64,000 bases of DNA from Faecalibacterium sp. An121 (lineage in GTDB: Bacteria > Bacillota > Clostridia > Oscillospirales > Ruminococcaceae), in assembly GCF_002160915.1 (NCBI RefSeq), contig NZ_NFLM01000006.1, forward strand, positions 62,001 through 126,000, written 5' to 3'. The notes beneath the pieces were generated by a model that did not search any database, had not been told where the DNA came from, and worked only from the letters and a program-made list of their open reading frames with translations. Shown here one piece after another: positions 1-64,000 of the stretch. The position numbers and the translations under genes are program-made. Position 1 is the stretch's first letter. Each line of letters opens with the position of its first letter.

Positions 1-67
1 TGCTGTTCCAGTGACAAAAGGGTCTCCTTTCTGCATCGCGTCGCAAGTACCTGCAAAAAGAGAGCGT

Positions 68-271
68 CTACCCTTTGTCGTCGGGACCGGGAGCGGGCTT
101 CAGGACCTTTTTGATGTTCTTTTCGATCTTGGCCCGGGGCAGCATGACCTCCCGCCCGCAGCCTGTGCAGCGGATGCGGAAATCCATCCCCACCCGCAGC
201 ACCTCAAAGCTCGAAGCGCCGCAGGGGTGTTTTTTCCGTGTCTGAATGATGTCGCCCACAGCGATGTCCAT
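68..271 (-). CDS. DUF951 family small protein
   Basis: Encodes 67 residues, the usual size of the DUF951 family, small proteins of unknown function common in Bacillota. The visible core has MDIAVGDIIQTRK at the start, a CG pair near residue 18, the central RIRCTGCGR with two more cysteines, and a basic end (KNIKKVLKP). The four cysteines suggest a small metal-binding fold, which is inference. The ATG at 271 is chosen because it has AAAGGAG just upstream and lies downstream of a good promoter (TATACT at 327-332). A longer in-frame reading adds a hydrophobic stretch but runs through that promoter. Confidence 0.85.
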   Translation of the reverse strand: MDIAVGDIIQTRKKHPCGASSFEVLRVGMDFRIRCTGCGREVMLPRAKIEKNIKKVLKPAPGPDDKG

Positions 272-326
272 AAAGCCGGACTCCTTTCCTTTCTGTGTGT
301 ACGGGCCAAAACGCACCGTATCCCAT

Positions 327-355
327 AGTATAAAACAAATGACCGCAAAAATCAA
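327..355 (-). promoter_or_regulatory. Sigma-A-type promoter for the DUF951 gene
   Basis: On the minus strand TTGATT (350-355) and TATACT (327-332) are separated by 17 nt. The position, about 55 nt before the ATG at 271, supports the short DUF951 reading. Confidence 0.6.
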
Positions 356-455
356 CAAAGCAAATACCGGGCTGAAAAATTGCATATGCTGTAACAGGCC
401 GCCCCGGCGGCTTGCTACCGACCATGCAACAGAACCGAAGAAAGAGGAATGAAAG

Positions 456-1391
456 ATGATGCAAACCTTTAGAACCGAAGGCAACTACCGCGACGCGGCC
501 CGCCTGGGCAGCGCCGAACTGCGGGCCGCCATGGCCAGCGGCGAGATCCTCCAGAGCACCGCCCTGGCCTTTGACACCCAGCGCCAGCTGCGGTTTGAGT
601 TGGGCGGCGTGCGGGGGGTCATGCCCTTTGCCCAGTGCGCCGACGGCGCAGGCATCGGGACCGTGCGCGACATCGCGGTGCTGACGCGGGTGGGACGCCC
701 CACCTGCTTTGTCATCGAGAGCCTGGAGCAGGACTCCCAGGGCCGGCCCTATTACCTGCTGTCCCGCGCCAGAGCCCAGCAGATGTGCAAGGCAGAGTAC
801 CTGGACACGCTGGGCCCCGGGGACATCCTGCCCTGCGCGGTGACCCACATCGAGTCCTTTGGGGCGTTCTGCGACGTGGGCTGCGGCATCAGCGCCCTGC
901 TGCCCATCGACTGCCTGTCGGTCAGCCGCATCTCCTCCCCCGCCGACCGGGTCAGCGTGGGCCAGCAGATCCTCTGCGCCATCCGCAGCCGGGACGCCCA
1001 GGGGCGCTTTGTCCTGACCATCCGGGAGCTGCTGGGCACCTGGGCCGAAAACGCCGCCGCATTCTCGGCCGGGGAAACGGTGGTGGGCATCGTGCGCAGC
1101 GTGGAGGAATACGGCACCTTCATCGAGATCGCGCCCAACCTGGCAGGACTGGCCGAAAGCTGCCCCGACCTGCGCCCCGGCCAGGCGGTCAGCGTCTACA
1201 TCAAGAGCATCCTGCCCGAAAAAATGAAGATCAAGCTGGTGATCGTCAACCGCAACCTGGGCCAGAGCCATCGGTTCGACCTGCAGTATTTTATCACCCA
1301 GGGGCACATCGACCGGTGGGTCTACTCCACTCCCGAGAGCAAAAAGCAGATCGTGACCGAATTTACCTGCCCGGCCTGCAATCCCGCTTGA
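456..1391 (+). CDS. S1 RNA-binding domain protein
   Basis: Encodes 311 residues. Two S1-type OB-fold repeats can be read: about residues 120-195 (GDILPCAVTHIESFGAF) and 204-262 (GETVVGIVRSVEEYGTF). They follow a less conserved N-terminal part of about 115 residues. The family resembles ribosomal protein S1 but is shorter than bpsA/rpsA products, so it is probably an accessory RNA-binding protein rather than ribosomal S1. The C-terminus ends in a CPAC motif. There are two ATGs in a row at 456 and 459, after GAAAGAGGAATGAAAG. It diverges from the DUF951 gene and is followed by a DUF4364 gene in the same direction. Confidence 0.75.
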   Translation: MMQTFRTEGNYRDAARLGSAELRAAMASGEILQSTALAFDTQRQLRFELGGVRGVMPFAQCADGAGIGTVRDIAVLTRVGRPTCFVIESLEQDSQGRPYYLLSRARAQQMCKAEYLDTLGPGDILPCAVTHIESFGAFCDVGCGISALLPIDCLSVSRISSPADRVSVGQQILCAIRSRDAQGRFVLTIRELLGTWAENAAAFSAGETVVGIVRSVEEYGTFIEIAPNLAGLAESCPDLRPGQAVSVYIKSILPEKMKIKLVIVNRNLGQSHRFDLQYFITQGHIDRWVYSTPESKKQIVTEFTCPACNPA

Positions 1392-1486
1392 AATCCGCGC
1401 CAAAATTCCTTATACTGTTTATATTGACCTAAAAGCCATACCGGCGGGCCGCCGCCCGCCCTTGTGTATAAAGGATGTGAAGAACC

Positions 1487-2041
1487 ATGGCTGAACGCGA
1501 TGCTTTTACCGCCGGGGTCCGGCCCGGCGGGCTGAACAACAGCACCGAGATCCGTCTGCTGCTGTGCTACCTGGTCCAGCACAGCGGCCCCATCACCCAG
1601 CAGCAGCTTGAGGCCGGGCTGATGGACGCGCAGCTGGTGAACTATTTTGAGATCGGCTCCTGTCTGGATGACATCAAGCGCCAGGGCCTGGTGCAGCAGG
1701 ACGGGGACGGGCAGTTCACCATCACCGAAAAGGGCCGCCGCGTGGCCCGGGAGCTGGCCTACGACCTGCCTCTCAGCGTCCGGGAACGGGCGGTGGCCGC
1801 CGTGGTCAAGGCGCAGCTGTGGACCCGCAAACAGGCCGAATACAGCGCCGTCATCTCGGAGCGGACAGACGGGCACTGCACCGTCCGCTGCATGATCAAC
1901 CGGCTGGACGAAAAGCTGTTCTGCCTCGAGCTGGGGATGCCCGACCGCCTGACCGCTGAGCTGGTCAAACGCCAGTTCATCCTCAAGGGCAACGAAATTT
2001 ACCAGCTGCTCATCAACAAGCTGACCGAAGACGAGCTGTGA
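1487..2041 (+). CDS. DUF4364 family protein
   Basis: Encodes 184 residues matching DUF4364, a clostridial family of unknown function. The N-terminal 75 residues look like a winged helix (STEIRLLLCYLVQHSGPIT, then a second helix and ITEKGRRVARE), so DNA binding is likely. The rest is an alpha/beta domain. Family members often sit near S1-domain genes, as here. The start is the ATG preceded by AAGGATGTGAAGAACC. No catalytic motif is seen. Confidence 0.75.
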   Translation: MAERDAFTAGVRPGGLNNSTEIRLLLCYLVQHSGPITQQQLEAGLMDAQLVNYFEIGSCLDDIKRQGLVQQDGDGQFTITEKGRRVARELAYDLPLSVRERAVAAVVKAQLWTRKQAEYSAVISERTDGHCTVRCMINRLDEKLFCLELGMPDRLTAELVKRQFILKGNEIYQLLINKLTEDEL

Positions 2042-2117
2042 GCAGCCAAAAACTGTTCAAAGTTTGTTCACTTTCCCCTCACAGTTTTATCACCCCATAC
2101 AAATCTTCATCAAACGG

Positions 2118-2146
2118 TTGACAAGCTTTCATCCTCGTGCTACTTT
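2118..2146 (+). promoter_or_regulatory. Promoter of the T-box/cstA transcript
   Basis: TTGACA (2118-2123) and TACTTT (2141-2146) are 17 nt apart. Transcription would start about 30 nt before the T-box leader and 460 nt before cstA, which accounts for the long 5' untranslated region. Confidence 0.65.
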
Positions 2147-2180
2147 TGTGTCGTTCAAAAGCCAGATGCCAAATGCGATG

Positions 2181-2475
2181 AACAGGACGCACCTGCCCGC
2201 ACACCGCTTGCAGAGAGCCGCCGACGATGGGAAGGCGGCAGCAAGGAGCGGGCCGGCCATCCCCTGCAAGCAGCCTGTGTGAACGGCGCGCCGCGCCCAG
2301 TAACCCAGGCCGGGAAGCCCGCCGTTAGAATGGGCACGCGGTAAAGAGGCCCAGAGCCTTCCGCCGCGGCAGAGCGGCCGCCTTTCGGGGCGGCAAGCAA
2401 AGTGGTAACGCGGAGCATTCAGCCTTCGTCTTTGCAGCAGCCTTCGGGCTGTCCTGCAAGGGCGGAGGCTTTTTT
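2181..2475 (+). promoter_or_regulatory. T-box riboswitch leader
   Basis: This leader has the T-box parts in order. The Stem I distal arm has AGAGAG (2212-2217), helix CCGCC/GGCGG and the loop GACGATGGGAA. A CCGTTA segment (2331-2336) belongs to the Stem III region. The T-box sequence AGTGGTAACGCGG lies at 2401-2413, and a strong terminator follows at 2421-2475. GCCCGC/GCGGGC and a short CAGG/CCTG pairing bound a possible specifier loop on the 3' side around 2252-2262. There GCC (Ala) followed by A is the best candidate codon. The TGGT in the T-box would pair with an ACCA tRNA end, so discriminator base A, which fits tRNA-Ala and several others but not Gly, Ser, Cys or Thr. Specificity is tentative; the T-box call is firm. 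Confidence 0.88.
2421..2475 (+). terminator. T-box-controlled intrinsic terminator
   Basis: AGCCTTCGTCTTTGCAG pairs with CTGCAAGGGCGGAGGCT around a second small hairpin and is followed by TTTTT. The 5' arm would compete with the antiterminator that contains the T-box sequence at 2401-2413. Confidence 0.85.
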
Positions 2476-2610
2476 CATGCGGCATTTCCGCGCAGCCGGC
2501 TGGAGAACCACCGCCCCGGACCACGGGGCAGGGCCTGTCTGGACCATCCAAAGCGCCCGGCGCGGCCGGTCGTTCAGGCTCGTCCAAATCAAAAGAGAGA
2601 AGGGAAAATC

Positions 2611-4299
2611 ATGAACACACTCGTAATCGTCCTCATCGCGGCGGTGTGCCTCATCGCGGCCTATGCCCTCTATGGGCGCTGGATCGCCAGGAGCTGGGGC
2701 ATCGATCCCACCGCCAAGACCCCTGCCGTTCGCCTGAACGACGGCAAGGACTACGTCCCCACCGATGGCTGGACCGTTTTCAGCCATCAGTTCAGCTCCA
2801 TCGCCGGGGCGGGCCCTGTCACCGGCGCCATCCAGGCAGCCGCCTTCGGCTGGCTGCCGGTGCTGCTGTGGATCCTGCTGGGCGGCATCTTCTTTGGCGC
2901 CGTCACCGATTTCGGCGCCCTGTACGCCAGCGTCAAGAACGACGGCAAATCCATGGGCCTGCTGATCGAGAAATACATCGGCAAGCTGGGCCGCAAGCTG
3001 TTCCTCCTGTTCTGCTGGCTGTTCACCCTGCTGGTCATCGCCGCCTTTGCCGATATGGTGGCCGGCACCTTCAACGCTTTCGGCACCGACGGCGCACTGG
3101 TGGAAGCCGCCCAGAGCAACGGCGCAGCCGGCACCATCTCGCTGCTGTTCATCGTCTTTGCCATGATCTTCGGCCTGCTGCAAAAGCAGTTCCACTTCAC
3201 CGGCTGGAAAGAGGTCGCCGTGGGCCTGGTGTGCACCGTGGCCGCCCTGGCCCTGGGCATGATGATGCCCCTGATCGCCGACCAGAACACCTGGACCTAC
3301 ATCACCTTTGTCTACATCTTCTTTGCAGCCGTACTGCCCATGTGGCTGCTGAAACAGCCCCGCGACTATATGACCACCTTCATGTTCATCGGCATGATCG
3401 CGGGCGCCGTGGTGGGTCTGCTGGTGGCCCATCCCACCATGAACCTGCCCGTCTTTACCGGCTTCCACAACGCAAGCCTGGGCGATCTGTTCCCCATCCT
3501 GTTCGTCACGGTGGCCTGCGGCGCCGTGTCGGGCTTCCACAGTCTGGTGTCCTCCGGCACCTCCTCCAAGACGGTGGAGAACGAGAAGGATATGCTCAAG
3601 GTAGGCTATGGCGCCATGGTGCTGGAGAGCCTGCTGGCGGTGCTGGCCCTGTGTGTGGCCGGCGCCTCTGCCGCCGCTGACGGCACCGCTGCCGCCGGCA
3701 CCCCCTTCCAGATCTTCAGCCGGGGCGTGGCCGGCTTCCTGGAGATGTTCGGCGTGCCGGTCTATGTGGCGCAGTGCTTCATGACCATGTGCGTATCCGC
3801 CCTGGCCCTCACCAGCCTGGACGCCGTGGCCCGCATCGGCCGGATGAGCTTCCAGGAGCTGTTCAGCGTGGACGACATGGCCCACGCCGAGGGCTGGCGG
3901 AAGCTGCTGTGCAACACCTACTTTGCCACTGTGGTCACCCTGGTGTGCGGCTTCATCCTCACCAAGGTGGGCTACTCCAACATCTGGCCCCTGTTCGGTT
4001 CGGCCAACCAGCTGCTCAGCGCCCTGGTGCTGGTCACCCTGTGCGTTTTCCTCAAGGTCACCGGCCGCAACAACAAGATGCTGTTCCCTCCCCTGGTGAT
4101 CATGCTCTGCGTCACCTTCACCGCTCTGGTGGAGCGTCTGATCGCTCTGATCCAGGCATTCCAGGCAGGCAGCGCCACCTTTATGCTGGAGGGCCTGCAG
4201 CTGATCATTGCCGTGCTGCTGATCGCTCTGGGCCTGACCATCGTGGTCAACTCCCTGCGCTCCTACTTCCAGGCCAAGCACAACAGCGAGGTCAAATGA
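2611..4299 (+). CDS. cstA: CstA-family carbon starvation/peptide transporter
   Basis: Encodes a 562-residue polytopic membrane protein of the CstA family, which imports peptides or pyruvate in characterised bacteria. It starts with a membrane segment (VIVLIAAVCLIAAYALYGRW). The family signatures PTDGWTVFSHQFSSIAGAGP and GGIFFGAVTDFGALYASVK lie in the first 115 residues, and about 14 further hydrophobic segments follow. The length is near the shorter clostridial CstA forms rather than the roughly 700-residue E. coli protein. The ATG at 2611 follows AGAGAGAAGGGAAAATC. It is controlled by the T-box upstream, so it is probably induced when one charged tRNA runs low. That favours an amino-acid or peptide import role over general carbon starvation. 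Confidence 0.88.
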   Translation: MNTLVIVLIAAVCLIAAYALYGRWIARSWGIDPTAKTPAVRLNDGKDYVPTDGWTVFSHQFSSIAGAGPVTGAIQAAAFGWLPVLLWILLGGIFFGAVTDFGALYASVKNDGKSMGLLIEKYIGKLGRKLFLLFCWLFTLLVIAAFADMVAGTFNAFGTDGALVEAAQSNGAAGTISLLFIVFAMIFGLLQKQFHFTGWKEVAVGLVCTVAALALGMMMPLIADQNTWTYITFVYIFFAAVLPMWLLKQPRDYMTTFMFIGMIAGAVVGLLVAHPTMNLPVFTGFHNASLGDLFPILFVTVACGAVSGFHSLVSSGTSSKTVENEKDMLKVGYGAMVLESLLAVLALCVAGASAAADGTAAAGTPFQIFSRGVAGFLEMFGVPVYVAQCFMTMCVSALALTSLDAVARIGRMSFQELFSVDDMAHAEGWRKLLCNTYFATVVTLVCGFILTKVGYSNIWPLFGSANQLLSALVLVTLCVFLKVTGRNNKMLFPPLVIMLCVTFTALVERLIALIQAFQAGSATFMLEGLQLIIAVLLIALGLTIVVNSLRSYFQAKHNSEVK

Positions 4300-4318
4300 T
4301 CCCGCTGTAAAAAACAAG

Positions 4319-4361
4319 ACCCGCCTTTCCCGGCTGCACAAGCGGAAAAGGCGGGTTTTTA
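4319..4361. terminator. Bidirectional terminator between cstA and the AKR gene
   Basis: ACCCGCCTTTCC and GGAAAAGGCGGG form a stem followed by TTTTTATTTT on the plus strand. On the minus strand the stem is followed by TCTTGTTTTTT. It can end both cstA and the convergent aldo/keto reductase operon. Confidence 0.8.
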
Positions 4362-4523
4362 TTTTGTCCCGGCCGGGGCTTTTATGCCAGCCAGGCCAGC
4401 AGGGCAGCTTGGGCGGCTTCAGGGCTGGGCGCGGGCGGCCCGCCGGTGAGGTAGGCCACCGCGTCATCCCATTCCCGCTGGGGCGCGCAGCCGGGGGCGG
4501 CTCTTTTTATGCGGCTGAGGGGA

Positions 4524-5528
4524 TCACTTCTTCTCGTCCAGAAGCACCACGCCCTCGGGCGGGTTTGCGTTGATGGCCCCTACGATGGGGTGCGGGACGT
4601 AGCACTCCTCCAGATAGGCCACTTCCTCTGCGGTCAGGTGCACGTCCAGCGCGCCGGCGGCATCGTCCAGATAGCGGGTCTTGGTGGCCCCGATGATGGG
4701 AGAAGCCACCCCTTTGGCCCACTGCCATGCAATGGCGATCTGGGACATCTTGCACCCCTTCTGCCGGGCCAGCTCATCCACCCGCTGAACGATCCGGATA
4801 TCCTGCTGCTCCATCCGGTCATATTTGCCCATGGCTACCCGGTCGGTCCGGGCCCGCAGGGTGTCGGCCTCCCAGGTGGGGCGGGTCAGATGGCCGGCGG
4901 CCAGCGGGCTGTAAGGCATCAGCGTCACTCCCATCTGCCTGCAAATGGGGATCAGCTCCCGCTCATCCTCTCGGTACAGCAGGTTGTAGTGGTTCTCCAT
5001 GGCCGAGAAGGGGGTCCAGCCGTGGTCCCGGGCGGCCAGCTGCATATTGTAGAACTGATAGCCGTACATGGCCGACGCGCCCAGCGCCCGCACCTTGCCG
5101 GCCCGGACCAGATCGTGCAGGGCCTCCATGGTCTCCTCGATGGGGGTATCGTAATCAAAGCGGTGGATGATGTACAGATCCAGATAGTCGGTGCCCAGCC
5201 GCCGCAGGCTGCCGTCGATCTCCCGCATGATGGCCTCCCGGGAAAGGCGGCCGGGGTTGAAATAGACCTTGGATGCGATCACCACCTTGTCCCGCGGGAC
5301 ATTGCGCTTGAGGGCGCGGCCCAGGTACTCCTCGCTGGTGCCCTCCGAATAGCCGTTGGCGGTGTCAAAAAAGTTGATGCCCAGATCCAAAGCGTGCCGG
5401 ATGACCTGCTCGCTGGCGTCCTCATCCAGCGTCCAGTCGTGCATGGTGCCAGCCTTGCCAAAGCTCATGCAGCCCACACACAGCTTGGAAATGGTGATGT
5501 CGGTGCTGCCCAGTTTTGTGTATTCCAT
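4524..5528 (-). CDS. Aldo/keto reductase
   Basis: Encodes a 334-residue NADPH-dependent aldo/keto reductase of the YajO/Tas-like group. The catalytic tetrad can be read: Asp and Tyr in FFDTANGYSEG, Lys in VIASKVYF and His in LYIIHRFD. The C-terminal cofactor segment SPIIGATKTRYLDDAAGAL is typical. The physiological carbonyl substrate is unknown. The start ATG follows AGAGGAGCAAGACG. It is the last gene of a set with the FMN reductase (5870-6406) and CMD-family gene (5554-5808), read from a promoter with a LysR-type site at 6445-6515. Confidence 0.9.
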   Translation of the reverse strand: MEYTKLGSTDITISKLCVGCMSFGKAGTMHDWTLDEDASEQVIRHALDLGINFFDTANGYSEGTSEEYLGRALKRNVPRDKVVIASKVYFNPGRLSREAIMREIDGSLRRLGTDYLDLYIIHRFDYDTPIEETMEALHDLVRAGKVRALGASAMYGYQFYNMQLAARDHGWTPFSAMENHYNLLYREDERELIPICRQMGVTLMPYSPLAAGHLTRPTWEADTLRARTDRVAMGKYDRMEQQDIRIVQRVDELARQKGCKMSQIAIAWQWAKGVASPIIGATKTRYLDDAAGALDVHLTAEEVAYLEECYVPHPIVGAINANPPEGVVLLDEKK

Positions 5529-5553
5529 CGTCTTGCTCCTCTCTTTCGGCGCT

Positions 5554-5808
5554 TTACTCTACCGCCTTGTTGATGCAGGTGATGGCGTTCAGGCTGCGGG
5601 GATACCCGATATAGGGCAGGCACTGAGACACCACCCGCACCAGGAACGCCTTATAAGCATCCAGTCCCTGGCAGCCCACCAGCGCCGCTAGGATTGCCAG
5701 CCAGCGGGTGGGTGCATCCAGCTGCTGGCCCTCCTCTGCGGGCACTTCCTCAAAAGCAAACCGTTCGGCCCGCTCCATAAACGCGAGGTCTGTCTTTCGA
5801 TAGTCCAT
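5554..5808 (-). CDS. Carboxymuconolactone decarboxylase-family protein
   Basis: Encodes 84 residues resembling the carboxymuconolactone decarboxylase (CMD/AhpD-like) fold. The conserved C-terminal half has ILAALVGCQGLDAYKAFL and CLPYIGYPRSLNAI. Related proteins are decarboxylases or thiol peroxidase-like enzymes, but the AhpD CxxC pair is absent (single Cys in VGCQG and SQC). It is shorter than usual (about 110-130). The ATG at 5808 has AAAGGAGG eight bases upstream, so the ten extra residues readable before it are probably not translated. It lies between the FMN reductase and aldo/keto reductase genes and is likely cotranscribed. Confidence 0.75.
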   Translation of the reverse strand: MDYRKTDLAFMERAERFAFEEVPAEEGQQLDAPTRWLAILAALVGCQGLDAYKAFLVRVVSQCLPYIGYPRSLNAITCINKAVE

Positions 5809-5869
5809 CGTCCGATCCTCCTTTGTAAGATCTTCCAAGCTGAAAAATGGCGGCAGGCTGCGCGCCGCC

Positions 5870-6406
5870 TCACTTCAGGCGGTTGCCCAGCTGGTACGCC
5901 TGCTGCGGGTAACGGGAGTGCTGGGTCATGGACGGGGTGCCGCAGCCGGCCCCCAGCACCATCCCCATATCCTCAAACCCCAGATAGCGCACCAGAGTCT
6001 TGTAGTGGGCCTCCAGCGCTTCAAAGGTCCAGCTGTCGTCGTTCCAGGCGGCGGCCAGCAGGGCCGATTTCATATGCCTGCGCTGGATCGAACCGTTGAA
6101 AGCGCAGAACCGGTCGATCAGGGTCTTGAGCTGGGCGGACATCCCATAGTAATACAGCGGCGTAGCAAACACCAGCATATCCGCCCCCAGGATGGCCGGG
6201 CGGATGCGCTCCATCCCGTCTTTCTGGGCGCAGGGGCCCTCATACCCGCAGTGGATGCAGCCGGTGCAGGGGTGGATATCGGCATAGGCCGCGTCGATGA
6301 TCTCCACCGTGTGGCCCGCCTCCTCCGCCCCCTGCCGGAAGCAGTCGGCCAGCAGGTTGGAGGAGCCCTTCCTGTTGGGGCTGCCTGCAAGAATAACGAT
6401 CTTCAT
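5870..6406 (-). CDS. NAD(P)H-dependent FMN reductase, flavodoxin fold
   Basis: Encodes 178 residues of the flavodoxin-like NADPH-dependent FMN reductase family. The phosphate-binding loop is GSPNRKGSSNLLAD at residues 9-22 and the flavin-binding segment is FATPLYYYGMSAQLKTLIDR. CTGCIHCGYEGPCAQKD carries four cysteines, as in the iron-sulfur flavoprotein group, so an Fe-S cluster is possible. First gene of the FMN reductase-CMD-AKR set. It starts at the ATG after GAAAGGAAGGTGAGAAGCA, downstream of promoter and operator 6445-6515. Predicted cytoplasmic reduction of flavins or quinone-like substrates; the substrate is not known. Confidence 0.88.
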   Translation of the reverse strand: MKIVILAGSPNRKGSSNLLADCFRQGAEEAGHTVEIIDAAYADIHPCTGCIHCGYEGPCAQKDGMERIRPAILGADMLVFATPLYYYGMSAQLKTLIDRFCAFNGSIQRRHMKSALLAAAWNDDSWTFEALEAHYKTLVRYLGFEDMGMVLGAGCGTPSMTQHSRYPQQAYQLGNRLK

Positions 6407-6444
6407 TGCTTCTCACCTTCCTTTCCGGTCCGGATGTTGATTTC

Positions 6445-6515
6445 ATTATAGGGCGGCGGCCGTGCAATGTCCAATACCTATCTTTTATCGCGATCCATAC
6501 GCCTGCCACATAATT
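6445..6515 (-). promoter_or_regulatory. LysR-type promoter/operator 1 (FMN reductase operon)
   Basis: The minus strand has TTGGAC (6469-6474) and TATAAT (6445-6450) with an 18-nt spacer. A 23-bp dyad-like site at 6493-6515 is separated from the -35 by 18 nt. The same arrangement occurs at two other promoters nearby. The site has one strong half (CGTATGGAT) and one weak half (AATTATGTG). Confidence 0.75.
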
Positions 6516-6521
6516 CAGCGC

Positions 6522-6552
6522 ATAAAAGTCCCCCGAACGTTCGTCCGGGGGC
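6522..6552 (-). terminator. Terminator of the lysR gene
   Basis: On the minus strand CCCCCGGACG and CGTTCGGGGG form a GC-rich stem followed by ACTTTTAT. It lies 6-36 nt beyond the lysR stop and separates lysR from promoter 1. Confidence 0.8.
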
Positions 6553-6557
6553 AATGT

Positions 6558-7439
6558 TTATTCCAGCGCAGCCCGCAGCATATTGACCTCCTGGATGAAC
6601 AGCGAGGACGCCGGGGAGAACAGGCGGTCCTTCTTCCATACCAGGACGCTGATGCGTTCGGGCGAGATGGGGATAAAGCGCAGCTGCGGGCTGCTGTGGA
6701 TGGCCAGGGCGCCGTCCAGGCAGAAAGCGCAGCCCAGCCCAGCCTCTACCAGCAGCACCGCGTTGGACAGCAGCGTATAGCTCAGCGGGATGCTCAGGTC
6801 TTTTTCGTCGCATTGCAGCCAGTTGAGGATCTCGGCCCGCACCGGCTCCCGCAGAGGCAGGATCAGAGGGTAAGCGGCGGCCTCTGGCGGACGGATGACC
6901 TGGCTGCCGGCCAGGGGATGGTCGGCCCGCATCAGTACGCCCCAGGTCTCCTTCTGCGGCAGGCGGACAAAATCGTATTTGGCGGTGTCCACCGGCTCCA
7001 GCAGCAGGCCGATATCGATCAGACCCTTGTCCATCCGCTCCTTGATGTAATCGGCCATCTCGTTGTACAGAACGAAGCGGACCTGGGGGTACTTGTCCGA
7101 AAACTCCTTGATGATCCTGGCCAGCAGGCGGCTGCCCACCGCCTCGGTGGCCCCGATGGAAACCACCCCGCTCACCTCTGCATTGCGCCGGGCAAAGGAA
7201 CGCTCCAGCCGGTCGGCCAGCTCTACGATCTCCTCGGCCCTCTGGCGGAAAAAGCGGCCCTCATCCGTCAGGGTCATCCCCTTTTTGCCCCGTGTCATCA
7301 GGGTGGCCCCCAGCTCCCGCTCCAGGTCCATCAGCTGGCGGCTCAGGGTGGGCTGGGTCACGTGCAGCAGGTCAGCGGCCCGGGTGATATTCTCCTCGTT
7401 GGCCGCCGCCAAAAAATAGCGCAGAGTGCGCAGTTCCAT
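6558..7439 (-). CDS. LysR-family transcriptional regulator of the redox island
   Basis: Encodes 293 residues, standard for LysR regulators. The N-terminal helix-turn-helix is ELRTLRYFLAAANEENITRA with LLHVTQPTLSRQLMDLE (residues 2-50). A linker helix and a periplasmic-binding-like effector domain follow (SIGATEAVGSRLLARII, IDIGLLLEPV, HPLAG). The start ATG has AAGGAGG upstream. Four copies of a related 23-bp site lie within 2.3 kb: one before this gene (7496-7518) and three at the same distance from neighbouring promoters. The simplest reading is that it controls all the redox genes from 4.5 to 10.7 kb and itself. The ligand is unknown. Confidence 0.93.
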   Translation of the reverse strand: MELRTLRYFLAAANEENITRAADLLHVTQPTLSRQLMDLERELGATLMTRGKKGMTLTDEGRFFRQRAEEIVELADRLERSFARRNAEVSGVVSIGATEAVGSRLLARIIKEFSDKYPQVRFVLYNEMADYIKERMDKGLIDIGLLLEPVDTAKYDFVRLPQKETWGVLMRADHPLAGSQVIRPPEAAAYPLILPLREPVRAEILNWLQCDEKDLSIPLSYTLLSNAVLLVEAGLGCAFCLDGALAIHSSPQLRFIPISPERISVLVWKKDRLFSPASSLFIQEVNMLRAALE

Positions 7440-7495
7440 CCAGCCATCCTCCTTGTTGCCATTTGATCCGGGGCATATCCTAACGCCCGGATGTG

Positions 7496-7518
7496 TTCCA
7501 TGCTATGCTCCCATGGTA
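7496..7518 (-). promoter_or_regulatory. LysR-type site upstream of lysR
   Basis: TTCCATGCT on the left and CCATGGTA on the right match the dyad seen at the three promoter-linked sites. It lies 57 nt before the lysR start and suits autoregulation. No convincing -10/-35 pair was found next to it. A separate inverted repeat (ATCCGGGG/CCCGGAT, 7466-7492) lies between the site and the start codon. Confidence 0.5.
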
Positions 7519-7567
7519 GCACAACCGGCCCCGGAACGCAACAGGTCCATGACTTCCCAGCGCTGTT

Positions 7568-8071
7568 TTATTCCCCCGCCGCGGCCAGCCAGACTGCCAG
7601 TTTCGCAGCCAGGGCGTCCGGGCCGGCGGTATCCAGCACCCCCAGAGCCTCGGTCACCTGCGCCCCCGGGCACAGACGCTGCACTTCCTGGCGCATGGAG
7701 CAGGGCACCCCGCCGCAGTGGGAATAAAAGGGCAGGATCTTTTTGCCCGCCCAGTCGTGCTGGCTCAGCCAGGAGGCCATGGGCGGTGCGATGGCGCCGC
7801 ACCAGTTGGGAGAACCCACACAGACGGCGGTATAGCCCTGCGGGGACGGGGCCCCCGGCAGCAGGCTGGGACGGCGGCCGGCATGGATCTCCGCCTTGAC
7901 CTGCCGCAGCAGCGCCGGAAAAGCCATGGGATAGGGCTGCCAGGGATAGATCTCCCTCCACTCCCCTCCTGTGAGCTGCTGCAGCGCCCGGGCCACCCGG
8001 CGGGTGTGCCCTGTATAGGAATAGGAGACGATCAGCAGCCCGGGCTCCGTCGGGCCGTGCCGGGCGGTCAT
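7568..8071 (-). CDS. Flavodoxin-like protein
   Basis: Encodes 167 residues of flavodoxin fold. The FMN phosphate loop is VSYSYTGHTRRVA near the N-terminus. GSPNWCGAIAPPMASWL and ILPFYSHCGGVP match the two flavin-contacting loops of the flavodoxin_4 type. The start is the ATG at 8071, which overlaps the stop of the flavin reductase gene as ATGA, so the two are translationally coupled. The small gap to lysR holds no terminator. It could carry electrons to a partner or reduce small molecules with the flavin reductase. Confidence 0.85.
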   Translation of the reverse strand: MTARHGPTEPGLLIVSYSYTGHTRRVARALQQLTGGEWREIYPWQPYPMAFPALLRQVKAEIHAGRRPSLLPGAPSPQGYTAVCVGSPNWCGAIAPPMASWLSQHDWAGKKILPFYSHCGGVPCSMRQEVQRLCPGAQVTEALGVLDTAGPDALAAKLAVWLAAAGE

Positions 8072-8625
8072 CCCTGCGCCAGATCCTTGCCAAAGGACAT
8101 ACATTTGCCCAGTACATCCCCGGTCCTGAGATACTGATAGGTGGGCATTTCAAACAGCACCGGCTTGAGGATGCTGTAATCCAGCCTGCCCTCCTGGTCC
8201 AGCACAGCCTCGTCGGCATAGGTGGCGTCGATGGTGCAGATGATGTTGTCAAAGCCGGGCGTATCGTAGAAATCCGCCGCAGTGCAGGCCATCACCACCG
8301 GGGCGTCGGAGATCATGGGGACGCCGCCGTCGCTCATCTCCCAGCGGAACAGGCCGGACTTGTCCTCCCGGCTGCCGCTGACACAGCCCGCATGGTCCGC
8401 CCTGGGCAGCAGCGCCTCGTCCACAATATTGATCGAGAGCTTGCCGGTGGCCCGGATGCCCTGGTTGGTGTAGTGGGTCTTGGCCAGACTGACCATCACA
8501 TGGTCATGGCCCATGATGCCCAGATGCCCTACAAGCAGCCAGTTGGGTTTGCCCTCCACCATAGCGCCCACCACCACCAGCGGGGTGGGATACAGGGCCA
8601 ATGCGTTTCCGATCTTCTTTTTCAT
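8068..8625 (-). CDS. Flavin reductase-like FMN-binding protein
   Basis: Encodes 185 residues of the flavin reductase-like split-barrel family. Visible family features are LYPTPLVVVGAMVEGKPN at residues 9-26, HVMVSLAKTHYTNQGI, KLSINIVDEAL and the end segment YLRTGDVLGKCMSFGKDL. It should bind FMN and reduce flavin or a small substrate with NAD(P)H. The ATG at 8625 is preceded by AAGGAGGTATACACC. The longer in-frame reading runs back through promoter 2 and is rejected. First gene of an operon with the flavodoxin at 7568-8071. Confidence 0.87.
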   Translation of the reverse strand: MKKKIGNALALYPTPLVVVGAMVEGKPNWLLVGHLGIMGHDHVMVSLAKTHYTNQGIRATGKLSINIVDEALLPRADHAGCVSGSREDKSGLFRWEMSDGGVPMISDAPVVMACTAADFYDTPGFDNIICTIDATYADEAVLDQEGRLDYSILKPVLFEMPTYQYLRTGDVLGKCMSFGKDLAQG

Positions 8626-8670
8626 GGTGTATACCTCCTTGGAATGTCTTTCAATGGTCCCTCTGTCCGT

Positions 8671-8741
8671 AGTATAGGGCAGAGAATGAGGTATGTCCAA
8701 TGCTTCTATTTCATCGAGATCCATACGCCTGGCGCATGGAT
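8671..8741 (-). promoter_or_regulatory. LysR-type promoter/operator 2 (flavin reductase operon)
   Basis: The minus strand has TTGGAC (8695-8700), an 18-nt spacer and TATACT (8671-8676). The 23-bp site at 8719-8741 is an almost perfect palindrome (ATCCATACGCC, T, GGCGCATGGAT) and ends 18 nt from the -35. It is the best copy of the site in the window. Confidence 0.8.
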
Positions 8742-8796
8742 CGGCGAAAACGTCCGGCGGGGCCTGTCCGTCTGATTTGTGTCCATCCTGTGACAT

Positions 8797-8867
8797 TTCC
8801 ATGCTTTACGCGCATGAATCACTATAACAACCAAGTATTGGACAAACGTCCCCTTTTGCTTTATGAT
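8797..8867 (+). promoter_or_regulatory. LysR-type promoter/operator 3 (exported flavodoxin operon)
   Basis: The plus strand has a 23-bp site at 8797-8819 (TTCCATGCT, GCGCATGAAT), an 18-nt gap, TTGGAC (8838-8843), an 18-nt spacer and TATGAT (8862-8867). The geometry is identical to promoters 1 and 2. It diverges from promoter 2, the two sites being 55 nt apart. Confidence 0.78.
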
Positions 8868-8927
8868 AATAGCAGAACAGTGCACTGTATCACATTCATC
8901 TTCTATTTGAACGAGAGGGGCATTTCC

Positions 8928-9596
8928 ATGAAAAGACGTGATTTTCTAAAGCTGTCCGCTGCCGCCGCCCTGGCTGGCGCCGCAGCGGCCTGCGGCGCGG
9001 CTCCGGCGGCCAGCGCTTCTTCTGCACAGGCCTCCAGCCTGACGGCCAGCTCAGCCAGTTCAACCGCTTCGGCGGCTTCCAGCGCAGCCAGCGCGTCCGC
9101 CCAGGCTGCCGGGAGCCGTACCCTGGTGGCCTGTTATTCCGCCACCGGCAACACAGCCGCCGTAGCCGGGTACATTGCCGACGCCACCGGCGCAGACCTG
9201 TTCCTGGTGCAGCCGGTGGACCCCTACACCGACGAGGAGCTGAACTACAACGACAGCGGCAGCCGGGTCTCACAGGAGCACGCAGACCCCGCCCTCCAGA
9301 CGGTGGAACTGGAAGCCACCACCCCCGACGGCTGGGCGGACTACGACACCGTTTTTGTGGGCTATCCCATCTGGTGGGGGCAGGCGGGCTGGCCGCTCAA
9401 CGGCTTTGTCACCGGCAACGACTTTGCGGGCAAGCGGGTCATCCCCTTCTGCACCTCGGCCAGTTCGGGCCTGGGCAGCAGCGCCCAAAACCTGGCCCAG
9501 CTGGCCGGTTCGGGCGATTGGCAGGAAGGGATGCGGTTTCGCTCCTCGGCCAGCGCTGAGGATGTAGCCCAGTGGCTGGCCGGGCTTTCTCTATAA
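8928..9596 (+). CDS. Tat-exported flavodoxin
   Basis: Encodes 222 residues. The N-terminus is a twin-arginine signal (KRRDFLKLSAAAALAG) with a Cys after an Ala-rich stretch (AAAACG), so the product may be a lipoprotein anchored outside the membrane. A Ser/Ala-rich linker to about residue 60 is followed by a flavodoxin domain with YSATGNTAAVAGYIAD, WADYDTVFVGYPIWWGQAG and VIPFCTSASSGLG. Export by Tat suggests that it folds with FMN before secretion. The start has GAGAGGGG upstream. It is first in an operon with a Tat-exported DUF362 protein whose signal and linker are nearly the same, which suggests duplication of the export module. Confidence 0.87.
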   Translation: MKRRDFLKLSAAAALAGAAAACGAAPAASASSAQASSLTASSASSTASAASSAASASAQAAGSRTLVACYSATGNTAAVAGYIADATGADLFLVQPVDPYTDEELNYNDSGSRVSQEHADPALQTVELEATTPDGWADYDTVFVGYPIWWGQAGWPLNGFVTGNDFAGKRVIPFCTSASSGLGSSAQNLAQLAGSGDWQEGMRFRSSASAEDVAQWLAGLSL

Positions 9597-9612
9597 AAAG
9601 GAGGATACAGCC

Positions 9613-10713
9613 ATGAAACGGCGCGATTTTCTCAAACTCTCCGCCGCCGCCGTCCTGGGCGGGGCAGCCGCAGCCTGCGGCGCGGCCCCGGCGGCCAGCG
9701 CTTCTTCGGTGCAGGCGGCCAGCCCGGCCCCTTCCGCCGGCTCTGCCAGCCCGGCAAGCTCCGGCGGAGCGGACACGACCTCCCTCACCACCAACGAGGG
9801 GGACGTCATCGCTCTGACGGACCTGCAGCACCGGACCCAGGATGCAGCCGCCCCTGTGGTCTATTTCACCCGGGAAATCAGCGCGGCGGCGCTGGTGCGG
9901 GCCTATGAGGCTCTGGGCTGGACGCCTTCGGGACGGGTGGCGGTCAAGCTGTCCACCGGCGAACCTCCCGCCTCCAATTACCTTCGCCCCGAACTGGTGG
10001 CCGACCTGATCCACCAGCTGGACGGCACCATCGTGGAGTGCAACACCGCCTATAGCGGCGCCCGCAGCTCCACCGAGGAACATTACCAGGTGGCCCGAGA
10101 GCACGGCTTTGCCGACATCGCCACGGTACAGATCCAGGACAAAAACGGCTCGATGACCCTGCCGGTGGAGGGCGGCGCCCGGCTGCAGGAAAACTATGTG
10201 GGGGCGGCCTTTGCCGACTACGACAGCTATGTGGTGCTCTCCCACTTCAAGGGCCACGCCATGGCAGGCTACGGGGGCGCCATCAAGAACATCTCCATCG
10301 GGCTGGGCAGCTGGGAGGGCAAACAGTGGATCCACTCGGGCGGCACCGGCGGCAGTATGTGGAGCGGCGAACAGGACGCTTTCCTGGAGGCCATGGGGGA
10401 CGCGGGCAAATCCGTCTCGGATGCCCTGGGGCACGGGGCGCACATCGTCTACCTCAATGTGATGAACCGCCTGTCGGTGGACTGCGACTGCGACGGCAAC
10501 CCCGCAGAGCCCGAAATGGCCGACATCGGCATCCTGGCCTCCGCCGATCCGGTGGCCCTGGACCAGGCCTGCATCGATCTGGTGTACGCCGCCCCCAACC
10601 ATCAGGCTCTGGCCCAGCGCATTGAGAGCCGCAACGGCATCCACACGCTGGAGAACGCCCAGGCCATCGGCCTGGGAAGCCGCAGCTACCGGCTAGAGCT
10701 TTTGGAGGGATAA
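9613..10713 (+). CDS. Tat-exported DUF362 domain protein
   Basis: Encodes 366 residues. The twin-arginine signal KRRDFLKLSAAAVLGG and the AAACG site closely copy those of the upstream flavodoxin. After a low-complexity linker comes a DUF362 domain, with RVAVKLSTGEPP, YVVLSHFKGHAMAGYGGAIKN and ADPVALDQACIDLVY. Many DUF362 proteins carry a C-terminal 4Fe-4S ferredoxin domain; that part is absent here, though VDCDCDGN holds two cysteines. The function is unknown. Sixteen bases separate it from the flavodoxin gene, and AAAAGGAGG precedes the start. Pairing with an exported flavodoxin suggests a redox or cofactor role at the cell surface. Confidence 0.85.
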   Translation: MKRRDFLKLSAAAVLGGAAAACGAAPAASASSVQAASPAPSAGSASPASSGGADTTSLTTNEGDVIALTDLQHRTQDAAAPVVYFTREISAAALVRAYEALGWTPSGRVAVKLSTGEPPASNYLRPELVADLIHQLDGTIVECNTAYSGARSSTEEHYQVAREHGFADIATVQIQDKNGSMTLPVEGGARLQENYVGAAFADYDSYVVLSHFKGHAMAGYGGAIKNISIGLGSWEGKQWIHSGGTGGSMWSGEQDAFLEAMGDAGKSVSDALGHGAHIVYLNVMNRLSVDCDCDGNPAEPEMADIGILASADPVALDQACIDLVYAAPNHQALAQRIESRNGIHTLENAQAIGLGSRSYRLELLEG

Positions 10714-10827
10714 GACAAAACCGGGAAAGTATGAGGCGGGATTTTTGTCTGCCGCGGCACCTCCCGCAGTCTGGAGGGCGACCGCCGCACCACCGAGCAG
10801 GCCCTGCGGGAAGAATAGGCAGCAGCA

Positions 10828-10870
10828 AAACGCGCCGCCCGTGCAGGTATGCATGGACGGCGCGCTTTTC
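10828..10870. terminator. Bidirectional terminator between the DUF362 gene and spoIVA
   Basis: CGCGCCGCCCGTGC and GCATGGACGGCGCG form a stem with one mismatch. It is followed by CTTTTCGCTCTTT on the plus strand and by TTTTGCTGC on the minus strand. It lies 5 nt from the spoIVA stop. Confidence 0.75.
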
Positions 10871-10875
10871 GCTCT

Positions 10876-12351
10876 TTATAGAAGAATGCAGATCAGGCCG
10901 GTGCAGCCCTCGTTGATCACCCGCTCCAGGGTCTCCTGCATTTTGGTGCGGGCTTCCTGGGGCATATGCAGCAGCTTTGCCTGCAATCCCTCGTTGACCA
11001 GTTCATGCAGGCTCTTGCCAAAGATGTTGGACTCCCAGATCTTGACCGGATCCTCCTGGCAGTCGGCCAGCAGGCTCTCCACCAGTTCCTCGCTCTGGCG
11101 TTCGCTGCCCACGATGGGGCTCAGTTCGGTGCGGATCACCGCCCGCATCATGTGGATGGACGGTGCGCTGGCTTCCAGCCGCACACCGTACCGTCCCCCC
11201 TGCCGGACGATCTGGGGCTGTTCCAGGTGCAGCTGCTCCACCGAGGGCATCACGATGCCATAGCCGGTGGCCTCCACCTGCTCGAGGGCACTGCGCAGCT
11301 TCTCATATTCCCGTTTGGCCCGGGCCAGCTCGATGATGCAGGGCATCAGACCCGCTTCGTCCCCGATCTCCAGCCCGGTCTGCTCGCTGAGCACCTGGTA
11401 AAAGACCTCGGGTTTCAGCTCCACCGTCACCCGGACGCTGCCCTCGGCCAGATCCATCCCGGTGACAGACGACTGCTGCACCGCGTCACAGGCCAGGCCC
11501 TGGCCGCCGCTTTGCAGGTCCTTCATGCGGGACACCCGGCTGGCAAAATCCATGGCCGCCCCATAGACGCTGCTTTGCAGCCAATGGCCGCTCTCCAGCA
11601 TGGTCACCCAGCGCGGCATGGCAAAATCCAGCTCCCGCACGGGGAACTCATACAGCACCCCTTCCAGGATCTTTTCCAGGGCGGGGGCATCCAGGTCGAT
11701 GCAGCTGACCGGCAGCACCGACCGGTGGTACTGCCCCTCCATGGCGGCCGCCAGCCGGACGGTCTCGGGGGCGTCGGGATGGGCGCTGTTCAGCAGGATG
11801 ACATAGGGCTTGCCCAGCTCCTCCAGCTCTGCGATCACCCGCGCCTCAGCTTTTTCGTAGCCCGCCCGGGGGATATCGCTGATGGTGCCGTCGGTGGTCA
11901 CCACCACGCCGATGGTGGAGTGATCCCGGATCACCTTGCGGGTGCCGGTCTCAGCCGCCAGGTCAAAGGGCACCGCCTCGTCGAACCAGGGACTTTTGAC
12001 CATCCGGGGCTTCTCGTCCTCCTCGTGGCCCATGGCCCCCTCCACCATATAACCCACGCAGTCGATCAGCCGCACCCGGCACTCGCCGCCCCCCTCCAGC
12101 TGGAGGGGCACTGCCGTCTCCGGGATGAACTTGGGCTCGGTGGTCATGATGGTGCGGCCGGCAGCCGACTGGGGCAGCTCATCCCGGGCCCGGGCCCGGG
12201 CGGCAGGGTCCTCCAGCGCGGGCAGCACCAGGGCCTCCATAAACTGCTTGATCAAGGTGCTTTTGCCGCTGCGCACCGGGCCCACCACTCCGATGTAGAT
12301 ATCGCCGCCTGTCCTGGCGCCGATCTCCCGATACAGTACAGGATTTTCCAC
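10876..12351 (-). CDS. spoIVA: Stage IV sporulation protein A (coat morphogenetic ATPase)
   Basis: Encodes 491 residues, almost exactly the B. subtilis length (492). SpoIVA is an ATPase that polymerises on the forespore surface as the base of the spore coat. The Walker A loop is GVVGPVRSGKST at about residues 20-31. Walker B-like RLIDCVGYMVEGAMGHEEDE, an HSTIGVVVTTDG stretch and the conserved end (INEGCTGLICILL) follow. The start is a GTG at 12351 with AGAGGAGGAAG upstream; no ATG fits. It lies 17 nt after the sipL-type gene, so they form an operon. Expression is probably in the mother cell. Confidence 0.96.
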   Translation of the reverse strand: MENPVLYREIGARTGGDIYIGVVGPVRSGKSTLIKQFMEALVLPALEDPAARARARDELPQSAAGRTIMTTEPKFIPETAVPLQLEGGGECRVRLIDCVGYMVEGAMGHEEDEKPRMVKSPWFDEAVPFDLAAETGTRKVIRDHSTIGVVVTTDGTISDIPRAGYEKAEARVIAELEELGKPYVILLNSAHPDAPETVRLAAAMEGQYHRSVLPVSCIDLDAPALEKILEGVLYEFPVRELDFAMPRWVTMLESGHWLQSSVYGAAMDFASRVSRMKDLQSGGQGLACDAVQQSSVTGMDLAEGSVRVTVELKPEVFYQVLSEQTGLEIGDEAGLMPCIIELARAKREYEKLRSALEQVEATGYGIVMPSVEQLHLEQPQIVRQGGRYGVRLEASAPSIHMMRAVIRTELSPIVGSERQSEELVESLLADCQEDPVKIWESNIFGKSLHELVNEGLQAKLLHMPQEARTKMQETLERVINEGCTGLICILL

Positions 12352-12368
12352 GGTGTATCTTCCTCCTC

Positions 12369-13883
12369 TCAGGCGCCGGGCACCAACAGGCGGCAGGCCG
12401 CCGCCAGGGTGCGGGTGTCGGGCTCCAGGCCGTTTGCCTCCAGCATCTGCCCCGGGGAGACATGGAACCGCCGTGCGATGTCGAACAGTTCCTCTCCCGG
12501 CTGGGCGTAATAGATCCGCAGGGAGATGTCCGGGTCGACGGGGGCCAGAGGCTCCCCTGTCTGGATCTCGCTGACAAAAGGCCTGCTTTCCCGCCGCAGC
12601 ACCGCTCCCTGGGCCCGGGCGCTGACGGTCACCTCCAGCGTCCCGCCGGTACAGGCGGCCCGGACGTCCTCCGCGGACAGCCAGCATTCGGCATACAGCT
12701 CCCCTGCGGGGCAGCCGGCCAGGGGCAGGGTGAGTTCGGCGGATTTGTCATAGCTGTCGATCTCGTCCAGACTGTTCTGGCCAAAGGCAGTCACCTGCAC
12801 CTTGGCCGTCAGCACCGGGGCATCCCTCTGCATCTCCACCGACACCGGCCCAAAAGAGGCAAAGCAGGCCAGGAGCCGGGTATTCTCATCCGGCAGCGGC
12901 CCCGAACAGGTCACGGCAACGCTCTGGTCCACCATGCAGGCCAGCTGTTCCGCCTCCAGAGGGGCCGTCTCGCTGAGGATCTCGCACTGAGTGGAAAAGG
13001 CGTCCGCCACGCAGCGCAGCTCATAAGGCCGCCAGGCGCGCAGGTGCAGCAGGGCGGTGGCCGTCAGTTTGCCGGGTCCTCCCTGCTCTCCCTCCGCGAT
13101 GGTAAAGCCCACCGGCTCGGCCACGCACAGGCACTGGCAGTCCTCCGACAGCCCCTCCACATCCAGGATCTGATTGAAGGGGATCACCGCATCCTGGCTT
13201 TGCAGTCCGCCCCCATCCCCGGCCCGCCAGGCGCACTGGGCATGGATCTCGCCCTTGACCACCGCCTTGCCGCTGAGCAGTTTCACCTCTTTGACCAAGG
13301 CGCTGCCGCTGACGTCCAGCACGGCGGCGGGGGGCTGGGCAAAGGCGATGGGACCGTCGGCCGAGATCAGCTTATCCAGGACGGCGGCCCGCCGCACCCC
13401 CTGCAGCAGATCCAGGCGCTGCTGGATGCCGCAGTCGGCCAGGCCGGTGATCACCTCGGTGCTGCACTGGGCCGACACCGAAGCCGTCAGTTCATAGGCG
13501 CCCCGCACCTCGATCCGCCGCGGGTTGACCGCCCTGCAGTTGAGGTATTCTGTCTCCCCTTCCACCACGGCGCTCCAGGAGGAAAAAGAGAACTCCGGCA
13601 GCTCCAGACTTTTGTGGAAGGGCAGTTTCTGCTCGGTCTGGCACAGGCCGGCCCCTTCTTCCCCCTGGTAGTAGACGGTGCAGCGGATGTACCCGTCCAG
13701 ATTCAGGCGGCCCGGCTGCAGCTGTTTTTGCAGCACCACCGGCCGCGCAAAGCACTTGACGATCTTGAACACCTGGGGCAGATAATCCGAGATGAGGATC
13801 TCGGCCTCCACCGGCAGTTCTGCCTGGACGGTGCAGCACCCGCCCCCGGCGTAGAGTATATCACGGAAGACCTTCAGTTCCAT
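12369..13883 (-). CDS. sipL: SipL-like spore coat protein (DUF3794 repeats and LysM)
   Basis: Encodes 504 residues with DUF3794/SPOCS-type repeats through the first 430 residues and one C-terminal LysM domain (RIYYAQPGEELFDIARRFHVS). This is the layout of Clostridioides difficile SipL, the SpoIVA-interacting protein that does the job of SpoVID. Direct upstream placement before spoIVA supports that role. The ATG at 13883 follows AAAGGAG with an 11-nt gap. Upstream, GTCTAAA and GCATAAAAT with a spacing of about 15 nt could be a mother-cell sigma-E-type promoter, but this is weak. The alternative name is LysM/DUF3794 protein of unknown role. Confidence 0.87.
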   Translation of the reverse strand: MELKVFRDILYAGGGCCTVQAELPVEAEILISDYLPQVFKIVKCFARPVVLQKQLQPGRLNLDGYIRCTVYYQGEEGAGLCQTEQKLPFHKSLELPEFSFSSWSAVVEGETEYLNCRAVNPRRIEVRGAYELTASVSAQCSTEVITGLADCGIQQRLDLLQGVRRAAVLDKLISADGPIAFAQPPAAVLDVSGSALVKEVKLLSGKAVVKGEIHAQCAWRAGDGGGLQSQDAVIPFNQILDVEGLSEDCQCLCVAEPVGFTIAEGEQGGPGKLTATALLHLRAWRPYELRCVADAFSTQCEILSETAPLEAEQLACMVDQSVAVTCSGPLPDENTRLLACFASFGPVSVEMQRDAPVLTAKVQVTAFGQNSLDEIDSYDKSAELTLPLAGCPAGELYAECWLSAEDVRAACTGGTLEVTVSARAQGAVLRRESRPFVSEIQTGEPLAPVDPDISLRIYYAQPGEELFDIARRFHVSPGQMLEANGLEPDTRTLAAACRLLVPGA

Positions 13884-13975
13884 TGTTGATGGCGCTCCTT
13901 TCCTGTCCGCGTTCATGTCCCATTGCGCATGGTCCATTTTATGCGGCAGCCGGCCGGGTTTAGACCGGACGCAGC

Positions 13976-14020
13976 AAGGCCCGCAGGGCGGCTTGACTTG
14001 CAAGCGGCTCTGCGGGCCTT
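13976..14020 (-). terminator. Long GC-rich hairpin after spoVM
   Basis: AAGGCCCGCAG and CTGCGGGCCTT pair at the base, and GCTTG/CAAGC continue the stem inside. There is no good U-tract, so it may be a processing or 3'-protecting hairpin rather than a simple terminator. It lies 13 nt beyond the spoVM stop. Confidence 0.55.
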
Positions 14021-14032
14021 CCGGCTTTGGAT

Positions 14033-14113
14033 TCAGTTTTCTTTCCGGACGCCGAACAGCAGGCGCAGCAGGCCGGCCAAGCATCGCGGGCTCTTGATGA
14101 CGATGATCTGCAT
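14033..14113 (-). CDS. spoVM: SpoVM, 26-residue coat-anchoring peptide
   Basis: Encodes 26 residues, exactly the length of B. subtilis SpoVM, the amphipathic peptide that recognises forespore membrane curvature and recruits SpoIVA. Aligned without gaps it keeps Met1, Ile6-Lys7, Pro9, Leu12, Gly14, Arg17 and Gly21 and ends with RKEN where SpoVM ends RKD. Pro9 is known to be important. Gene order agrees: it follows thiN as in B. subtilis (yloS-spoVM), and spoIVA lies 1.7 kb away. Upstream are AAGGAAAGGCAGGG and TATAAT (14145-14150). It is too short for standard gene callers and easily missed. Confidence 0.9.
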   Translation of the reverse strand: MQIIVIKSPRCLAGLLRLLFGVRKEN

Positions 14114-14176
14114 AAATGGTTCCCTGCCTTTCCTTCTTTGCCCTATTATAGGCGGCAGAGGCCCAAAATGTTCCGA

Positions 14177-14821
14177 TCAGGGGGCATCCGGCTTTGTTTC
14201 CACCACCAGCAGGGCCCCTTCCCGCACCGACAGGGTGATGCAGTCCGAACCGGGGGCGTATTCGTTGCTGACCCCCAGAGGGTAACCCGCCGTCAGCGTG
14301 GCGTCGGTCAGCTCATAAAAGGCGCCCCGGATGTTCACCCCGGAGGCCCGCCCTTCCATGGGAAAGACGGACAGGTAGAAATATTCCCCTTTGGGGTAGG
14401 CGCGGCTCTGTCCCGGCAGCAGATAGGTGAGGCGGCTGTGCTCATCCAGAAGGGTGGTCCGCACCCCCCGCTGCTCCAGCCCGAGGCCGGTGCAGAGGTT
14501 TGCCAGGGTGTGTTCCAGCCGGCTGCCGCCCAGGCAGCCCAGCATCAGCACCTCCCGGTATCCCTCCCGGGACGCCAGCTTGGCGGCGTATTCGGTGTCG
14601 GTGTCATCCTTTACATGGGGCAGCACCACCAGCTCCTCCCCGGGCAGGGCCTGGGGCCGGGGGGCCGAATCAAAATCCCCCACCACGGCGTCGGGCCTCC
14701 GGCCCAGCACCTGGCAGCTGCGGTAGCCTGCATCGCAGGCGATCAGGTGATCGTCGGGCCGCAGCGCCGCAGCCATCTGCCCGCTGACCGGGCAGGCCGA
14801 AAGGATCACACAGCGCGGCAT
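14177..14821 (-). CDS. thiN: Thiamine diphosphokinase
   Basis: Encodes 214 residues of the thiamine pyrophosphokinase family, which transfers pyrophosphate from ATP to thiamine to make the cofactor. Family motifs are HLIACDAGYRSC, VVGDFDSAPRP and VKDDTDTEYA (acidic metal-binding residues), and the C-terminal half has GVSNEYA before SVREGALLVVET. The start follows AAAGGAGTGACGCT. It lies downstream of rsgA as in other Bacillota, but the rpe gene often found between them is absent. Confidence 0.93.
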   Translation of the reverse strand: MPRCVILSACPVSGQMAAALRPDDHLIACDAGYRSCQVLGRRPDAVVGDFDSAPRPQALPGEELVVLPHVKDDTDTEYAAKLASREGYREVLMLGCLGGSRLEHTLANLCTGLGLEQRGVRTTLLDEHSRLTYLLPGQSRAYPKGEYFYLSVFPMEGRASGVNIRGAFYELTDATLTAGYPLGVSNEYAPGSDCITLSVREGALLVVETKPDAP

Positions 14822-14864
14822 AGCGTCACTCCTTTTCTCTCCCCATCCCGTCCGGGCGGGGTTT

Positions 14865-15758
14865 TTACAGGCTGGGCTCCTGTCGCCGGGGCTGTTCCCA
14901 GTCTTTGACGTCCTTTACCTCGTCGTACATGGCGCAGTAGCTGTCGTAGCGGGTCTGGGACAGCAGCCCCTGTGCCAGGGCCTCCCGGATGGCGCAGCCC
15001 TTTTCGCTGCGGTGGGAGCAGCCCGTGAACTGGCACCGGCCCAGATAAGGCCCGAACTCCGGGAAGGCCAGCTCCAGTTCTTCCTTGGGGATATAGCCCG
15101 CCCTGCCGGCCTCCAGGCTGGCAAAGCCCGGCGTATCGGCAATGCGCCCTCCAAAAGCTTCAAAGATGGTCACTTCCCGGGTGGTGTGGCGGCCCCGGCC
15201 CAGCTTGCGGCTGATGGCCGCCGTCTCCCGCCCGGCATCGGGCAGAAGGGCGTTGAGCAGGGTGGATTTGCCCACCCCCGAGTTACCGCAGAAAGCGCAC
15301 AGCCGTCCGCTGATCCAGCCTTTCACCTCGTCCAGACCTTCCCCTGTCTCGTAGTCGATCCGGATGAAGGGCAGGGTGGACTTTGCATAGGCTTTTTCCA
15401 GAAAATCCGCACCGGCCAGATCGCTCTTGGTGCAGACCACCACCGGCTGCACCCCTTTATCCACCGCGATGGCGGACAGCTTATCCAGCACCAGGGTGCT
15501 GGGGGAGGGCTGAGTGGTGCTGGCCACCAGGAACAGCACATCCAGATTGGCCACCGGCGGCCGGACAAAGACGTTTTTGCGGGGGGCGATCTGGTCGATG
15601 ACGGCGGCGCCGTTCTCCACGGCCAGGGTGACGTTGTCCCCTGCCACAGGGCTGCGCCGCTGCTTGCGGAAGATGCCCCGGGCCTTGCACTCCACCACGC
15701 CCTGCGATGTCTTGACGTAGTAGAAGCCGCCGATGCCTTTCACGATATATCCGTCCAT
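14865..15758 (-). CDS. rsgA: Ribosome small-subunit GTPase RsgA
   Basis: Encodes 297 residues of RsgA (YloQ/CpgA), a circularly permuted GTPase acting late in 30S assembly. An N-terminal OB fold is followed by the permuted G motifs: G4 VVCTKSDL, then G1 GNSGVGKSTLLNAL and G3 DTPGF. A zinc-binding end has CQFTGCSHRSEKGCA. The order matches the family. It starts 12 nt after the PASTA kinase stop with only a weak GCGCAGG signal, so translational coupling is likely. Confidence 0.95.
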   Translation of the reverse strand: MDGYIVKGIGGFYYVKTSQGVVECKARGIFRKQRRSPVAGDNVTLAVENGAAVIDQIAPRKNVFVRPPVANLDVLFLVASTTQPSPSTLVLDKLSAIAVDKGVQPVVVCTKSDLAGADFLEKAYAKSTLPFIRIDYETGEGLDEVKGWISGRLCAFCGNSGVGKSTLLNALLPDAGRETAAISRKLGRGRHTTREVTIFEAFGGRIADTPGFASLEAGRAGYIPKEELELAFPEFGPYLGRCQFTGCSHRSEKGCAIREALAQGLLSQTRYDSYCAMYDEVKDVKDWEQPRRQEPSL

Positions 15759-15770
15759 CCTGCGCCCCCG

Positions 15771-17654
15771 TCAAAACCAATCCCAGGGCCAGATGGTGGT
15801 CGTGTCCGACGAGCTGGAGCTGCCGCTCTGCCCCTCCGAGGAGGAACTGGAGGAGCCGCCGCCCCACAGGTCGCTCCACCAGTCGCCGCCGCTGTCTGCG
15901 CCGCTGCCCGCATCCGAGCTGGCGGGCGGTTCGGGCGCAGGCTCCGGCCCGGCCGATACCGTCACATTGACCCGGGTGTTGAACTTGACGGTGGACCCGG
16001 CCGCCGTCTCCTGGGCAATGATGGTGCCCACAGGCTGGTCGCTGTAAGCCTGGGTCTGGCTGCCCAGGGTCAGACGGTTCTGCACCAGCAGGGTACGGGC
16101 GTCATCCACCGTCATGCCTACCACCGAGGGTACGGTGGTGGTGGTGGTGACCTGCTGGCGGCTGACATACACCACCACGGTGCTGCCCGCAGGCACCACG
16201 GTGCCGGCCACAGGGTCGGTGCGGATCACCGCGCCCACCGCCACCGAAGGCTCCACGTTCTGCACCACCAGTACCGACAGGCCGCTGTCCCGCAGCAGCT
16301 GCTCGGCGTCGGCCTGCACATAGTTGGTGGTGTCGGGGATGGTGACATACTGGGTGCCCAGGCTGACGGTCAGGGTGACGGTCTGGCCTTCCCGCACCAC
16401 GCGGCCCGCCGCCGGAGACTGCTTGTAGATATAGCCCTCGCCGTAGGTGCTGCTGTATTCCTCCACCCACTCGATGTTGATCTGTCCCGAACTGACCTGG
16501 GGGCTGGCCTCGGCCTCGGTGCGGGTCTCGCCCACATAGTCCTCCAGGACGATGTCGGCTTTCTGGTCGGTGAGCATATTGTTGGCGTTGCGCAGGATCA
16601 TCAGGCACAGAGCGGCGCAGGCCACGGCAAAGGCCACCGTGATGCCCAGCAGCACCGGGATGAATACCGAGCGCTTCTTTTTCCGTTTATGGGGCCGCTG
16701 GCCGGACGGCCCTGCGGTATGTGGCTCTTTTTTCTGGCTCATTGTCTGTTTGACCACCTTTTCAGGTGCTTCCTCCGTGATATACTTGTAGGCAAAGACC
16801 ACATCCGGGTCCTTGACATACTGGTCCAGGGCGCTGAGCATCTCCCGGGCGCTGGCATAGCGGTTCTCGGGCAGCTTGGCCATGGCCTTTTCGGTGATCT
16901 CCACCAGGGCCCGCGGTGTATCGGGCGCGGCCTGGGCCAGGGGCTGGGGGGTGTCGGTGATCTGCTTGAGGGCCACCTTGACCGCGTCGTCCCCGTCGAA
17001 GGGCAGCCGCCCCGACAGCATCTCGTACATCATCACGCCCACCGAGTAGATGTCGCTGCGGGGGCCTGTCATTTCCCCTTTGGCCTGTTCGGGGCTGATA
17101 TAGTGGACGCTGCCCATGGCCTTGCCGCTGATCAGCTGGTTTTCGGCCCGGGAGATCCGGGCGATGCCGAAATCCATCATCCGCAGCTGGCCGTTGTCCA
17201 GCAGCATGATGTTCTGGGGTTTGACGTCCCGGTGCACCACCCCATTGCGGTGGGCATGGTCCAGCGCCTGCAGGATCTGGGAGATAAAATGGACCGTCTC
17301 CCGGCTGGTCAGCCTGCCGCCCCGCTCGTTGAGGTACTCCCGCAACGTCATGCCGTTGACATACTCCATCACGATATATTGCAGCCGGTCGGTGACCGAC
17401 ACATCGTACACCTTGACGATGTTGGGATGGTGCAGCAGCGAGATGGCCTTGGACTCGTTCTTGAACCGGTTGACCAGGTCCGGGTCGTGCATATACTCGG
17501 CCCGCAGCACCTTGACCGCCACCACCGTGCCGGCGGGCACCGGGCCGTTCTGGCCCACCGCCACCGCCTTGTAGACGTTGGCCATCCCTCCCGAGCCGAT
17601 CAGCTCCCGCACCTCATACAGGCCGTCCAGCTTTTTGCCGATCAGATTATCCAT
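15771..17654 (-). CDS. prkC: PASTA-domain Ser/Thr protein kinase
   Basis: Encodes 627 residues. The N-terminal Hanks-type kinase has the glycine loop GSGGMANVY, the VAVK lysine, HRDVKPQN and DFG (residues 12-270). Then come a basic juxtamembrane stretch (KRKKKR), one membrane helix (VFIPVLLGITVAFAVACAAL) and at least two clear PASTA repeats outside (TTTVPSVVGMTVDDA, YVTIPDTTNYVQADA). It ends in a Ser/Gly-rich tail. The family senses peptidoglycan fragments and controls growth, division and spore germination. The start overlaps the phosphatase stop by 8 nt. Confidence 0.95.
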   Translation of the reverse strand: MDNLIGKKLDGLYEVRELIGSGGMANVYKAVAVGQNGPVPAGTVVAVKVLRAEYMHDPDLVNRFKNESKAISLLHHPNIVKVYDVSVTDRLQYIVMEYVNGMTLREYLNERGGRLTSRETVHFISQILQALDHAHRNGVVHRDVKPQNIMLLDNGQLRMMDFGIARISRAENQLISGKAMGSVHYISPEQAKGEMTGPRSDIYSVGVMMYEMLSGRLPFDGDDAVKVALKQITDTPQPLAQAAPDTPRALVEITEKAMAKLPENRYASAREMLSALDQYVKDPDVVFAYKYITEEAPEKVVKQTMSQKKEPHTAGPSGQRPHKRKKKRSVFIPVLLGITVAFAVACAALCLMILRNANNMLTDQKADIVLEDYVGETRTEAEASPQVSSGQINIEWVEEYSSTYGEGYIYKQSPAAGRVVREGQTVTLTVSLGTQYVTIPDTTNYVQADAEQLLRDSGLSVLVVQNVEPSVAVGAVIRTDPVAGTVVPAGSTVVVYVSRQQVTTTTTVPSVVGMTVDDARTLLVQNRLTLGSQTQAYSDQPVGTIIAQETAAGSTVKFNTRVNVTVSAGPEPAPEPPASSDAGSGADSGGDWWSDLWGGGSSSSSSEGQSGSSSSSDTTTIWPWDWF

Positions 17655-18399
17655 GGCGCTGTACCTCCACCGGCTCGATGCCCAGCAGAAGGGCTGTGAT
17701 GTTGTCCTGGCCGCCCGCCGCGTTGGCCGCGTCGATCAGCCGGTCGGGCAGGTCATAGAAGTTGACCTTGTTCAGCAGCGACTCGATCTCCCCCACCGTC
17801 AGGGCGTTGGTCAGCCCGTCCGAGCACAGCAGCAGCATATCCCCCGGCAGCACCACCACCGAGTTGTTGTCCGGCCCCAGGCGGTAATCCACCCCCAGAG
17901 CGCGGGTGATGATGTTCTTTTGAGGATGGTGTTCCGCCTCCTCGGGGGTGATGGTGCCGCAGTCCACCAGCTCCTGCACATAGGAATGGTCGTGGGTCAG
18001 CTGATGCAGCCGCCCCGTGTGGAACAGGTAGGCCCGGGAATCCCCTGCATGGCAGATATAGGCCCGGCCATCCCGCACCAGGGTGCAGACCACCGTGGTG
18101 CCCATGCCGGCCAAAGCCTCCTCCTGGGCGGATTTCTGGAAGATATAGTGGTTGGCGTTTTCCAGCGCCTGGGTCAGGAACTGTTCCTCGGCGCCGGGCA
18201 GGCAGCGTCCATACTGGTCCTGGAAGCAGCGCTCGATCACATCGCAGGCCCCATGGGAAGCTTCCCGGCCTCCCCGTGCGCCGCCCATCCCGTCGCACAC
18301 CAGGCCCCAGGCCGCGCCGCCGGGCAATTCCCCCGCACGGAAGTCGTCCTGGTTTTCCCGCCGGACCCGGCCCACATCAGTTTTCCCTGCAAGTTTCAT
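17647..18399 (-). CDS. prpC: PP2C-family Ser/Thr phosphatase
   Basis: Encodes 250 residues of the PP2C family, the partner that reverses PrkC phosphorylation. Metal-binding motifs are readable: TDVGRVRRENQDD near the start, VCDGMGGARGG, TTVVCTLV, HAGDSRAYL and LLLCSDGLTNAL, with QDNITALL near the end. The ATG at 18399 has GGAAAGGAGATGCCT upstream. It overlaps the rlmN end by 23 nt and the kinase start by 8 nt, so the three genes are tightly coupled. Confidence 0.94.
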   Translation of the reverse strand: MKLAGKTDVGRVRRENQDDFRAGELPGGAAWGLVCDGMGGARGGREASHGACDVIERCFQDQYGRCLPGAEEQFLTQALENANHYIFQKSAQEEALAGMGTTVVCTLVRDGRAYICHAGDSRAYLFHTGRLHQLTHDHSYVQELVDCGTITPEEAEHHPQKNIITRALGVDYRLGPDNNSVVVLPGDMLLLCSDGLTNALTVGEIESLLNKVNFYDLPDRLIDAANAAGGQDNITALLLGIEPVEVQRHG

Positions 18400-19468
18400 A
18401 GGCATCTCCTTTCCCATCCGGCTGTGTGTGCTGCGCCTGGACCATCTCCTCCCGGCGCAGCTGGCCGCAGGCTGCGCTGATCTCGCTGCCCAGCCTGCGG
18501 CGGACGGTGGCGTTGACTCCAAGGCTCGTCAGCTTGGCCTGGAAGCGCCGGACATTCTCGGCGTCGGTGGCCGAATAGGGGCTGCCGTCCACCGGGTTGA
18601 TGGGGATCAGATTGACATGGGCCCCCATCCCCCGGATCAGGCCGGCCAGCTGCCGGGCGCAGGCGTCGGAATCGTTGACGCCCCGCACCATCGAGTATTC
18701 GAAGCTGACCCGGCGGCCGGTGGTGTCCTGGTAGCGGCGCACCGCGTCCATCAGCTGGGCCACCGGGTAGGCGTTGTTCACCGGCATCATCTGGCTGCGG
18801 ATCGCATCGTTGGGGGCGTGCAGCGAGATGGACAAAGTCAGCTGGAGCTTGCGCTGAGCCAGCCGGTCGATCTGAGGCACGATGCCGCAGGTGGAAAGGC
18901 TGATGTTGCGCATACCGATGTTGACCCCGTCGGGGGACGAAATGAGGGAGAGGAACTTCATCACCTGGTCAAAGTTGTCCAGCGGTTCCCCAATGCCCAT
19001 CAGGACGATGTGGGAGATGCGCTCCCCGATGTCCTTCTGGGCTGTGTAGATCTCGGAGCAGATCTCCCCCGCCTCCAGATCCCGCACCCGGCCGGCCTGG
19101 GTGGACGCGCAGAAGCGGCAGCCCATCCGGCAGCCCACCTGGGTGGACACGCAGACGGTGCAGCCATAGTGATAGCGCATGACCACCGTCTCGATGCAGT
19201 TGCCGTCCGCCATCCGCAGCAGGTATTTGACCGTGCCGTCCTTTGCCTGCTGCCGCCGTTCGATCTGGGGCGCGGCGATATAAAACGCCTCCTCCAGCCG
19301 GGCCAGCAGGGCCTTGGGCTGGTCGGTCATGGCGGCAAAGTCGGTGACCAGTTTCTGGTGCACCCAGTGGAAGATCTGCTTTGCCCGGAAGGCCGGCTGG
19401 CCCATGGCCTTCATCTCGGCGGCCAGTTCCTCAACAGTCAGGGAAGATATGCAGCGTTTGTGTTCCAT
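18377..19468 (-). CDS. rlmN: 23S rRNA (adenine2503-C2)-methyltransferase RlmN
   Basis: Encodes 363 residues of the radical-SAM enzyme that methylates A2503 of 23S rRNA and A37 of some tRNAs. The cluster-binding CRMGCRFC is near residue 117. GEPLDNFDQV and SLHAPND are family signatures, and the second catalytic cysteine lies in the C-terminal part (SAACGQL). The ATG has CAGGAGACTACC upstream. It sits between rsmB and prpC as in other Bacillota. Confidence 0.96.
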   Translation of the reverse strand: MEHKRCISSLTVEELAAEMKAMGQPAFRAKQIFHWVHQKLVTDFAAMTDQPKALLARLEEAFYIAAPQIERRQQAKDGTVKYLLRMADGNCIETVVMRYHYGCTVCVSTQVGCRMGCRFCASTQAGRVRDLEAGEICSEIYTAQKDIGERISHIVLMGIGEPLDNFDQVMKFLSLISSPDGVNIGMRNISLSTCGIVPQIDRLAQRKLQLTLSISLHAPNDAIRSQMMPVNNAYPVAQLMDAVRRYQDTTGRRVSFEYSMVRGVNDSDACARQLAGLIRGMGAHVNLIPINPVDGSPYSATDAENVRRFQAKLTSLGVNATVRRRLGSEISAACGQLRREEMVQAQHTQPDGKGDAYETCREN

Positions 19469-19585
19469 GGTAGTCTCCTGTGCAGCGGCACGAGCGCGCT
19501 CTGCCCGGTATGCCGGCGCCGGGAAAGCCCGGATGCAGCCGCACCCCCGCTTGCCCGGCAGGCAGATCCCGCGCAGTGGACCCTC

Positions 19586-20905
19586 TCAGTCCCGCTGCAA
19601 TACACAGATGAAAAAGCCGTCCATCCCGGTGCGGCTGGGCACCGACAGGGCCCCCAGAGGGCCGGCTTCCATACCCTGGGGCAGGGCCGGCTGGGGCCGC
19701 ACCACCCGGAAATCCGGCTGCCGCTCCAGAAACGCCTGGATCTGGGCCTGGTTTTCGTCGGGATGGATGGTGCAGGTGGAATAGACCAGACGCCCGCCCG
19801 GCTTGAGGTAGCCGGCGGCGCAGTCCAGAATGGCGCGCTGGGTATCCAGCAGCTGCCGGCGGCGGGGCTCGTCCAGGGTCTTGTAGCGGATATCCGGCTT
19901 TTTGTGCAGGATACCCAGGCCGCTGCACGGCACGTCGGCCAGCACCCGGTCCGCCCGGGGAAACGCGGGGTTGGGCTTTGCGGCGTCGTTGCACACCGCT
20001 TCCACACAGCCAAGGCCCATCCGGCCGGCAGCGGTGCGGATCAGCCCCACCCGCTTGGGGGTGACGTCGCAGCTGAGCAGCCGGCCGCTGTCCCCCATCT
20101 CCTGGGCCAGGGTCAGGGTCTTGCCGCCCGGAGCGGCGCAGAGATCCAGCACCGTCTCCCCGGGCCGCGCACCCACACAGAGGGCCGCCAGCTGGCTGGC
20201 CTGCCCTTCCACATGGAAGTACCCCTGCGCAAACAGCGGGCTGGCGGCAGGGCTGCCCTCAAAGGCGGCCAGCAGGCTGCCCGGCACGCGGCCCGGCACA
20301 GCCTCGACCCCTTCCCCGGCCAGCAGGTCCGCCAGGGCTTCCGGGGTGGTCTTGAGGGGGTTGGCCCGCAGGGCGGTGCGCCCTCCATCCGCCGGGGCGG
20401 TCAGGATATCCAGAGCCTCATCGGGGTAGTATTGGCGGAGAAACGCAGCCACATCCCGCCCCGCCGAGCCCAGCACCATCAGCCGCTGGACCTCGTCCTC
20501 AAAGGAGGCAGCGGACAGGTCATAGTTGCAGGCTTTGCGGAGCACGGCGTTCACCAGTCCTGCCGCGCTGGACTTGCCAAACGCCCGGACCAGCTCCACC
20601 GCCTCATGGACGGCGGCCGGGGCCGGCACCTGCATATACCTGGCCTGGGTCAGGGCGCTGCGCAGGATGGCCCGCACCGGCGGGTCCAGCCTGTCCACCC
20701 CCTTGGGCAGAAACTGCCCCAGGATAAAATCCAGCGTGGCCTGCCGCTCGACGGTGGTGTAAAAGATGGCGGCGGCAAAGGCGCGGTCCCGCCCGGCCAG
20801 GGCGCTGCGGTCCAGCTGAGCGTCCAGCACCAGGTTGGCATAGCCCCCCTGCTCCTGATGCAGCAGGGCTTCCACCGCCGCGGCCCGCGGGCCCCGGGGC
20901 CTCAA
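19586..20905 (-). CDS. rsmB: 16S rRNA (cytosine967-C5)-methyltransferase RsmB
   Basis: Encodes 439 residues with a NusB-like N-terminal domain (about 1-140) and a Rossmann methyltransferase domain. SAM-binding DLCAAPGGKTLTLAQ and the catalytic DVPCSGLG and VYSTCTIHPDEN motifs are clear. The likely start is a TTG whose second and third bases begin the fmt stop (TTGA overlap), giving tight coupling; a GTG ten codons later is the alternative. A gap of 117 nt without recognisable content separates it from rlmN. Confidence 0.94.
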   Translation of the reverse strand: MRPRGPRAAAVEALLHQEQGGYANLVLDAQLDRSALAGRDRAFAAAIFYTTVERQATLDFILGQFLPKGVDRLDPPVRAILRSALTQARYMQVPAPAAVHEAVELVRAFGKSSAAGLVNAVLRKACNYDLSAASFEDEVQRLMVLGSAGRDVAAFLRQYYPDEALDILTAPADGGRTALRANPLKTTPEALADLLAGEGVEAVPGRVPGSLLAAFEGSPAASPLFAQGYFHVEGQASQLAALCVGARPGETVLDLCAAPGGKTLTLAQEMGDSGRLLSCDVTPKRVGLIRTAAGRMGLGCVEAVCNDAAKPNPAFPRADRVLADVPCSGLGILHKKPDIRYKTLDEPRRRQLLDTQRAILDCAAGYLKPGGRLVYSTCTIHPDENQAQIQAFLERQPDFRVVRPQPALPQGMEAGPLGALSVPSRTGMDGFFICVLQRD

Positions 20906-21822
20906 AGGAGATCCCCCGCTTTGAGCCGCAGCCCCGCGGCAAAGGCGCTGCCCTCCATGGGCTTGGAGCCCTCGGGCACCACCTGCAGCAGCTCCACGGC
21001 GCCCTCCCCGCAGGCCACCGTCAGGGGCTTTGTGCGCAGGACGGTGCCGGGGGCCTCGCCCTGGCTGTCAGCCAGACGGCAGGCCATCACCTTGACCTTG
21101 CGTCCCCCGCCGGTGACGAACCAGGCGGCGGGCCAGGGGTTCATCCCGCGCACCCAGTTGTGGATGTGGGATGCCGGGTCGGTCCAGTGGAACCGGGCCA
21201 TTTCCTTGGTCAGCATGGGGGCCAGGGTGGCGGCCTCGTGGTCCTGGGGCACAGGGGTCAGGGTGCCGGCGGCGATCTGCGGCAGGGTGCTGCACAGCAG
21301 CCGGGCCCCCGCCTCGGTCACACGGTCGAACAGCTCGCCGCTGGTCTCCTCGGGCTGGATGGCGATCTTTTCACAGGCCAGCACGTCTCCGGTGTCCAGC
21401 CCTTCGTCCATCTGCATGATGGAAACGCCGGTCTCGGCATCGCCGTTCAGCACCGCCCACTGGACCGGCGCGCTGCCCCGGTATTTGGGCAGCAGGGACA
21501 CATGCAGGTTGATGCAGCCGAACCGGGGCACGGCCAGCACCTGCGCCGGCAGGATGCAGCCATAGGCCACCACCACGATCAGCTCAGGGGCCAGGGCGCG
21601 GATGTTGGCGTCCTCTCCCCCGTCCCGCAGGGTGCGGGGCTGGAACACAGGGGTACCGTGGGCCAGGGCCACCTGCTTGACAGGGGGCGGGGTCAGCACC
21701 TGCTTGCGGCCCACAGGCTTATCCCGCCGGGTGTAGACGGCGCAGACCTCATGCCCTGCGGCATACAGAGCCTCCAGACAGGCGGCTGCAATGTCCGGGG
21801 TGCCCATAAACAGGATGCGCAT
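20902..21822 (-). CDS. fmt: Methionyl-tRNA formyltransferase
   Basis: Encodes 306 residues. Fmt formylates initiator Met-tRNA with 10-formyl-tetrahydrofolate. MRILFMGTPDIAAACLEAL at the start, NLHVSLLPKYRGSAPVQWA and MDEGLDTGDVL are the standard motifs, with Asn/His/Asp catalytic residues in place. A C-terminal OB domain follows. The start codon directly follows the def stop, with AAGGAG just before. Confidence 0.96.
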   Translation of the reverse strand: MRILFMGTPDIAAACLEALYAAGHEVCAVYTRRDKPVGRKQVLTPPPVKQVALAHGTPVFQPRTLRDGGEDANIRALAPELIVVVAYGCILPAQVLAVPRFGCINLHVSLLPKYRGSAPVQWAVLNGDAETGVSIMQMDEGLDTGDVLACEKIAIQPEETSGELFDRVTEAGARLLCSTLPQIAAGTLTPVPQDHEAATLAPMLTKEMARFHWTDPASHIHNWVRGMNPWPAAWFVTGGGRKVKVMACRLADSQGEAPGTVLRTKPLTVACGEGAVELLQVVPEGSKPMEGSAFAAGLRLKAGDLL

Positions 21823-22356
21823 TTAGTTCTCCTTTGCGTTGCGGGCGGCCTCGCGGCCCTCCTCGGTGTCCTCATAGAAATAGTCGCTGGACTGCATGAT
21901 GGTGATGCCGTCCAGATGGTCGTTCTCGTGCTGGATGCACCGGCCCAGCAGGCCGTCGGCCTCCAGCTCGAACCACTGGCCGCTGCGGTCCTGGGCCCGC
22001 ACCTTGACGGCTGCGGGCCGGGTCACGGCGCCGTTGTGGCCCGGGAACGACAGGCAGCCCTCATAGTGGGTCTCGGTCTCCTCCGAGACTGCCACGATCT
22101 CAGGGTTGATAAAGTCGATGAACTTGTACTCGTACCCCTCGGGGATCTCCTCGGGGGCGTCGGTGGTGTCCCACACTACGAACAGCCGGCGCAGCATCCC
22201 CACCTGGGGGCCTGCCAGACCCACGCCGTCGGCGGCGATCATCGTCTCATGCATATCGTCCAGCAGGGTGGCCAGACGCTGGTCAAACTGGGTCACAGGG
22301 CGGCAGACCTTGTTCAAAATGGGGTCGCCTTCCTGCACGATGGTACGGATTGCCAT
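21823..22356 (-). CDS. def: Peptide deformylase
   Basis: Encodes 177 residues. The three deformylase motifs are present: GVGLAGPQVG, EGCLSFPG and QHENDHLDG, giving the Cys and two His metal ligands and the catalytic Glu. It removes formyl groups from new proteins and pairs with fmt next door. The start has GGGAGG upstream. Asp is found where HEXDH often has another residue, within family variation. Confidence 0.96.
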   Translation of the reverse strand: MAIRTIVQEGDPILNKVCRPVTQFDQRLATLLDDMHETMIAADGVGLAGPQVGMLRRLFVVWDTTDAPEEIPEGYEYKFIDFINPEIVAVSEETETHYEGCLSFPGHNGAVTRPAAVKVRAQDRSGQWFELEADGLLGRCIQHENDHLDGITIMQSSDYFYEDTEEGREAARNAKEN

Positions 22357-22407
22357 AAATCATTTCCTCCCTTAATCGCAAAACTTGGAGCGCTGCGCGC
22401 CCCGCGG

Positions 22408-24672
22408 TCAGATCTCTCCATCCGAGTGCATATCCACCGCCAGCGCAGCCCGGGCGGGCAGTTTTTCCTGCTCGTACAGGCCCAGAGCCTGGCGCAGCAA
22501 AGCCCGGAACCGCTTGTCGTTGCGGCACTTGATGGTGAGTTTATAGCGGTATACTTCGTTGATCATCAGGATGCTGCCGGGGGTGGGGCCCAGCACCCGC
22601 AGGGGGATGTCCGGCTGTTTGACCGCCAGCCCTGCCAGAAGCTGGCCAAAGCGGGCGGCCGCCTGAGCCACCTCCCCTTCCTTCTTGCCCGAAAAACTGA
22701 CGATACACAGGCTGCAGAAGGGCGGGTAGAGCCCCAGCCGCCGGTATTCGATCTCCTGGGCAAAAAAGGCGTCGTAGTCCTGCGCGGCGGCCAGCGCCAG
22801 CACCTGGTTGGCGGGGTCGGTGGTCTGGATGATGGCCCGCCCCGGACTGGAAGCCCGGCCGCTGCGGCCCACCACCTGGGTCACCAGGCTGAACACCGTC
22901 TCGCTGGCCCGGAAGCCCTGTGCAAACAGCAGTGAATCGATGCCCAGCACCCCCACCAGGGTCACGTCCTCAAAATCCAGCCCTTTGGCCACCATCTGGG
23001 TGCCCACCATGATGTCGTATTCATGGCGGGCAAACTGGGCCAGCAGTTTTTCGTGGGCATCCTTGGCGGCGGTGGTATCCTGGTCCATCCGCAGCACCCT
23101 CGCCTCGGGGAACAGGGCCGCCAGTTCTTCTTCCGCCTTCTGGGTGCCGAAGCCCCAGTATTGCAGCCTGCCCCCGCAGGCCGGGCAGGTCTCGGGGCGG
23201 GGGGACAGCTGGGTGCCGCAGTAGTGGCAAAGCAGCCGTCCGCCCCCCGCCTTGTGGTACACCATGGGCACGCTGCACTTGGGGCATTTGAGTACCTGGC
23301 GGCAGTCCTCGCACTGGGCCATGGTCTGGTAACCCCGGCGATTGAGCAGCAGGATGGCCTGCTTGCCGGCGGCCAGGTTTTCTTTCAGGGCATCTTCCAA
23401 AGCCAGGCTGATCTCCCGGGGGTTGCCCGCAGCCAGCTCGGCCCGCATATCTACGATCTGGACGCTGGGCAGCGGCTGGCCCGCATACCGCCGGGTCAGC
23501 CGTACCAGCTGGCACCGCCCCGCCTGCGCCTCATAAAACGTCTCGGTGCTGGGGGTGGCGCTGGCCAGCACCAGCATCGCGCCGTTTTTGGCAGCCCGCC
23601 ACCGGGCCACTTCGTGGGCCGAGTACCGGGGCGCCGACTCGGAGCGGTAGGTGTGCTCCTGTTCCTCGTCTATGACGATCAGGCCGATCTTTTCCAGCGG
23701 CGCAAACACGGCGCTGCGGGTGCCCACCACGATATCGGCCCCGCCGTCCTGGATCATCTGCCATTGCAGCAGCCGCTCGGTGTGGTTGAGGGCCGAATGC
23801 TGCACCGCCACCCGCCTGCCGAACCTGGCCTTGAGGCGGCGGATCATCTGGGGGGTCAGGCTGATCTCGGGCACCAGCACCAGGGCGGTGCGGCCCAGGT
23901 CCAGGCACCGCTGGATCAGCTGCAGGAACACCAGGGTCTTGCCGCTGCCGGTGACCCCGTAGAGCAGCGCGGCATGGGGCCGGCCTGTCTCCAGATGGGG
24001 GGCCAGAGCCTGATAGGCGTCCTGCTGCTCTTTTGTCAGCTCCAGGTGTTCGGCTTCCTGGGGGATGTGGGCGTACAGGTCGATGGACTTGTTCACCCGC
24101 TGGCTGGCCAGCACCCCTTTGGCACAGAGGTTTTCGGCTACCGCCCGGCTGATCCCATGGGTCTCCAGATCCGCCTGGGTGCGGGGTCCCCCGCCCAGCA
24201 GCGCCACCGCCGCCAGCTGCTTGGCTGTGGGCTTGGGCTTTTGGGGCAGCGGGCCCGCCAGGCTGTACAGGATCTCGGTGTGGCGCACCAGCTGCTTTTG
24301 CAGCACGGGCGTCACACCGTCGGCGGCCAGGGCGGGCTTATACTGGGCCCCATAGGGGATCACCGCCTTGACCGCCTCATACCAGGTGCAGAAGGTGCGC
24401 GCCTTCAAAAAGCGCACCAGCTCCAGCAGTTCCTCGGTGAGGCAGGCGGAGGCGGGCGCCACGTCAAAGATGTATTTCAGTTTGGCGTTCTCGGGCTCGG
24501 CGTCGCAGGCCAGCACCACCCCCATGCGGGGGCGGCTGCCGCGGCCGAAAGGCACCAGCACCATACTGCCCAGCCGCACCTGGTTTTGCTGGTCGGGCAT
24601 GACCGCGTAGGTATACAGCTTATCAAAGTGAAAGGCCGCGTTGCTCACCGCAACACCCACCGTCTTCGGCAT
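22408..24672 (-). CDS. priA: Primosomal helicase PriA
   Basis: Encodes 754 residues. PriA restarts stalled replication forks. An N-terminal DNA-binding domain is followed by helicase motif I GVTGSGKT, a DEEQ box (DEEQEHTYRSE), eight zinc-binding cysteines (CEDCRQVLKCPKC, CHYCGTQL, CPACGG) and motifs V/VI in the last third (VGRSGRASSPG). The start has AAAGGAAGC upstream. In B. subtilis rpoZ and coaBC separate gmk from priA; neither is here. Confidence 0.95.
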   Translation of the reverse strand: MPKTVGVAVSNAAFHFDKLYTYAVMPDQQNQVRLGSMVLVPFGRGSRPRMGVVLACDAEPENAKLKYIFDVAPASACLTEELLELVRFLKARTFCTWYEAVKAVIPYGAQYKPALAADGVTPVLQKQLVRHTEILYSLAGPLPQKPKPTAKQLAAVALLGGGPRTQADLETHGISRAVAENLCAKGVLASQRVNKSIDLYAHIPQEAEHLELTKEQQDAYQALAPHLETGRPHAALLYGVTGSGKTLVFLQLIQRCLDLGRTALVLVPEISLTPQMIRRLKARFGRRVAVQHSALNHTERLLQWQMIQDGGADIVVGTRSAVFAPLEKIGLIVIDEEQEHTYRSESAPRYSAHEVARWRAAKNGAMLVLASATPSTETFYEAQAGRCQLVRLTRRYAGQPLPSVQIVDMRAELAAGNPREISLALEDALKENLAAGKQAILLLNRRGYQTMAQCEDCRQVLKCPKCSVPMVYHKAGGGRLLCHYCGTQLSPRPETCPACGGRLQYWGFGTQKAEEELAALFPEARVLRMDQDTTAAKDAHEKLLAQFARHEYDIMVGTQMVAKGLDFEDVTLVGVLGIDSLLFAQGFRASETVFSLVTQVVGRSGRASSPGRAIIQTTDPANQVLALAAAQDYDAFFAQEIEYRRLGLYPPFCSLCIVSFSGKKEGEVAQAAARFGQLLAGLAVKQPDIPLRVLGPTPGSILMINEVYRYKLTIKCRNDKRFRALLRQALGLYEQEKLPARAALAVDMHSDGEI

Positions 24673-24720
24673 CCGTCCAGCTTCCTTTCTTTGTGGTATG
24701 TATCGCTTTTCCGGTCCCGC

Positions 24721-25293
24721 TCAGAGGGACAGCCCGGAGCGCCGGATCATCACATCGTACAGTTCCTCTGCGGCCCGTCCGATGTCATCGTTGACGATCT
24801 TCAGGTCGAACGCATCGGCGCAGCGCAGCTCCTCCTGCGCGATGGCCAGCCGCTGCCGGATGTTCGCCTCGCTGTCGGTGCCGCGGCCCCGCAGCCGGGC
24901 TTCCAGCGTATCAAAGGACGGGGGGAGCAAAAAGATGCTGGTGGACCCGGGGTAGAGCCGCTTGATGTTGGCTGCGCCGTGGATGTCGATGTTCAGCAGC
25001 GTCAGCTTGCCTGCGGCCATCCGCTTTTCCACCTCGGAGCGCAGGGTGCCGTAGTAGTTGCCATTGAAATGGTTGCTCTCCAGGATCTCCCCCTGTTCCA
25101 GCATCTGCAAAAACTGCTCTTTGGTGCGGTAATAGTAGTTGACCCCTTCCTTCTCCCCTTCGCGGGGGGCGCGGGTGGTGGCCGAGATGGTCTTTTCAAT
25201 CTCGGGATGGGCCTGCCGCAGCCGGCTCATCACGCTGTCCTTGCCGACGCCCGACGGCCCCGACACTACAAACAAATATTTTTCGCCTTCCAT
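24721..25293 (-). CDS. gmk: Guanylate kinase
   Basis: Encodes 190 residues. The P-loop SGPSGVGKDSVMSRL is at residues 10-24, and the GMP-binding STTRAPREGE and YYYR segments follow. It makes GDP from GMP. AGGAGGAAGC precedes the ATG. It directly follows remA, as in most Bacillota. Confidence 0.96.
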   Translation of the reverse strand: MEGEKYLFVVSGPSGVGKDSVMSRLRQAHPEIEKTISATTRAPREGEKEGVNYYYRTKEQFLQMLEQGEILESNHFNGNYYGTLRSEVEKRMAAGKLTLLNIDIHGAANIKRLYPGSTSIFLLPPSFDTLEARLRGRGTDSEANIRQRLAIAQEELRCADAFDLKIVNDDIGRAAEELYDVMIRRSGLSL

Positions 25294-25295
25294 GG

Positions 25296-25568
25296 TTATG
25301 CTTCCTCCTGTGGGGATTTGGGGTCGGGCTGGACCGGGCTTCCTGCGCGGCCCGCCACCGTCTCGGGCTGCAGAGCCGACAGGATCACATGGTCCGAATC
25401 CATGATCAAGACCGCCCGGGTACTGCGCCCATAGGAAGCGTCGATCAGCCGGCCCTGCTCCCGCGCCTCTTTGACGATGCGCTTGATGGGAGCGGAATCC
25501 GGGCTGACCACCGCCACCAGCCGCTCGGCGCTGACCATATTCCCAAACCCAATGTTGATCAGTCTCAT
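25296..25568 (-). CDS. remA: RemA/DUF370 regulatory protein
   Basis: Encodes 90 residues of the RemA (YlzA) family. In B. subtilis RemA is a DNA-binding activator of matrix and osmoprotection genes. The conserved core [20 protein letters not shown] and [20 protein letters not shown] is complete; the Pro-rich tail is variable. It lies 4 nt from yicC and 2 nt from gmk, so coupled translation is likely. The target genes in this organism are unknown. Confidence 0.93.
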
Positions 25569-25572
25569 ACCC

Positions 25573-26451
25573 TTACTCCAGATTCTGGATCTGCTCGCGG
25601 ATCTTTTCGATCTCCGCCTTCATGTCCACCACCACCCGGGTGATGTCCAGGTCCTGGCACTTGGAACCGATGGTGTTGGCCTCCCGGTTCAGTTCCTGGG
25701 TGAGGAAATCCAGCTTGCGTCCCACAGGCTGGTCACTGCCCAGGATCTCCCGATACTGGGCGATATGGCTGCGCAGGCGGACCGTCTCCTCATCCACGGC
25801 GGTCTTGTCCCCAAAGATGGCGGCCTCGGTCAGCACCCGGGCGTCGTCGATGGAGCGGTCCTCCAGGATGACCTTCAGACGCTCATACAGCCGATGGGTG
25901 TACTTTTCCACCCGGCCGGCGCTCAGGCTCTCCACACGGTCCACACAGGCCTCCACCGTATCCAGACGGGCAGCGATGTCGGCCAGCATCTTGGCGCCCT
26001 CCACTCCCCGCATCTCCACAAAGCGCTGCAGGGCCAGAGCCGCCACATCCGATACATCGCTCCACAGCTGTTCCTCGTCCACCGGGGCCTGCCGGGCCAC
26101 CAGCACATCGGGGAAACGGGCCAGCAGCCCTGCGGTGATGTCGTTCTTGACGCCGAGACTTTCGGACATATCCCGCAAGGCCTGCTGGTAGCTGCGGGCC
26201 AGTTCCATGTCCACGGCCACCGCCATGTCAGACGCCTCGGTGTTCTGGACCGTCAGGGTCAGTTCCACCTTGCCCCGGGCAATACGGCTGTTCAGCAGCG
26301 CCTTGAGGCGGCTGTCCAGGAAGGCGCAGTTCCGGGGTATCCGGGAGCTGTACTCAAAGTACCGGGCGTTGACGCTGCGCATTTCCACCGTGATCTCCCG
26401 CCCGCCGCACACCGCGCTGGCGCGGCCGTAGCCAGTCATGCTGTAAATCAT
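25573..26451 (-). CDS. yicC: YicC/YloC-family endoribonuclease
   Basis: Encodes 292 residues of the YicC family, shown in other bacteria to be endoribonucleases. N-terminal [13 protein letters not shown] and the end region [23 protein letters not shown] are the two signatures; both are intact. It starts after AGAGGAACT. It is the first gene of the yicC-remA-gmk operon, with a good promoter at 26545-26573. Confidence 0.94.
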
Positions 26452-26544
26452 AGTTCCTCTTCCCTTTTCATTCTTTCCAGATCATTTCTGTATATATATC
26501 CGCCTTTGGGTCACAGTAGCCCATGTTACGATACATATGGTATT

Positions 26545-26573
26545 ATTTTACTATTCCGGCGGCCTTTTTGCAA
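26545..26573 (-). promoter_or_regulatory. Promoter of the yicC-remA-gmk operon
   Basis: TTGCAA (26568-26573) and TAAAAT (26545-26550) on the minus strand are 17 nt apart, in an AT-rich stretch about 95 nt before yicC. Confidence 0.6.
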
Positions 26574-26620
26574 GGGAAGCAGACAAAAAACCCTGCTTTC
26601 ACACACAGTGTTCACCAAAC

Positions 26621-26651
26621 AAAAAAGCCGCGGCTCTCCGGGCCGCGGCTT
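26621..26651 (-). terminator. Terminator of the rpoD operon
   Basis: GCCGCGGCCCGG and CCGCGGC arms form a stem (minus strand AAGCCGCGG, GCCGCGGC) followed by TTTTTTGTTTG. It lies just beyond the rpoD stop. Confidence 0.85.
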
Positions 26652-26658
26652 CAGCCGT

Positions 26659-27735
26659 TCATTCCTCAAGATAATCCCGCAGGCGCTTGGCCCGGCTGGG
26701 ATGGCGCAGTTTGCGCAGGGCTTTTGCTTCGATCTGGCGCACCCGCTCCCGGGTGACGTTGAACTCCTGGCCCAGTTCCTCCAGCGTGCGGGGGCGTCCA
26801 TCCTCCAGCCCGAACCGCAAAGACAGCACCCGCTGCTCCCGGGGGGTCAGGCTGGCCAGCACCGACACCAGCTCCCGGTGCAGCATCTGGCGGCCTGCCT
26901 CATCCGCAGGCACGCCGGCCGTGTCGTCCTGGACAAAGTCCTCGATGTGGGCGTCCTCTTCCTCCCCCACCGGGGTCTCCAGGCTGACCGGTTCCTGGGA
27001 CAGCTGCAGCAGCTGGCTGACCCGGTCCGGCTCGATGGACAGCCGCACGGCGATCTCGGCAGGGGTCGGTTCCCGGCCGTTCTGATGCAGCAATTCCGAG
27101 GAGGTCTTTTTGACCCGGTTGATGCTCTCCACCAGATGCACCGGGATGCGGATGGTGCGTCCCTGGTCCGCAATGGCCCGGGTGATGGCCTGGCGGATCC
27201 ACCAGGTGGCGTAGGTGGAAAACTTGAACCCACGCTGCGGCTCGAATTTTTCCACCGCCTTCATCAGCCCCAGGTTCCCCTCCTGGATCAGATCCAGAAA
27301 GGGCAGGCCCCGCCCGGCATAGCGCTTGGCCACCGACACCACCAGACGCAGATTGGCTTCGCACAGGCGCTGCCTGGCCCCCGCGTCCCCTTGCTGGGCC
27401 GCCTGGGCCAGGGCCAGTTCCTCTTCCGGCTGCAGCAGGGGCACGGCGCCGATCTCTTTCAGATACGCCTTGACCGGGTCGTCCAGCGTCACCCCCGAGG
27501 GGGACAGCTCCTTTTCCAGCGTGCCGATCTGGGCCTCGTCAAAGGGAGGCAGGTCAGGCTCCTCCCCCGCTTCGGGGGCCAGGGCCACCCCGCGGGCCTT
27601 GAGGGCCTCGTACAGCGCGTCCAGCCCCGACAGGTCAAAATCCTCCGCCTCCATGGCGCGGCTCAGCTGCTCGGGGGTCAGGGGCCGGCGGCGTGCCTTC
27701 CGCGCCAGGGAATCTGCTAGCTTTTCTGGGGACAT
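26659..27735 (-). CDS. rpoD: Primary sigma factor RpoD/SigA
   Basis: Encodes 358 residues, short for a primary sigma factor because region 1.1 is reduced. Region 2 is standard: [17 protein letters not shown] and [13 protein letters not shown]. Region 4.2 has [20 protein letters not shown]. The ATG at 27735 is chosen (AAAGGAGAG upstream); a TTG one codon earlier is unlikely. It forms the dgt-dnaG-rpoD operon. It is the probable factor for the TTGACA/TATAAT-type promoters described here. Confidence 0.96.
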
Positions 27736-27789
27736 CAAAAGAGGTCTCTCCTTTCAGTCAAGATGCAAAGCGCACAGGACAGGTGTGGT

Positions 27790-29568
27790 TCATTCCTCTT
27801 GTTCCGTCTGTCCGCCCCCCTTGCGCTGCCGGATCTGGGCGATGTAGTCGGTCAGCTCCTGGTCGCTCATGCCGCCGGCCTGGGCCGAGCGCGGCGCCCC
27901 CCGGGCAATCCGCTCCAGGTGCATCTCGATATCCTGGGGCGTGCAGCTCACATGACTGTATTCTGCCGCAGCGGCGCTCAGTTCATTCAGAGCCTTTTCC
28001 CCGATCTCCCCCGCCACGGCTCCCAGGCTCACCTCGCGGCCCTGCTCATAGCAGCGCAGGATGGCCTGGTAGCCCTCCCGCAGATCCTCGTTGAGGATCC
28101 CTTCCGGCTTGAGGGCCGGGGCGATCTTTTTCAGGTACTCGGGCTGGCGCAGGGCCGCCGCCACCAGCCAGCGCTGGGAAGAGGCCGCCCCCAGCGCCCC
28201 GGGTCCGTTTTTGCCAAAGGGCAGTTTGATGGTATCCATCTCGCCCGAGTGCAGGATCTCCTTCTGCCGGGCCGAACGCCGCCGGGCGCCCTCCTTGCGG
28301 ACGGCCAGGTCCAGCTGGGCCATCACCGCCGTCTTGGAAAGGTTGGTCTCCTCGGCCAGGCGGCCGGCGTACAGTTCCTTTTCGGTGGGGGTGGAGCCGT
28401 CCGCCAGGATGGACACCGCCTCCTGGATGTACTCCAGCCGCTGGGTATCCTGCTTGAGATCGTATTTGGACCGGGCCCGGGCCAGCCGGAATTCCAGCGC
28501 GTTGCCCGCCCCGTCCAGCAGCTGGCGGAACCGCTCCGGGCCAAACTTCTTGATGTATTCGTCGGGGTCCTTGGCGTTGGGGATGTTCAGCACCCCCACC
28601 TGCACGGGGCTGTTGCGGAACAGCTCCAGCGAGCGCAGGGTGGCCTTCTGGCCCGCCTCGTCCGAGTCATAGCTCAGGATCACCTCGTCGGCGTATTCGC
28701 TCAGCAGCTTGACCTGGTTTTGGGTCAGGGCGGTGCCGCAGGCGCACACCGCCGTATCGATGCCCGCCTGCTGCATACTGATCACGTCCATATACCCTTC
28801 GCACAGCACATACCGGCGGGAAGCGCTCTTTTTGGCGATCTGGAGGGCGAACACCGTATCCGACTTGTGGTACACCAGCGTCTCGGGGCTGTTGACGTAT
28901 TTGGGTTTGGAGTCATCCATCACCCGCCCGCCAAAGGCGATGACGTTGCCCCGCAGATCAAAGATGGGGGTGATCACCCGCCGCCAGAACAGGCAGTAAA
29001 TCCGCCCCGCCTGACTGCGCTTGAACAGGCCGCTGGCGTCCATTTCGGCCTGGGTGTAGCCCTTGTCCCGCAGAAAGTGGTAGAGGGCCTGTCCATCGTT
29101 GGGGGCATACCCCAGCCCGAACCGGGAAATGGTGCGGTCATCCAGGCCGCGCCGCCGCCAGTAAGCCCTGGCCTGGGCGGCCTCGTCCACGCTGGAGTTG
29201 AGGCAGGCATGGAAAAACCGGGCCGCCTCCTTGTTCATCGAGAGGATGCGGCTGCGCATCCGGCCGGTCCCGTCGTCCTCCTCGGGTTCGGGCATACCGG
29301 CCCGGGCCGCCAGCAGTTTGACCGCCTCGGGGTATGTAAGGGAATTGATCTTTTTGACAAAGGTGATCACATCCCCGCCCGCCCCGCAGCCAAAGCAGTA
29401 AAAGCTCTGGGTCTCGGGGTAGACATAAAAGGACGGCGTCTTTTCATTGTGGAACGGGCACAGCCCGCCATACAGCCGGCCCTTGTGTTTGAGCTGGACA
29501 TAGCTGCCCACCACGTCCACAATATCGCTGCGGCGCACCAGCTCTTCAACATATTCGTGTGGGATCAT
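27790..29568 (-). CDS. dnaG: DNA primase
   Basis: Encodes 592 residues. A CHC2 zinc finger (CPFHNEKTPSF, FYCFGCGAGGD) is followed by the TOPRIM catalytic core (VLCEGYMDVISMQQAG, SYDSDEAGQKA) and a C-terminal helicase-binding region. It makes RNA primers at the replication fork. CAAGGAAG lies upstream of the ATG. It lies between dgt and rpoD, the usual macromolecular-synthesis arrangement. Confidence 0.96.
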   Translation of the reverse strand: MIPHEYVEELVRRSDIVDVVGSYVQLKHKGRLYGGLCPFHNEKTPSFYVYPETQSFYCFGCGAGGDVITFVKKINSLTYPEAVKLLAARAGMPEPEEDDGTGRMRSRILSMNKEAARFFHACLNSSVDEAAQARAYWRRRGLDDRTISRFGLGYAPNDGQALYHFLRDKGYTQAEMDASGLFKRSQAGRIYCLFWRRVITPIFDLRGNVIAFGGRVMDDSKPKYVNSPETLVYHKSDTVFALQIAKKSASRRYVLCEGYMDVISMQQAGIDTAVCACGTALTQNQVKLLSEYADEVILSYDSDEAGQKATLRSLELFRNSPVQVGVLNIPNAKDPDEYIKKFGPERFRQLLDGAGNALEFRLARARSKYDLKQDTQRLEYIQEAVSILADGSTPTEKELYAGRLAEETNLSKTAVMAQLDLAVRKEGARRRSARQKEILHSGEMDTIKLPFGKNGPGALGAASSQRWLVAAALRQPEYLKKIAPALKPEGILNEDLREGYQAILRCYEQGREVSLGAVAGEIGEKALNELSAAAAEYSHVSCTPQDIEMHLERIARGAPRSAQAGGMSDQELTDYIAQIRQRKGGGQTEQEE

Positions 29569-29628
29569 CCAAATAACTTCCTTGCTTGATGGTATTCTTC
29601 CGCAGTCCCGGGGCGCGGGCCGCTGCGG

Positions 29629-30630
29629 TCACAGGACGTGCCAACGCCGGGGCACATACAGCTCCTCAAAGGCGCGGATGGCAAACTCGTCGCTCATCCC
29701 GCTGATATAGTCGGTGACCGCCCGGTCGTCCCCTTCCTCCTGCGCGATCCGCTGATAGAGGGAGGACATCCGCTCGGGGTGGGCCATGTAGTATTCATAC
29801 AGGGCCTCGATCACCTTTTCCACCTTCTGTTCCTCGCGTTTGGCCACCTTGTCCACGTAGACGGTGTCGTACATGAACGCCTTCAGCGCCCGGAACGCCT
29901 CGTCCTCCGCCGGGCCCGCCTGGATCGCAGGGGGCCGGGTGTGGACCAGGATGCTGTTGATCATGGCGGTGATCCGGGCCGACTTGGTCAGGCCCAGCAC
30001 ATCGGTGGCCTCTTTGGGCAGCAGGGCTGCATCCAGCACCCCCGCGCGCACCGCGTCCTCGATGTCGTGGTTGACGTAGGCGATCTGATCCGCCATCCGC
30101 ACGATCCGGCCTTCCGGCGTGGCGGCCCAGGTGCCCTTGGTGTGGGTGACGATGCCGTTGCGCACCTCCCAGGTCAAATTGAGGCCCCGGCCGTCCTTCT
30201 CCAGACGGTCCACCACGCGCAGGCTCTGCTCATAGTGCTTGAACCCGCCGGGGCACAGGCCGTTCAGCGCGCGCTCTCCCGCATGGCCGAAGGGGGTGTG
30301 CCCCAGGTCATGGGCCAGGGCCACCGCTTCGGTGAGGTCCTCATTGAGGCGGAGGGCCCGGGCAATGGTGCGGGCGATCTGGGACACCTCCAGGGTGTGG
30401 GTCAGGCGGGTGCGGTACAAGTCCCCCTCGGGCGAGAGAAAGACCTGGGTCTTTTGCTTGAGCCGCCGGAAGGCCTTGCAGTGGATGATCCGGTCCCGGT
30501 CCCGCTGATAGACCGGGCGGATGGGGTCCTCCGGCTCGGGACGGGCACGGCCATGGCTCCGGTCCGAAAAACTGGCCCAGTCCGCCAGGGTCAGATGCTC
30601 GATCTCTTGGGTGCGCAGGCGTACATCCAT
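29629..30630 (-). CDS. dgt: dGTP triphosphohydrolase-like HD enzyme
   Basis: Encodes 333 residues of the HD-domain dNTPase family. The metal-binding HD motif is in ALAHDLGHTPFGHAGE, preceded by RTRLTHTLEVSQIARTIARAL, and a later Asp in YVNHDIEDAVRAG completes it. It hydrolyses dGTP to deoxyguanosine and triphosphate. The start has GTGAGG upstream. It is the first gene of dgt-dnaG-rpoD, an order found in many Clostridia. Confidence 0.93.
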   Translation of the reverse strand: MDVRLRTQEIEHLTLADWASFSDRSHGRARPEPEDPIRPVYQRDRDRIIHCKAFRRLKQKTQVFLSPEGDLYRTRLTHTLEVSQIARTIARALRLNEDLTEAVALAHDLGHTPFGHAGERALNGLCPGGFKHYEQSLRVVDRLEKDGRGLNLTWEVRNGIVTHTKGTWAATPEGRIVRMADQIAYVNHDIEDAVRAGVLDAALLPKEATDVLGLTKSARITAMINSILVHTRPPAIQAGPAEDEAFRALKAFMYDTVYVDKVAKREEQKVEKVIEALYEYYMAHPERMSSLYQRIAQEEGDDRAVTDYISGMSDEFAIRAFEELYVPRRWHVL

Positions 30631-30739
30631 CGGCTATACCTCACTTTCAACATCACGGCACAAGGTCCGCCGGCAGTATTCTACCACAGCGGGCGTGTCA
30701 CAAGGGGTAGAATGATGGGGACTGGAAAAATTTTCCAGT

Positions 30740-31360
30740 TCAAATGGGTCCGTAGAAAGGTTGGGATACCTCCACCCTGCCCTGGCCGCGGGTCAGCTCC
30801 CGCAGCTGGTCCAGCAGAGGGGCCTGGGTACCCGCCCGCATCTGCCACTGCAAGGCCACCCGGTCGGTAAAGACGGGGTCTGCGAGTTTCCCTCCCGCCG
30901 CCTCCACCAGCAGCGCCGTCCGCTCATAGAGAGGGTACTCCACCGTCATGGACAGCCGCACCACCGGCTGCACTGTGACCTGGTCGGCCGCTTCCAGTGC
31001 CCGGGATGCCGCGGTGGTGTAAGCCCGCACCAGGCCCCCGGTGCCCAGCAGGATGCCCCCGAAATACCGGGTCACCACCACGATCAGGTCGGTCAGGCCG
31101 CTGTGGCCGATCACCTCCAGCACCGGGGTGCCCGCAGTCTTGGCGGGCTCGCCGTCGTCGGAATAGCGCTCCCGGTTGCCCGCACGCAGCTTATATGCAT
31201 AGACATTGTGCCGGGCTGTCCGGTTGGCCGCGCGGATCTGCTCCAAAAAGGCCACCGCCTGCTCCTCGCTTTCCACATGGGCTGCCGCCGCCAGGAAGCG
31301 GCTTTTCTTCTCCTCATATTCCCCGGCGGCCTGCCCCCGGATGGTGCGGTATTCTTCCAA
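30740..31360 (-). CDS. yigZ: YigZ/IMPACT-family protein
   Basis: Encodes 206 residues, matching the family. The N-terminal UPF0029 domain has SRFLAAAAHVESEEQAVAFL, YKLRAGNRERYSDDGEPAKTAG and VVVTRYFGGILLGTGGLVRAY. The C-terminal DUF1949 domain follows. Function is not established; links to translation regulation are proposed. A TTG start at 31360 is chosen because AAGGGAGGACAGGGCC precedes it; the longer reading runs through its promoter. An ACTGGAAAAAT/ATTTTCCAGT-like palindrome (30721-30739) follows the stop. Confidence 0.88.
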   Translation of the reverse strand: MEEYRTIRGQAAGEYEEKKSRFLAAAAHVESEEQAVAFLEQIRAANRTARHNVYAYKLRAGNRERYSDDGEPAKTAGTPVLEVIGHSGLTDLIVVVTRYFGGILLGTGGLVRAYTTAASRALEAADQVTVQPVVRLSMTVEYPLYERTALLVEAAGGKLADPVFTDRVALQWQMRAGTQAPLLDQLRELTRGQGRVEVSQPFYGPI

Positions 31361-31391
31361 GGCCCTGTCCTCCCTTACTTTATTCAAGTAT

Positions 31392-31419
31392 AGTATAACA
31401 TAAAACAGCGTTTGCGCAA
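31392..31419 (-). promoter_or_regulatory. Promoter of the yigZ-family gene
   Basis: TTGCGC (31414-31419) and TATACT (31392-31397) on the minus strand are 16 nt apart. A second TATACT overlaps at 31387-31392. The position supports the TTG start at 31360. Confidence 0.5.
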
Positions 31420-31461
31420 GGGTGCAGCCCGCCCGGCAAAAAGCCCTGTCCTGGCCCCAAA

Positions 31462-31499
31462 ACAAAAACGGGCGCCCCGCCCGGAAGGCGGAGCGCTCG
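31462..31499 (-). terminator. Terminator of the thl-etfA operon
   Basis: On the minus strand GAGCGCTCCGCC and GGGCGGGGCGCC form a long GC stem followed by CGTTTTTGTTTT. It lies about 40 nt beyond the etfA stop and closes the butyrate operon. Confidence 0.82.
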
Positions 31500-31539
31500 T
31501 TGGAACGCATGGAGATGCAGTTTTTACTGTAAAGCCGTC

Positions 31540-32634
31540 TTACTTGGCAGCCTTGGCAGCCTCGATGGCCTTGACCAGCTCAGGCACGACCTTGAACAGA
31601 TCGCCCACGATGCCGTAATCTGCAACGCCGAAGATGGGAGCAGACTCGTTCTTGTTGACGGCAATGATGGTCTCGGAGTCCTGCATACCAGCCACATGCT
31701 GGATAGCGCCCGAGATGCCCAGAGCCACATAGATCTTGGGGTGGACGGTCTTGCCGGTCTGGCCCACCTGATGGTCGGCGGTCATCCAGCCTGCATCGGT
31801 GACGGCACGGGAAGCGCCCACAACGCCGCCGCCCAGAGCCTGGGCCAGCTGCTCAGCCAGGGCGATGCCCTTCTCGACATCCTTGGAGATGCCGCGGCCC
31901 ACCGAGACGATCACGTCTGCGCCGATCAGGTCCACCAGCTTGGTGGCGGCCTTCTCCACGCTCAGGACCTCGGTCTTGATATCCTCAGCCGTCAGGGAGA
32001 AGGCGGGTTTGACGATCTGGCAGGCATCTGCCTTGGCCTGGTCGAAGGGAGCCTTCTTCATAACGCCGGGACGGACGGTGGACATCTGGGGACGGAACCG
32101 GGGGCAGATGATGGTAGCCATCAGGTGGCCGCCGAATGCCGGACGGGTCATCTTCAGGTTGCGGTCCTCATAGTCGAACTTCTGCTTGGACAGGTCGATG
32201 GTGGAGCTCTCAGCCAGGAAGTCCACATACTTCTTGGTGTCGATGTCCAGATGGGTGGCGTCGGCGGTCAGGCCGGTGTGCAGGCGGGCTGCACAGCGGG
32301 GGCCCAGGTCACGGCCAATGTTGGTGGCGCCGATCAGCAGCACCTCAGGCTTGTACTCGTTGACCATATCGCAGACCACCTTGGCGTAGGCGTCGGTGGT
32401 GTAATCCTTCAGCAGGGGGCTCTCGCAGACCATGACCTTGTCTGCGCCGTAGCCGCCCAGTTCCTTGGCGATGGACTCCACATGGTCGCCCAGCAGCAGG
32501 CCGGTGACCTCGCAGCCCAGCTCGTCGGCCAGCTTGCGGGCCTCGCTCACCAGCTCGAAGTCGGTGGACATCAGTGCGCCCTGCCGCTGCTCGCAGAAGA
32601 CCCACACGCCCTTGTATTCGTTAAAATCAGCCAT
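31540..32634 (-). CDS. etfA: Electron transfer flavoprotein alpha subunit
   Basis: Encodes 364 residues. The C-terminal FAD-binding domain is clear: SVGRGI, GASRAVTDAGWM, QVGQTGKTVHPKIYVALGIS and the final GDLFKVVPELV. EtfAB with butyryl-CoA dehydrogenase can bifurcate electrons from NADH to crotonyl-CoA and ferredoxin in clostridia. GAAAGGAGC precedes the ATG. It is the last gene of the thl-crt-hbd-bcd-etfB-etfA operon. Confidence 0.95.
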   Translation of the reverse strand: MADFNEYKGVWVFCEQRQGALMSTDFELVSEARKLADELGCEVTGLLLGDHVESIAKELGGYGADKVMVCESPLLKDYTTDAYAKVVCDMVNEYKPEVLLIGATNIGRDLGPRCAARLHTGLTADATHLDIDTKKYVDFLAESSTIDLSKQKFDYEDRNLKMTRPAFGGHLMATIICPRFRPQMSTVRPGVMKKAPFDQAKADACQIVKPAFSLTAEDIKTEVLSVEKAATKLVDLIGADVIVSVGRGISKDVEKGIALAEQLAQALGGGVVGASRAVTDAGWMTADHQVGQTGKTVHPKIYVALGISGAIQHVAGMQDSETIIAVNKNESAPIFGVADYGIVGDLFKVVPELVKAIEAAKAAK

Positions 32635-32653
32635 TGTAATCCTGCTCCTTTCG

Positions 32654-33448
32654 TCAGATCAGATGCTTGCTGGCGAGGACAGACGCAAGCTGGGCAGCCA
32701 CGTCGTCGCCGGTGAGCATGGTGCCTGCACCCTTCTGGGGAGGAGTGAAGGACTTGAAGACGTTGGTGGGCGAGCCCTTCAGGCCGATGGTGTCCACCTC
32801 GATCAGGGGATCATCTTTCAGCGCTTCGTAGTCGAAGACTTCCATCGGCTTGTCGTAGCAGGTGAAGATGCCGTTGATGCTCATGTAGCGGGGCTGGTTG
32901 AGCTCCTTGATGCAGGTGATCAGGCAGGGGGTCTTGACCCGGATCATCATGTAGCCGTCTTCCAGCATACGCTTGACCACCAGGCTGTCGCCGTCCTTCT
33001 GGATGTCGGCGGCATAGGTGACCTGGGGCAGGTGCAGCTTCTCGGCGATCTGGGGGCCCACCTGGGCGGTATCGCCGTCGATGGCCTGACGGCCGCAGAA
33101 GACGATATCCTCAGGGCCGACGCCGATCTTGTTGACGGCGGCGGCAATGATCTGGCTGGTGGCGAAGGTATCCGAACCGCCGAACTCACGGCCCGAGATC
33201 AGCACGGCACGGTCAGCGCCGCGGGCCAGCAGCTCGCGCAGCATCCCTTCGGCCGGCGGGGGGCCCATGGTCACCACGACCACTTCGCAGCCGGTGGCGT
33301 CCTTCAGCTGGAGGGCGGCCTCCAGGGCGTTCAGGTCATCGGGGTTGGTGATGGTTGCCATAGAGGCACGGTCGAGGGTCCCGTCCGGCTTGACTGCCAC
33401 TTTGCCGGAAGTGTCGGGAACCTGCTTGACACAAACAATTGCTTTCAT
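32654..33448 (-). CDS. etfB: Electron transfer flavoprotein beta subunit
   Basis: Encodes 264 residues. MKAIVCVKQVPDTS at the start, EVVVVTMGPPPAEGML, FCGRQAIDGDTAQVGP and the C-terminal GSPTNVFKSFTPP are typical of EtfB. It pairs with etfA 19 nt downstream. AAGGAGGGC precedes the ATG. Confidence 0.95.
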   Translation of the reverse strand: MKAIVCVKQVPDTSGKVAVKPDGTLDRASMATITNPDDLNALEAALQLKDATGCEVVVVTMGPPPAEGMLRELLARGADRAVLISGREFGGSDTFATSQIIAAAVNKIGVGPEDIVFCGRQAIDGDTAQVGPQIAEKLHLPQVTYAADIQKDGDSLVVKRMLEDGYMMIRVKTPCLITCIKELNQPRYMSINGIFTCYDKPMEVFDYEALKDDPLIEVDTIGLKGSPTNVFKSFTPPQKGAGTMLTGDDVAAQLASVLASKHLI

Positions 33449-33464
33449 CGTAACATTGCCCTCC

Positions 33465-34634
<1,170 letters not shown>

Positions 34635-34752
34635 CACTGCTTCCTCCCTTGGAAATGTATTGTTGATCGGGCGGGGGCAAAACCGCTCCCCGCAGGCTTT
34701 TCGGTTCTGCGGGGAACGTTCCTTCACGCCCGGTTACCCTTGCGGTACGGTG

Positions 34753-35625
34753 TTACAGCTTGTCCACAGGGGTCTTGGTGCGGTCTGCGTTGTAGACATA
34801 GAAGCCCTTGCCGGTCTTGCAGCCCAGGTTGCCGCCGCGCACCATCTTGCGCAGCAGGGGGCAGGCGCGGTACTTCGAATCGCCGGTCTCCTTGTACAGC
34901 ACGTCCATGATGGCCAGGCAGATGTCCAGGCCCACGAAGTCGCCCAGCTCCAGGGGACCCATGGGGTGGTTGGCGCCCAGCTTCATGGCGGTGTCGATGC
35001 CCTCGATGTCAGAGACGCCCTCCATCTTGATGAAGGCGGCCTCGTTGATCATGGGGATCAGGATGCGGTTGACCACGAAGCCGGCAGCCTCGTTGACCTG
35101 CACCGGCTGCTTGCCGATGGCCACCGAGATCTCCTTGATCTTCTCCACCACGTCGGCGGGAGTGTTGCCGCCGGCGATGACCTCGATCAGCTTCATGCGG
35201 TCGGCGGGGTTGAAGAAGTGCATACCCACCAGCGGGCGGCTCAGGCCCTTGCCGATCTCGGTGATGGACAGGGAGGAAGTGTTGGAAGCAAAGATGCACT
35301 CGGGCTTGCAGATCTTGTCCAGCTGGGAGAAGGTATCCTGCTTGACCTTCATGTCCTCAAAGGCAGCCTCCACGATCAGGTCGCAGTCAGCGCACAGATC
35401 TTCCTTGATGCCCGGGGTGATGGCATCGCAGATCTCGTCGGCCTTGGCCTTGGTCATCTTGCCCTTGGCCACCAGACGGTCATAGCCCTTGACGATCTTG
35501 GCCTTGCCGTTGTCCGCCCACTCCTGCTTGATGTCACACAGAACGACGGTGTTGCCGCCCACCTGTGCAAATGCCTTTGCGATGCCCTGGCCCATGGTGC
35601 CAGCGCCGATGACGCCGATTTTCAT
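34753..35625 (-). CDS. hbd: 3-hydroxybutyryl-CoA dehydrogenase
   Basis: Encodes 290 residues. The NAD-binding loop is VIGAGTMGQGIAKAF. Catalytic features are SNTSSLSITEIGK and the histidine in VGMHFFNPADRM; QVNEAAGFVVNRIL is the family signature. It converts acetoacetyl-CoA to 3-hydroxybutyryl-CoA. AAAAAGGAGA precedes the start. Confidence 0.96.
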   Translation of the reverse strand: MKIGVIGAGTMGQGIAKAFAQVGGNTVVLCDIKQEWADNGKAKIVKGYDRLVAKGKMTKAKADEICDAITPGIKEDLCADCDLIVEAAFEDMKVKQDTFSQLDKICKPECIFASNTSSLSITEIGKGLSRPLVGMHFFNPADRMKLIEVIAGGNTPADVVEKIKEISVAIGKQPVQVNEAAGFVVNRILIPMINEAAFIKMEGVSDIEGIDTAMKLGANHPMGPLELGDFVGLDICLAIMDVLYKETGDSKYRACPLLRKMVRGGNLGCKTGKGFYVYNADRTKTPVDKL

Positions 35626-35663
35626 AGCAATTTCTCCTTTTTCATTTATCCTGTCTTAAAACA

Positions 35664-36449
35664 TCAGTTGTTGGTGAAAACAGCCTTGGGTTTCGGTTTC
35701 TCACGGGAGAGGAAGCAAGCCATGCCCTCTCTCTGGTCGTGGGTCTCGAAGCAGTCGCCAAACAGCTTCTCCTCCACTTCCACGGCCTTCTCGATGGGCA
35801 GCGAGATGCCCTCGTTCATGGCCTTCTTGCAGTTGCGCACCGCGATGGGCGCGTTTTTGGCGATCTTGCCGGCCAGCTTGAGCGCGTTCTCCATCAGCTC
35901 GGCCTGGGGATACACCGCGTTGACCAGACCGATGCGCAAAGCCTCGTCGGCCTTGATGTTCAAAGCCGAGTAGACCAGCTGCTTGGCCATGCCCAGGCCC
36001 ACCAGGCGGGCCAGACGCTGGGTGCCGCCAAAGCCCGGGGTGATGCCCAGACCCACTTCGGGCTGGCCGAAGACGGCGTTGTCCGAGCAGATGCGGATAT
36101 CGCAGCTCATGGCCAGCTCATTGCCGCCGCCCAGCGCAAAACCGTTGACTGCGGCGATGACGGGGATGGGGAACTGCTCGATCATCAGGAAGATGTCGTT
36201 GCCCAGCTTGCCGAAGGCCTCGCCTTCTGCCTTGGTCATAGTGCTCATCGAGCCGATGTCCGCGCCGGCCACAAAGCTCTTGTCCCCTCCTCCGGTCAGC
36301 ACGATGCAGCGGATGGTATCCTGGTCCACGGCCTCAAAGGCGGCCTTCAGGTCGGCCAGGACTTCGGGGTTCAGCGCGTTCAGCGCCTTGGGGCGGTCGA
36401 TGGTGATGATCTCCACCGCGCCCTGCACTTCAGTTTTCACAAAAGCCAT
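35664..36449 (-). CDS. crt: 3-hydroxybutyryl-CoA dehydratase (crotonase)
   Basis: Encodes 261 residues. The oxyanion-hole segment is DKSFVAGADIGSM. NGFALGGGNELAMSCDIRI and FGQPEVGLGITPGFGGTQRL carry the two catalytic glutamates. It dehydrates 3-hydroxybutyryl-CoA to crotonyl-CoA. GAAAGGAAACG precedes the ATG. It lies between thl and hbd in the operon. Confidence 0.96.
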   Translation of the reverse strand: MAFVKTEVQGAVEIITIDRPKALNALNPEVLADLKAAFEAVDQDTIRCIVLTGGGDKSFVAGADIGSMSTMTKAEGEAFGKLGNDIFLMIEQFPIPVIAAVNGFALGGGNELAMSCDIRICSDNAVFGQPEVGLGITPGFGGTQRLARLVGLGMAKQLVYSALNIKADEALRIGLVNAVYPQAELMENALKLAGKIAKNAPIAVRNCKKAMNEGISLPIEKAVEVEEKLFGDCFETHDQREGMACFLSREKPKPKAVFTNN

Positions 36450-36536
36450 TTTTGTCGTTTCCTTTCAGACTATCGGGCCGGGGCGGCGCAGGAGCCTGCG
36501 TCCCCCGCCCGGATCGGATCTTTTTCGCAGACAGGC

Positions 36537-37724
36537 TCAGTCCATCTCGACGATGGTGGCGCAGCCCATGCCGCCGCCGATGCACAGGGTGGCCAGGCCC
36601 TTCTTGGCGCCGCGATGCTTCATGGCGTACAGCAGGGTGACCAGGATGCGGGCGCCGGAAGCGCCGACGGGGTGGCCCAGAGCGATGGCGCCGCCGTTGA
36701 CGTTGACCTTGTTCATGTCGAACTCCAGGTCGTGTGCCACAGCCAGGGACTGGGAAGCGAACGCCTCGTTGGCCTCGATCAGATCCATGTCAGCCACGGT
36801 CAGGCCGGTCTTGGCCATCACCTTGCGGGTAGCGGCCACAGGGCCGACGCCCATGATGGAGGGGTCCACGCCGCCCAGAGCGCCTGCGACCCAGGTGGCC
36901 ATCGGGGTGATGCCCAGCTCCTTGGCCTTGTCCTCGCTCATGAGGACCAGAGCGGCCGCGCCGTCGTTGATGGCGGAAGCGTTGCCGGCGGTGACCTTGC
37001 CGTCCTTCTTGAAGGCGGGCTTGAGCTTGGCCAGCACATCGGGCGTGCTCAGACGGGGGCCTTCGTCGGTATCGAAGACGATGTCGCCCTTCTTGTTCTT
37101 GATGACCACGGGGACGATCTCGTCCTTGAAGGCGCCGTTCTTGATGGCCTCGGAAGCCTTCAGCTGGCTGTTGTATGCGAAGTTGTCCAGATCCTCACGG
37201 CTCAGGTTCCACTGGTCAGCCACGTTCTCGGCGGTGATGCCCATGTGGTAGTTGTTGAACGCATCCCACAGCGCATCGTTGACCATGGTGTCCACCAGCT
37301 CGCTCTTGCCCATGGGGTAGCCCATGCGGTAGCCGTAGCGGCCCTTCATCATGGCAAAGGGAGCCATATCCATGTTCTCGGTGCCGCCGGCCACGACGAT
37401 GTCGGCATCGCCGGCCTCGATCATCCGTGCCGCGTTGTTGACGCACTCCAGGCCGGAGCCGCACACCACGTTCAGGGTGACAGCGGGGGTCTCCACAGGC
37501 AGGCCTGCCTTGATCGAAGCCTGACGTGCCACGTTCTGGCCCAGACCAGCCTGGATGACGCAGCCCATATACACCTGATCGACCTGCTCGGGCTTGATGC
37601 CGGCGCGGTTGATGGCCTCCTTGATGACGATGGCGCCCAGCTCGGCGGCGGGCACATTGGACAGGGTGCCGCCAAACTTACCGATGGCGGTGCGGCATGC
37701 AGATGCAATGACGATCTTTTTCAT
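36537..37724 (-). CDS. thl: Acetyl-CoA acetyltransferase (thiolase)
   Basis: Encodes 395 residues. The acyl-accepting Cys is in [15 protein letters not shown], the catalytic His in [13 protein letters not shown] and the second Cys in [11 protein letters not shown]. It condenses two acetyl-CoA to acetoacetyl-CoA, the first step of butyrate synthesis. CAGGAGGCAAAC precedes the start. It is the first gene of the operon; no strong promoter is obvious in the 118 nt before it. Confidence 0.96.
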
Positions 37725-37789
37725 GTTTGTTTGCCTCCTGTTATGGTTGATTGTGTGGAAGGACGGATTTGCTGCGAATAAAACCTTCT

Positions 37790-37830
37790 ATCAAAAACCC
37801 TTTGGGATGCGCCCTCAGGGGCTTTTGCAT
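37790..37830 (-). terminator. Probable terminator after coaD
   Basis: On the minus strand AAAAGCCCCTGAGGG and TCCCAAAGGGTTTTT can pair imperfectly, ending in five Ts. It lies between the coaD stop and thl. Confidence 0.45.
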
Positions 37831-37842
37831 GGATGTGCCCTT

Positions 37843-38346
37843 TTATAAGGACGGGCCGGCTGTGCGCAGAGCGCTGTATTTCTCGTGCACGGCCTTCTCC
37901 ACATTGGGGGTGACGAACTGGCTGATGTCGCTGCCGTAGCGGGCCGCTTCCTTGACCACGGTGGAGGACAGATAGCTCCACTTGATGCTGGTGGCCAGGA
38001 ACACCGTCTCGATGCTGGGCATCAGGGCGTGGTTGGTCTGGGCCAGCTGGATCTCGTTTTCAAAGTCGGTGACGGCCCGCAGCCCCCGCACCATCACGGT
38101 GGCGTGGCATTTTTTTGCGAAATCCACCGTCAGTCCGTCAAAGCTCTGTACGGTGACGTTGGGCAGGTCCTTGCAGCACTCGGTCAGCAGCGCCACCCTT
38201 TCCTCAATGGTGAACAGCGGCCGCTTGGCGCTGTTGATCAGCACCGCCACGATCAGCTGGTCGTGGATGTTGGCCGCCCGGTGGATGATATCCAGATGCC
38301 CCCGTGTGACCGGGTCGAACGAGCCGGGATAAATGGCGATGGCCAT
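37843..38346 (-). CDS. coaD: Phosphopantetheine adenylyltransferase
   Basis: Encodes 167 residues, the fourth step of CoA synthesis. The nucleotidyltransferase motif is YPGSFDPVTRGHLDII. RGLRAVTDFENEIQLAQTN and the C-terminal SSTVVKEAARYG are standard. GGGAGGCAG precedes the ATG. It sits between two butyrate loci that both use CoA thioesters, but has its own promoter. Confidence 0.96.
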   Translation of the reverse strand: MAIAIYPGSFDPVTRGHLDIIHRAANIHDQLIVAVLINSAKRPLFTIEERVALLTECCKDLPNVTVQSFDGLTVDFAKKCHATVMVRGLRAVTDFENEIQLAQTNHALMPSIETVFLATSIKWSYLSSTVVKEAARYGSDISQFVTPNVEKAVHEKYSALRTAGPSL

Positions 38347-38417
38347 GGAAACTGCCTCCCTGTTTTGCGCACGGGCCTGCCATACAGCGGCCCTGCGTTC
38401 CGTGTCAAACGGCCCCT

Positions 38418-38437
38418 GTCGTTATTTTTCTAACGAC
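38418..38437. promoter_or_regulatory. Perfect inverted repeat in the coaD leader
   Basis: GTCGTTA and TAACGAC are separated by six bases. The repeat lies between the coaD promoter (38478-38506) and its start codon, so it could be an operator or a leader hairpin. No regulator is assigned. Confidence 0.45.
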
Positions 38438-38477
38438 CTGTGGGCCAAGTCGGCGTCCCTCGCCTCCTGACACCCAT

Positions 38478-38506
38478 AGTAAAGCACATTGTCAAAAGTT
38501 TATCAA
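38478..38506 (-). promoter_or_regulatory. Promoter of coaD
   Basis: TTGATA (38501-38506) and TTTACT (38478-38483) on the minus strand are 17 nt apart. A second, weaker candidate is TTGACA (38403-38408) with TATGGC (38379-38384). The stretch 38440-38700 is AT-rich and otherwise holds no gene I can support. Confidence 0.5.
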
Positions 38507-38791
38507 GTAGTTTTGTGCAGATTTTCTGTTTTCATGCCCCAAACAATTTAAAACAATCTCTCATCTTTTTGTAGATTTTGCCAAGAGAGGGCATGACAGC
38601 GTCATTTTTGCGTTTTTCTATTGATTCTCGACTTCGTTAATGCTATAACTATCAGCGTAAGGGGCCCAAAAAGAGGCCTTTGGCTTCCCTTTTCCAGCCT
38701 GGCCCGATTGTACCAGCAGGATGTGTTCAACCGATGTGCAGAATATGTACAGCTTTTGAATCCCTGTGCAGCAGGGCCCATCCATCCCAAA

Positions 38792-38809
38792 GGACGCGCC
38801 GGCGCGTCC
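38792..38809. promoter_or_regulatory. Perfect 18-bp palindrome at the ptb-buk promoter
   Basis: GGACGCGCC is followed directly by its reverse complement GGCGCGTCC. It ends 2 nt before the -35 box of ptb-buk, so it is well placed for an activator or repressor. The cognate protein is unknown. Confidence 0.6.
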
Positions 38810-38811
38810 AC

Positions 38812-38840
38812 TTGACCCGGGGGGCATACCGTGTTATTAT
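38812..38840 (+). promoter_or_regulatory. Promoter of ptb-buk
   Basis: TTGACC (38812-38817) and TATTAT (38835-38840) are 17 nt apart. A short leader hairpin GGGG/CCCC with TCTTTTT (38850-38869) follows the likely start of transcription and could act as a weak attenuator. Confidence 0.75.
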
Positions 38841-38848
38841 TTTAACAA
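38831..38848. promoter_or_regulatory. Rex-like operator over the ptb-buk -10
   Basis: Read on the minus strand the site begins TTGTTAA, has a four-base centre, and ends ATAACAC. The Rex consensus is TTGTTAA-N4-TTAACAA; seven of seven and five of seven half-site bases match. Rex senses NADH/NAD and represses fermentation genes in clostridia. The site overlaps the -10 box. Confidence 0.55.
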
Positions 38849-38901
38849 CGGGGCGTGTCCCCTCTTTTTATGCAGTGGAAATGAAAACGAGGTGCAGTAC
38901 C

Positions 38902-39813
38902 ATGAATTTCGAGGATCTGATCGCAAGAGTAAAGACCTGCGGCAAGCAGAAGCTGGCCGTGGCAGCCGCCGAAGACGACGCCGTCCTGGAGGCTGTGGAC
39001 GCGGCCCGCAAGCAGGGCATCGCAGACGCCATTCTGGTAGGCGATGAGGCCGCCATCCGCAAGATCGCCGCCCAGCTGGACATCGACCTGTCCGGCTATG
39101 AGATCATCAACGAGCCCGACAAGGTCAAGGCATCCCTGACCGCGGTCAAGCTGGCCCATGACGGCGTGGCCAATATGTACATGAAGGGCCTGCTGGACAC
39201 CAAGACCTTTTTGAAGAGCGTCCTGGACAAGGAAGTGGGCCTGCGCACCGGCAATACCCTGTCCCATGTGGCGGTGTTTGAAGTCAAGGGGATCGAGCAG
39301 CTGCTGTTCCTGACCGACGTGGCCTTTGTGACCTACCCCACCCTGGAGGACAAGGTACACATCATTGAGAACACGGTGGCCGTGGCCCATGCCTGCGGCG
39401 TGGAGTGCCCCAAGGTGGCTCCCCTGGCCGCTGTGGAAGTGGTCAACCCCAAGATGCCCTGCACCGTGGACGCAGACGAGCTGCGCAAGATGAACGCCGA
39501 GGGCAAGATCACCGGCTGCGTGGTGGATGGTCCCCTGTCGATGGATATCGCCATCGACCCCGAGGCCGCCAGACACAAGGGCGCCCAGGACCGCCCGGCC
39601 GCCGGCTGCGCCGACATCCTGCTGTTCCCCGACATCCAGGCCGGCAACCTGGTCTACAAGACCCTGGTGCACACTGCCGAGTGCAAGAACGGCTGCATCC
39701 TGACCGGCACCCGCGTGCCCGCCATCCTGACCAGCCGGTCGGATTCCTTCCAGACCAAGGTCAACTCCATTGCCCTGGCCGCCGTCGTGGCCGCCAACCT
39801 GAAGGCTGAGTAA
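38902..39813 (+). CDS. ptb: Phosphate butyryltransferase
   Basis: Encodes 303 residues of the phosphate acetyl/butyryl transferase family. The length and the neighbouring butyrate kinase favour butyryl specificity: butyryl-CoA plus phosphate to butyryl phosphate. Visible family segments are [36 protein letters not shown] and the end region with [17 protein letters not shown]. The ATG at 38902 follows ACGAGGTGCAGTACC. It is translated with buk from one promoter carrying a palindrome and a Rex-like site. Confidence 0.92.
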
Positions 39814-39832
39814 ACAAAAAGGAGAAGAGAGT

Positions 39833-40900
39833 ATGTCGATCAAAACGCTGGTCATCAACCCCGGCTCCACCTCCACCAAGGTGGGTGTGTTCGAGGACGA
39901 AACGCTGCTGTTCGAGGAGACCCTGCGCCACCCCACCGAGGAAATCGCCAAATACGCAAGCGTCATCGATCAGAAGGACTTCCGCAAGGAGATCATTCTG
40001 GACTTTTTGAAGGAAAAGAACTGCGACCCCCACAGCCTGGATGTGATCGTGGGCCGGGGCGGCCTGCTCAAGCCCATCCCCGGCGGCACCTACGCCGTCA
40101 GCGATGCGCTGCTGGCCGACCTGAAGAAGGGCGTGCAGGGCCAGCACGCCTCCAACCTGGGCGGCATCCTGGCCCGGGAGATCGGGGACAAGCTGGGCGT
40201 GCCCAGCTACATCGTGGACCCGGTGGTGGTGGATGAGCTGACCGATAAGGCCCGCCTGTCCGGTATGCCCGAGCTGCCCCGCCGCTCCATCTTCCATGCC
40301 CTGAACCAGAAGGCCGTGGCCCGCCGCTATGCCAAGGAGCACGATGCCCGCTATGAGGACCTGAACCTGATCGTCATCCACATGGGCGGCGGCGTGTCGG
40401 TGGGCGCCCACGACCACGGCCAGGTGGTGGACGTGAACAACATCCTGGACGGCGAGGGCTGCTTCAGCCCCGAGCGCAGCGGCACCGTGCCGGTGGGCGA
40501 CCTGGTCAAGATGTGCTTCAGCGGCAAGTACACCCAGCAGGAGATCTACAAGAAGATCTGCGGCAACGGCGGCTTCAACGCCTACCTGCACACCAACGAC
40601 GCCCGCGTGGTGGAGAAGATGGTGAAGGAAGGCAGCGCCGAGGCCAAGCTGGTGCAGGACGCCTTCTACTATCAGATCGCCAAGGATGCAGGCGCCATGG
40701 CCGCCGTGCTGTGCGGCAAGGTGGACCAGATCATCCTGACCGGCGGCATCGCTTACGATCCCTACACCTATGAGATGCTGGAGAAGTATCTGGGCTTCAT
40801 CGCCCCCATCACCGTCTATCCCGGCGAAGATGAGCTGCTGGCTCTGTGCCAGGGCGCGCTGCGGGTGGTCACCGGCGAAGAGCAGGCCAAGGAATACTGA
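39833..40900 (+). CDS. buk: Butyrate kinase
   Basis: Encodes 355 residues of the acetate/butyrate kinase (ASKHA) family. [18 protein letters not shown] at the start, [31 protein letters not shown] and [11 protein letters not shown] are typical of butyrate kinases. It makes butyrate and ATP from butyryl phosphate. AAAAGGAGAAGAGAGT precedes the start. Together with ptb it ends the butyrate pathway encoded on the other strand at 31.5-37.7 kb. Confidence 0.95.
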
Positions 40901-40926
40901 TTCGCTCCCCTCTGCGACCAAACACG

Positions 40927-40963
40927 CCCCTGCCCTCCCTTGCGGGAAGGCGGGGGCTTTTTT
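40927..40963 (+). terminator. Terminator of ptb-buk
   Basis: CCCTGCCCTCCC and GGGAAGGCGGGG form the stem, followed by six Ts. Confidence 0.88.
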
Positions 40964-40985
40964 GCTGCGCAGGCAGTGCGGACGG

Positions 40986-41014
40986 TTGACCGCGGCCCCG
41001 CTTGGTGGTAATCT
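40986..41014 (+). promoter_or_regulatory. Promoter of sppA
   Basis: TTGACC (40986-40991) and TAATCT (41009-41014) are 17 nt apart. The MITE-like element at 41018-41141 starts only 4 nt after the -10, so nearly the whole leader of sppA is repeat sequence. Confidence 0.65.
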
Positions 41015-41017
41015 TTA

Positions 41018-41141
41018 AGGTGTATCTGAGAAGTCAAAAATACTGAACCATTTGCCAGAAAGATGCGGATGCAAGACGCATGAGCGCCGCGGCACCTGCG
41101 CTATGCCGGTTTTCAGGATGGATGAGTTTTCCGATACGCCC
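41018..41141 (+). repeat. MITE-like element, copy A (124 bp)
   Basis: The left end AGGTGTATCTGAGAAGTC and right end GAGTTTTCCGATACGCCC are inverted relatives of each other. They match copies B (51781-51883) and C (57077-57351). The left flank is TA and the right flank CA. It shares with copy C the inner GATGC-AGACGCATGAGCGCC region. Copy A is more diverged than the others and lies in the sppA leader. Confidence 0.8.
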
Positions 41142-41173
41142 CAAGCAGATCAAAAACAGCAAGGAGTGATCCA

Positions 41174-42148
41174 ATGAAAACCAAGCAGATCGTGGGGCTG
41201 GCCGCTGCGGCCGCCCTGTTCATCGTCACGGGGGTCAGCAGCGTACTCACGCACCAACTGGCTGCTTCCCTCGTTCCTGTCCAGCCCACAGGGGTGGGGC
41301 TGACCGGCGGCTATACCTTCCAGGCCCCGGACGAGGATTACATCGGCGTGGTGCAGGTCAAAGGCACCATCGGTGAGCAGACCTCCACCACCCTGCTGGG
41401 CACCAGCCAGACCTACCAGCACACCACCACCCTGGAATACATCGACTGTCTGATGCAGGACGAGTCCAACAAGGGCATCCTGCTGGACGTGGATTCCCCG
41501 GGCGGCGCAGTGTACGAGAGCGAGGAGCTGTACCGGAAGCTGCAGGAGTACAAACAGGTCACCGGCCGTCCCATCTGGTGCTATATGGGCCACTATGCCG
41601 CATCGGGCGGGTATTATGTGTCGGCTGCGGCGGATACCATCTACGCCAACCCCAACACTACCACCGGCTCCATCGGAGTGATCATGTCGGCGGTGGATAT
41701 GACCGGTCTGTACGACAAGCTGGGCATCCGGCAGGAGAACATCACCAGCGGCCCCTTCAAGGCCGGCGACCTGACCGAAGAACAGATCGCCATCTACCAA
41801 AGCCAGGTGGACGAGAGCTACGACCGCTTTGTGGAAGTGGTGGCCGAAGGGCGCGGCATGGATGAGGCCGCCGTCCGCACCCTGGCCGACGGCCGGACCT
41901 ATACCGCCCGGCAGGCCCTGGACAACGGTCTGATCGACCAGATCTGCCTGTACGACGAGGCCAAAGCCGCGATCAGCGAAGAAAGCGGGGTCGGTCGGTT
42001 CTACACCCTGGAAGCCGGGCCCGCCCGCCTGCTGGACACCCTGCTGTCCGCCGTGGATCGGGTGATGCCCAAGTCCGAGGCACAGGTGCTGACCGAGCTG
42101 GCCCAGCAGACGCAAGGAGGGCTGATGTACTATGCAGACCTGTACTGA
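41174..42148 (+). CDS. sppA: Signal peptide peptidase SppA (S49)
   Basis: Encodes 324 residues of the S49 serine peptidase family, which degrades leftover signal peptides. One N-terminal membrane helix (IVGLAAAAALFIVTGVSSVL) is followed by the protease domain. LLDVDSPGGAVYESEELYR and the nucleophile region GHYAASGGYYVSAAAD with TTTGSIGVIM are the conserved parts. AAGGAGTGATCCA precedes the ATG. It overlaps the RDD gene by 17 nt. Its 5' leader consists largely of the MITE copy A. Confidence 0.93.
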   Translation: MKTKQIVGLAAAAALFIVTGVSSVLTHQLAASLVPVQPTGVGLTGGYTFQAPDEDYIGVVQVKGTIGEQTSTTLLGTSQTYQHTTTLEYIDCLMQDESNKGILLDVDSPGGAVYESEELYRKLQEYKQVTGRPIWCYMGHYAASGGYYVSAAADTIYANPNTTTGSIGVIMSAVDMTGLYDKLGIRQENITSGPFKAGDLTEEQIAIYQSQVDESYDRFVEVVAEGRGMDEAAVRTLADGRTYTARQALDNGLIDQICLYDEAKAAISEESGVGRFYTLEAGPARLLDTLLSAVDRVMPKSEAQVLTELAQQTQGGLMYYADLY

Positions 42149-42821
42149 GAAAGATTGCACCTACGCCGGGTTCTGGGTGCGGCTGGCCGCCTTTGCCCTG
42201 GACAGCGCCATCCTGGCCGTGGGACTGCTGGCGGTACGGCTGGCCCTGGCAGGGCCCTTCGCACTGCTGGAACAAACCCCTCTGGGGGGCCAGGTATTGT
42301 TTGACCATACCCTGCAGGATATCCTGTTCTGGCTGCTGGCAGCGCTGTACAACATCCTGCTGGTATGGCGCTGCGGAGCCACCCCCGGCAAGCGGGTTAT
42401 GAACCTGCGGGTGGTGGCCCGGGACGGCTCGGACCCGGGGCTGTTCAGTCTGGTCTACCGGGAGACGGTGGGCAAATACCTCAGCGGATTTGCCTGCATC
42501 GGCTACCTCATGGCCGCCTTCACCAAAGAAAAGACCGCCCTGCATGATATGCTGGCCGACACCCGGGTCATCTATGCCCGCCGTGTGAAGGTCTACCCCA
42601 GCGCGCCGGCTCCTGTTCCTGCGCCCACCCAGGCTGCGCCCGCGCCGGAAGCACCCGAAACCACCGTCCAGGATACGCCTGCGCCGGAACTTCCCAAGAC
42701 CATTCCGGCTGCGCCCGCACCGGAAGCGCCCCAAACCGTCCAGGATACGCCCACCGCAGAAGCATCCGAGGCTGTCCAGGACGCACCCGCGCCGGAGGTA
42801 TCCAAAACCGAAGATCCGTAA
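42132..42821 (+). CDS. RDD-family membrane protein
   Basis: Encodes 229 residues. The N-terminal RDD domain (about 10-155) has FWVRLAAFALDSAIL and RCGATPGKRVMNLRVV around three hydrophobic segments. The last 75 residues are a Pro/Ala-rich tail with repeated APAPEAPE/VQDTP units, probably extended and outside the folded domain. Function of RDD proteins is mostly unknown; some affect ion homeostasis. AAGGAGGGC lies upstream, and the start overlaps the sppA end. Confidence 0.85.
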   Translation: MQTCTEKDCTYAGFWVRLAAFALDSAILAVGLLAVRLALAGPFALLEQTPLGGQVLFDHTLQDILFWLLAALYNILLVWRCGATPGKRVMNLRVVARDGSDPGLFSLVYRETVGKYLSGFACIGYLMAAFTKEKTALHDMLADTRVIYARRVKVYPSAPAPVPAPTQAAPAPEAPETTVQDTPAPELPKTIPAAPAPEAPQTVQDTPTAEASEAVQDAPAPEVSKTEDP

Positions 42822-42865
42822 AAGGAGCTTCCGCTTTGCGGCATCTCCCCTACAATGCCAAAACA

Positions 42866-42888
42866 GGGCATCCCGCAAGGGATGCCCT
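42866..42888 (+). terminator. Hairpin after the RDD gene
   Basis: GGGCATCCC and GGGATGCCC form a perfect stem with a GCAA loop. Only TT follows, so termination strength is uncertain. The structured repeat copy 1 begins immediately after. Confidence 0.6.
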
Positions 42889-42889
42889 T

Positions 42890-43204
42890 AGCGTGTCGTT
42901 TTCGACACGCTCCAGGGGGAACCCATTTCTGCGCGCAGTCGCGCGGCAGAAATTCCTTCCCCCTGGTGGTTGCGGTTCCCTGCTTTTGCTGCGCCCGTCG
43001 CAGCGGGCTTGCAAAAGGCAGACCGCTGCCCCTGCTCCGCTTCGGCTGTTTCGTCCGCAGGACGCGCCTCAGCTTCGCAGTCCCTGGGGACAAAATTTAG
43101 CGCTGAACCGCGCACTCGGCCTTGTGGCCTCGCACACTCTCAGCGCTAAATTTCCCTGTATGTGTCCTGTCCATCCGCACATGTCGGCTGGACAGGACTT
43201 TTTT
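42890..43204 (+). repeat. Structured intergenic element, copy 1 (315 nt)
   Basis: Four stems read in order: AGCGTGTCG/CGACACGCT; GGGGGAA..TTTCTGC with GCAGAAA..TTCCCCC; AAATTTAGCGCTGA with TCAGCGCTAAATTT; and GTCCTGTCC/GGACAGGAC followed by TTTTTT. Copy 2 (50587-50793, inverted) keeps the same stems, with paired changes in the first and last. Copy 1 has about 108 extra bases in the middle that resemble the inside of MITE copy C. It lies between the RDD gene and the xre gene end. Confidence 0.82.
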
Positions 43205-43243
43205 CTGCTGACCTCCGCCGCCCCAGCCGCCGGGGCAGCGCGA

Positions 43244-43948
43244 TCACAGGATGGTCAGCATATTGTACAGCTTCATCAGCCGGATATCCTCTTTGGACAG
43301 ACGCAGGCTCTTTTCAAACTCGGGCGTTTCTTTTTGCGGGCTCTTGGCGAACAGGATCTTGGTGGAGGTGGGCATCAGCGGGCGGCTGGAAATGCCGAAT
43401 GCCAGCCCCCACTTGACCGGTCCATTCATATAAGGGCTGGGGATGCCCACCTGATAGAGGTCCATCTCCATATGCTGGTTTTGCAGGACCAGCAGGCTCA
43501 GCGTATCAAAATGGGTCAGACGGCCGTCGTAGAGGTTTTCGCACAGGTGGTAATGGTCATAGTCGTCCACGTTCATGTACATATGGACATGGAAGGACCC
43601 CGGTTCCGTCTCCTCCAGAATGTCCCCCACGCTGCGCACGATGCTGTTGCTCCGGCCATCGTAATAGTAGCAGTAAAAGCGGTCCAGCCCCGAAAAGAAG
43701 GCGGGGACCGCCCCGCCCGGCAGGCCGGGGGTTCGGTCGGGCGGCAGATAGAGCAGCTGCGTCACCCGCACTTCCAGCGCGGCGGCCACATCGTACAGGG
43801 TGGCCAGGTCGATGGCAATCTGCCCATTCTCATATTTGGAAACGCAGGATTTGCTCTTGCAGATGGCCGCTGCCAGCTGGTCGATGGTCATCTGCCTCCT
43901 TTTTCGATAATACCGGATGCGTTCGCCGATTTCATGCACTATATCCAC
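43244..43948 (-). CDS. XRE-family transcriptional regulator
   Basis: Encodes 234 residues. An N-terminal Cro/CI-type helix-turn-helix (IGERIRYYRKRRQMTIDQLAAAI, KSCVSKYENGQIAIDLATLYDVA) covers residues 4-65. The remaining 165 residues form an unrecognised domain rich in Tyr, His and Asp (YYYDGRS, HVHMYMNVDDYDHYHLC) that could sense a ligand. The GTG at 43948 has AAAGGGGACG upstream. It diverges from the cysteine module and is its likely regulator; the palindrome at 44101-44115 is the best operator candidate. Confidence 0.83.
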   Translation of the reverse strand: MDIVHEIGERIRYYRKRRQMTIDQLAAAICKSKSCVSKYENGQIAIDLATLYDVAAALEVRVTQLLYLPPDRTPGLPGGAVPAFFSGLDRFYCYYYDGRSNSIVRSVGDILEETEPGSFHVHMYMNVDDYDHYHLCENLYDGRLTHFDTLSLLVLQNQHMEMDLYQVGIPSPYMNGPVKWGLAFGISSRPLMPTSTKILFAKSPQKETPEFEKSLRLSKEDIRLMKLYNMLTIL

Positions 43949-44026
43949 AAAAAACGTCCCCTTTGTTCGTTCAAATTGTGCAGTTTCCGATAAATACACA
44001 AAAATCCGCTTTTGGCTCTTTTTTTC

Positions 44027-44055
44027 ATTATACGGCATTTGCACCCTGAAAACAA
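44027..44055 (-). promoter_or_regulatory. Promoter of the xre gene
   Basis: TTGTTT (44050-44055) and TATAAT (44027-44032) on the minus strand are 17 nt apart. Confidence 0.6.
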
Positions 44056-44100
44056 GCCAAATTTCCACTTTGAAGAAACTTTTCGTCCAAATTGTTTCCT

Positions 44101-44115
44101 CCGGATAAATTCCGG
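44101..44115. promoter_or_regulatory. Candidate operator between xre and the cysteine module
   Basis: CCGGA and TCCGG are arranged as a perfect dyad around TAAAT. The site ends 4 nt before the -35 of the rightward promoter. Binding by the divergent XRE protein is inferred only from position. Confidence 0.5.
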
Positions 44116-44119
44116 CATA

Positions 44120-44149
44120 TTGGACAACGGGGCAAGTCTTGGGTATAGT
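44120..44149 (+). promoter_or_regulatory. Promoter of the cysteine/serine degradation module
   Basis: TTGGAC (44120-44125) and TATAGT (44144-44149) are 18 nt apart, about 75 nt before the first gene. Confidence 0.7.
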
Positions 44150-44223
44150 AAAGGCACAAACAAGGACAGCCCGGCGGCCGACGGGAAAGACGATCCTGAG
44201 TCAACCAAGCAAAGGAGTCTCGT

Positions 44224-45393
44224 ATGAAGTACAATTTTGATGAGGTCATTGACCGCAGCCACAACCGTTCCTCCAAGTACGATGAGCGGGTCAAAAAATT
44301 CGGCACAGCAGACGTCATCCCTCTGTGGGTCGCAGATATGGATTTCCGCACGGCGCAGCCGATCATCGACGCCTGCAAGGCAAAAGCCGAGGAAGGCATC
44401 TGGGGTTACACTTCCCGGCCGGACAGCTATTTTGAGGCTGTGCAGCAGTGGCAGGTCAAGCGCAACCACTGGAAGCCCGACACCGCCCTCATGAGCTGGA
44501 GCCTGGGCGTTGTTCCGGCCCTGTCGGCCATCGTCAAGCTGTTCAGCAAGGACGGCGACAAGGTGATGATCCAGACACCGGTCTACTCGGAGTTCTACGA
44601 CGTGGTGGAAGCCTGGGACCGCACGGTGGTGGAGAACCAGCTGGTGGAGGAAAACGGCCGCTGGCATATCGATTTCGACGACTTTGCCGCCAAAGCGAAG
44701 GAGTGCAGCATCTTCCTGCTGTGCAACCCCCACAACCCCCTGGGCATCGTTTGGGACCCCGCCGACCTGCGCCGGATGGCCGAGATCTGCATCGAGAACG
44801 GAACGCTCCTGGTGTCCGACGAGATCCACTCCGACCTGATCTTCCACGGCAAGCATCACACCGTCACCGCTTCCCTCTCGCCTGAGATCGCGAGCCATAT
44901 CATCACCTGCACCTCGGCCACCAAGACCTTCAACCTGGCCGGCCTGCAGGCCAGCACCACCATCTTCCCCAACCAAGAGATGAAGGCCGTCTTCGACAAA
45001 TTCTGGGGCGGAATGGACATCCACCGCAACAACGCATTCAGCTCGGTGGCCATGGAAGCAGCCTACCGCGAGGGCGAGGAGTGGCTTGAGCAGCTGCTGT
45101 CCTATCTGTCGGCCAACTTCGACTATGTCTGCGACTACTGCGCCAAAAACATCCCCCAGATCAAGCCCAACCGTCCCGATGCCACCTATCTGATGTGGCT
45201 GGACTGCCGCGATCTGCAGATGACCAACGAGGAACTGCGCGATTTCTTTATCCACAAGGCCAAGCTGGGCCTGAACGAGGGCTACACCTTCGGCCGCAGC
45301 CTGAGCGGCTATATGCGCCTGAACGCAGCCTGCCCCAGGGCCACCCTGGAAAAGGCCATGGCCCAACTGAAAGCCGCCGTAGATGCCCTGTAA
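44224..45393 (+). CDS. patB: PatB/MalY-type C-S lyase
   Basis: Encodes 389 residues of the fold-type I PLP family (MalY/PatB). MalY/PatB enzymes split cystathionine, cystine or cysteine conjugates into thiol, pyruvate and ammonia. Features are IPLWVADMDFRTAQPI, WGYTSRPDSYFEAVQQWQ, NPHNPLG, the DEIHSDL motif and the PLP lysine in TSATKTFNLAGLQ. AAAGGAGTCTCGT precedes the ATG. It is first in the module and is expected to release an aminoacrylate intermediate, which fits RidA downstream. Confidence 0.9.
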   Translation: MKYNFDEVIDRSHNRSSKYDERVKKFGTADVIPLWVADMDFRTAQPIIDACKAKAEEGIWGYTSRPDSYFEAVQQWQVKRNHWKPDTALMSWSLGVVPALSAIVKLFSKDGDKVMIQTPVYSEFYDVVEAWDRTVVENQLVEENGRWHIDFDDFAAKAKECSIFLLCNPHNPLGIVWDPADLRRMAEICIENGTLLVSDEIHSDLIFHGKHHTVTASLSPEIASHIITCTSATKTFNLAGLQASTTIFPNQEMKAVFDKFWGGMDIHRNNAFSSVAMEAAYREGEEWLEQLLSYLSANFDYVCDYCAKNIPQIKPNRPDATYLMWLDCRDLQMTNEELRDFFIHKAKLGLNEGYTFGRSLSGYMRLNAACPRATLEKAMAQLKAAVDAL

Positions 45394-45414
45394 CGGAAAG
45401 GGAGGGACCGAATC

Positions 45415-46683
45415 ATGTCTACATCGTCCAACATCATCAAACAAAAGACCTTCTGGCAGCAGTACGGCAACCTGATCCTGATCCTGGGCGGCATCGTTGT
45501 GGGCGCGCTGATCGGCGCCTTCGCCCCCAGTGTGGGCACCGCCATCAAGCCGGTGGGCGACATTTTCCTGAACCTGTTGTTCACCATCGTGGTTCCCCTG
45601 GTGTTCGTCTCCATCGCCTCTGCTGTGGGCAGCATGGCCAACATGAAGCGTCTGGGCCGCATCCTGGGCGGCACCATCGGCACCTTCATCTTTACCGGCC
45701 TGATCGCAGCCGCCTGCGTACTGGTCTGGGTCAACCTGTTCAGCCCCTCCGCCGGCACCTCCATTGAGATGACCAGCGCCGAGGTGGGCGAAGCCAAGAC
45801 CGCCGCCGAGCTGATCGTCAGTTCCCTCACCGTGTCCGACTTTTCGGACCTGTGGGATAAGTCCAATATGCTGCCCCTCATCATCTTCGCCATCCTCATC
45901 GGCTTCTGCGTGTCGGCCTGCGGCGGCGACGAGACCCCTGTGGGCAAGCTGCTGGTCAACCTCAACGACATCATCATGAAGTTTGTCGGCGTCATCATGA
46001 CCATCGCCCCTCTGGGCCTGGGCGCCTACTTTGCCAACCTGGTGGCCACCTACGGCCCCGAGATCATCGGCGACTACGGCCGCTCCATGCTGGTCTACTA
46101 TCCCCTGTGCCTGCTCTACGCCGTCATCTTCTTCCCCTTCTACGCCTTCCTGGCCGCCGGCAAGCTGGGCGTGACCACCATGATCAAGCACATCTTCCCG
46201 CCGGCCATCACCGCTTTTGCCACCCAGTCCTCCGCCGCCACCATCCCCGTCAACAAAGAAGCCTGCGACGCCATCGGCGTTCCCAAGGATGTCAGCGACC
46301 TGGTCCTGCCCATGGGCTGCACCATGCACATGGACGGCTCGGTCCTGTCCTCCATCGTCAAGATCGCTTTCCTGTACGGCATCTTCGGGATGGACTTCTC
46401 GGGCGCAGGCACCTACGGCATGGCCATCGTGGTGGCCATCCTCTCGGCCTTTGTCCTGTCCGGCGCGCCGGGCGGCGGCCTGGTGGGCGAAATGCTGATC
46501 GTCAGCATGTTCAACTTCCCGGCTGAAGCCTTCCCCATCATCGCGACCCTGGGCTTCATCTTCGACCCTGCTGCCACCTGCCTGAACTCCTCCGGCGACA
46601 CCATCGCCTCCATGATGGTCACCCGCCTGGTGGAAGGCAAGGACTGGCTGGTCAAGGCCAGCGCCCGCAAGCAGGCCCGCTGA
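45415..46683 (+). CDS. Dicarboxylate/amino acid:cation symporter (DAACS)
   Basis: Encodes 422 residues with about eight hydrophobic segments. Family signatures are IFLNLLFTIVVPLVFVSIAS, the Ser-rich re-entrant loop TQSSAATIPV, LPMGCTMHMDGSV and the substrate site around GAPGGGLVG. DAACS members carry glutamate, aspartate, serine/threonine or cystine. Next to C-S lyase and cysteine desulfidase genes, cystine/cysteine or serine is the likely cargo; this is inference. GAAAGGGAGGG precedes the start. Confidence 0.9.
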   Translation: MSTSSNIIKQKTFWQQYGNLILILGGIVVGALIGAFAPSVGTAIKPVGDIFLNLLFTIVVPLVFVSIASAVGSMANMKRLGRILGGTIGTFIFTGLIAAACVLVWVNLFSPSAGTSIEMTSAEVGEAKTAAELIVSSLTVSDFSDLWDKSNMLPLIIFAILIGFCVSACGGDETPVGKLLVNLNDIIMKFVGVIMTIAPLGLGAYFANLVATYGPEIIGDYGRSMLVYYPLCLLYAVIFFPFYAFLAAGKLGVTTMIKHIFPPAITAFATQSSAATIPVNKEACDAIGVPKDVSDLVLPMGCTMHMDGSVLSSIVKIAFLYGIFGMDFSGAGTYGMAIVVAILSAFVLSGAPGGGLVGEMLIVSMFNFPAEAFPIIATLGFIFDPAATCLNSSGDTIASMMVTRLVEGKDWLVKASARKQAR

Positions 46684-46728
46684 GCCCACGCACACCCCAT
46701 TTACAGACATGAGAAAAGGAGCATTTGT

Positions 46729-47097
46729 ATGAAATTGATCGACACCAAGAACGCCCCCGGCGCCATCGGCCCCTATGTGCAGGGCTATGTTGTGAACGGC
46801 ATCGTCTATACCAGTGGCCAGATCCCCGCCAGCCCCGCCGACGGCAGCATCCCCGAAGGGATCGCCGCCCAGGCCCGCCAGAGCTGCGAGAACGTCAAGG
46901 CCATCCTGGAAGCCGCCGGCTCCGACCTGACCCGGGTCATCAAGACCACCTGCTTTTTGGCCGATATGGGCGACTTTGCCGCATTCAACGAGGTCTATGC
47001 AGGCTACTTCACCGGCAAACCCGCCCGCAGCTGCGTCGCCGTCAAGGCCCTGCCCAAAGGCGTCCTCTGTGAGATCGAAGCCATTGCGGAGGTGTGA
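46729..47097 (+). CDS. ridA: RidA-family imine deaminase
   Basis: Encodes 122 residues of the YjgF/YER057c/UK114 family. IDTKNAPGAIGPYVQG, VYTSGQIPASPADG, the KTTCFLADMGDFAAFNEVYA region and PARSCVAVKALPKG are conserved, and the catalytic Arg is in the last. RidA hydrolyses reactive enamines such as 2-aminoacrylate that PLP lyases and cysteine/serine degradation release. This fits the neighbours. GAAAAGGAGC precedes the start. Confidence 0.94.
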   Translation: MKLIDTKNAPGAIGPYVQGYVVNGIVYTSGQIPASPADGSIPEGIAAQARQSCENVKAILEAAGSDLTRVIKTTCFLADMGDFAAFNEVYAGYFTGKPARSCVAVKALPKGVLCEIEAIAEV

Positions 47098-47100
47098 GCC

Positions 47101-47352
47101 ATGAACGTGACCGTCATCGGCAGTCATCTCTGCCCCGATACCCTCTATGCCCTCCATCAGCTGGCTGCCGCCGGCGCAGAAGTGGAATTCAAAGACATCC
47201 TCTCCTGCCATGCAGCCCTGCAGGATTACCTGCAGATCCGGGAGAACAGCCCCCTCTACGCTGAGATCCGCGGCACCCGGCGGCTGGGCGTCCCCTGCTT
47301 TGTACAGGAGGACGGCAGCCTCACGCTGGACCTGCACGACATCCTGCGCTAA
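47101..47352 (+). CDS. Small glutaredoxin-like protein
   Basis: Encodes 83 residues with a thioredoxin-like beginning (VTVIGSHLCPDTLYALHQL) in which the glutaredoxin CxxC is a lone Cys (CPDT). EIRGTRRLGVPCFVQEDG is the cis-Pro segment. A monothiol redox or sulfur-handling role is possible. It starts 3 nt after ridA. A GC-rich hairpin (GACCCCGGC/GCCGGGGTC, 47395-47431) lies between it and the next gene. Confidence 0.75.
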   Translation: MNVTVIGSHLCPDTLYALHQLAAAGAEVEFKDILSCHAALQDYLQIRENSPLYAEIRGTRRLGVPCFVQEDGSLTLDLHDILR

Positions 47353-47459
47353 ACCCGCCAAACCCACGATATACCCTCCTAATTTCCCTGGTTGACCCCG
47401 GCCGGCGCCCGCCGCGCCGGGGTCCTCTTGTGGGAAGGAGAGGCGAAAGGAGCGTGCCC

Positions 47460-48743
47460 ATGCACGAATTGACCGAACTGATCCGGCAGGACATGAAGCC
47501 GGCGCTGGGCGTCACCGAGCCGGGAGCCATTGCCTTTGCGGTGGCCTGTGCCCGGCGGCACACCAGCGGCGCTATCCGCCGGATCACATTGCGGCTGAAC
47601 AGCGGTATGTTCAAAAACGCCTTCACCTGCGGCATCCCCGGCAGCAGCGAGGTGGGCAACGCCCACGCCGCCGCCCTGGGCGCAGTGGGGGCAGACCCGG
47701 ACAAAGGTCTGGAATGTCTGGACGGCATCACTCCGGAACAGGCCCGCCAGGCCAGAGAGATGGTCGACGCCGGGATGGTCCGGGTGGAAATGGCCGGGAT
47801 CAGCAGCCGCATCTTCATCGAAGCCACCGTGACCGCCAAAGAACAGGAAGCCTCCGTCACCATCCGGGATACCCATACCAACATCGTCCGCATCACCGAG
47901 AACGGCCGCACCGTCTTTGAAAAGCCGGTCCCGGAAGACGTTCCGGACGGCGGCGCCGTCCCCCTGATCCACCGCTACACTCTGGCACAGCTGCGGGATT
48001 ACGCCCTCACCGTGCCGGCCGGCGAGATCGCCTTCATCCGGCGCGCCTTCGAGATGAATCTGGCCCTCTGCAAAGCGGGCCTGGACAGCCCCAAAACCAC
48101 CTATGCCCGCTATCTGCTGGCCGAAAACGGCGGCCGGCTCATTTCCTGGGACGAACAGGCCACCGCTTCCCTGCTCTGCAACGGAGCCATTGAAGCCCGG
48201 GTCCTGGGCCTGCCCCAGCCGGCTATGAGCATCACCGGGTCGGGAGCGCATGGGATCATCGCCACCATGCCCCTCTACGCCGCCTGTCAGGTACAGGGAT
48301 ATCCGGAGGAGAAACTGCTGCGCGCCGCCGCCCTGAGCTATCTGGTCTGTATGTACATCAAGGAGTATTCGGGCAAGCTGTCGGCATTCTGCGGCTGCGC
48401 CATCGCGGCGGGCACCGGCATGGCCTGCGGCCTTGTCCTTCTGCGGGACGGCGATGCGGGCGCCATGGCGCGGACCATCTGCAACATGGCCAGCAGCATC
48501 ACCGGGATGATCTGCGACGGCGGCAATCAGGGCTGCACCATGAAGGGCGTGGTGGCGGTGGACGCCGCCTACCGGTCTGTCTCCATGGCAATGCAGGGCA
48601 TCGCGATCGATCCGATCCATGGCATCAACGGTCCCACCCCCGAGCAGACCATGCGGAACATGGGGCTGATCGCCTCCCCCGGCATGACGGGCACCGAAAA
48701 GACCATGATCGACATTCTGGAGCACAAGCAGAAAGGAAATTGA
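47460..48743 (+). CDS. L-cysteine desulfidase paralogue lacking the catalytic Cys
   Basis: Encodes 427 residues of the CyuA/UPF0597 (L-cysteine desulfidase, serine dehydratase-alpha-like) family. The three cysteines equivalent to the Fe-S ligands are present: Cys311 (SAFCG), Cys352 and Cys359 (CDGGNQGC). The family motif GCTEP is GVTEP here, so Val18 stands where the catalytic Cys (Cys25 in Methanocaldococcus CysDS) should be. It may have another substrate or be a non-catalytic partner of the next gene. The ATG at 47460 follows AAAGGAGCGTGCCC. The paralogue starts 3 nt downstream. Confidence 0.85.
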   Translation: MHELTELIRQDMKPALGVTEPGAIAFAVACARRHTSGAIRRITLRLNSGMFKNAFTCGIPGSSEVGNAHAAALGAVGADPDKGLECLDGITPEQARQAREMVDAGMVRVEMAGISSRIFIEATVTAKEQEASVTIRDTHTNIVRITENGRTVFEKPVPEDVPDGGAVPLIHRYTLAQLRDYALTVPAGEIAFIRRAFEMNLALCKAGLDSPKTTYARYLLAENGGRLISWDEQATASLLCNGAIEARVLGLPQPAMSITGSGAHGIIATMPLYAACQVQGYPEEKLLRAAALSYLVCMYIKEYSGKLSAFCGCAIAAGTGMACGLVLLRDGDAGAMARTICNMASSITGMICDGGNQGCTMKGVVAVDAAYRSVSMAMQGIAIDPIHGINGPTPEQTMRNMGLIASPGMTGTEKTMIDILEHKQKGN

Positions 48744-48746
48744 ACG

Positions 48747-50060
48747 ATGGAACGGAACAGCAACGTTTATCAGGCATATGTGCGCATCTTGCAGGAAGAG
48801 CTGATCCCCGCGATGGGCTGCACCGAGCCCATCGCCATTGCCTATGCCGCCGCCAAGGCGCGGGAGGTGCTGGGCTGTCTGCCCGGCACGGTGTGGCTGG
48901 GCGTCAGCAACAACATCATCAAAAACGTCAAAAGCGTGGTGGTGCCCAACACCGACGGCCTGAAGGGCATCGAAGCGGCGGCCGCCGCCGGCATCGTGGG
49001 AGGTCAGGCCGACAAGGCCCTCGAGGTCATCTCGTCCGTGACCAGTGAGCAGAAAGCCGGGATGCATCGCTTTCTGGAGAGCACACCCATCCAGGTCGAG
49101 GCGGTGGACAATGGCCAGATCTTCGACATCCTGGTCCGCCTGACTGCGGGGGAAAAGACGGCTTTTGTCCGCATCGCCCAGTACCACACCAACATCGTGC
49201 ACATCGAAAAGGATGGGCAGGTGCTGCTGGACATTCCCGTGGAGGAAAGCGGGACTGCCTGCGGCCATGAGGGCAGCGCCCCCACCGAAGAAGGTCTGGC
49301 CGGCCGGGATCTTTTGACCATCGCGGCCATCCTGGACTTTGCCGACAGCTGCGAGCTGGATGACATCCGCCCGGTGCTGGACACCCAGATCCAGTACAAC
49401 ACCCAGATCTCGGAGGAGGGGCTGCTGGGCGACTATGGGGCCAACATCGGTTCCACCATGCTGAAATTCTACGGCGACGACGTGCGCAACCGGGCCATCG
49501 CCAAGGCGGCCGCCGGCTCGGATGCCCGGATGAGCGGCTGTGAGCTGCCGGTGGTCATCAACTCGGGCAGCGGCAACCAGGGCATCACGGTGTCGGTGCC
49601 TGTCATCGAGTACGCCAAGGCTTTGGCCGTTCCCAAAGACCGGCTGTACCGGGCGCTGGCCGTCTCCAACCTCATCGCCATCCACGAAAAGAGCGGCATC
49701 GGGCGCCTGTCAGCCTATTGCGGCGCCGTGAGCGCCGGGTGCGCCGCCGGCTGCGGCATCGCCTACCTGCAGGGGGCGGACTACAAGGCCATCGCCCACA
49801 CCCTGGTCAATGCGCTGGCCATCGTGTCGGGCATCATCTGCGACGGGGCCAAGCCCAGCTGCGCCGCCAAAATCGCGTCCAGCGTGGAGGCGGGCATCAT
49901 GGGCTACCATATGTACCTGAACGGCCAGCAGTTCCGCGCCGGGGACGGCATCGTCACCAAGGGCGTCGAGAACACCATCCGGAACGTCAGCCAGCTGGGC
50001 CGCGAAGGGATGCGGGAGACCGACAAAGAGATCGTCAAGATCATGCTGCAGGACCAGTGA
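48747..50060 (+). CDS. cyuA: L-cysteine desulfidase
   Basis: Encodes 437 residues of the same family with all key residues: Cys25 in AMGCTEPIA, Cys325 (SAYCG), Cys365 and Cys372 (CDGAKPSC). The cluster ligands are spaced 40 and 7 apart as in Methanocaldococcus CysDS (282, 322, 329). The expected reaction is L-cysteine to pyruvate, ammonia and sulfide through 2-aminoacrylate. GAAAGGAAATTGAACG precedes the ATG. Tandem with a paralogue that has Val in place of the catalytic Cys. Confidence 0.9.
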   Translation: MERNSNVYQAYVRILQEELIPAMGCTEPIAIAYAAAKAREVLGCLPGTVWLGVSNNIIKNVKSVVVPNTDGLKGIEAAAAAGIVGGQADKALEVISSVTSEQKAGMHRFLESTPIQVEAVDNGQIFDILVRLTAGEKTAFVRIAQYHTNIVHIEKDGQVLLDIPVEESGTACGHEGSAPTEEGLAGRDLLTIAAILDFADSCELDDIRPVLDTQIQYNTQISEEGLLGDYGANIGSTMLKFYGDDVRNRAIAKAAAGSDARMSGCELPVVINSGSGNQGITVSVPVIEYAKALAVPKDRLYRALAVSNLIAIHEKSGIGRLSAYCGAVSAGCAAGCGIAYLQGADYKAIAHTLVNALAIVSGIICDGAKPSCAAKIASSVEAGIMGYHMYLNGQQFRAGDGIVTKGVENTIRNVSQLGREGMRETDKEIVKIMLQDQ

Positions 50061-50077
50061 AGGAGGGAGGCAAAACC

Positions 50078-50560
50078 ATGGAGATACGCACTGCCGTGCC
50101 GGCGGACCTGGACGCCCTGACCGCCATCGAAGCGGCCTGCTTCCCGGCCGCCGAGGCAGCCGGGCGGGAAAGCCTGGCCCGCCGTCTGGCCGTCTATCCG
50201 GAACACTTCTGGCTTTTGCTGGAGGAAGGAAAGCCGGTGGCCTTTGTCAACGGGATGTGCACCGACACGCCCGACCTGGCCGATGAGATGTACGAGGATG
50301 CCTCTCTCCACAGCGAGAGCGGCGCCTGGCAGATGATCTTTGGCGTGGACACCCTGCCCGATTTCCGCCGGCAGGGCTGTGCCGCCCGCCTGCTGCACCA
50401 CGTCATCGACCAGGCCCGCGCCCAGGGCCGCAAGGGCGTCGTTCTGACCTGTAAAGACAAGCTGGTCCACTACTATGCAACGTTCGGCTTTGTGAACGAA
50501 GGCGTGTCCCGCTCCACCCACGGGGACGTGACCTGGTATCAAATGCGGCTGCGCCTGTAA
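50078..50560 (+). CDS. GNAT acetyltransferase
   Basis: Encodes 160 residues of the GNAT family. The acetyl-CoA loop is in DFRRQGCAARLLHHVID (motif A), and motif B is in LVHYYATFGFVNEGVS. MEIRTAVPADLDALTAIEAACFP at the start is typical. The substrate is unknown; in this operon an amine made during amino-acid breakdown is possible. AGGAGGGAGG lies upstream and the cyuA stop is 17 nt before. The end of the module is here. Confidence 0.87.
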   Translation: MEIRTAVPADLDALTAIEAACFPAAEAAGRESLARRLAVYPEHFWLLLEEGKPVAFVNGMCTDTPDLADEMYEDASLHSESGAWQMIFGVDTLPDFRRQGCAARLLHHVIDQARAQGRKGVVLTCKDKLVHYYATFGFVNEGVSRSTHGDVTWYQMRLRL

Positions 50561-50586
50561 TGCGCTTGCCGCCATCCAAACCGTGC

Positions 50587-50793
50587 AAAAAAGTCCCGAC
50601 CGGACGACATGTGCGTACGGTCGGGACACCGACAGGGAAATTTGGTGCTGAGAGTGTGCGAGGCCGCAAGGCCGAGTGCATGGTTCAGCGCCAAATTTTG
50701 TCCCCAGGGGAATATTAGGGGGAAAGAATTTCTGACGCGCGACTGCGCGCAGAAATGGGTTCCCCCTAAAGCGTGGCGCTTTTGCGGCACGCT
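50587..50793 (-). repeat. Structured intergenic element, copy 2 (207 nt, inverted)
   Basis: Read on the minus strand it matches copy 1 (42890-43204) stem by stem. The first stem is AGCGTG/CACGCT. The second has GGGGGAACCC..TTTCTGCGC with GCGCG-CAGAAA..CCCCC. The third has AAATTTGGCGCTGA with TCAGCACCAAATTT. The terminal stem GTCCCGACC/GGTCGGGAC replaces GTCCTGTCC/GGACAGGAC, and TTTTTT follows. The paired changes show that the structure is kept. The two copies lie at both ends of the xre-cysteine module in opposite directions. Confidence 0.82.
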
Positions 50794-50794
50794 G

Positions 50795-50831
50795 AGCAGC
50801 AGATCCGTACAGGTATCTGCTGCTTTTATCG
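50795..50831 (+). repeat. 37-bp terminator-like repeat, copy 1
   Basis: AGCAGCAGAT and ATCTGCTGCT are inverted around CCGTACAGGT and followed by TTTATCG. An identical 37-bp copy occurs at 57371-57407. Both are plus-oriented and look like intrinsic terminators. Confidence 0.75.
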
Positions 50832-50856
50832 CTGCGGGGCGAAAGAGGCACGCTCG

Positions 50857-50902
50857 ATCCGGACCCTTCTCCCATGGGAGAAAGGTTCGGATTTTGTATT
50901 TG
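50857..50902 (+). terminator. Hairpin and T-rich tract before the RpiR gene end
   Basis: ATCCGGACCCTTCTCCC and GGGAGAAAGGTTCGGAT pair well around AT and are followed by TTTGTATTT. It lies 25 nt from the convergent rpiR stop. Similar TTCGGATTTTGT text occurs at 57032. Confidence 0.6.
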
Positions 50903-50926
50903 GGTGCACCAGACCGCCGCATCTTC

Positions 50927-51757
50927 TCACAGCCGGTCCTTATAAGCGGCTTTGAGCTGCTGGATCTCGTCCAGGCGGGCAAGGGCGGCGTCGCCCATTT
51001 GGGCCGATAGGGCCAGGCTCAGGGCCTCGGCCACCGAGATAGGAGAACTCATCGAGTGCTGTTCCTTCTCGTCCCCGCGGTAGACAAAAAGTTCGATGTC
51101 GGCGCGGGGGCCCTCGCCGTGCCATACGCGGCTGGTGAAAAGAATGGTCCGGTAGCCGGCCTGCTGCTGCCGGTCCAGAATGACTCCGGCCGCCTCCGAT
51201 ACCTTGGCAAAACCGAACAGCACCACCACATCCTGCGGGCCGATGGAAGCCAGGCGCTCGGCCAGTTCACTGCCGGCAGACGGAAGCTGTTCCACCTCCA
51301 GCCCGATGCGGCGCAGCCGATATTCCAGCAGGACGGCCGGGGCGCGGGAGGCGTTGCGGGCGTGGAGAAAAATTTTGCGCGCCCCCAGCAGGGCGGCCAC
51401 CGCTGCGGCAAAGGCCTCCCGGTCCAGCAGGTCCAGGGTCTTTTGCAGGTTGTAGTGCTGCTGTTCCAGCCAGGCGGCAAGGATGTCGCCTTCCTTGGCT
51501 TGCAGGGTGTTGCTCAGTTTCTGGACCGGCCCGCGCTGGATCGTCTGTTCCACCACCGTCCGCTTGAGGTGTTTGAAATCCTCACAGCCCACATGCCGGG
51601 CAAAGCGGGAGACCGTGGCCTCCGAGATATGCAGCGCCGCCGACAGCTGCCCGATGGTCATGCAGAGAAATTCATCCCGGTGCGCGGCGATGTACTCTAC
51701 GATGTCCTGTTCGGTGCTGGTCAGTTTTTCCGGCATTTGGGGAAAGGAAAGATTCAT
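50927..51757 (-). CDS. RpiR/MurR-family regulator
   Basis: Encodes 276 residues. The N-terminal HTH_6 domain (LTSTEQDIVEYIAAHRDEFL, LHISEATVSRFARHVG, FKHLKR) is followed by a SIS sugar-phosphate isomerase-like domain (ARKIFLHARNASRAPAVLLEYRL, DVVVLFGFAK, FTSRVWH). RpiR regulators respond to sugar phosphates or related ligands. CAGGAGGCGTCT precedes the ATG. It lies downstream of the ECF/phosphatase genes in the same direction, with MITE copy B in between, and is the likely local regulator. Confidence 0.92.
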   Translation of the reverse strand: MNLSFPQMPEKLTSTEQDIVEYIAAHRDEFLCMTIGQLSAALHISEATVSRFARHVGCEDFKHLKRTVVEQTIQRGPVQKLSNTLQAKEGDILAAWLEQQHYNLQKTLDLLDREAFAAAVAALLGARKIFLHARNASRAPAVLLEYRLRRIGLEVEQLPSAGSELAERLASIGPQDVVVLFGFAKVSEAAGVILDRQQQAGYRTILFTSRVWHGEGPRADIELFVYRGDEKEQHSMSSPISVAEALSLALSAQMGDAALARLDEIQQLKAAYKDRL

Positions 51758-51780
51758 AGACGCCTCCTGTCATCACACCA

Positions 51781-51883
51781 GGGTGTATCTGAGAACTCGA
51801 AAATGCCGAACCATTCGCCAGAAAGGTGCAGATGCGCTTTTCTGGCAGAATTGAACAGCGTTGGGGCGTTTTCAGATGCACCC
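51781..51883 (-). repeat. MITE-like element, copy B (103 bp)
   Basis: Terminal inverted repeats GGGTGTATCTGAGAAC and GTTTTCAGATGCACCC. The plus-strand right flank is TA; the left flank is CA. The right end supplies the last three codons and stop of the inositol-monophosphatase-family gene. It is the shortest copy, lacking the middle of copy C. Confidence 0.85.
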
Positions 51884-52654
51884 TAAGGCCAGCAGTTCCT
51901 CATGAATGCGGCCGTTCGTCGCCAGTATAGCACAGCTGGCCGCAGCAAGGGAAGGGGTCTTGCCGTCCCATGCGGTCAGGCGGCCGCCGGCTTCTTCCAG
52001 GATCAGCCAGCCGGCCGCATAGTCCCAGGGTTTGAGCCCGTGCTCCAGGTACGCATCCAGACGCCCGCAGGCGGTATAGCACAGCTCGACGGAGGCCGCG
52101 CCGAGCCGGCGGATGTCGTGGCAGCGGTCGTAGATGCGGCGGGCCCGGGCAAAGGCGGCGGCGGCTTCCTCCCGCCGGCCGGGATTGGTCCCCACCGAGC
52201 AGAGGCTGTCCGCCAGACACGCAGTCCCGCTGACCCGGATGGCCCGGCCGTTGCAGAACGCTCCCCCGCCCCGCCGGGCGGCAAACAGTTCCCCCGCAAA
52301 GGGGTCGAACACAAGACCGAGGCGCACCCTGCCGCCCTCGGCCAGCGCCAGCGAAATTGCGCTGTGCCGGAAACCGTGGATCAGGTTGGTGGTGCCGTCC
52401 ACCGGGTCCAGGATCCAGACCGGGCGGGACGGGTCGATGGCGGCGTTATCCTTTTCTTCGGCCATGAACTGGATCGTCCCGTCCAGCGCCTGCAGCCGGG
52501 CGCGGATCTGCTCCTGCACTTCGGTATCCACCGCCGTGACAAAATCGGTGGGGCCTTTGGCGTGCACCTGCGACGCCAGGTTCCGGTCCTCCAGGCGTGC
52601 GCCCGCCTCCTGTACGATGCGGCCTGCCTGCCGCAGCAGTTCAGCGGCGTCCAT
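51872..52654 (-). CDS. Inositol monophosphatase-family phosphatase
   Basis: Encodes 260 residues of the IMPase superfamily. Motifs are AEEKDNAAID, the central metal site WILDPVDGTTNLIHGFRHSA, and KPWDYAAGWLILEEAGG. Substrates range over inositol phosphate, fructose bisphosphate and PAP, so specificity is open. The ATG at 52654 shares one base with the PHP stop; a GTG one codon earlier is possible. The final residues (GCI and stop) are encoded by MITE copy B, so the native C-terminus was replaced or trimmed. Confidence 0.9.
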   Translation of the reverse strand: MDAAELLRQAGRIVQEAGARLEDRNLASQVHAKGPTDFVTAVDTEVQEQIRARLQALDGTIQFMAEEKDNAAIDPSRPVWILDPVDGTTNLIHGFRHSAISLALAEGGRVRLGLVFDPFAGELFAARRGGGAFCNGRAIRVSGTACLADSLCSVGTNPGRREEAAAAFARARRIYDRCHDIRRLGAASVELCYTACGRLDAYLEHGLKPWDYAAGWLILEEAGGRLTAWDGKTPSLAAASCAILATNGRIHEELLALGCI

Positions 52655-53493
52655 CACAGGACCACCTTTTTGGCTGCCAGCACAGCCGAGGACTCTCCCC
52701 CGCGGCTCAGCAGGACCGAAACATAATCCCCACCCAGGGCGTGGACCTCTTTCAGCGCGCGTTTGAGCAGGCCGGCCGTGCGCACCTTGACTTCCGCGTC
52801 AGGATGGATGCAGATGCTGTACCGGCCCGCCTTCATCTCCCGGGCCAGCACATCAAAGGAATCAAAATCGTGTTCAAAACAGGTACGGATGCAGCCGTAC
52901 TGCACCGCCTGATGGGTATCGCTGCCGGCCACCACCGGCTTACCCAACCGCTGTCCCAGCCCGAAGGTCAGTTCCTCGGTGCGCTGACGGTCCTCAGCGA
53001 TGTCCTTGCCGTTCAGATCCAGAAAATCAAAGCGCATCAGCAGCTCCGGCGGCAGGTCGGGGATATGCCCGCCGGCCCGGAAGGGGTGTCCCGCCCCCAC
53101 CAGGACCGGGTATTCGGCAAAGAGGTCCAACAGCTGCGCCGCCGGGAGGAACCGGTCTTTGGTTTTGTGCGGCTCCAGGCGGCGGTTCATCTCCCGGATG
53201 GCCTCCATCGGGCCGACGCACAGCACATGCCCGCCTTCCGCAATATCGGTCTCCATACCGGGAAAAACACGCAGCCCGCCCGCGTCTTCAAAGACATAAG
53301 CGTCCCCGTTCTTTTGGCCCCGCGCTTCGATGTAGCCGTAAAGGGTGTCGAACTGCTGGGTGTTGAAATGCTCGGTCAGGCAGATGGCGTCCAGGCCGGC
53401 GCGGCGCGCCTCGCGCAGCAGCCAGTCGGTGTATTCGGTGGAAAAGGGCAGATACTTTGCCAGCTTCCCATGCGTGTGAAAATCCATGTACAT
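52654..53493 (-). CDS. PHP-domain phosphoesterase
   Basis: Encodes 279 residues of the PHP family. Metal-binding motifs are DFHTHG (residues 4-9), DAICLTEHFN, FPGMETDIAEGGHVL, VLVGAGHPFR and VVAGSDTH. Relatives hydrolyse phosphate esters such as histidinol phosphate. The start follows AGGGAGAACGCT; Met3 is an alternative. It lies between ecfT (13 nt) and the IMPase-family gene (1-nt overlap), so two unlike phosphatases follow a transporter. Confidence 0.88.
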   Translation of the reverse strand: MYMDFHTHGKLAKYLPFSTEYTDWLLREARRAGLDAICLTEHFNTQQFDTLYGYIEARGQKNGDAYVFEDAGGLRVFPGMETDIAEGGHVLCVGPMEAIREMNRRLEPHKTKDRFLPAAQLLDLFAEYPVLVGAGHPFRAGGHIPDLPPELLMRFDFLDLNGKDIAEDRQRTEELTFGLGQRLGKPVVAGSDTHQAVQYGCIRTCFEHDFDSFDVLAREMKAGRYSICIHPDAEVKVRTAGLLKRALKEVHALGGDYVSVLLSRGGESSAVLAAKKVVL

Positions 53494-53506
53494 AGCGTTC
53501 TCCCTC

Positions 53507-54340
53507 TCAGAGCAAGGTGGAAATCAAAAAGGCGGCGGCGACCCAGACAAACGACAGCGCCAGGAACAACAGATCGTTGTTGGTCACTTTGAGGGCGGCC
53601 AGCTTGAGCTTTTTGACTTCTGGGTTTGCGGCGGCGTAGCGGTAGCCCTTGATCTCCAGCACCTCGACGGTGGTGCGGGACCGCTTGGCCGTGTTGAGCA
53701 TCAGGGGGTAAAAGGCACAGATGATGATCCGGATCTGGTAGGCCAGATAGCGGATCTTACCCCAAAGGGTGTCGTGGGCCGGCGGGTTGCCCCGCAGCCG
53801 GTAGGACAGCAGGACGTTCTGGAATTCCTCCATCAGGATGGGCAGCATCCGGTAGGCGTAGGAGATGGAGAAAGACAGCTGCTCCGGGCAGCCGAACCAC
53901 ATCAGGCCGTTGGCCAGCTTGTCGGGGTCCATCCCCGAAAAGACGGTGACCGATGCCAGCGATACGGTGGCAACCTTGAGGGTGAGGACCAGCAGCGGCG
54001 CGATGGCCGAGGCATCTCCGCCGAACAGCCAGGTCACGACCAGCAGATACCCCGTCTGGGAGAACACGCCCAGCCCGAACAGGAACAGCACCAGCCCCGC
54101 CACATGGGCCAGGATCGTGGTGGCTGTCACCAGCACAAAACATCCCAGCAGGAAGGGCAGATCGCTGACGAACCAGGGGACCAGCCCAAAAAAGAGGTAC
54201 CAGACGATCAGGACGCGGGGATCCATCGCGGCGATGACGGTATCGTTGTTGCCGTAAGCGTTTTTCAGCACCTGGCTGCGCAGAAAATCAATGGACAGTT
54301 TGTCCAGGATGCTTTCCGAGAGCTTATCGACCGCTTTCAT
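53507..54340 (-). CDS. ecfT: ECF transporter T component
   Basis: Encodes 277 residues with five or six membrane segments. The coupling helices with small/Ala-Arg-Gly motifs are visible in SYRLRGNPPA and LNTAKRSRTTVEVLEIKGYRY. It links the ATPases to the substrate-binding S protein. The start overlaps the ecfA stop as ATGA. It ends 13 nt before the PHP gene. Confidence 0.9.
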   Translation of the reverse strand: MKAVDKLSESILDKLSIDFLRSQVLKNAYGNNDTVIAAMDPRVLIVWYLFFGLVPWFVSDLPFLLGCFVLVTATTILAHVAGLVLFLFGLGVFSQTGYLLVVTWLFGGDASAIAPLLVLTLKVATVSLASVTVFSGMDPDKLANGLMWFGCPEQLSFSISYAYRMLPILMEEFQNVLLSYRLRGNPPAHDTLWGKIRYLAYQIRIIICAFYPLMLNTAKRSRTTVEVLEIKGYRYAAANPEVKKLKLAALKVTNNDLLFLALSFVWVAAAFLISTLL

Positions 54341-56034
54341 ACAGGTTTCCTCCCCTCAAAACAGCGCAAAAAATCGTCGATGGTGTAGCAGAGGGCGGCG
54401 GGGTCCAGCGCCTGCCCCATGGCGAAGATCTCGGGCGGACGGATGCCCACCCGCTCGATCAGGGCGCGGTCCCCGAAGATCTCATCCCGGGTCCCGTCGG
54501 CCACGACCTTTCCTCCGCACAGGACGATGATCCGCTGAGCCCATTCACAGACCAGCTGCATATCGTGGGTGGCAATGACCACCGTCTCGGTGATCTCTTT
54601 CAGATCCTCCAGGGTCCGCATGATCTCCTTCCGGGTGGCAATGTCCAGGTTGGCGGTGGGCTCATCCAGCAGCAGAATGCCCGGATCCAGCGCCACCCCG
54701 ATGGCCAGGCTGGCCCGGCGCATCTGCCCGCCCGAGAGCAGGCGGCCGTCCCGGTCCCGCAGGCCGGACAGGCGGAAGCGCTCGAGCAGCCGGGCGGTGC
54801 GGGTTGCCGCATCGGGAACGCCCCGGACCTCCATCGCGTAGGCGATGTCCTTTTCGATTGAATCTTTGATGAACATATCTTCGGGGTTCTGGTAGACCAT
54901 CGAGACCTCGCGGGAAAGGGCCTCCGGCCGGACATCCCGCAAAGACCGCCCATGCAGGCAGACCGTGCCGGACGAAGGCTTCATCAGCCCCACCAGCAGT
55001 TTCATAAAGGTGGATTTGCCTGCCCCGTTGGAGCCGATGAGAGCCACCTTGTCCCCTTTGTGGATCGCAAGGCTGAGCCCGTCGAACACCTTGTGCGGTT
55101 CCCCCTTGACGCTGCGATAGGCGACCGAAACGTCCTGGAAGGAGGCCACCGTCTCCCCCTGCGCAGGGGCGGCGGGCGGCGGGGCGGGTGCCGGGTCTGC
55201 CCGGGGGATAAACACTTCCCTGCCCTCTGGGATGGTTGCCGGCAGGCGCGGCGCGGCCAGGCTGCCCGCCTGGCGCATCCGCCAGGCCGCAAGGGTCACC
55301 TGCGGCGGGAAAATGTTGCAGCTCTGCAGTTCTTCCACCCGCTGCAGGGCCTCGCCGGTGGGCAGCATCCACTGCACCCGGCCCTCTTTCAGCAGCATGA
55401 CGTGCTTGCAGAAGTCGGCAATGTACTCGGTGTGGTGTTCAATGACGATGATGGTCTTGCCGTACCGCTCGTTCAGCTCCCGCAGCACCCCATAGATGCG
55501 GTCGGCGTGGGCCGGGTCCAGCTGGGCGATGGGCTCGTCCAGGATCAGGACGTCGGGCTGGAGAGACAGAGCCCCCGCCAGGGCCAGCAGATGAGTCTGC
55601 CCGCCCGACAGCTGCCAGATGAAATCACTCTCCCGGCCGCGCAGCCCGCACCGCTCCAGCGCCATCATGCCCCGCTCTTTATAGTCCGGCATGGCATAGT
55701 TCTGGCAGGCGTAGGAGGCGTCGTCCAGCACGGTGGGACGGATGATCTGATTTTCAAAGTCCTGGTATACATACCCGACCTTCCGGGCCAGGGCGCCCAC
55801 GTCGCTCATGCGGGTATCCAGCCCGCAGGCAAGGACGCGCCCTGAAAAATCGCCGCTGATGAACTGGGGGATCAGGCCGTTGAGGGTCTTGCAAAAAGTG
55901 GACTTTCCGCATCCATTGTTCCCCACAATGGCGAGAAAGTCCCCCTGTTCCACGCAGACGGTGATATCTTGCAGCGCCGGATGCGCTGCGCCCGGATAGG
56001 AATAGGTCAGGTGATCTATTTCTATCGCGTGCAT
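54337..56034 (-). CDS. ecfA: ECF transporter duplicated ATPase (A-A' fusion)
   Basis: Encodes 565 residues holding two ABC ATPase domains. Domain 1 has GNNGCGKST, LSGGQTHLLALAGAL and LILDEPIAQLDP. Domain 2, from about residue 300, has GSNGAGKST, LLSGGQMRRASLAIGVAL and LLLDEPTANLD. They are joined by a Pro/Ala linker. Many ECF systems have two separate ATPases; this fusion is like YkoD. It follows the S gene by 4 nt. Confidence 0.93.
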   Translation of the reverse strand: MHAIEIDHLTYSYPGAAHPALQDITVCVEQGDFLAIVGNNGCGKSTFCKTLNGLIPQFISGDFSGRVLACGLDTRMSDVGALARKVGYVYQDFENQIIRPTVLDDASYACQNYAMPDYKERGMMALERCGLRGRESDFIWQLSGGQTHLLALAGALSLQPDVLILDEPIAQLDPAHADRIYGVLRELNERYGKTIIVIEHHTEYIADFCKHVMLLKEGRVQWMLPTGEALQRVEELQSCNIFPPQVTLAAWRMRQAGSLAAPRLPATIPEGREVFIPRADPAPAPPPAAPAQGETVASFQDVSVAYRSVKGEPHKVFDGLSLAIHKGDKVALIGSNGAGKSTFMKLLVGLMKPSSGTVCLHGRSLRDVRPEALSREVSMVYQNPEDMFIKDSIEKDIAYAMEVRGVPDAATRTARLLERFRLSGLRDRDGRLLSGGQMRRASLAIGVALDPGILLLDEPTANLDIATRKEIMRTLEDLKEITETVVIATHDMQLVCEWAQRIIVLCGGKVVADGTRDEIFGDRALIERVGIRPPEIFAMGQALDPAALCYTIDDFLRCFEGRKPV

Positions 56035-56038
56035 GGGC

Positions 56039-56881
56039 TCAACCTCTCTGCTTCTGCTCGGCCTCTTTGCGGATGACCAGGACGGCCACCAGGCACAGGG
56101 ACGCAGCGATCAGGATGGCCGTTGCGAAAGCGGGCATGCTCTCAGACCAGGGAGCCTCCCAGTCCACAAGGCTCATACCGCTCTTGGCCAGCATCTGAGT
56201 GCCGGCGGCAACGGCAAAGCCAACGATGCAGCCCAAGACAGCCTTGACTCCCAGGGGTTCCAGCGCGGTTTTCGGGGTGCGGGGCTGCATCCCCAGCAGC
56301 GGCTCGATCTTGCCGTGGAGCTTGGGCACCAGATAGAGGGTGGGCAGCAGGCAGAAGAGGATACCCGAGAAGAGCAGGTCGTTCAGGAAGGCAAAGCCCT
56401 CGGTGGCAAAGACGCTTTCGGGCAGGCCGGCCACGGCTTCGAAGTCCTCGATGGCGAACTGTACCTTCAGGATATCCACCACTGTGCCCATAAACAGCTG
56501 CAAAGCGGTGCCGCCTATGGCCGCTACACCGACCATCACCTGGTTGGACGGATCGCGCACCAGCCGGCCGGCCACGTAGACGCCTATGGTGACGGTGAGG
56601 AATTTTTCCATCTCGCCCAGGCCGCCGAACTGCCCCAGCATGATCTCGCTGAACACTAGCTCGCCGGTAGCGGCGCCCAGCGCCGCGGACATGGGATCAA
56701 ACAGCATCGCCAACGTCAGCGGGATGAACAGGAAATACTCCACCGAAAACTCCACGATGCCCACCTGAAACTTGGGGATCAGTTCGGAAAAAAGGGTGGC
56801 CAGGCCATACAGCGCCATGGTCAGAACAAAGACCATCCGTTTTTGGGACTGGCTGGCCGTCTGCTTGTTGACAGATTCCAT
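56039..56881 (-). CDS. Probable ECF transporter S component
   Basis: Encodes 280 residues with about seven hydrophobic segments. SVEYFLFIPLTLAMLFDPMSAALGAATGELV resembles the region that contacts EcfT in S proteins. It is longer than usual (about 180-220) owing to extra C-terminal helices. The substrate cannot be told from sequence. First gene of the S-A-T-PHP-IMPase set, with CGGGAGGTATC before the ATG. In the 70 nt upstream GTTAACC and GTTTACC repeat, flanking TTCGAACAATT, a candidate regulator site. Confidence 0.78.
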   Translation of the reverse strand: MESVNKQTASQSQKRMVFVLTMALYGLATLFSELIPKFQVGIVEFSVEYFLFIPLTLAMLFDPMSAALGAATGELVFSEIMLGQFGGLGEMEKFLTVTIGVYVAGRLVRDPSNQVMVGVAAIGGTALQLFMGTVVDILKVQFAIEDFEAVAGLPESVFATEGFAFLNDLLFSGILFCLLPTLYLVPKLHGKIEPLLGMQPRTPKTALEPLGVKAVLGCIVGFAVAAGTQMLAKSGMSLVDWEAPWSESMPAFATAILIAASLCLVAVLVIRKEAEQKQRG

Positions 56882-57048
56882 ACATGATACCTCCCGGTAA
56901 TCTTGAAATGTTAACCGCTTCGAACAATTCCAAGTTTACCAGCGGAACGTAAAGCCTGCGACCACACAGCCGTAAAATGTTTGTATAATTTTCTATTACG
57001 CATTATTATGAAATATTGCTTTCATACAATGTTCGGATTTTGTGCTTG

Positions 57049-57076
57049 TGGTACACCTCCAGGGACTCGAACCCTA
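57049..57076 (-). tRNA. tRNA 3'-end fragment (T arm, acceptor strand, CCA)
   Basis: On the minus strand TAGGG, the loop TTCGAGT and CCCTG form a T arm. GAGGTGT (7-nt acceptor strand), A and CCA follow. All spacings are right for a tRNA end. No anticodon or D arm is found upstream, where MITE copy C begins at the next base. It is a remnant, perhaps a former integration-site copy. The amino acid is not identified. Confidence 0.6.
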
Positions 57077-57351
57077 GGGCGTATCTGAGAACTCAAAAAT
57101 GCCGAACCATTCGCCCGAAAGGTGCAGATGCAAGGCGCATGAGCGCTGCAACTCTTGCGCTTAGCCGATTTTCGCTGCGCGGGTCGATGCCCGCTTGCGA
57201 AAACCGGAGCGCAGCGCCAGCCGTGCCTTCGCTGCTTCGTCCGCAGGACACACTCAGCGCGGCTGCTTTTGTGGAATGCAAGCGAATGCAACGCGGCAGA
57301 TGGTGTTTTTTGGTAGAATAGAACAGTATGGAGGAGTTTTCAGATACACCC
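57077..57351 (+). repeat. MITE-like element, copy C (275 bp)
   Basis: Left end GGGCGTATCTGAGAACTC and right end GAGTTTTCAGATACACCC match as inverted repeats at 16 of 18 positions. TA flanks both sides (57075-57076 and 57352-57353), as expected for IS630/Tc1-type mobilisation. It encodes no transposase. Its middle shares a GCTTCGTCCGCAGGAC segment with the insert of structured element copy 1. It is the longest copy and directly abuts the tRNA fragment. Confidence 0.87.
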
Positions 57352-57370
57352 TAACCAAATTGCGCAAAAA

Positions 57371-57407
57371 AGCAGCAGATCCGTACAGGTATCTGCTGCT
57401 TTTATCG
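57371..57407 (+). repeat. 37-bp terminator-like repeat, copy 2
   Basis: Identical over 37 bp to 50795-50831: stem AGCAGCAGAT/ATCTGCTGCT followed by TTTATCG. It lies 19 bp after MITE copy C. Apart from these repeats and the tRNA remnant the 56882-57534 gap holds no gene that I can support. Confidence 0.75.
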
Positions 57408-57496
57408 TTTCCGCAAAAGCCGTCCTGCGGAAAGCGCCGGAGGGCCCGGATCTGCATTTTTATGTTACCAGCCGGAGCCGGCCCAAACAGAAAATA

Positions 57497-57536
57497 CCGC
57501 CCATCGCGTTGTAGAAGCGCGGTGGGCGGCTTTTTT
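57497..57536. terminator. Terminator at the end of the YczE-like gene
   Basis: CCGCCCATCGCG and AGCGCGGTGGGCGG form a stem followed by TTTTTT on the plus strand. On the minus strand, just after the gene stop, the stem is followed by TATTTTCTG. Confidence 0.65.
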
Positions 57537-58197
57537 ACCGGGAGCGAGCCTGTGGCATAAAGCGGGCAAACCAGGGAGCAGACACACAGCCGAAGATCCG
57601 GCAGAGCCGTCCCACCAACAGAGCAGAGAGGACGGTCCCCAGCCCTATGCCCACAAGATGTCCGGCCCGCACCAGAGCGTATGCGGCGGACAGCGCCACC
57701 ATTGCCAGATCAAAGGTATATTTGGTTCGGCCAAAATCCCAGCCCAGCACCTGGCTGAGGGTGTTGACCGTCCCATCGGGGGCGGCGGGGATCAGGTCGG
57801 TGTTGACCATCGCGGTCACCCCTGCCGCTGTGATGGGTATGGCGCAGCAGAGCAGCAGTATGCCATCCAGCACCCCCTGCGCCTCAAATGTCAGGATGTG
57901 GTTGTTGAAAAAGTCCACGATCCAGCCGATCAGAACGCTCATCGGCGCCTGCAGCAGCACCTTCAAAGGCAGAGCGCGCAGCAGCAGGCACTGCGCCGCC
58001 ACCAGCACCAGATAAAGCATCATGGTGGCCGTGCCCAGGCTGAGCCCTTCGATCACACTGATGGTATAAGGGACATTGTTGACTGCCGCCACCCCGAGGC
58101 CAGTCTTGGTGTTCAGCACCACGCCGAAGCAGAAGACCAGCATCCCTGCCCCAAAGGTTCCCCAGCGCAGAAGATGGTTTTGGTATGTTTTGTTCAT
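57535..58197 (-). CDS. YczE/YyaS-like membrane protein
   Basis: Encodes 220 residues with about five membrane segments. The family pattern has FGVVLNTKTGLGVAAVNNVPY near the start and TKYTFDLAMVALSAAYAL followed by a short cytoplasmic end. Family members are small integral membrane proteins of unknown function; B. subtilis YczE affects bacillomycin/surfactin-type synthesis indirectly. GCGGAGGAATGCTAC precedes the ATG. Its relation to the GH1 gene upstream is unclear. Confidence 0.8.
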   Translation of the reverse strand: MNKTYQNHLLRWGTFGAGMLVFCFGVVLNTKTGLGVAAVNNVPYTISVIEGLSLGTATMMLYLVLVAAQCLLLRALPLKVLLQAPMSVLIGWIVDFFNNHILTFEAQGVLDGILLLCCAIPITAAGVTAMVNTDLIPAAPDGTVNTLSQVLGWDFGRTKYTFDLAMVALSAAYALVRAGHLVGIGLGTVLSALLVGRLCRIFGCVSAPWFARFMPQARSR

Positions 58198-58255
58198 GTA
58201 GCATTCCTCCGCATATTCGCCTGGTACAGGGCCCAGAAACAGACGGCCAGCCGCA

Positions 58256-59707
<1,452 letters not shown>

Positions 59708-59718
59708 CTATTGTCTTT

Positions 59719-61495
59719 TTAAAAATCGTCCGTTTCCTCTGCCAGGACCATCCCCTCCGGCAGCCGGATGTTCTTTGTAAGCTTGCCGTCCGCAACGTCC
59801 CACTGCGCGCGGATGATGCCCCGGGGTGTGACCACCTCCCCGGCAGCATGGGTCCATGCGCCGGCGGCGGGCTTGAAAGCGGCGGATGCATAGCCAGGCT
59901 TGGCCGGGCGCACTCCCAAAATAGCCGAGGGCAGCTCATGCAGGGCCAGGGCGCCCCAGCCGTGGCAATCGCTGCGGGTGTAGGAGCCGTCGCTTTCGAC
60001 ACAGGTGGTCAGGTGGTTGTCCAGCATCCGACGCCACTTGTCCCACAGGCGGAAGGTGCGGTGGTAGAGGCCGCACTGTTCCAGTGCGCGGAACAGATAG
60101 AACCCCATTGCTACCGTACATTGCGGGATGTCCGGGTCATCCAGCGTCTGTTCCAGGGCGGCACGTGCCTTCTGCCCAGTGAGGGTGCCGGTCAGCACCC
60201 CAAACACCTGCACATGCTGGCTGTACTGTTCAAGGCCCGGGCCATCCTGCAGCAGCCCGTCCCTGCCGGCGCAGCGGCTTCGGACGGCGCAGCGCAGCGC
60301 TTCGGCACGGCTGCGGCAGGCAGCAGCCTGATCCTGCCTCCCAACAAATTCGGCCAGTTCCGCCGCCGCCCCAAGGCCCAGGCAGTACATCAGGCTGTCG
60401 ATGGCGGCGGGCCCGCAGGCGGCAGCCGGCGGCACTCCCACCGGCCAGCCTTTGGCCCAGTCCACAAAGCACCAGTATCCGCCCCCAAAGCCTCCGGCGC
60501 CCGGCATCCGTCCCACCAGGCCGTCCGGTTCCCGCAGGTCCTCATAAAACTGCAGGATCCGCTCGGCCACCGGGAAGTAACGCTCCACCAGATCCTTGTC
60601 CCCAAAGTACATCATGTGGTCGTGGAGCATCAGGATGTAGTAGATGGAAAAGCCGGGGATGACATTGGGCTTATAGGCTGGATAACAGGCGTTCAGCAGG
60701 CCGTCCGCCCGCTGGGAGCGGGCAAAAGAGTCGATGGCCTGGCGGGCCAGACGGTCGTCTGCGGCGCCAAAGCCGCCCACCTCATACCGGTCCGTCGGGC
60801 CGGTCAGCACGCCGTGCTGCCAGTCCAGCCGGTCGCCTTTGCTGGCGCCGCCGTCACGGGGCTGCACATAGCCCTCTGCCGGCATCCACTGGATGACACT
60901 GCCCCGCCCGCCCTGCACCCGCAGGGTCAGATAGGCGGTCATCAGCCGGCCGGCGGCCAGTTCCACCACCGCCTCGCTGTGGGCGGGCAGGGTCAGCGGC
61001 TCGCTTTTCTCCAGCAGCGCGGCCCAGCCGGCGGCATCGCCCTGCACCGCGCGGAAAACGTGCAGAGGCCGCTTTTCCTCAAACAGGAAAGGGATGCTCC
61101 GCTTCCTCTGGAACGCAGGGCTGACGGTGGGCAAAAACGCGCCTTTCGGATAGACTGCCGCGCTCTGCCAGCCGGCGGCGTCATAGCCGGGCAGCCGCCA
61201 GCCCTGCAGGGAGGCGTCTCCCCTCGCCTCTTCCTGGATCACCAGGCGGCTGGTATCCGGGCAGCTCCCATGCATCCGGATGTCCTTGGCCGGGGCCGCC
61301 TGCCAGCTCTCATCGGTCTGCCAGTCCAGGCTGTCGCCTTCCCACTCGATCTGCCCTGCCGCCGCAAAGGCGGGGTGCTGCATCCGCCAGACCGAGCGGT
61401 TGCCGCCTTCCACTGTCTGGGGGTAATGCAGGACCATGGCCGCCAGCACGTTGATCCCCTCGGTCAAGTGCAGAACACTTCGGTGCCCGGAAATG
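59719..61495 (-). pseudogene. Truncated GH78-like alpha-L-rhamnosidase
   Basis: The reading frame holds parts of a six-hairpin glycosidase of the GH78 type. The N-terminal segment starts abruptly around HLTEGINVLAAMVLHY, and beta-sandwich parts follow. RYEVGGFG then jumps directly to AADDRLARQAIDSF. The part that normally carries the CPxYEQLQYxGDTR region is missing, so the catalytic core has an in-frame deletion. The C-terminal half (FSIYYILMLHDHMMYFGDKD, FVDWAKGWPVG) is well kept. No start codon with a ribosome site is found. The 5' edge meets the 5' edge of a divergent broken regulator at about 61.49 kb, marking a deletion junction. Confidence 0.72.
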
Positions 61496-63286
61496 CGGAC
61501 GAACGCACCGCTTACCTGCTGTACTACCTGCTGACACACAAGGATTTTGTCAAACTCAGCGAGCTGGCCGACCAGCTCTATGTCTCCACCCAGACCCTCT
61601 CTGTGGTCATCAAGCGGGTGGAAGCCATGCTGGAATACTACCATATCCAGATCCAGCGCAAACCCTATTACGGTATCCGGGCCGAAGGGTCCGAGTTCGA
61701 CAAGCACCCTGCCCCTCCACCAGGTCCGTCTGACCGAAGTCTCGCTGCAGAACCTGGCCATCTATGTCTATCTCAGTTTGCAGCGGGCGGAGCAGGGATT
61801 CGGCATCGAGCAGATGCCGGACAATGTGGCAGAGATCTCCTCCCACAAGGAGTACGCCGCCGCACAGGCCATTTACAGCATCCTCTGCGCCGATGAGAAA
61901 GACCACCCCAGCCTGCGCGAGGAAGAACTCTGTTATGCCGCCGTCTACATCGCCGGCCGGCGGAATGTCGGGGCGGTCCGCGGCAATTTTGTCATCTCGG
62001 AAAAGACCGACAGCCTGGTGGTGGAGATGCTGGAAAACATCTACACCACCTTCCAGATCGACCTGCGGGACAACCTCAGCCTCTGAATGATGCTCAACCA
62101 GCACCTGCAGCCCCTCGACATCCGGCTGCGGTACGGCATCCCGGTCGAAAACCCCATCCTGCAGGACATCAAGCGGGAATATTTCTTTGCCTACACCATC
62201 GCGAACCAGGCCGTCGTCACCCTGCGGGAGCATTACCAGTGCGCCATCCCCGAGTCGGAGGTAGGGTGGCTGGCCCTGATCTTCCAGATGGCGGTCGAGA
62301 GCCGCCACGCCATAGCGCGTTTGAATATCCTGATCATCTGCGCCAGCGGCAGCGCCAGTTCCCATCTGCTGCTCAGCCGGATCAAGCGGGCGTTCCCTGC
62401 GTACATTGCAAAAGCCGAAGTCTGCACCATCTTCGAGCTGGAGCACCGGGACCTTGGCGGCATCGACTACATCTTCACCACCGTGCCCATCCCCTTCCCG
62501 GTTGGGGTACCCATCCTCGAGATCCACGACTTCATCCAGCACTATGAGCTGTAGAACATCAAAAAGGTGCTCCAGCGCCAGCATATGCAGTTTTTGCAGC
62601 AGTTCTATCAGGAACGCTTTTTCTTCACGGGGATCTCCGGTCCCACCAAAGAGGAGGCGCTGCAGCAGCTGTGTGCGCACATCCGGCAGAACTGTCCCGA
62701 CCTGCCCGGCGGCTTCTATGAGTCGGTGCTCAAGCGGGAAAGTCTGGGCCCCACCGATTACGGCAATATGGTGGCCATCCCCCATCCCTACGAGATCATG
62801 ACCCGGGACAATGTGGTGGCGGTAGCGGTGCTGGATAAGCCCATCCTCTGGAACACCAATACCGTACAGCTGGTGGTGCTGGTGTCCCTTTCTGCGGACG
62901 AAAATCCCTATGTTCCCAGCTTCTACAATGTGACTTCCCAGTTTGTGATGAGCGAGACGGCAGTGCCCGCCCTGTTCGGCTTCCCCCTGATGCTCAACTT
63001 CAAGATCATCATTCCCTTCGTCTGCTCCAATGCCTTGTCTGGCGTCATTGCTTACATCGCCATGAGCCTCGGCCTGGTGGCCGTCCCCACCGGCCTGATC
63101 CAGCTGCCCTGGACCATGCCTGTCATCCTCAGCGGCTTCATGGTCACCCAGAGCATCAGCGGCGCGGTGTTGCAGATCGTCCAGCTGGTGGTGGCTACCC
63201 TGTTCTGGCTGCCCTTCATGCGCAGCGCCGACCGTGAGATCTACGAGGCTGAAAAGGCTGCCGAAGCAGCCGCCAAGGAGGGCTGA
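61490..63286 (+). pseudogene. BglG/LicR-type PTS regulator fused to the end of a PTS EIIC
   Basis: Read in order: helix-turn-helix (KLSELADQLYVSTQTLSVVI) missing its first few residues; a frameshift near 61700-61712; PRD domains interrupted by TGA at 62084-62086 (the second PRD has HLQPLDIRLRYGIP); an EIIB-like segment (IICASGSASS) to TAG at 62552-62554; then an EIIA domain with the AIPHPYE histidine. From about 62937 the frame continues directly into the C-terminal part of a cellobiose-type EIIC (PALFGFPLMLNFKIIIPF, LPWTMPVILSGF, ISGAVLQIVQLVV). The two genes have merged by deletion. One frameshift plus two stops make it non-functional, though the last part (62567-63286) is open. Confidence 0.8.
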
Positions 63287-63291
63287 TCACA

Positions 63292-63606
63292 ATGACTGAA
63301 GAAATGGAAAGCATCCTCTGTGAACTCATCAGCGCCGCCGGCGCCGCCCGCAGCAGCTACATCGGCGCCATCCAGGCTGCCAAAACCGGCCAAGGCGACC
63401 CCGCCGCCCTGATGGCCGAGGGTGACAAATACTTTGAGCAGGCCCACGATTTCCATCACGATCTGCTCACCAAGGAAGGCGAAGGCGAAAGCCAGCCTGT
63501 GACCCTCTTTGCCGTCCATGTGGAGGATCAGATGATGTGCGCCGAGACCTTCCGCATCCTGGCGCAGGAGTTCATCGACCTGTATCAGAGCCGGGACAAG
63601 AAGTAA
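63292..63606 (+). CDS. PTS Lac/Cel-type EIIA
   Basis: Encodes 104 residues of the lactose/cellobiose EIIA family. It is a small helical protein that passes phosphate from HPr to EIIB. The phospho-accepting histidine is in FAVHVEDQMM, and the HDFHHDLL segment matches the family. The start lies 5 nt after the fused EIIC end, which it once accompanied. With EIIC and the regulator broken nearby it may be an orphan unless another EIIBC exists elsewhere. Confidence 0.88.
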   Translation: MTEEMESILCELISAAGAARSSYIGAIQAAKTGQGDPAALMAEGDKYFEQAHDFHHDLLTKEGEGESQPVTLFAVHVEDQMMCAETFRILAQEFIDLYQSRDKK

Positions 63607-63612
63607 AAATCA

Positions 63613-63645
63613 TTTGCCCACCTGCCCGAACGGCAGGTGGGCAAA
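63613..63645. terminator. Hairpin after the EIIA gene
   Basis: TTTGCCCACCTGCC and GGCAGGTGGGCAAA form a perfect 14-bp stem with loop CGAAC. There is no T-run on the plus strand; the minus strand has TGATTTTTACTT. Partial read-through into the next gene is likely. Confidence 0.6.
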
Positions 63646-63669
63646 CGGATAAAAAGAAAGAAATGCGTC

Positions 63670-64000
63670 ATGAAAAAGATCTCGCGCCGCAATTTTCTTC
63701 ACGCATCGGCCCTGGCCGGCGCTGCGCTGATGGGCAGTCTGGCCGCCCCCGCCGCCTTCGCAGAGGAGACGCCGGCAGCCGCCGGGGTCCAGCCCATCGC
63801 CCGGGACCTGGGCTGGAAAACGGTGAGCGATACCGTTTATTCCTACGGTGCGCTGGACAATGTCCTTCTGGCCCATCGCAGCGATGTGGTCATCCCCACT
63901 TACTACATCTTTGCAGGGCGCAAGACCCAGCAGGAGGCCGTGGATCTGGTGGAGAACCAGCTTCAAATGATGGGCAATGTGAACGAGTGGGGCGGCAGCG
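63670..64000 (+). CDS. Tat-exported protein, 5' part (runs off the window)
   Basis: 110 codons are visible. The N-terminus has KISRRNFLHASALAGAALMG, a twin-arginine signal, with a likely cleavage after AAFA. The mature part begins EETPAAAGVQPIARDLGWK. The domain cannot be named from the visible part; TYYIFAGRKTQQEAVDLVEN may be the start of an alpha/beta enzyme. The ATG is preceded by AAAAAGAAAGAAATGCGTC, a poor ribosome site. It follows the EIIA gene after a hairpin. Confidence 0.7.
   Translation, partial: MKKISRRNFLHASALAGAALMGSLAAPAAFAEETPAAAGVQPIARDLGWKTVSDTVYSYGALDNVLLAHRSDVVIPTYYIFAGRKTQQEAVDLVENQLQMMGNVNEWGGS

Follow-up and report, generated by a model that had tools for sequence, protein, structure and literature searches.

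Does a single LysR-type regulator (LTTR) control the redox genes around it at this locus of Faecalibacterium sp. An121? The window, the whole stretch of 64,000 nucleotides that was analysed, holds a lysR gene and three similarly built promoters, P1, P2 and P3 (Table 1). An initial annotation had proposed one regulon with one promoter geometry. This proposal is upheld by the conservation of the layout beside orthologous LysR, by co-occurrence in 197 genomes and by an operator unique to the cluster. Sequence comparison makes it likely that the one LysR regulator activates all three promoters, as BenM and CatM do. It is very probable that one switch, uncharacterised but of a conventional kind, turns the redox genes on and off together, because the signature recurs beside the regulator's relatives in other bacteria.

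Table 1. Features of the locus, by position in the window.
Feature	Position	Strand	Description
Aldo/keto reductase (AKR)	4524-5528	-	PF00248, 9.8e-75
94-aa CMD-like ORF	5554-5838	-	resembles two separate parts of a carboxymuconolactone-decarboxylase (CMD)-family protein
NADPH-dependent FMN reductase family	5870-6406	-	first gene of P1; PF03358, 7.7e-24
Promoter P1	6441-6518	-	predicted start ~6438; reads FMN reductase, CMD-like ORF, AKR
P1 site 1 dyad	6493-6515	-	
P1 site 2	6474-6488	-	AT-N11-AT
P1 TTGGAC	6474-6469	-	-35 of the initial annotation
P1 -35	6473-6468	-	TGGACA
P1 -10	6450-6445	-	TATAAT
Intrinsic-terminator-like hairpin	6530-6551	-	between lysR and P1; 9 pairs, 7 G-C, then ACTTTTATGC
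lysR	6558-7439	-	293 aa; PF00126, 3.7e-21; PF03466, 2.6e-29; presumed activator
Fourth dyad of the initial annotation	7496-7518	-	before lysR; CCATG-N9-CATGG
Cytoplasmic flavodoxin	7568-8104	-	longest ORF; overlaps preceding gene; PF12682, 6.1e-9
Flavin reductase-like protein	8068-8625	-	first gene of P2; PF01613, 1.2e-14
Promoter P2	8667-8744	-	predicted start ~8664; reads flavin reductase, flavodoxin and, through readthrough, possibly lysR
P2 site 1 dyad	8719-8741	-	
P2 site 2	8700-8714	-	
P2 TTGGAC	8700-8695	-	-35 of the initial annotation
P2 -35	8699-8694	-	TGGACA
P2 -10	8676-8671	-	TATACT
Promoter P3	8794-8871	+	predicted start ~8874; reads two Tat-signal genes
P3 site 1 dyad	8797-8819	+	
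P3 site 2	8824-8838	+	
P3 TTGGAC	8838-8843	+	-35 of the initial annotation
P3 -35	8839-8844	+	TGGACA
P3 -10	8862-8867	+	TATGAT
Flavodoxin with twin-arginine (Tat) signal	8928-9596	+	first gene of P3; MKRRDFLK; PF12682, 1.6e-35
DUF362 protein with twin-arginine signal	9613-10713	+	second gene of P3; PF04015, 9.6e-45

Layout of the promoters

A classical LTTR-activated promoter has a T-N11-A dyad centred near -65 and a second site near -35. In P1, P2 and P3 a 23-bp dyad, 18 nt, TTGGAC, a further 18 nt and a -10 had been described, and all lie at the positions claimed. The dyad, site 1, is of the type ATCCATAC-N7-GYATGGAT in the conserved layout and is centred at about -66 relative to the predicted start. 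The P2 dyad is nearly perfect as reported, with 10 of 11 arm pairs matching; those of P1 and P3 are weak palindromes (5/11 and 6/11) with their half-sites still in register. Site 2, of the type GATAAAAGATAGGTAT, is centred at about -43 from the predicted start and abuts the -35. A second T-N11-A site was thus hidden inside what had been the gap between dyad and TTGGAC. The TTGGAC hexamer is present in all three promoters, but a sigma-70 scan places the -35 one base later, as TGGACA-N17. The -35 is better read as TGGACA or TAGACA with a 17-nt spacer.

Rarity within the genome

The operator pattern YATGN6GCGYATGRATC has exactly three matches without mismatch in the 2.71-Mb genome, namely P1, P2 and P3; their exact fit is by construction, because the pattern was drawn from those sites, and its weight rests on the absence of other genomic matches. 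The only match with one mismatch is P2 on the opposite strand. On its own the TTGGAC/-10 pair shows no enrichment, as TTGGAC-N16-20-TANNNT has 28 matches in the genome versus 49 for the reversed control. It was therefore rejected as evidence, and the signal is carried by the operator. When a model is built on 37 promoters from other organisms, with the window and its genus left out, P1, P2 and P3 rank first to third genome-wide (E = 7.1e-12, 6.0e-7 and 4.4e-5; next 0.10), the training promoters having been chosen with the window-derived pattern from loci selected for a nearby lysR.

Conservation in relatives

The layout recurs beside LysR orthologues of 72–82% identity. Loss of the dyads from orthologous promoters had been named in advance as a result that would count against the regulon, and the dyads are kept. 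Across the window and its relatives the composite pattern gives 29 matches at ≤5 mismatches versus 0 for the reversed control. Among 61 block matches the dyad score is at least 10/16 in 52, at the same offset in 52/52, and a good -10 is present in 56, with the same spacing in 52. Permuted-block controls gave 2, 0, 2, 14 and 1 matches.

Alignment A1 comprises 43 of the 61 block matches (left out are L093 two, L096, L100 minus, L101, L114, L121 three, L122, L123, L125 three, L128 two and L129 two), and A2 comprises 37 of those 43. The 43 promoters align without gaps and have 15 invariant columns. Site 1 and site 2 each read AT-N11-AT in 43/43, which is the classical LTTR layout with positions counted from the predicted start. 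The -10 is TATAAT in 36/43. The -35 is TTGACA in 0/43, which fits activator dependence, and a perfect TTGACA occurs in 3 of 59 family sites.

In a test of 38 anchors outside the training loci, good dyads lie at offset 0 in 14/14 and the -10 spacing is kept in 36/37, a result that is only partly independent because many of these loci were fetched with R1. The same test on 45 loci retrieved on account of their LysR, whether by search or by place, left 11 anchors. Five of these have a -10 of 5 or 6/6 at the exact place (GTATTAGAC in L039, L047, L172 and L177; GTATTGGAC in L004) and the other six have none, while a dyad of at least 10 is found only in L172, at offset 0. The -35/-10 core is therefore widely shared at such loci and the full operator is not. 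A loose-pattern scan of early loci at 3–4 mismatches was dominated by chance matches. In a survey of 40 loci of close orthologues, which excludes L048, L117, L118, L119 and L127, six have no site above threshold within the DNA fetched.

Co-occurrence of site and regulator

Site and LysR subfamily are associated across 197 family genomes. At E ≤ 1e-4, 54 genomes have both, 4 the site only, 38 the LysR only and 101 neither (Fisher p = 1.6e-18, a value that ignores shared ancestry). The site is thus absent at this limit from 38 of the 92 LysR-bearing genomes, and at the loose limit of E ≤ 0.1 such a LysR is absent from 46 of the 131 site-matching genomes. Family site counts may be low because the R1 search had stricter filters and 24 candidates were scored per genome.

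When the best site of each genome is taken, 26/29 lie within 1.5 kb of lysR or a window gene family, versus 0/32 own-genome background loci. A listed lysR is found within 10 kb of 63 family sites; 30 of these sites lie 3' of it in tandem and 14 are divergent, within 200 bp. In most close orthologues having a site, one such promoter directly follows lysR in tandem. The window differs from this plan, with the same control spread over three promoters.

The LysR regulator and its paralogues

The regulator has an N-terminal LysR winged-helix domain and a C-terminal substrate-binding domain, both over the Pfam cut-offs, as expected of an LTTR. Its AlphaFold model is modest (pLDDT 73.4, pTM 0.45) and weakest in the effector domain. 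Foldseek matches of the model are BenM (best, full-length), HinK, CbnR and OxyR; these indicate an LTTR and say no more about the ligand. The effector domain carries a Cys-x-x-Cys in close orthologues including the window, with C237 in 38/43 and C240 in 43/43 (tblastn pieces of <240 residues or containing a stop left out). Horizontal transfer of this LysR is a suspicion: rows from Lachnospiraceae, Oscillospiraceae, Butyricicoccaceae and Erysipelotrichaceae, most of them metagenome bins, are intermingled in a quick tree, at low support (4 of 37 inner branches starred).

Typically, although not by definition, an LTTR gene is divergent from its target and autoregulated via the shared region. The window lysR does not show this divergent arrangement. 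The fourth dyad that had been assigned to its upstream region scores 10/16 consensus positions and does not stand out, because 42 orthologues have best scores of 8–14 in this region, at scattered places. No dyad lies at a constant place before lysR among these 42. An autoregulatory site here is possible but unsupported.

It is unlikely, but conceivable, that in the same regulon the chief role of LysR is repression or dual regulation of near-consensus promoters, or that a paralogous LysR is also in control. The core is strong, with a -10 of TATAAT or near and a 17-nt spacer, and two LysR paralogues in the genome (50% and 43%) could bind similar sites. One of them has a TTAGAC-N18-TACAAT core just downstream, so members of the subfamily share promoter cores. 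However, the departure of the -35 from TTGACA in all aligned promoters fits activation better. The dyads upstream beside paralogues are unlike those of the window in the few cases seen, and the full operator pattern is confined in this genome to the window cluster.

The likeness of P1–P3 could also stem from recent duplication of one intergenic region rather than selection for one regulator. P1 and P2 have GGCGTATGGATC-N-CGAT-N-AAA in common, with P3 less like them, and the signal peptides of the two Tat genes are near-identical as read by eye from the translations. This origin is nevertheless highly improbable: among P1–P3 the columns of the -35/-10 spacer vary freely but those of operator and core do not, and promoters of other organisms conserve the same columns. 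A chance likeness, without any shared regulator, of promoters selected by eye would suit the ordinary frequency of the TTGGAC/-10 pair but is scarcely credible and, as read here, refuted by operator uniqueness, the foreign-model ranking, cross-species conservation and co-occurrence.

Target genes

FMN reductase copies of 68–85% identity occur in many orthologous clusters. The 94-aa ORF has no Pfam match itself, two parts of the CMD protein L125:485-1174 were matched, and it is perhaps an internally shortened CMD copy. The window AKR has YdjG as its best NCBIfam match, at 155.8 bits and below the 550 cut-off. TatC is encoded in the genome (1.3e-55). The sites of relatives read flavodoxin, aldo/keto reductase, CMD, cyclophilin-like, cupin, FMN-reductase and Fe-alcohol-dehydrogenase genes, as judged downstream of the best 60 of 110 sites (first ORF in 54), with a Pfam scan of 128 of 132 further ORFs. 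Judging by this gene content of the relatives, the regulon may respond to reactive carbonyls or similar electrophiles and protect the cell from them.

Comparison with known systems

BenM and CatM, LysR-type proteins that activate benA and catB in Acinetobacter baylyi, have a two-site arrangement like that of the window, with site 2 overlapping or abutting the -35 (PMC6628147). BenM site 1 is ATAC-N7-GTAT, with T-N11-A, and site 2 overlaps the -35, with TTGAAC just downstream; benA has an off-consensus -35, as do the window promoters (PMC6628147). BenM is also the best match of the window LysR among solved structures (sequence 2.6e-23, fold 1.3e-19), with ~27% identity over the fold alignment. 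Under curated NCBIfam cut-offs, however, LysR falls short of both BenM (91.6 vs. 600 bits) and CatM (82.9 vs. 580). The targets also differ, being in aromatic catabolism for BenM/CatM and redox genes in the window, and window-type lysR genes often stand in tandem with their target. CidR is the best full-length NCBIfam match at 136.6 bits, but this is far below the 415 cut-off and the gene neighbours are other ones.

Two orthologous clusters encode, one each, an Fe-alcohol dehydrogenase (PRK15138, presumably YqhD; 303 bits) and a DkgA-like AKR (259.9 bits), both below the curated cut-offs (645 and 425). The window cluster lacks both genes: none of its 8 proteins exceeds the cut-off for a YqhD or DkgA equivalogue, and the window AKR is closer to YdjG. 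In the aldehyde response of Escherichia coli, glyoxal and furfural lead YqhC to switch on yqhD together with a gene for an AKR (PMC5297802). YqhC is an AraC/XylS regulator, whereas the window regulator is LysR-type. The earlier statement that no named system has this gene set agrees with a literature search of titles and abstract openings, thin in subscription literature, in which no paper on this LysR was found.

Proposed mechanism and significance

The LysR subfamily is widespread and uncharacterised, and its mechanism is the ordinary, known LysR one. By analogy with that family, a LysR tetramer would occupy site 1 and, on binding an inducer, site 2 too, where it would help RNA polymerase to use the defective -35. 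Together the three operons encode FMN reductase, AKR, flavin reductase, flavodoxin, the Tat-signal flavodoxin and DUF362 protein, and the small CMD-like protein. A bolder proposal is that this large gut-Clostridia subfamily senses reactive electrophiles via the conserved Cys-x-x-Cys and switches on operons for reductive detoxification, among whose products are exported flavodoxins loaded with cofactor, with paralogues sharing a promoter core and keeping separate operators as parallel insulated stress switches. This is speculative and rather doubtful.

Many Clostridia have few genetic tools. Regulon members can be recognised in Clostridia from DNA alone, as the promoter signature is sufficiently specific. 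One kind of switch links Tat-signal flavodoxins, DUF362 proteins, aldo/keto reductases, CMD and cyclophilin-like proteins, for the most part of obscure function, and their common inducer becomes a question open to reporter assay. With a shared core and differing operators, the promoters beside paralogues would offer a natural setting in which to study the insulation of LysR regulators.

Gene cluster and promoters

The initial annotation read the genes around lysR as a single LysR regulon served by three promoters of identical geometry. The window corresponds to G000:C56:62001-126000. The geometry is confirmed: P1, P2 and P3 fit the composite pattern YATGN6GCGYATGRATC-N17-TTGGAC-N18-TATNNT, which was derived from these promoters themselves, with 0 mismatches, and the only perfect matches to its operator part in the whole genome (a draft of 2.71 Mb) are exactly these three. 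The 1-mismatch operator match in this genome is P2 in reverse reading. Without the operator, the TTGGAC/-10 pair occurs 28 times in the genome versus 49 for the reversed control. The P2 dyad is close to perfect; by our own count 5 of 11 arm pairs match in P1 and 6 of 11 in P3, so the term dyad suits the consensus better than the single sites. The reading as one regulon is also supported.

Features of the lysR cluster and its promoters
Feature	Position	Strand	Remark
Aldo/keto reductase (AKR)	4524-5528	-	
94-aa ORF	5554-5838	-	no Pfam match; matches a CMD-family protein in two separate stretches
FMN reductase	5870-6406	-	
P1	6441-6518	-	promoter
lysR	6558-7439	-	
Flavodoxin	7568-8104	-	
Flavin reductase	8068-8625	-	
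P2	8667-8744	-	promoter
P3	8794-8871	+	promoter
Tat-signal flavodoxin	8928-9596	+	
Tat-signal DUF362 protein	9613-10713	+	

A terminator-like hairpin lies between lysR and P1. The 94-aa ORF looks as if its middle were missing and is perhaps a decayed or shortened CMD-family copy. TatC is encoded in the genome. The two neighbouring Tat-signal proteins belong to different families and have in common a near-identical Tat signal and a Ser/Ala-rich stretch, which suggests that the export signal was copied or exchanged.

Conservation of the layout in relatives

One scan of the genome_contigs collection gave 54 loci with LysR relatives, of which 43 (L079-L120, L127) show 72-82% identity. These come from Lachnospiraceae, Oscillospiraceae and other groups, with poultry names in many record titles. 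The orthologues span several families that are intermixed in a poorly supported tree, and horizontal spread is possible.

The dyad/-35/-10 pattern, for which the initial annotation suggested scanning related genomes, was searched in 51 of the 54 loci, two relatives from the genus and the window itself, and 29 matches were found at ≤5 mismatches versus 0 for the reversed control. In the same set, the block of second site and -35 gave 61 hits, a count biased towards the geometry as the block matrix was built from fixed-pattern hits; column-permuted control blocks gave 2, 0, 2, 14 and 1. The dyad score was ≥10/16 in 52 of the 61, all 52 at offset 0 (search ±8), and <10/16 in nine. A good -10 was present in 56 block hits, at the same spacing in 52, one base longer in 3 and two bases shorter in 1. 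Forty-three of the 61 hits form a gapless alignment of 78 columns, of which 15 are invariant. A model of 37 aligned promoters, all from outside the window and its genus, ranked the window promoters as the top three of their own genome (7.1e-12, 6.0e-7 and 4.4e-5; fourth match 0.10), a test independent in letters and not in choice, since the 37 were selected with the window's pattern.

Second site and -35 element

Downstream of the 23-bp dyad (site 1), all 43 aligned promoters carry a second AT-N11-AT site (site 2; alignment positions 24-38), placed 23 bp from site 1. The predicted centres are about -66 and -43 by our own arithmetic, with the -10 taken as ending at -7. For the -35, T[A/G/C]GACA followed by a 17-nt spacer is the best reading. 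Among the 43 promoters the -35 is TAGACA in 28 and TTGACA in none, and the -10 is TATAAT in 36; among 59 family sites read, TAGACA occurs in 28 and TTGACA in 3. This combination of a good core with a near-constant -35 defect would be expected of an activator-dependent promoter. At benA of Acinetobacter, activated by the LysR-type BenM, site 1 is described as ATAC-N7-GTAT and site 2 as overlapping the -35, with TTGAAC downstream; effectors shift the tetramer from sites 1+3 to sites 1+2 (PMC6628147).

Co-occurrence of regulator and site

Site and LysR co-occur across 197 family genomes: 54 have both, 4 the site only, 38 the LysR only and 101 neither (site by promoter model R1, E ≤ 1e-4; LysR subfamily, E ≤ 1e-45). 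When the limit is relaxed to 0.1, 131 genomes have a site match and 46 of them are without such a LysR, indicating chance matches among the weak ones. Excluding the window's own genome, 110 sites were found at E ≤ 1e-4. A listed lysR lies ≤10 kb away for 63, of which 30 follow lysR immediately (3', same orientation) and 14 are divergent from it (both ≤200 bp); 45 are on contigs without a listed lysR and 2 are farther than 10 kb. In some relatives (G136:C80, G231:C24, G215, G219, G179) as many as nine matches pass E ≤ 0.1, with several of them clustered on one contig, so the regulon can exceed the window's in size.

Among close orthologues, the site lies ≤300 bp 3' of lysR in 27 of 34 site-bearing loci. 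Six of 40 loci have no above-threshold site within the fetched DNA, and in five of these (L084, L087, L094, L104, L105) the window's other gene families are absent from that DNA. L104 has a degenerate version immediately after lysR.

The regulator and its paralogues

C240 and C237, within GLGCAFC, are present in 43/43 and 38/43 close orthologues (window included), and in 14 and 9 of 41 more distant relatives. It is possible that this LysR is a thiol sensor. Beside a few lower-identity LysR genes (L004, L039, L047 and L177, out of 45 loci), a GTATT[A/G]GACAT core recurs together with a -10 at the proper place and a different upstream dyad. As the core recurs with different dyads beside paralogues, the operator looks clade-specific and the core shared. 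The one such case in the window's own genome is a 50% paralogue (G000:C61:101020-101991; L138/L039), which has TTAGAC-N18-TACAAT shortly downstream with a different upstream dyad.

Predicted target genes and inferred role

Downstream genes were read for the best 60 of the 110 sites (E ≤ 1e-4) using a simple chain-calling script, so the chains may include genes that are not cotranscribed. The 54 first genes include Flavodoxin_4 (17), MerR (8), cyclophilin-like 2 (6), AKR (4), CMD (3) and Fe-ADH (2). The 128 further co-directional ORFs include AKR (19), Flavodoxin_4 (18), CMD (13), Cupin_2 (10), FMN reductase (9), Fe-ADH (4), ArsP-type permease (3), DUF362 (2) and flavin reductase (2); single unrelated families, e.g. 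RhaA and MatE, also occur. The MerR-type regulators in first position hint at a LysR-to-MerR cascade. NusG_II, Hpre_diP_synt_I, Fer4 and ApbE families lie downstream of a few sites. Genes of these types are found in extracellular electron-transfer loci, and their presence would fit exported flavodoxins.

The Fe-ADH of one orthologous cluster resembles PRK15138 (303 bits) and the AKR of another resembles DkgA (259.9 bits), both under the cut-off. In E. coli such enzymes are switched on by the AraC-type regulator YqhC in response to glyoxal and furfural (PMC5297802). From the downstream families and this likeness to YqhC-activated enzymes, we infer a role in the response to reactive carbonyls or electrophiles.

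Mechanistically, this is the LysR type of control already known. To the initial annotation the analysis adds how widely the regulon is spread, a second site, a defective -35 and the frequent tandem placement of lysR and site.
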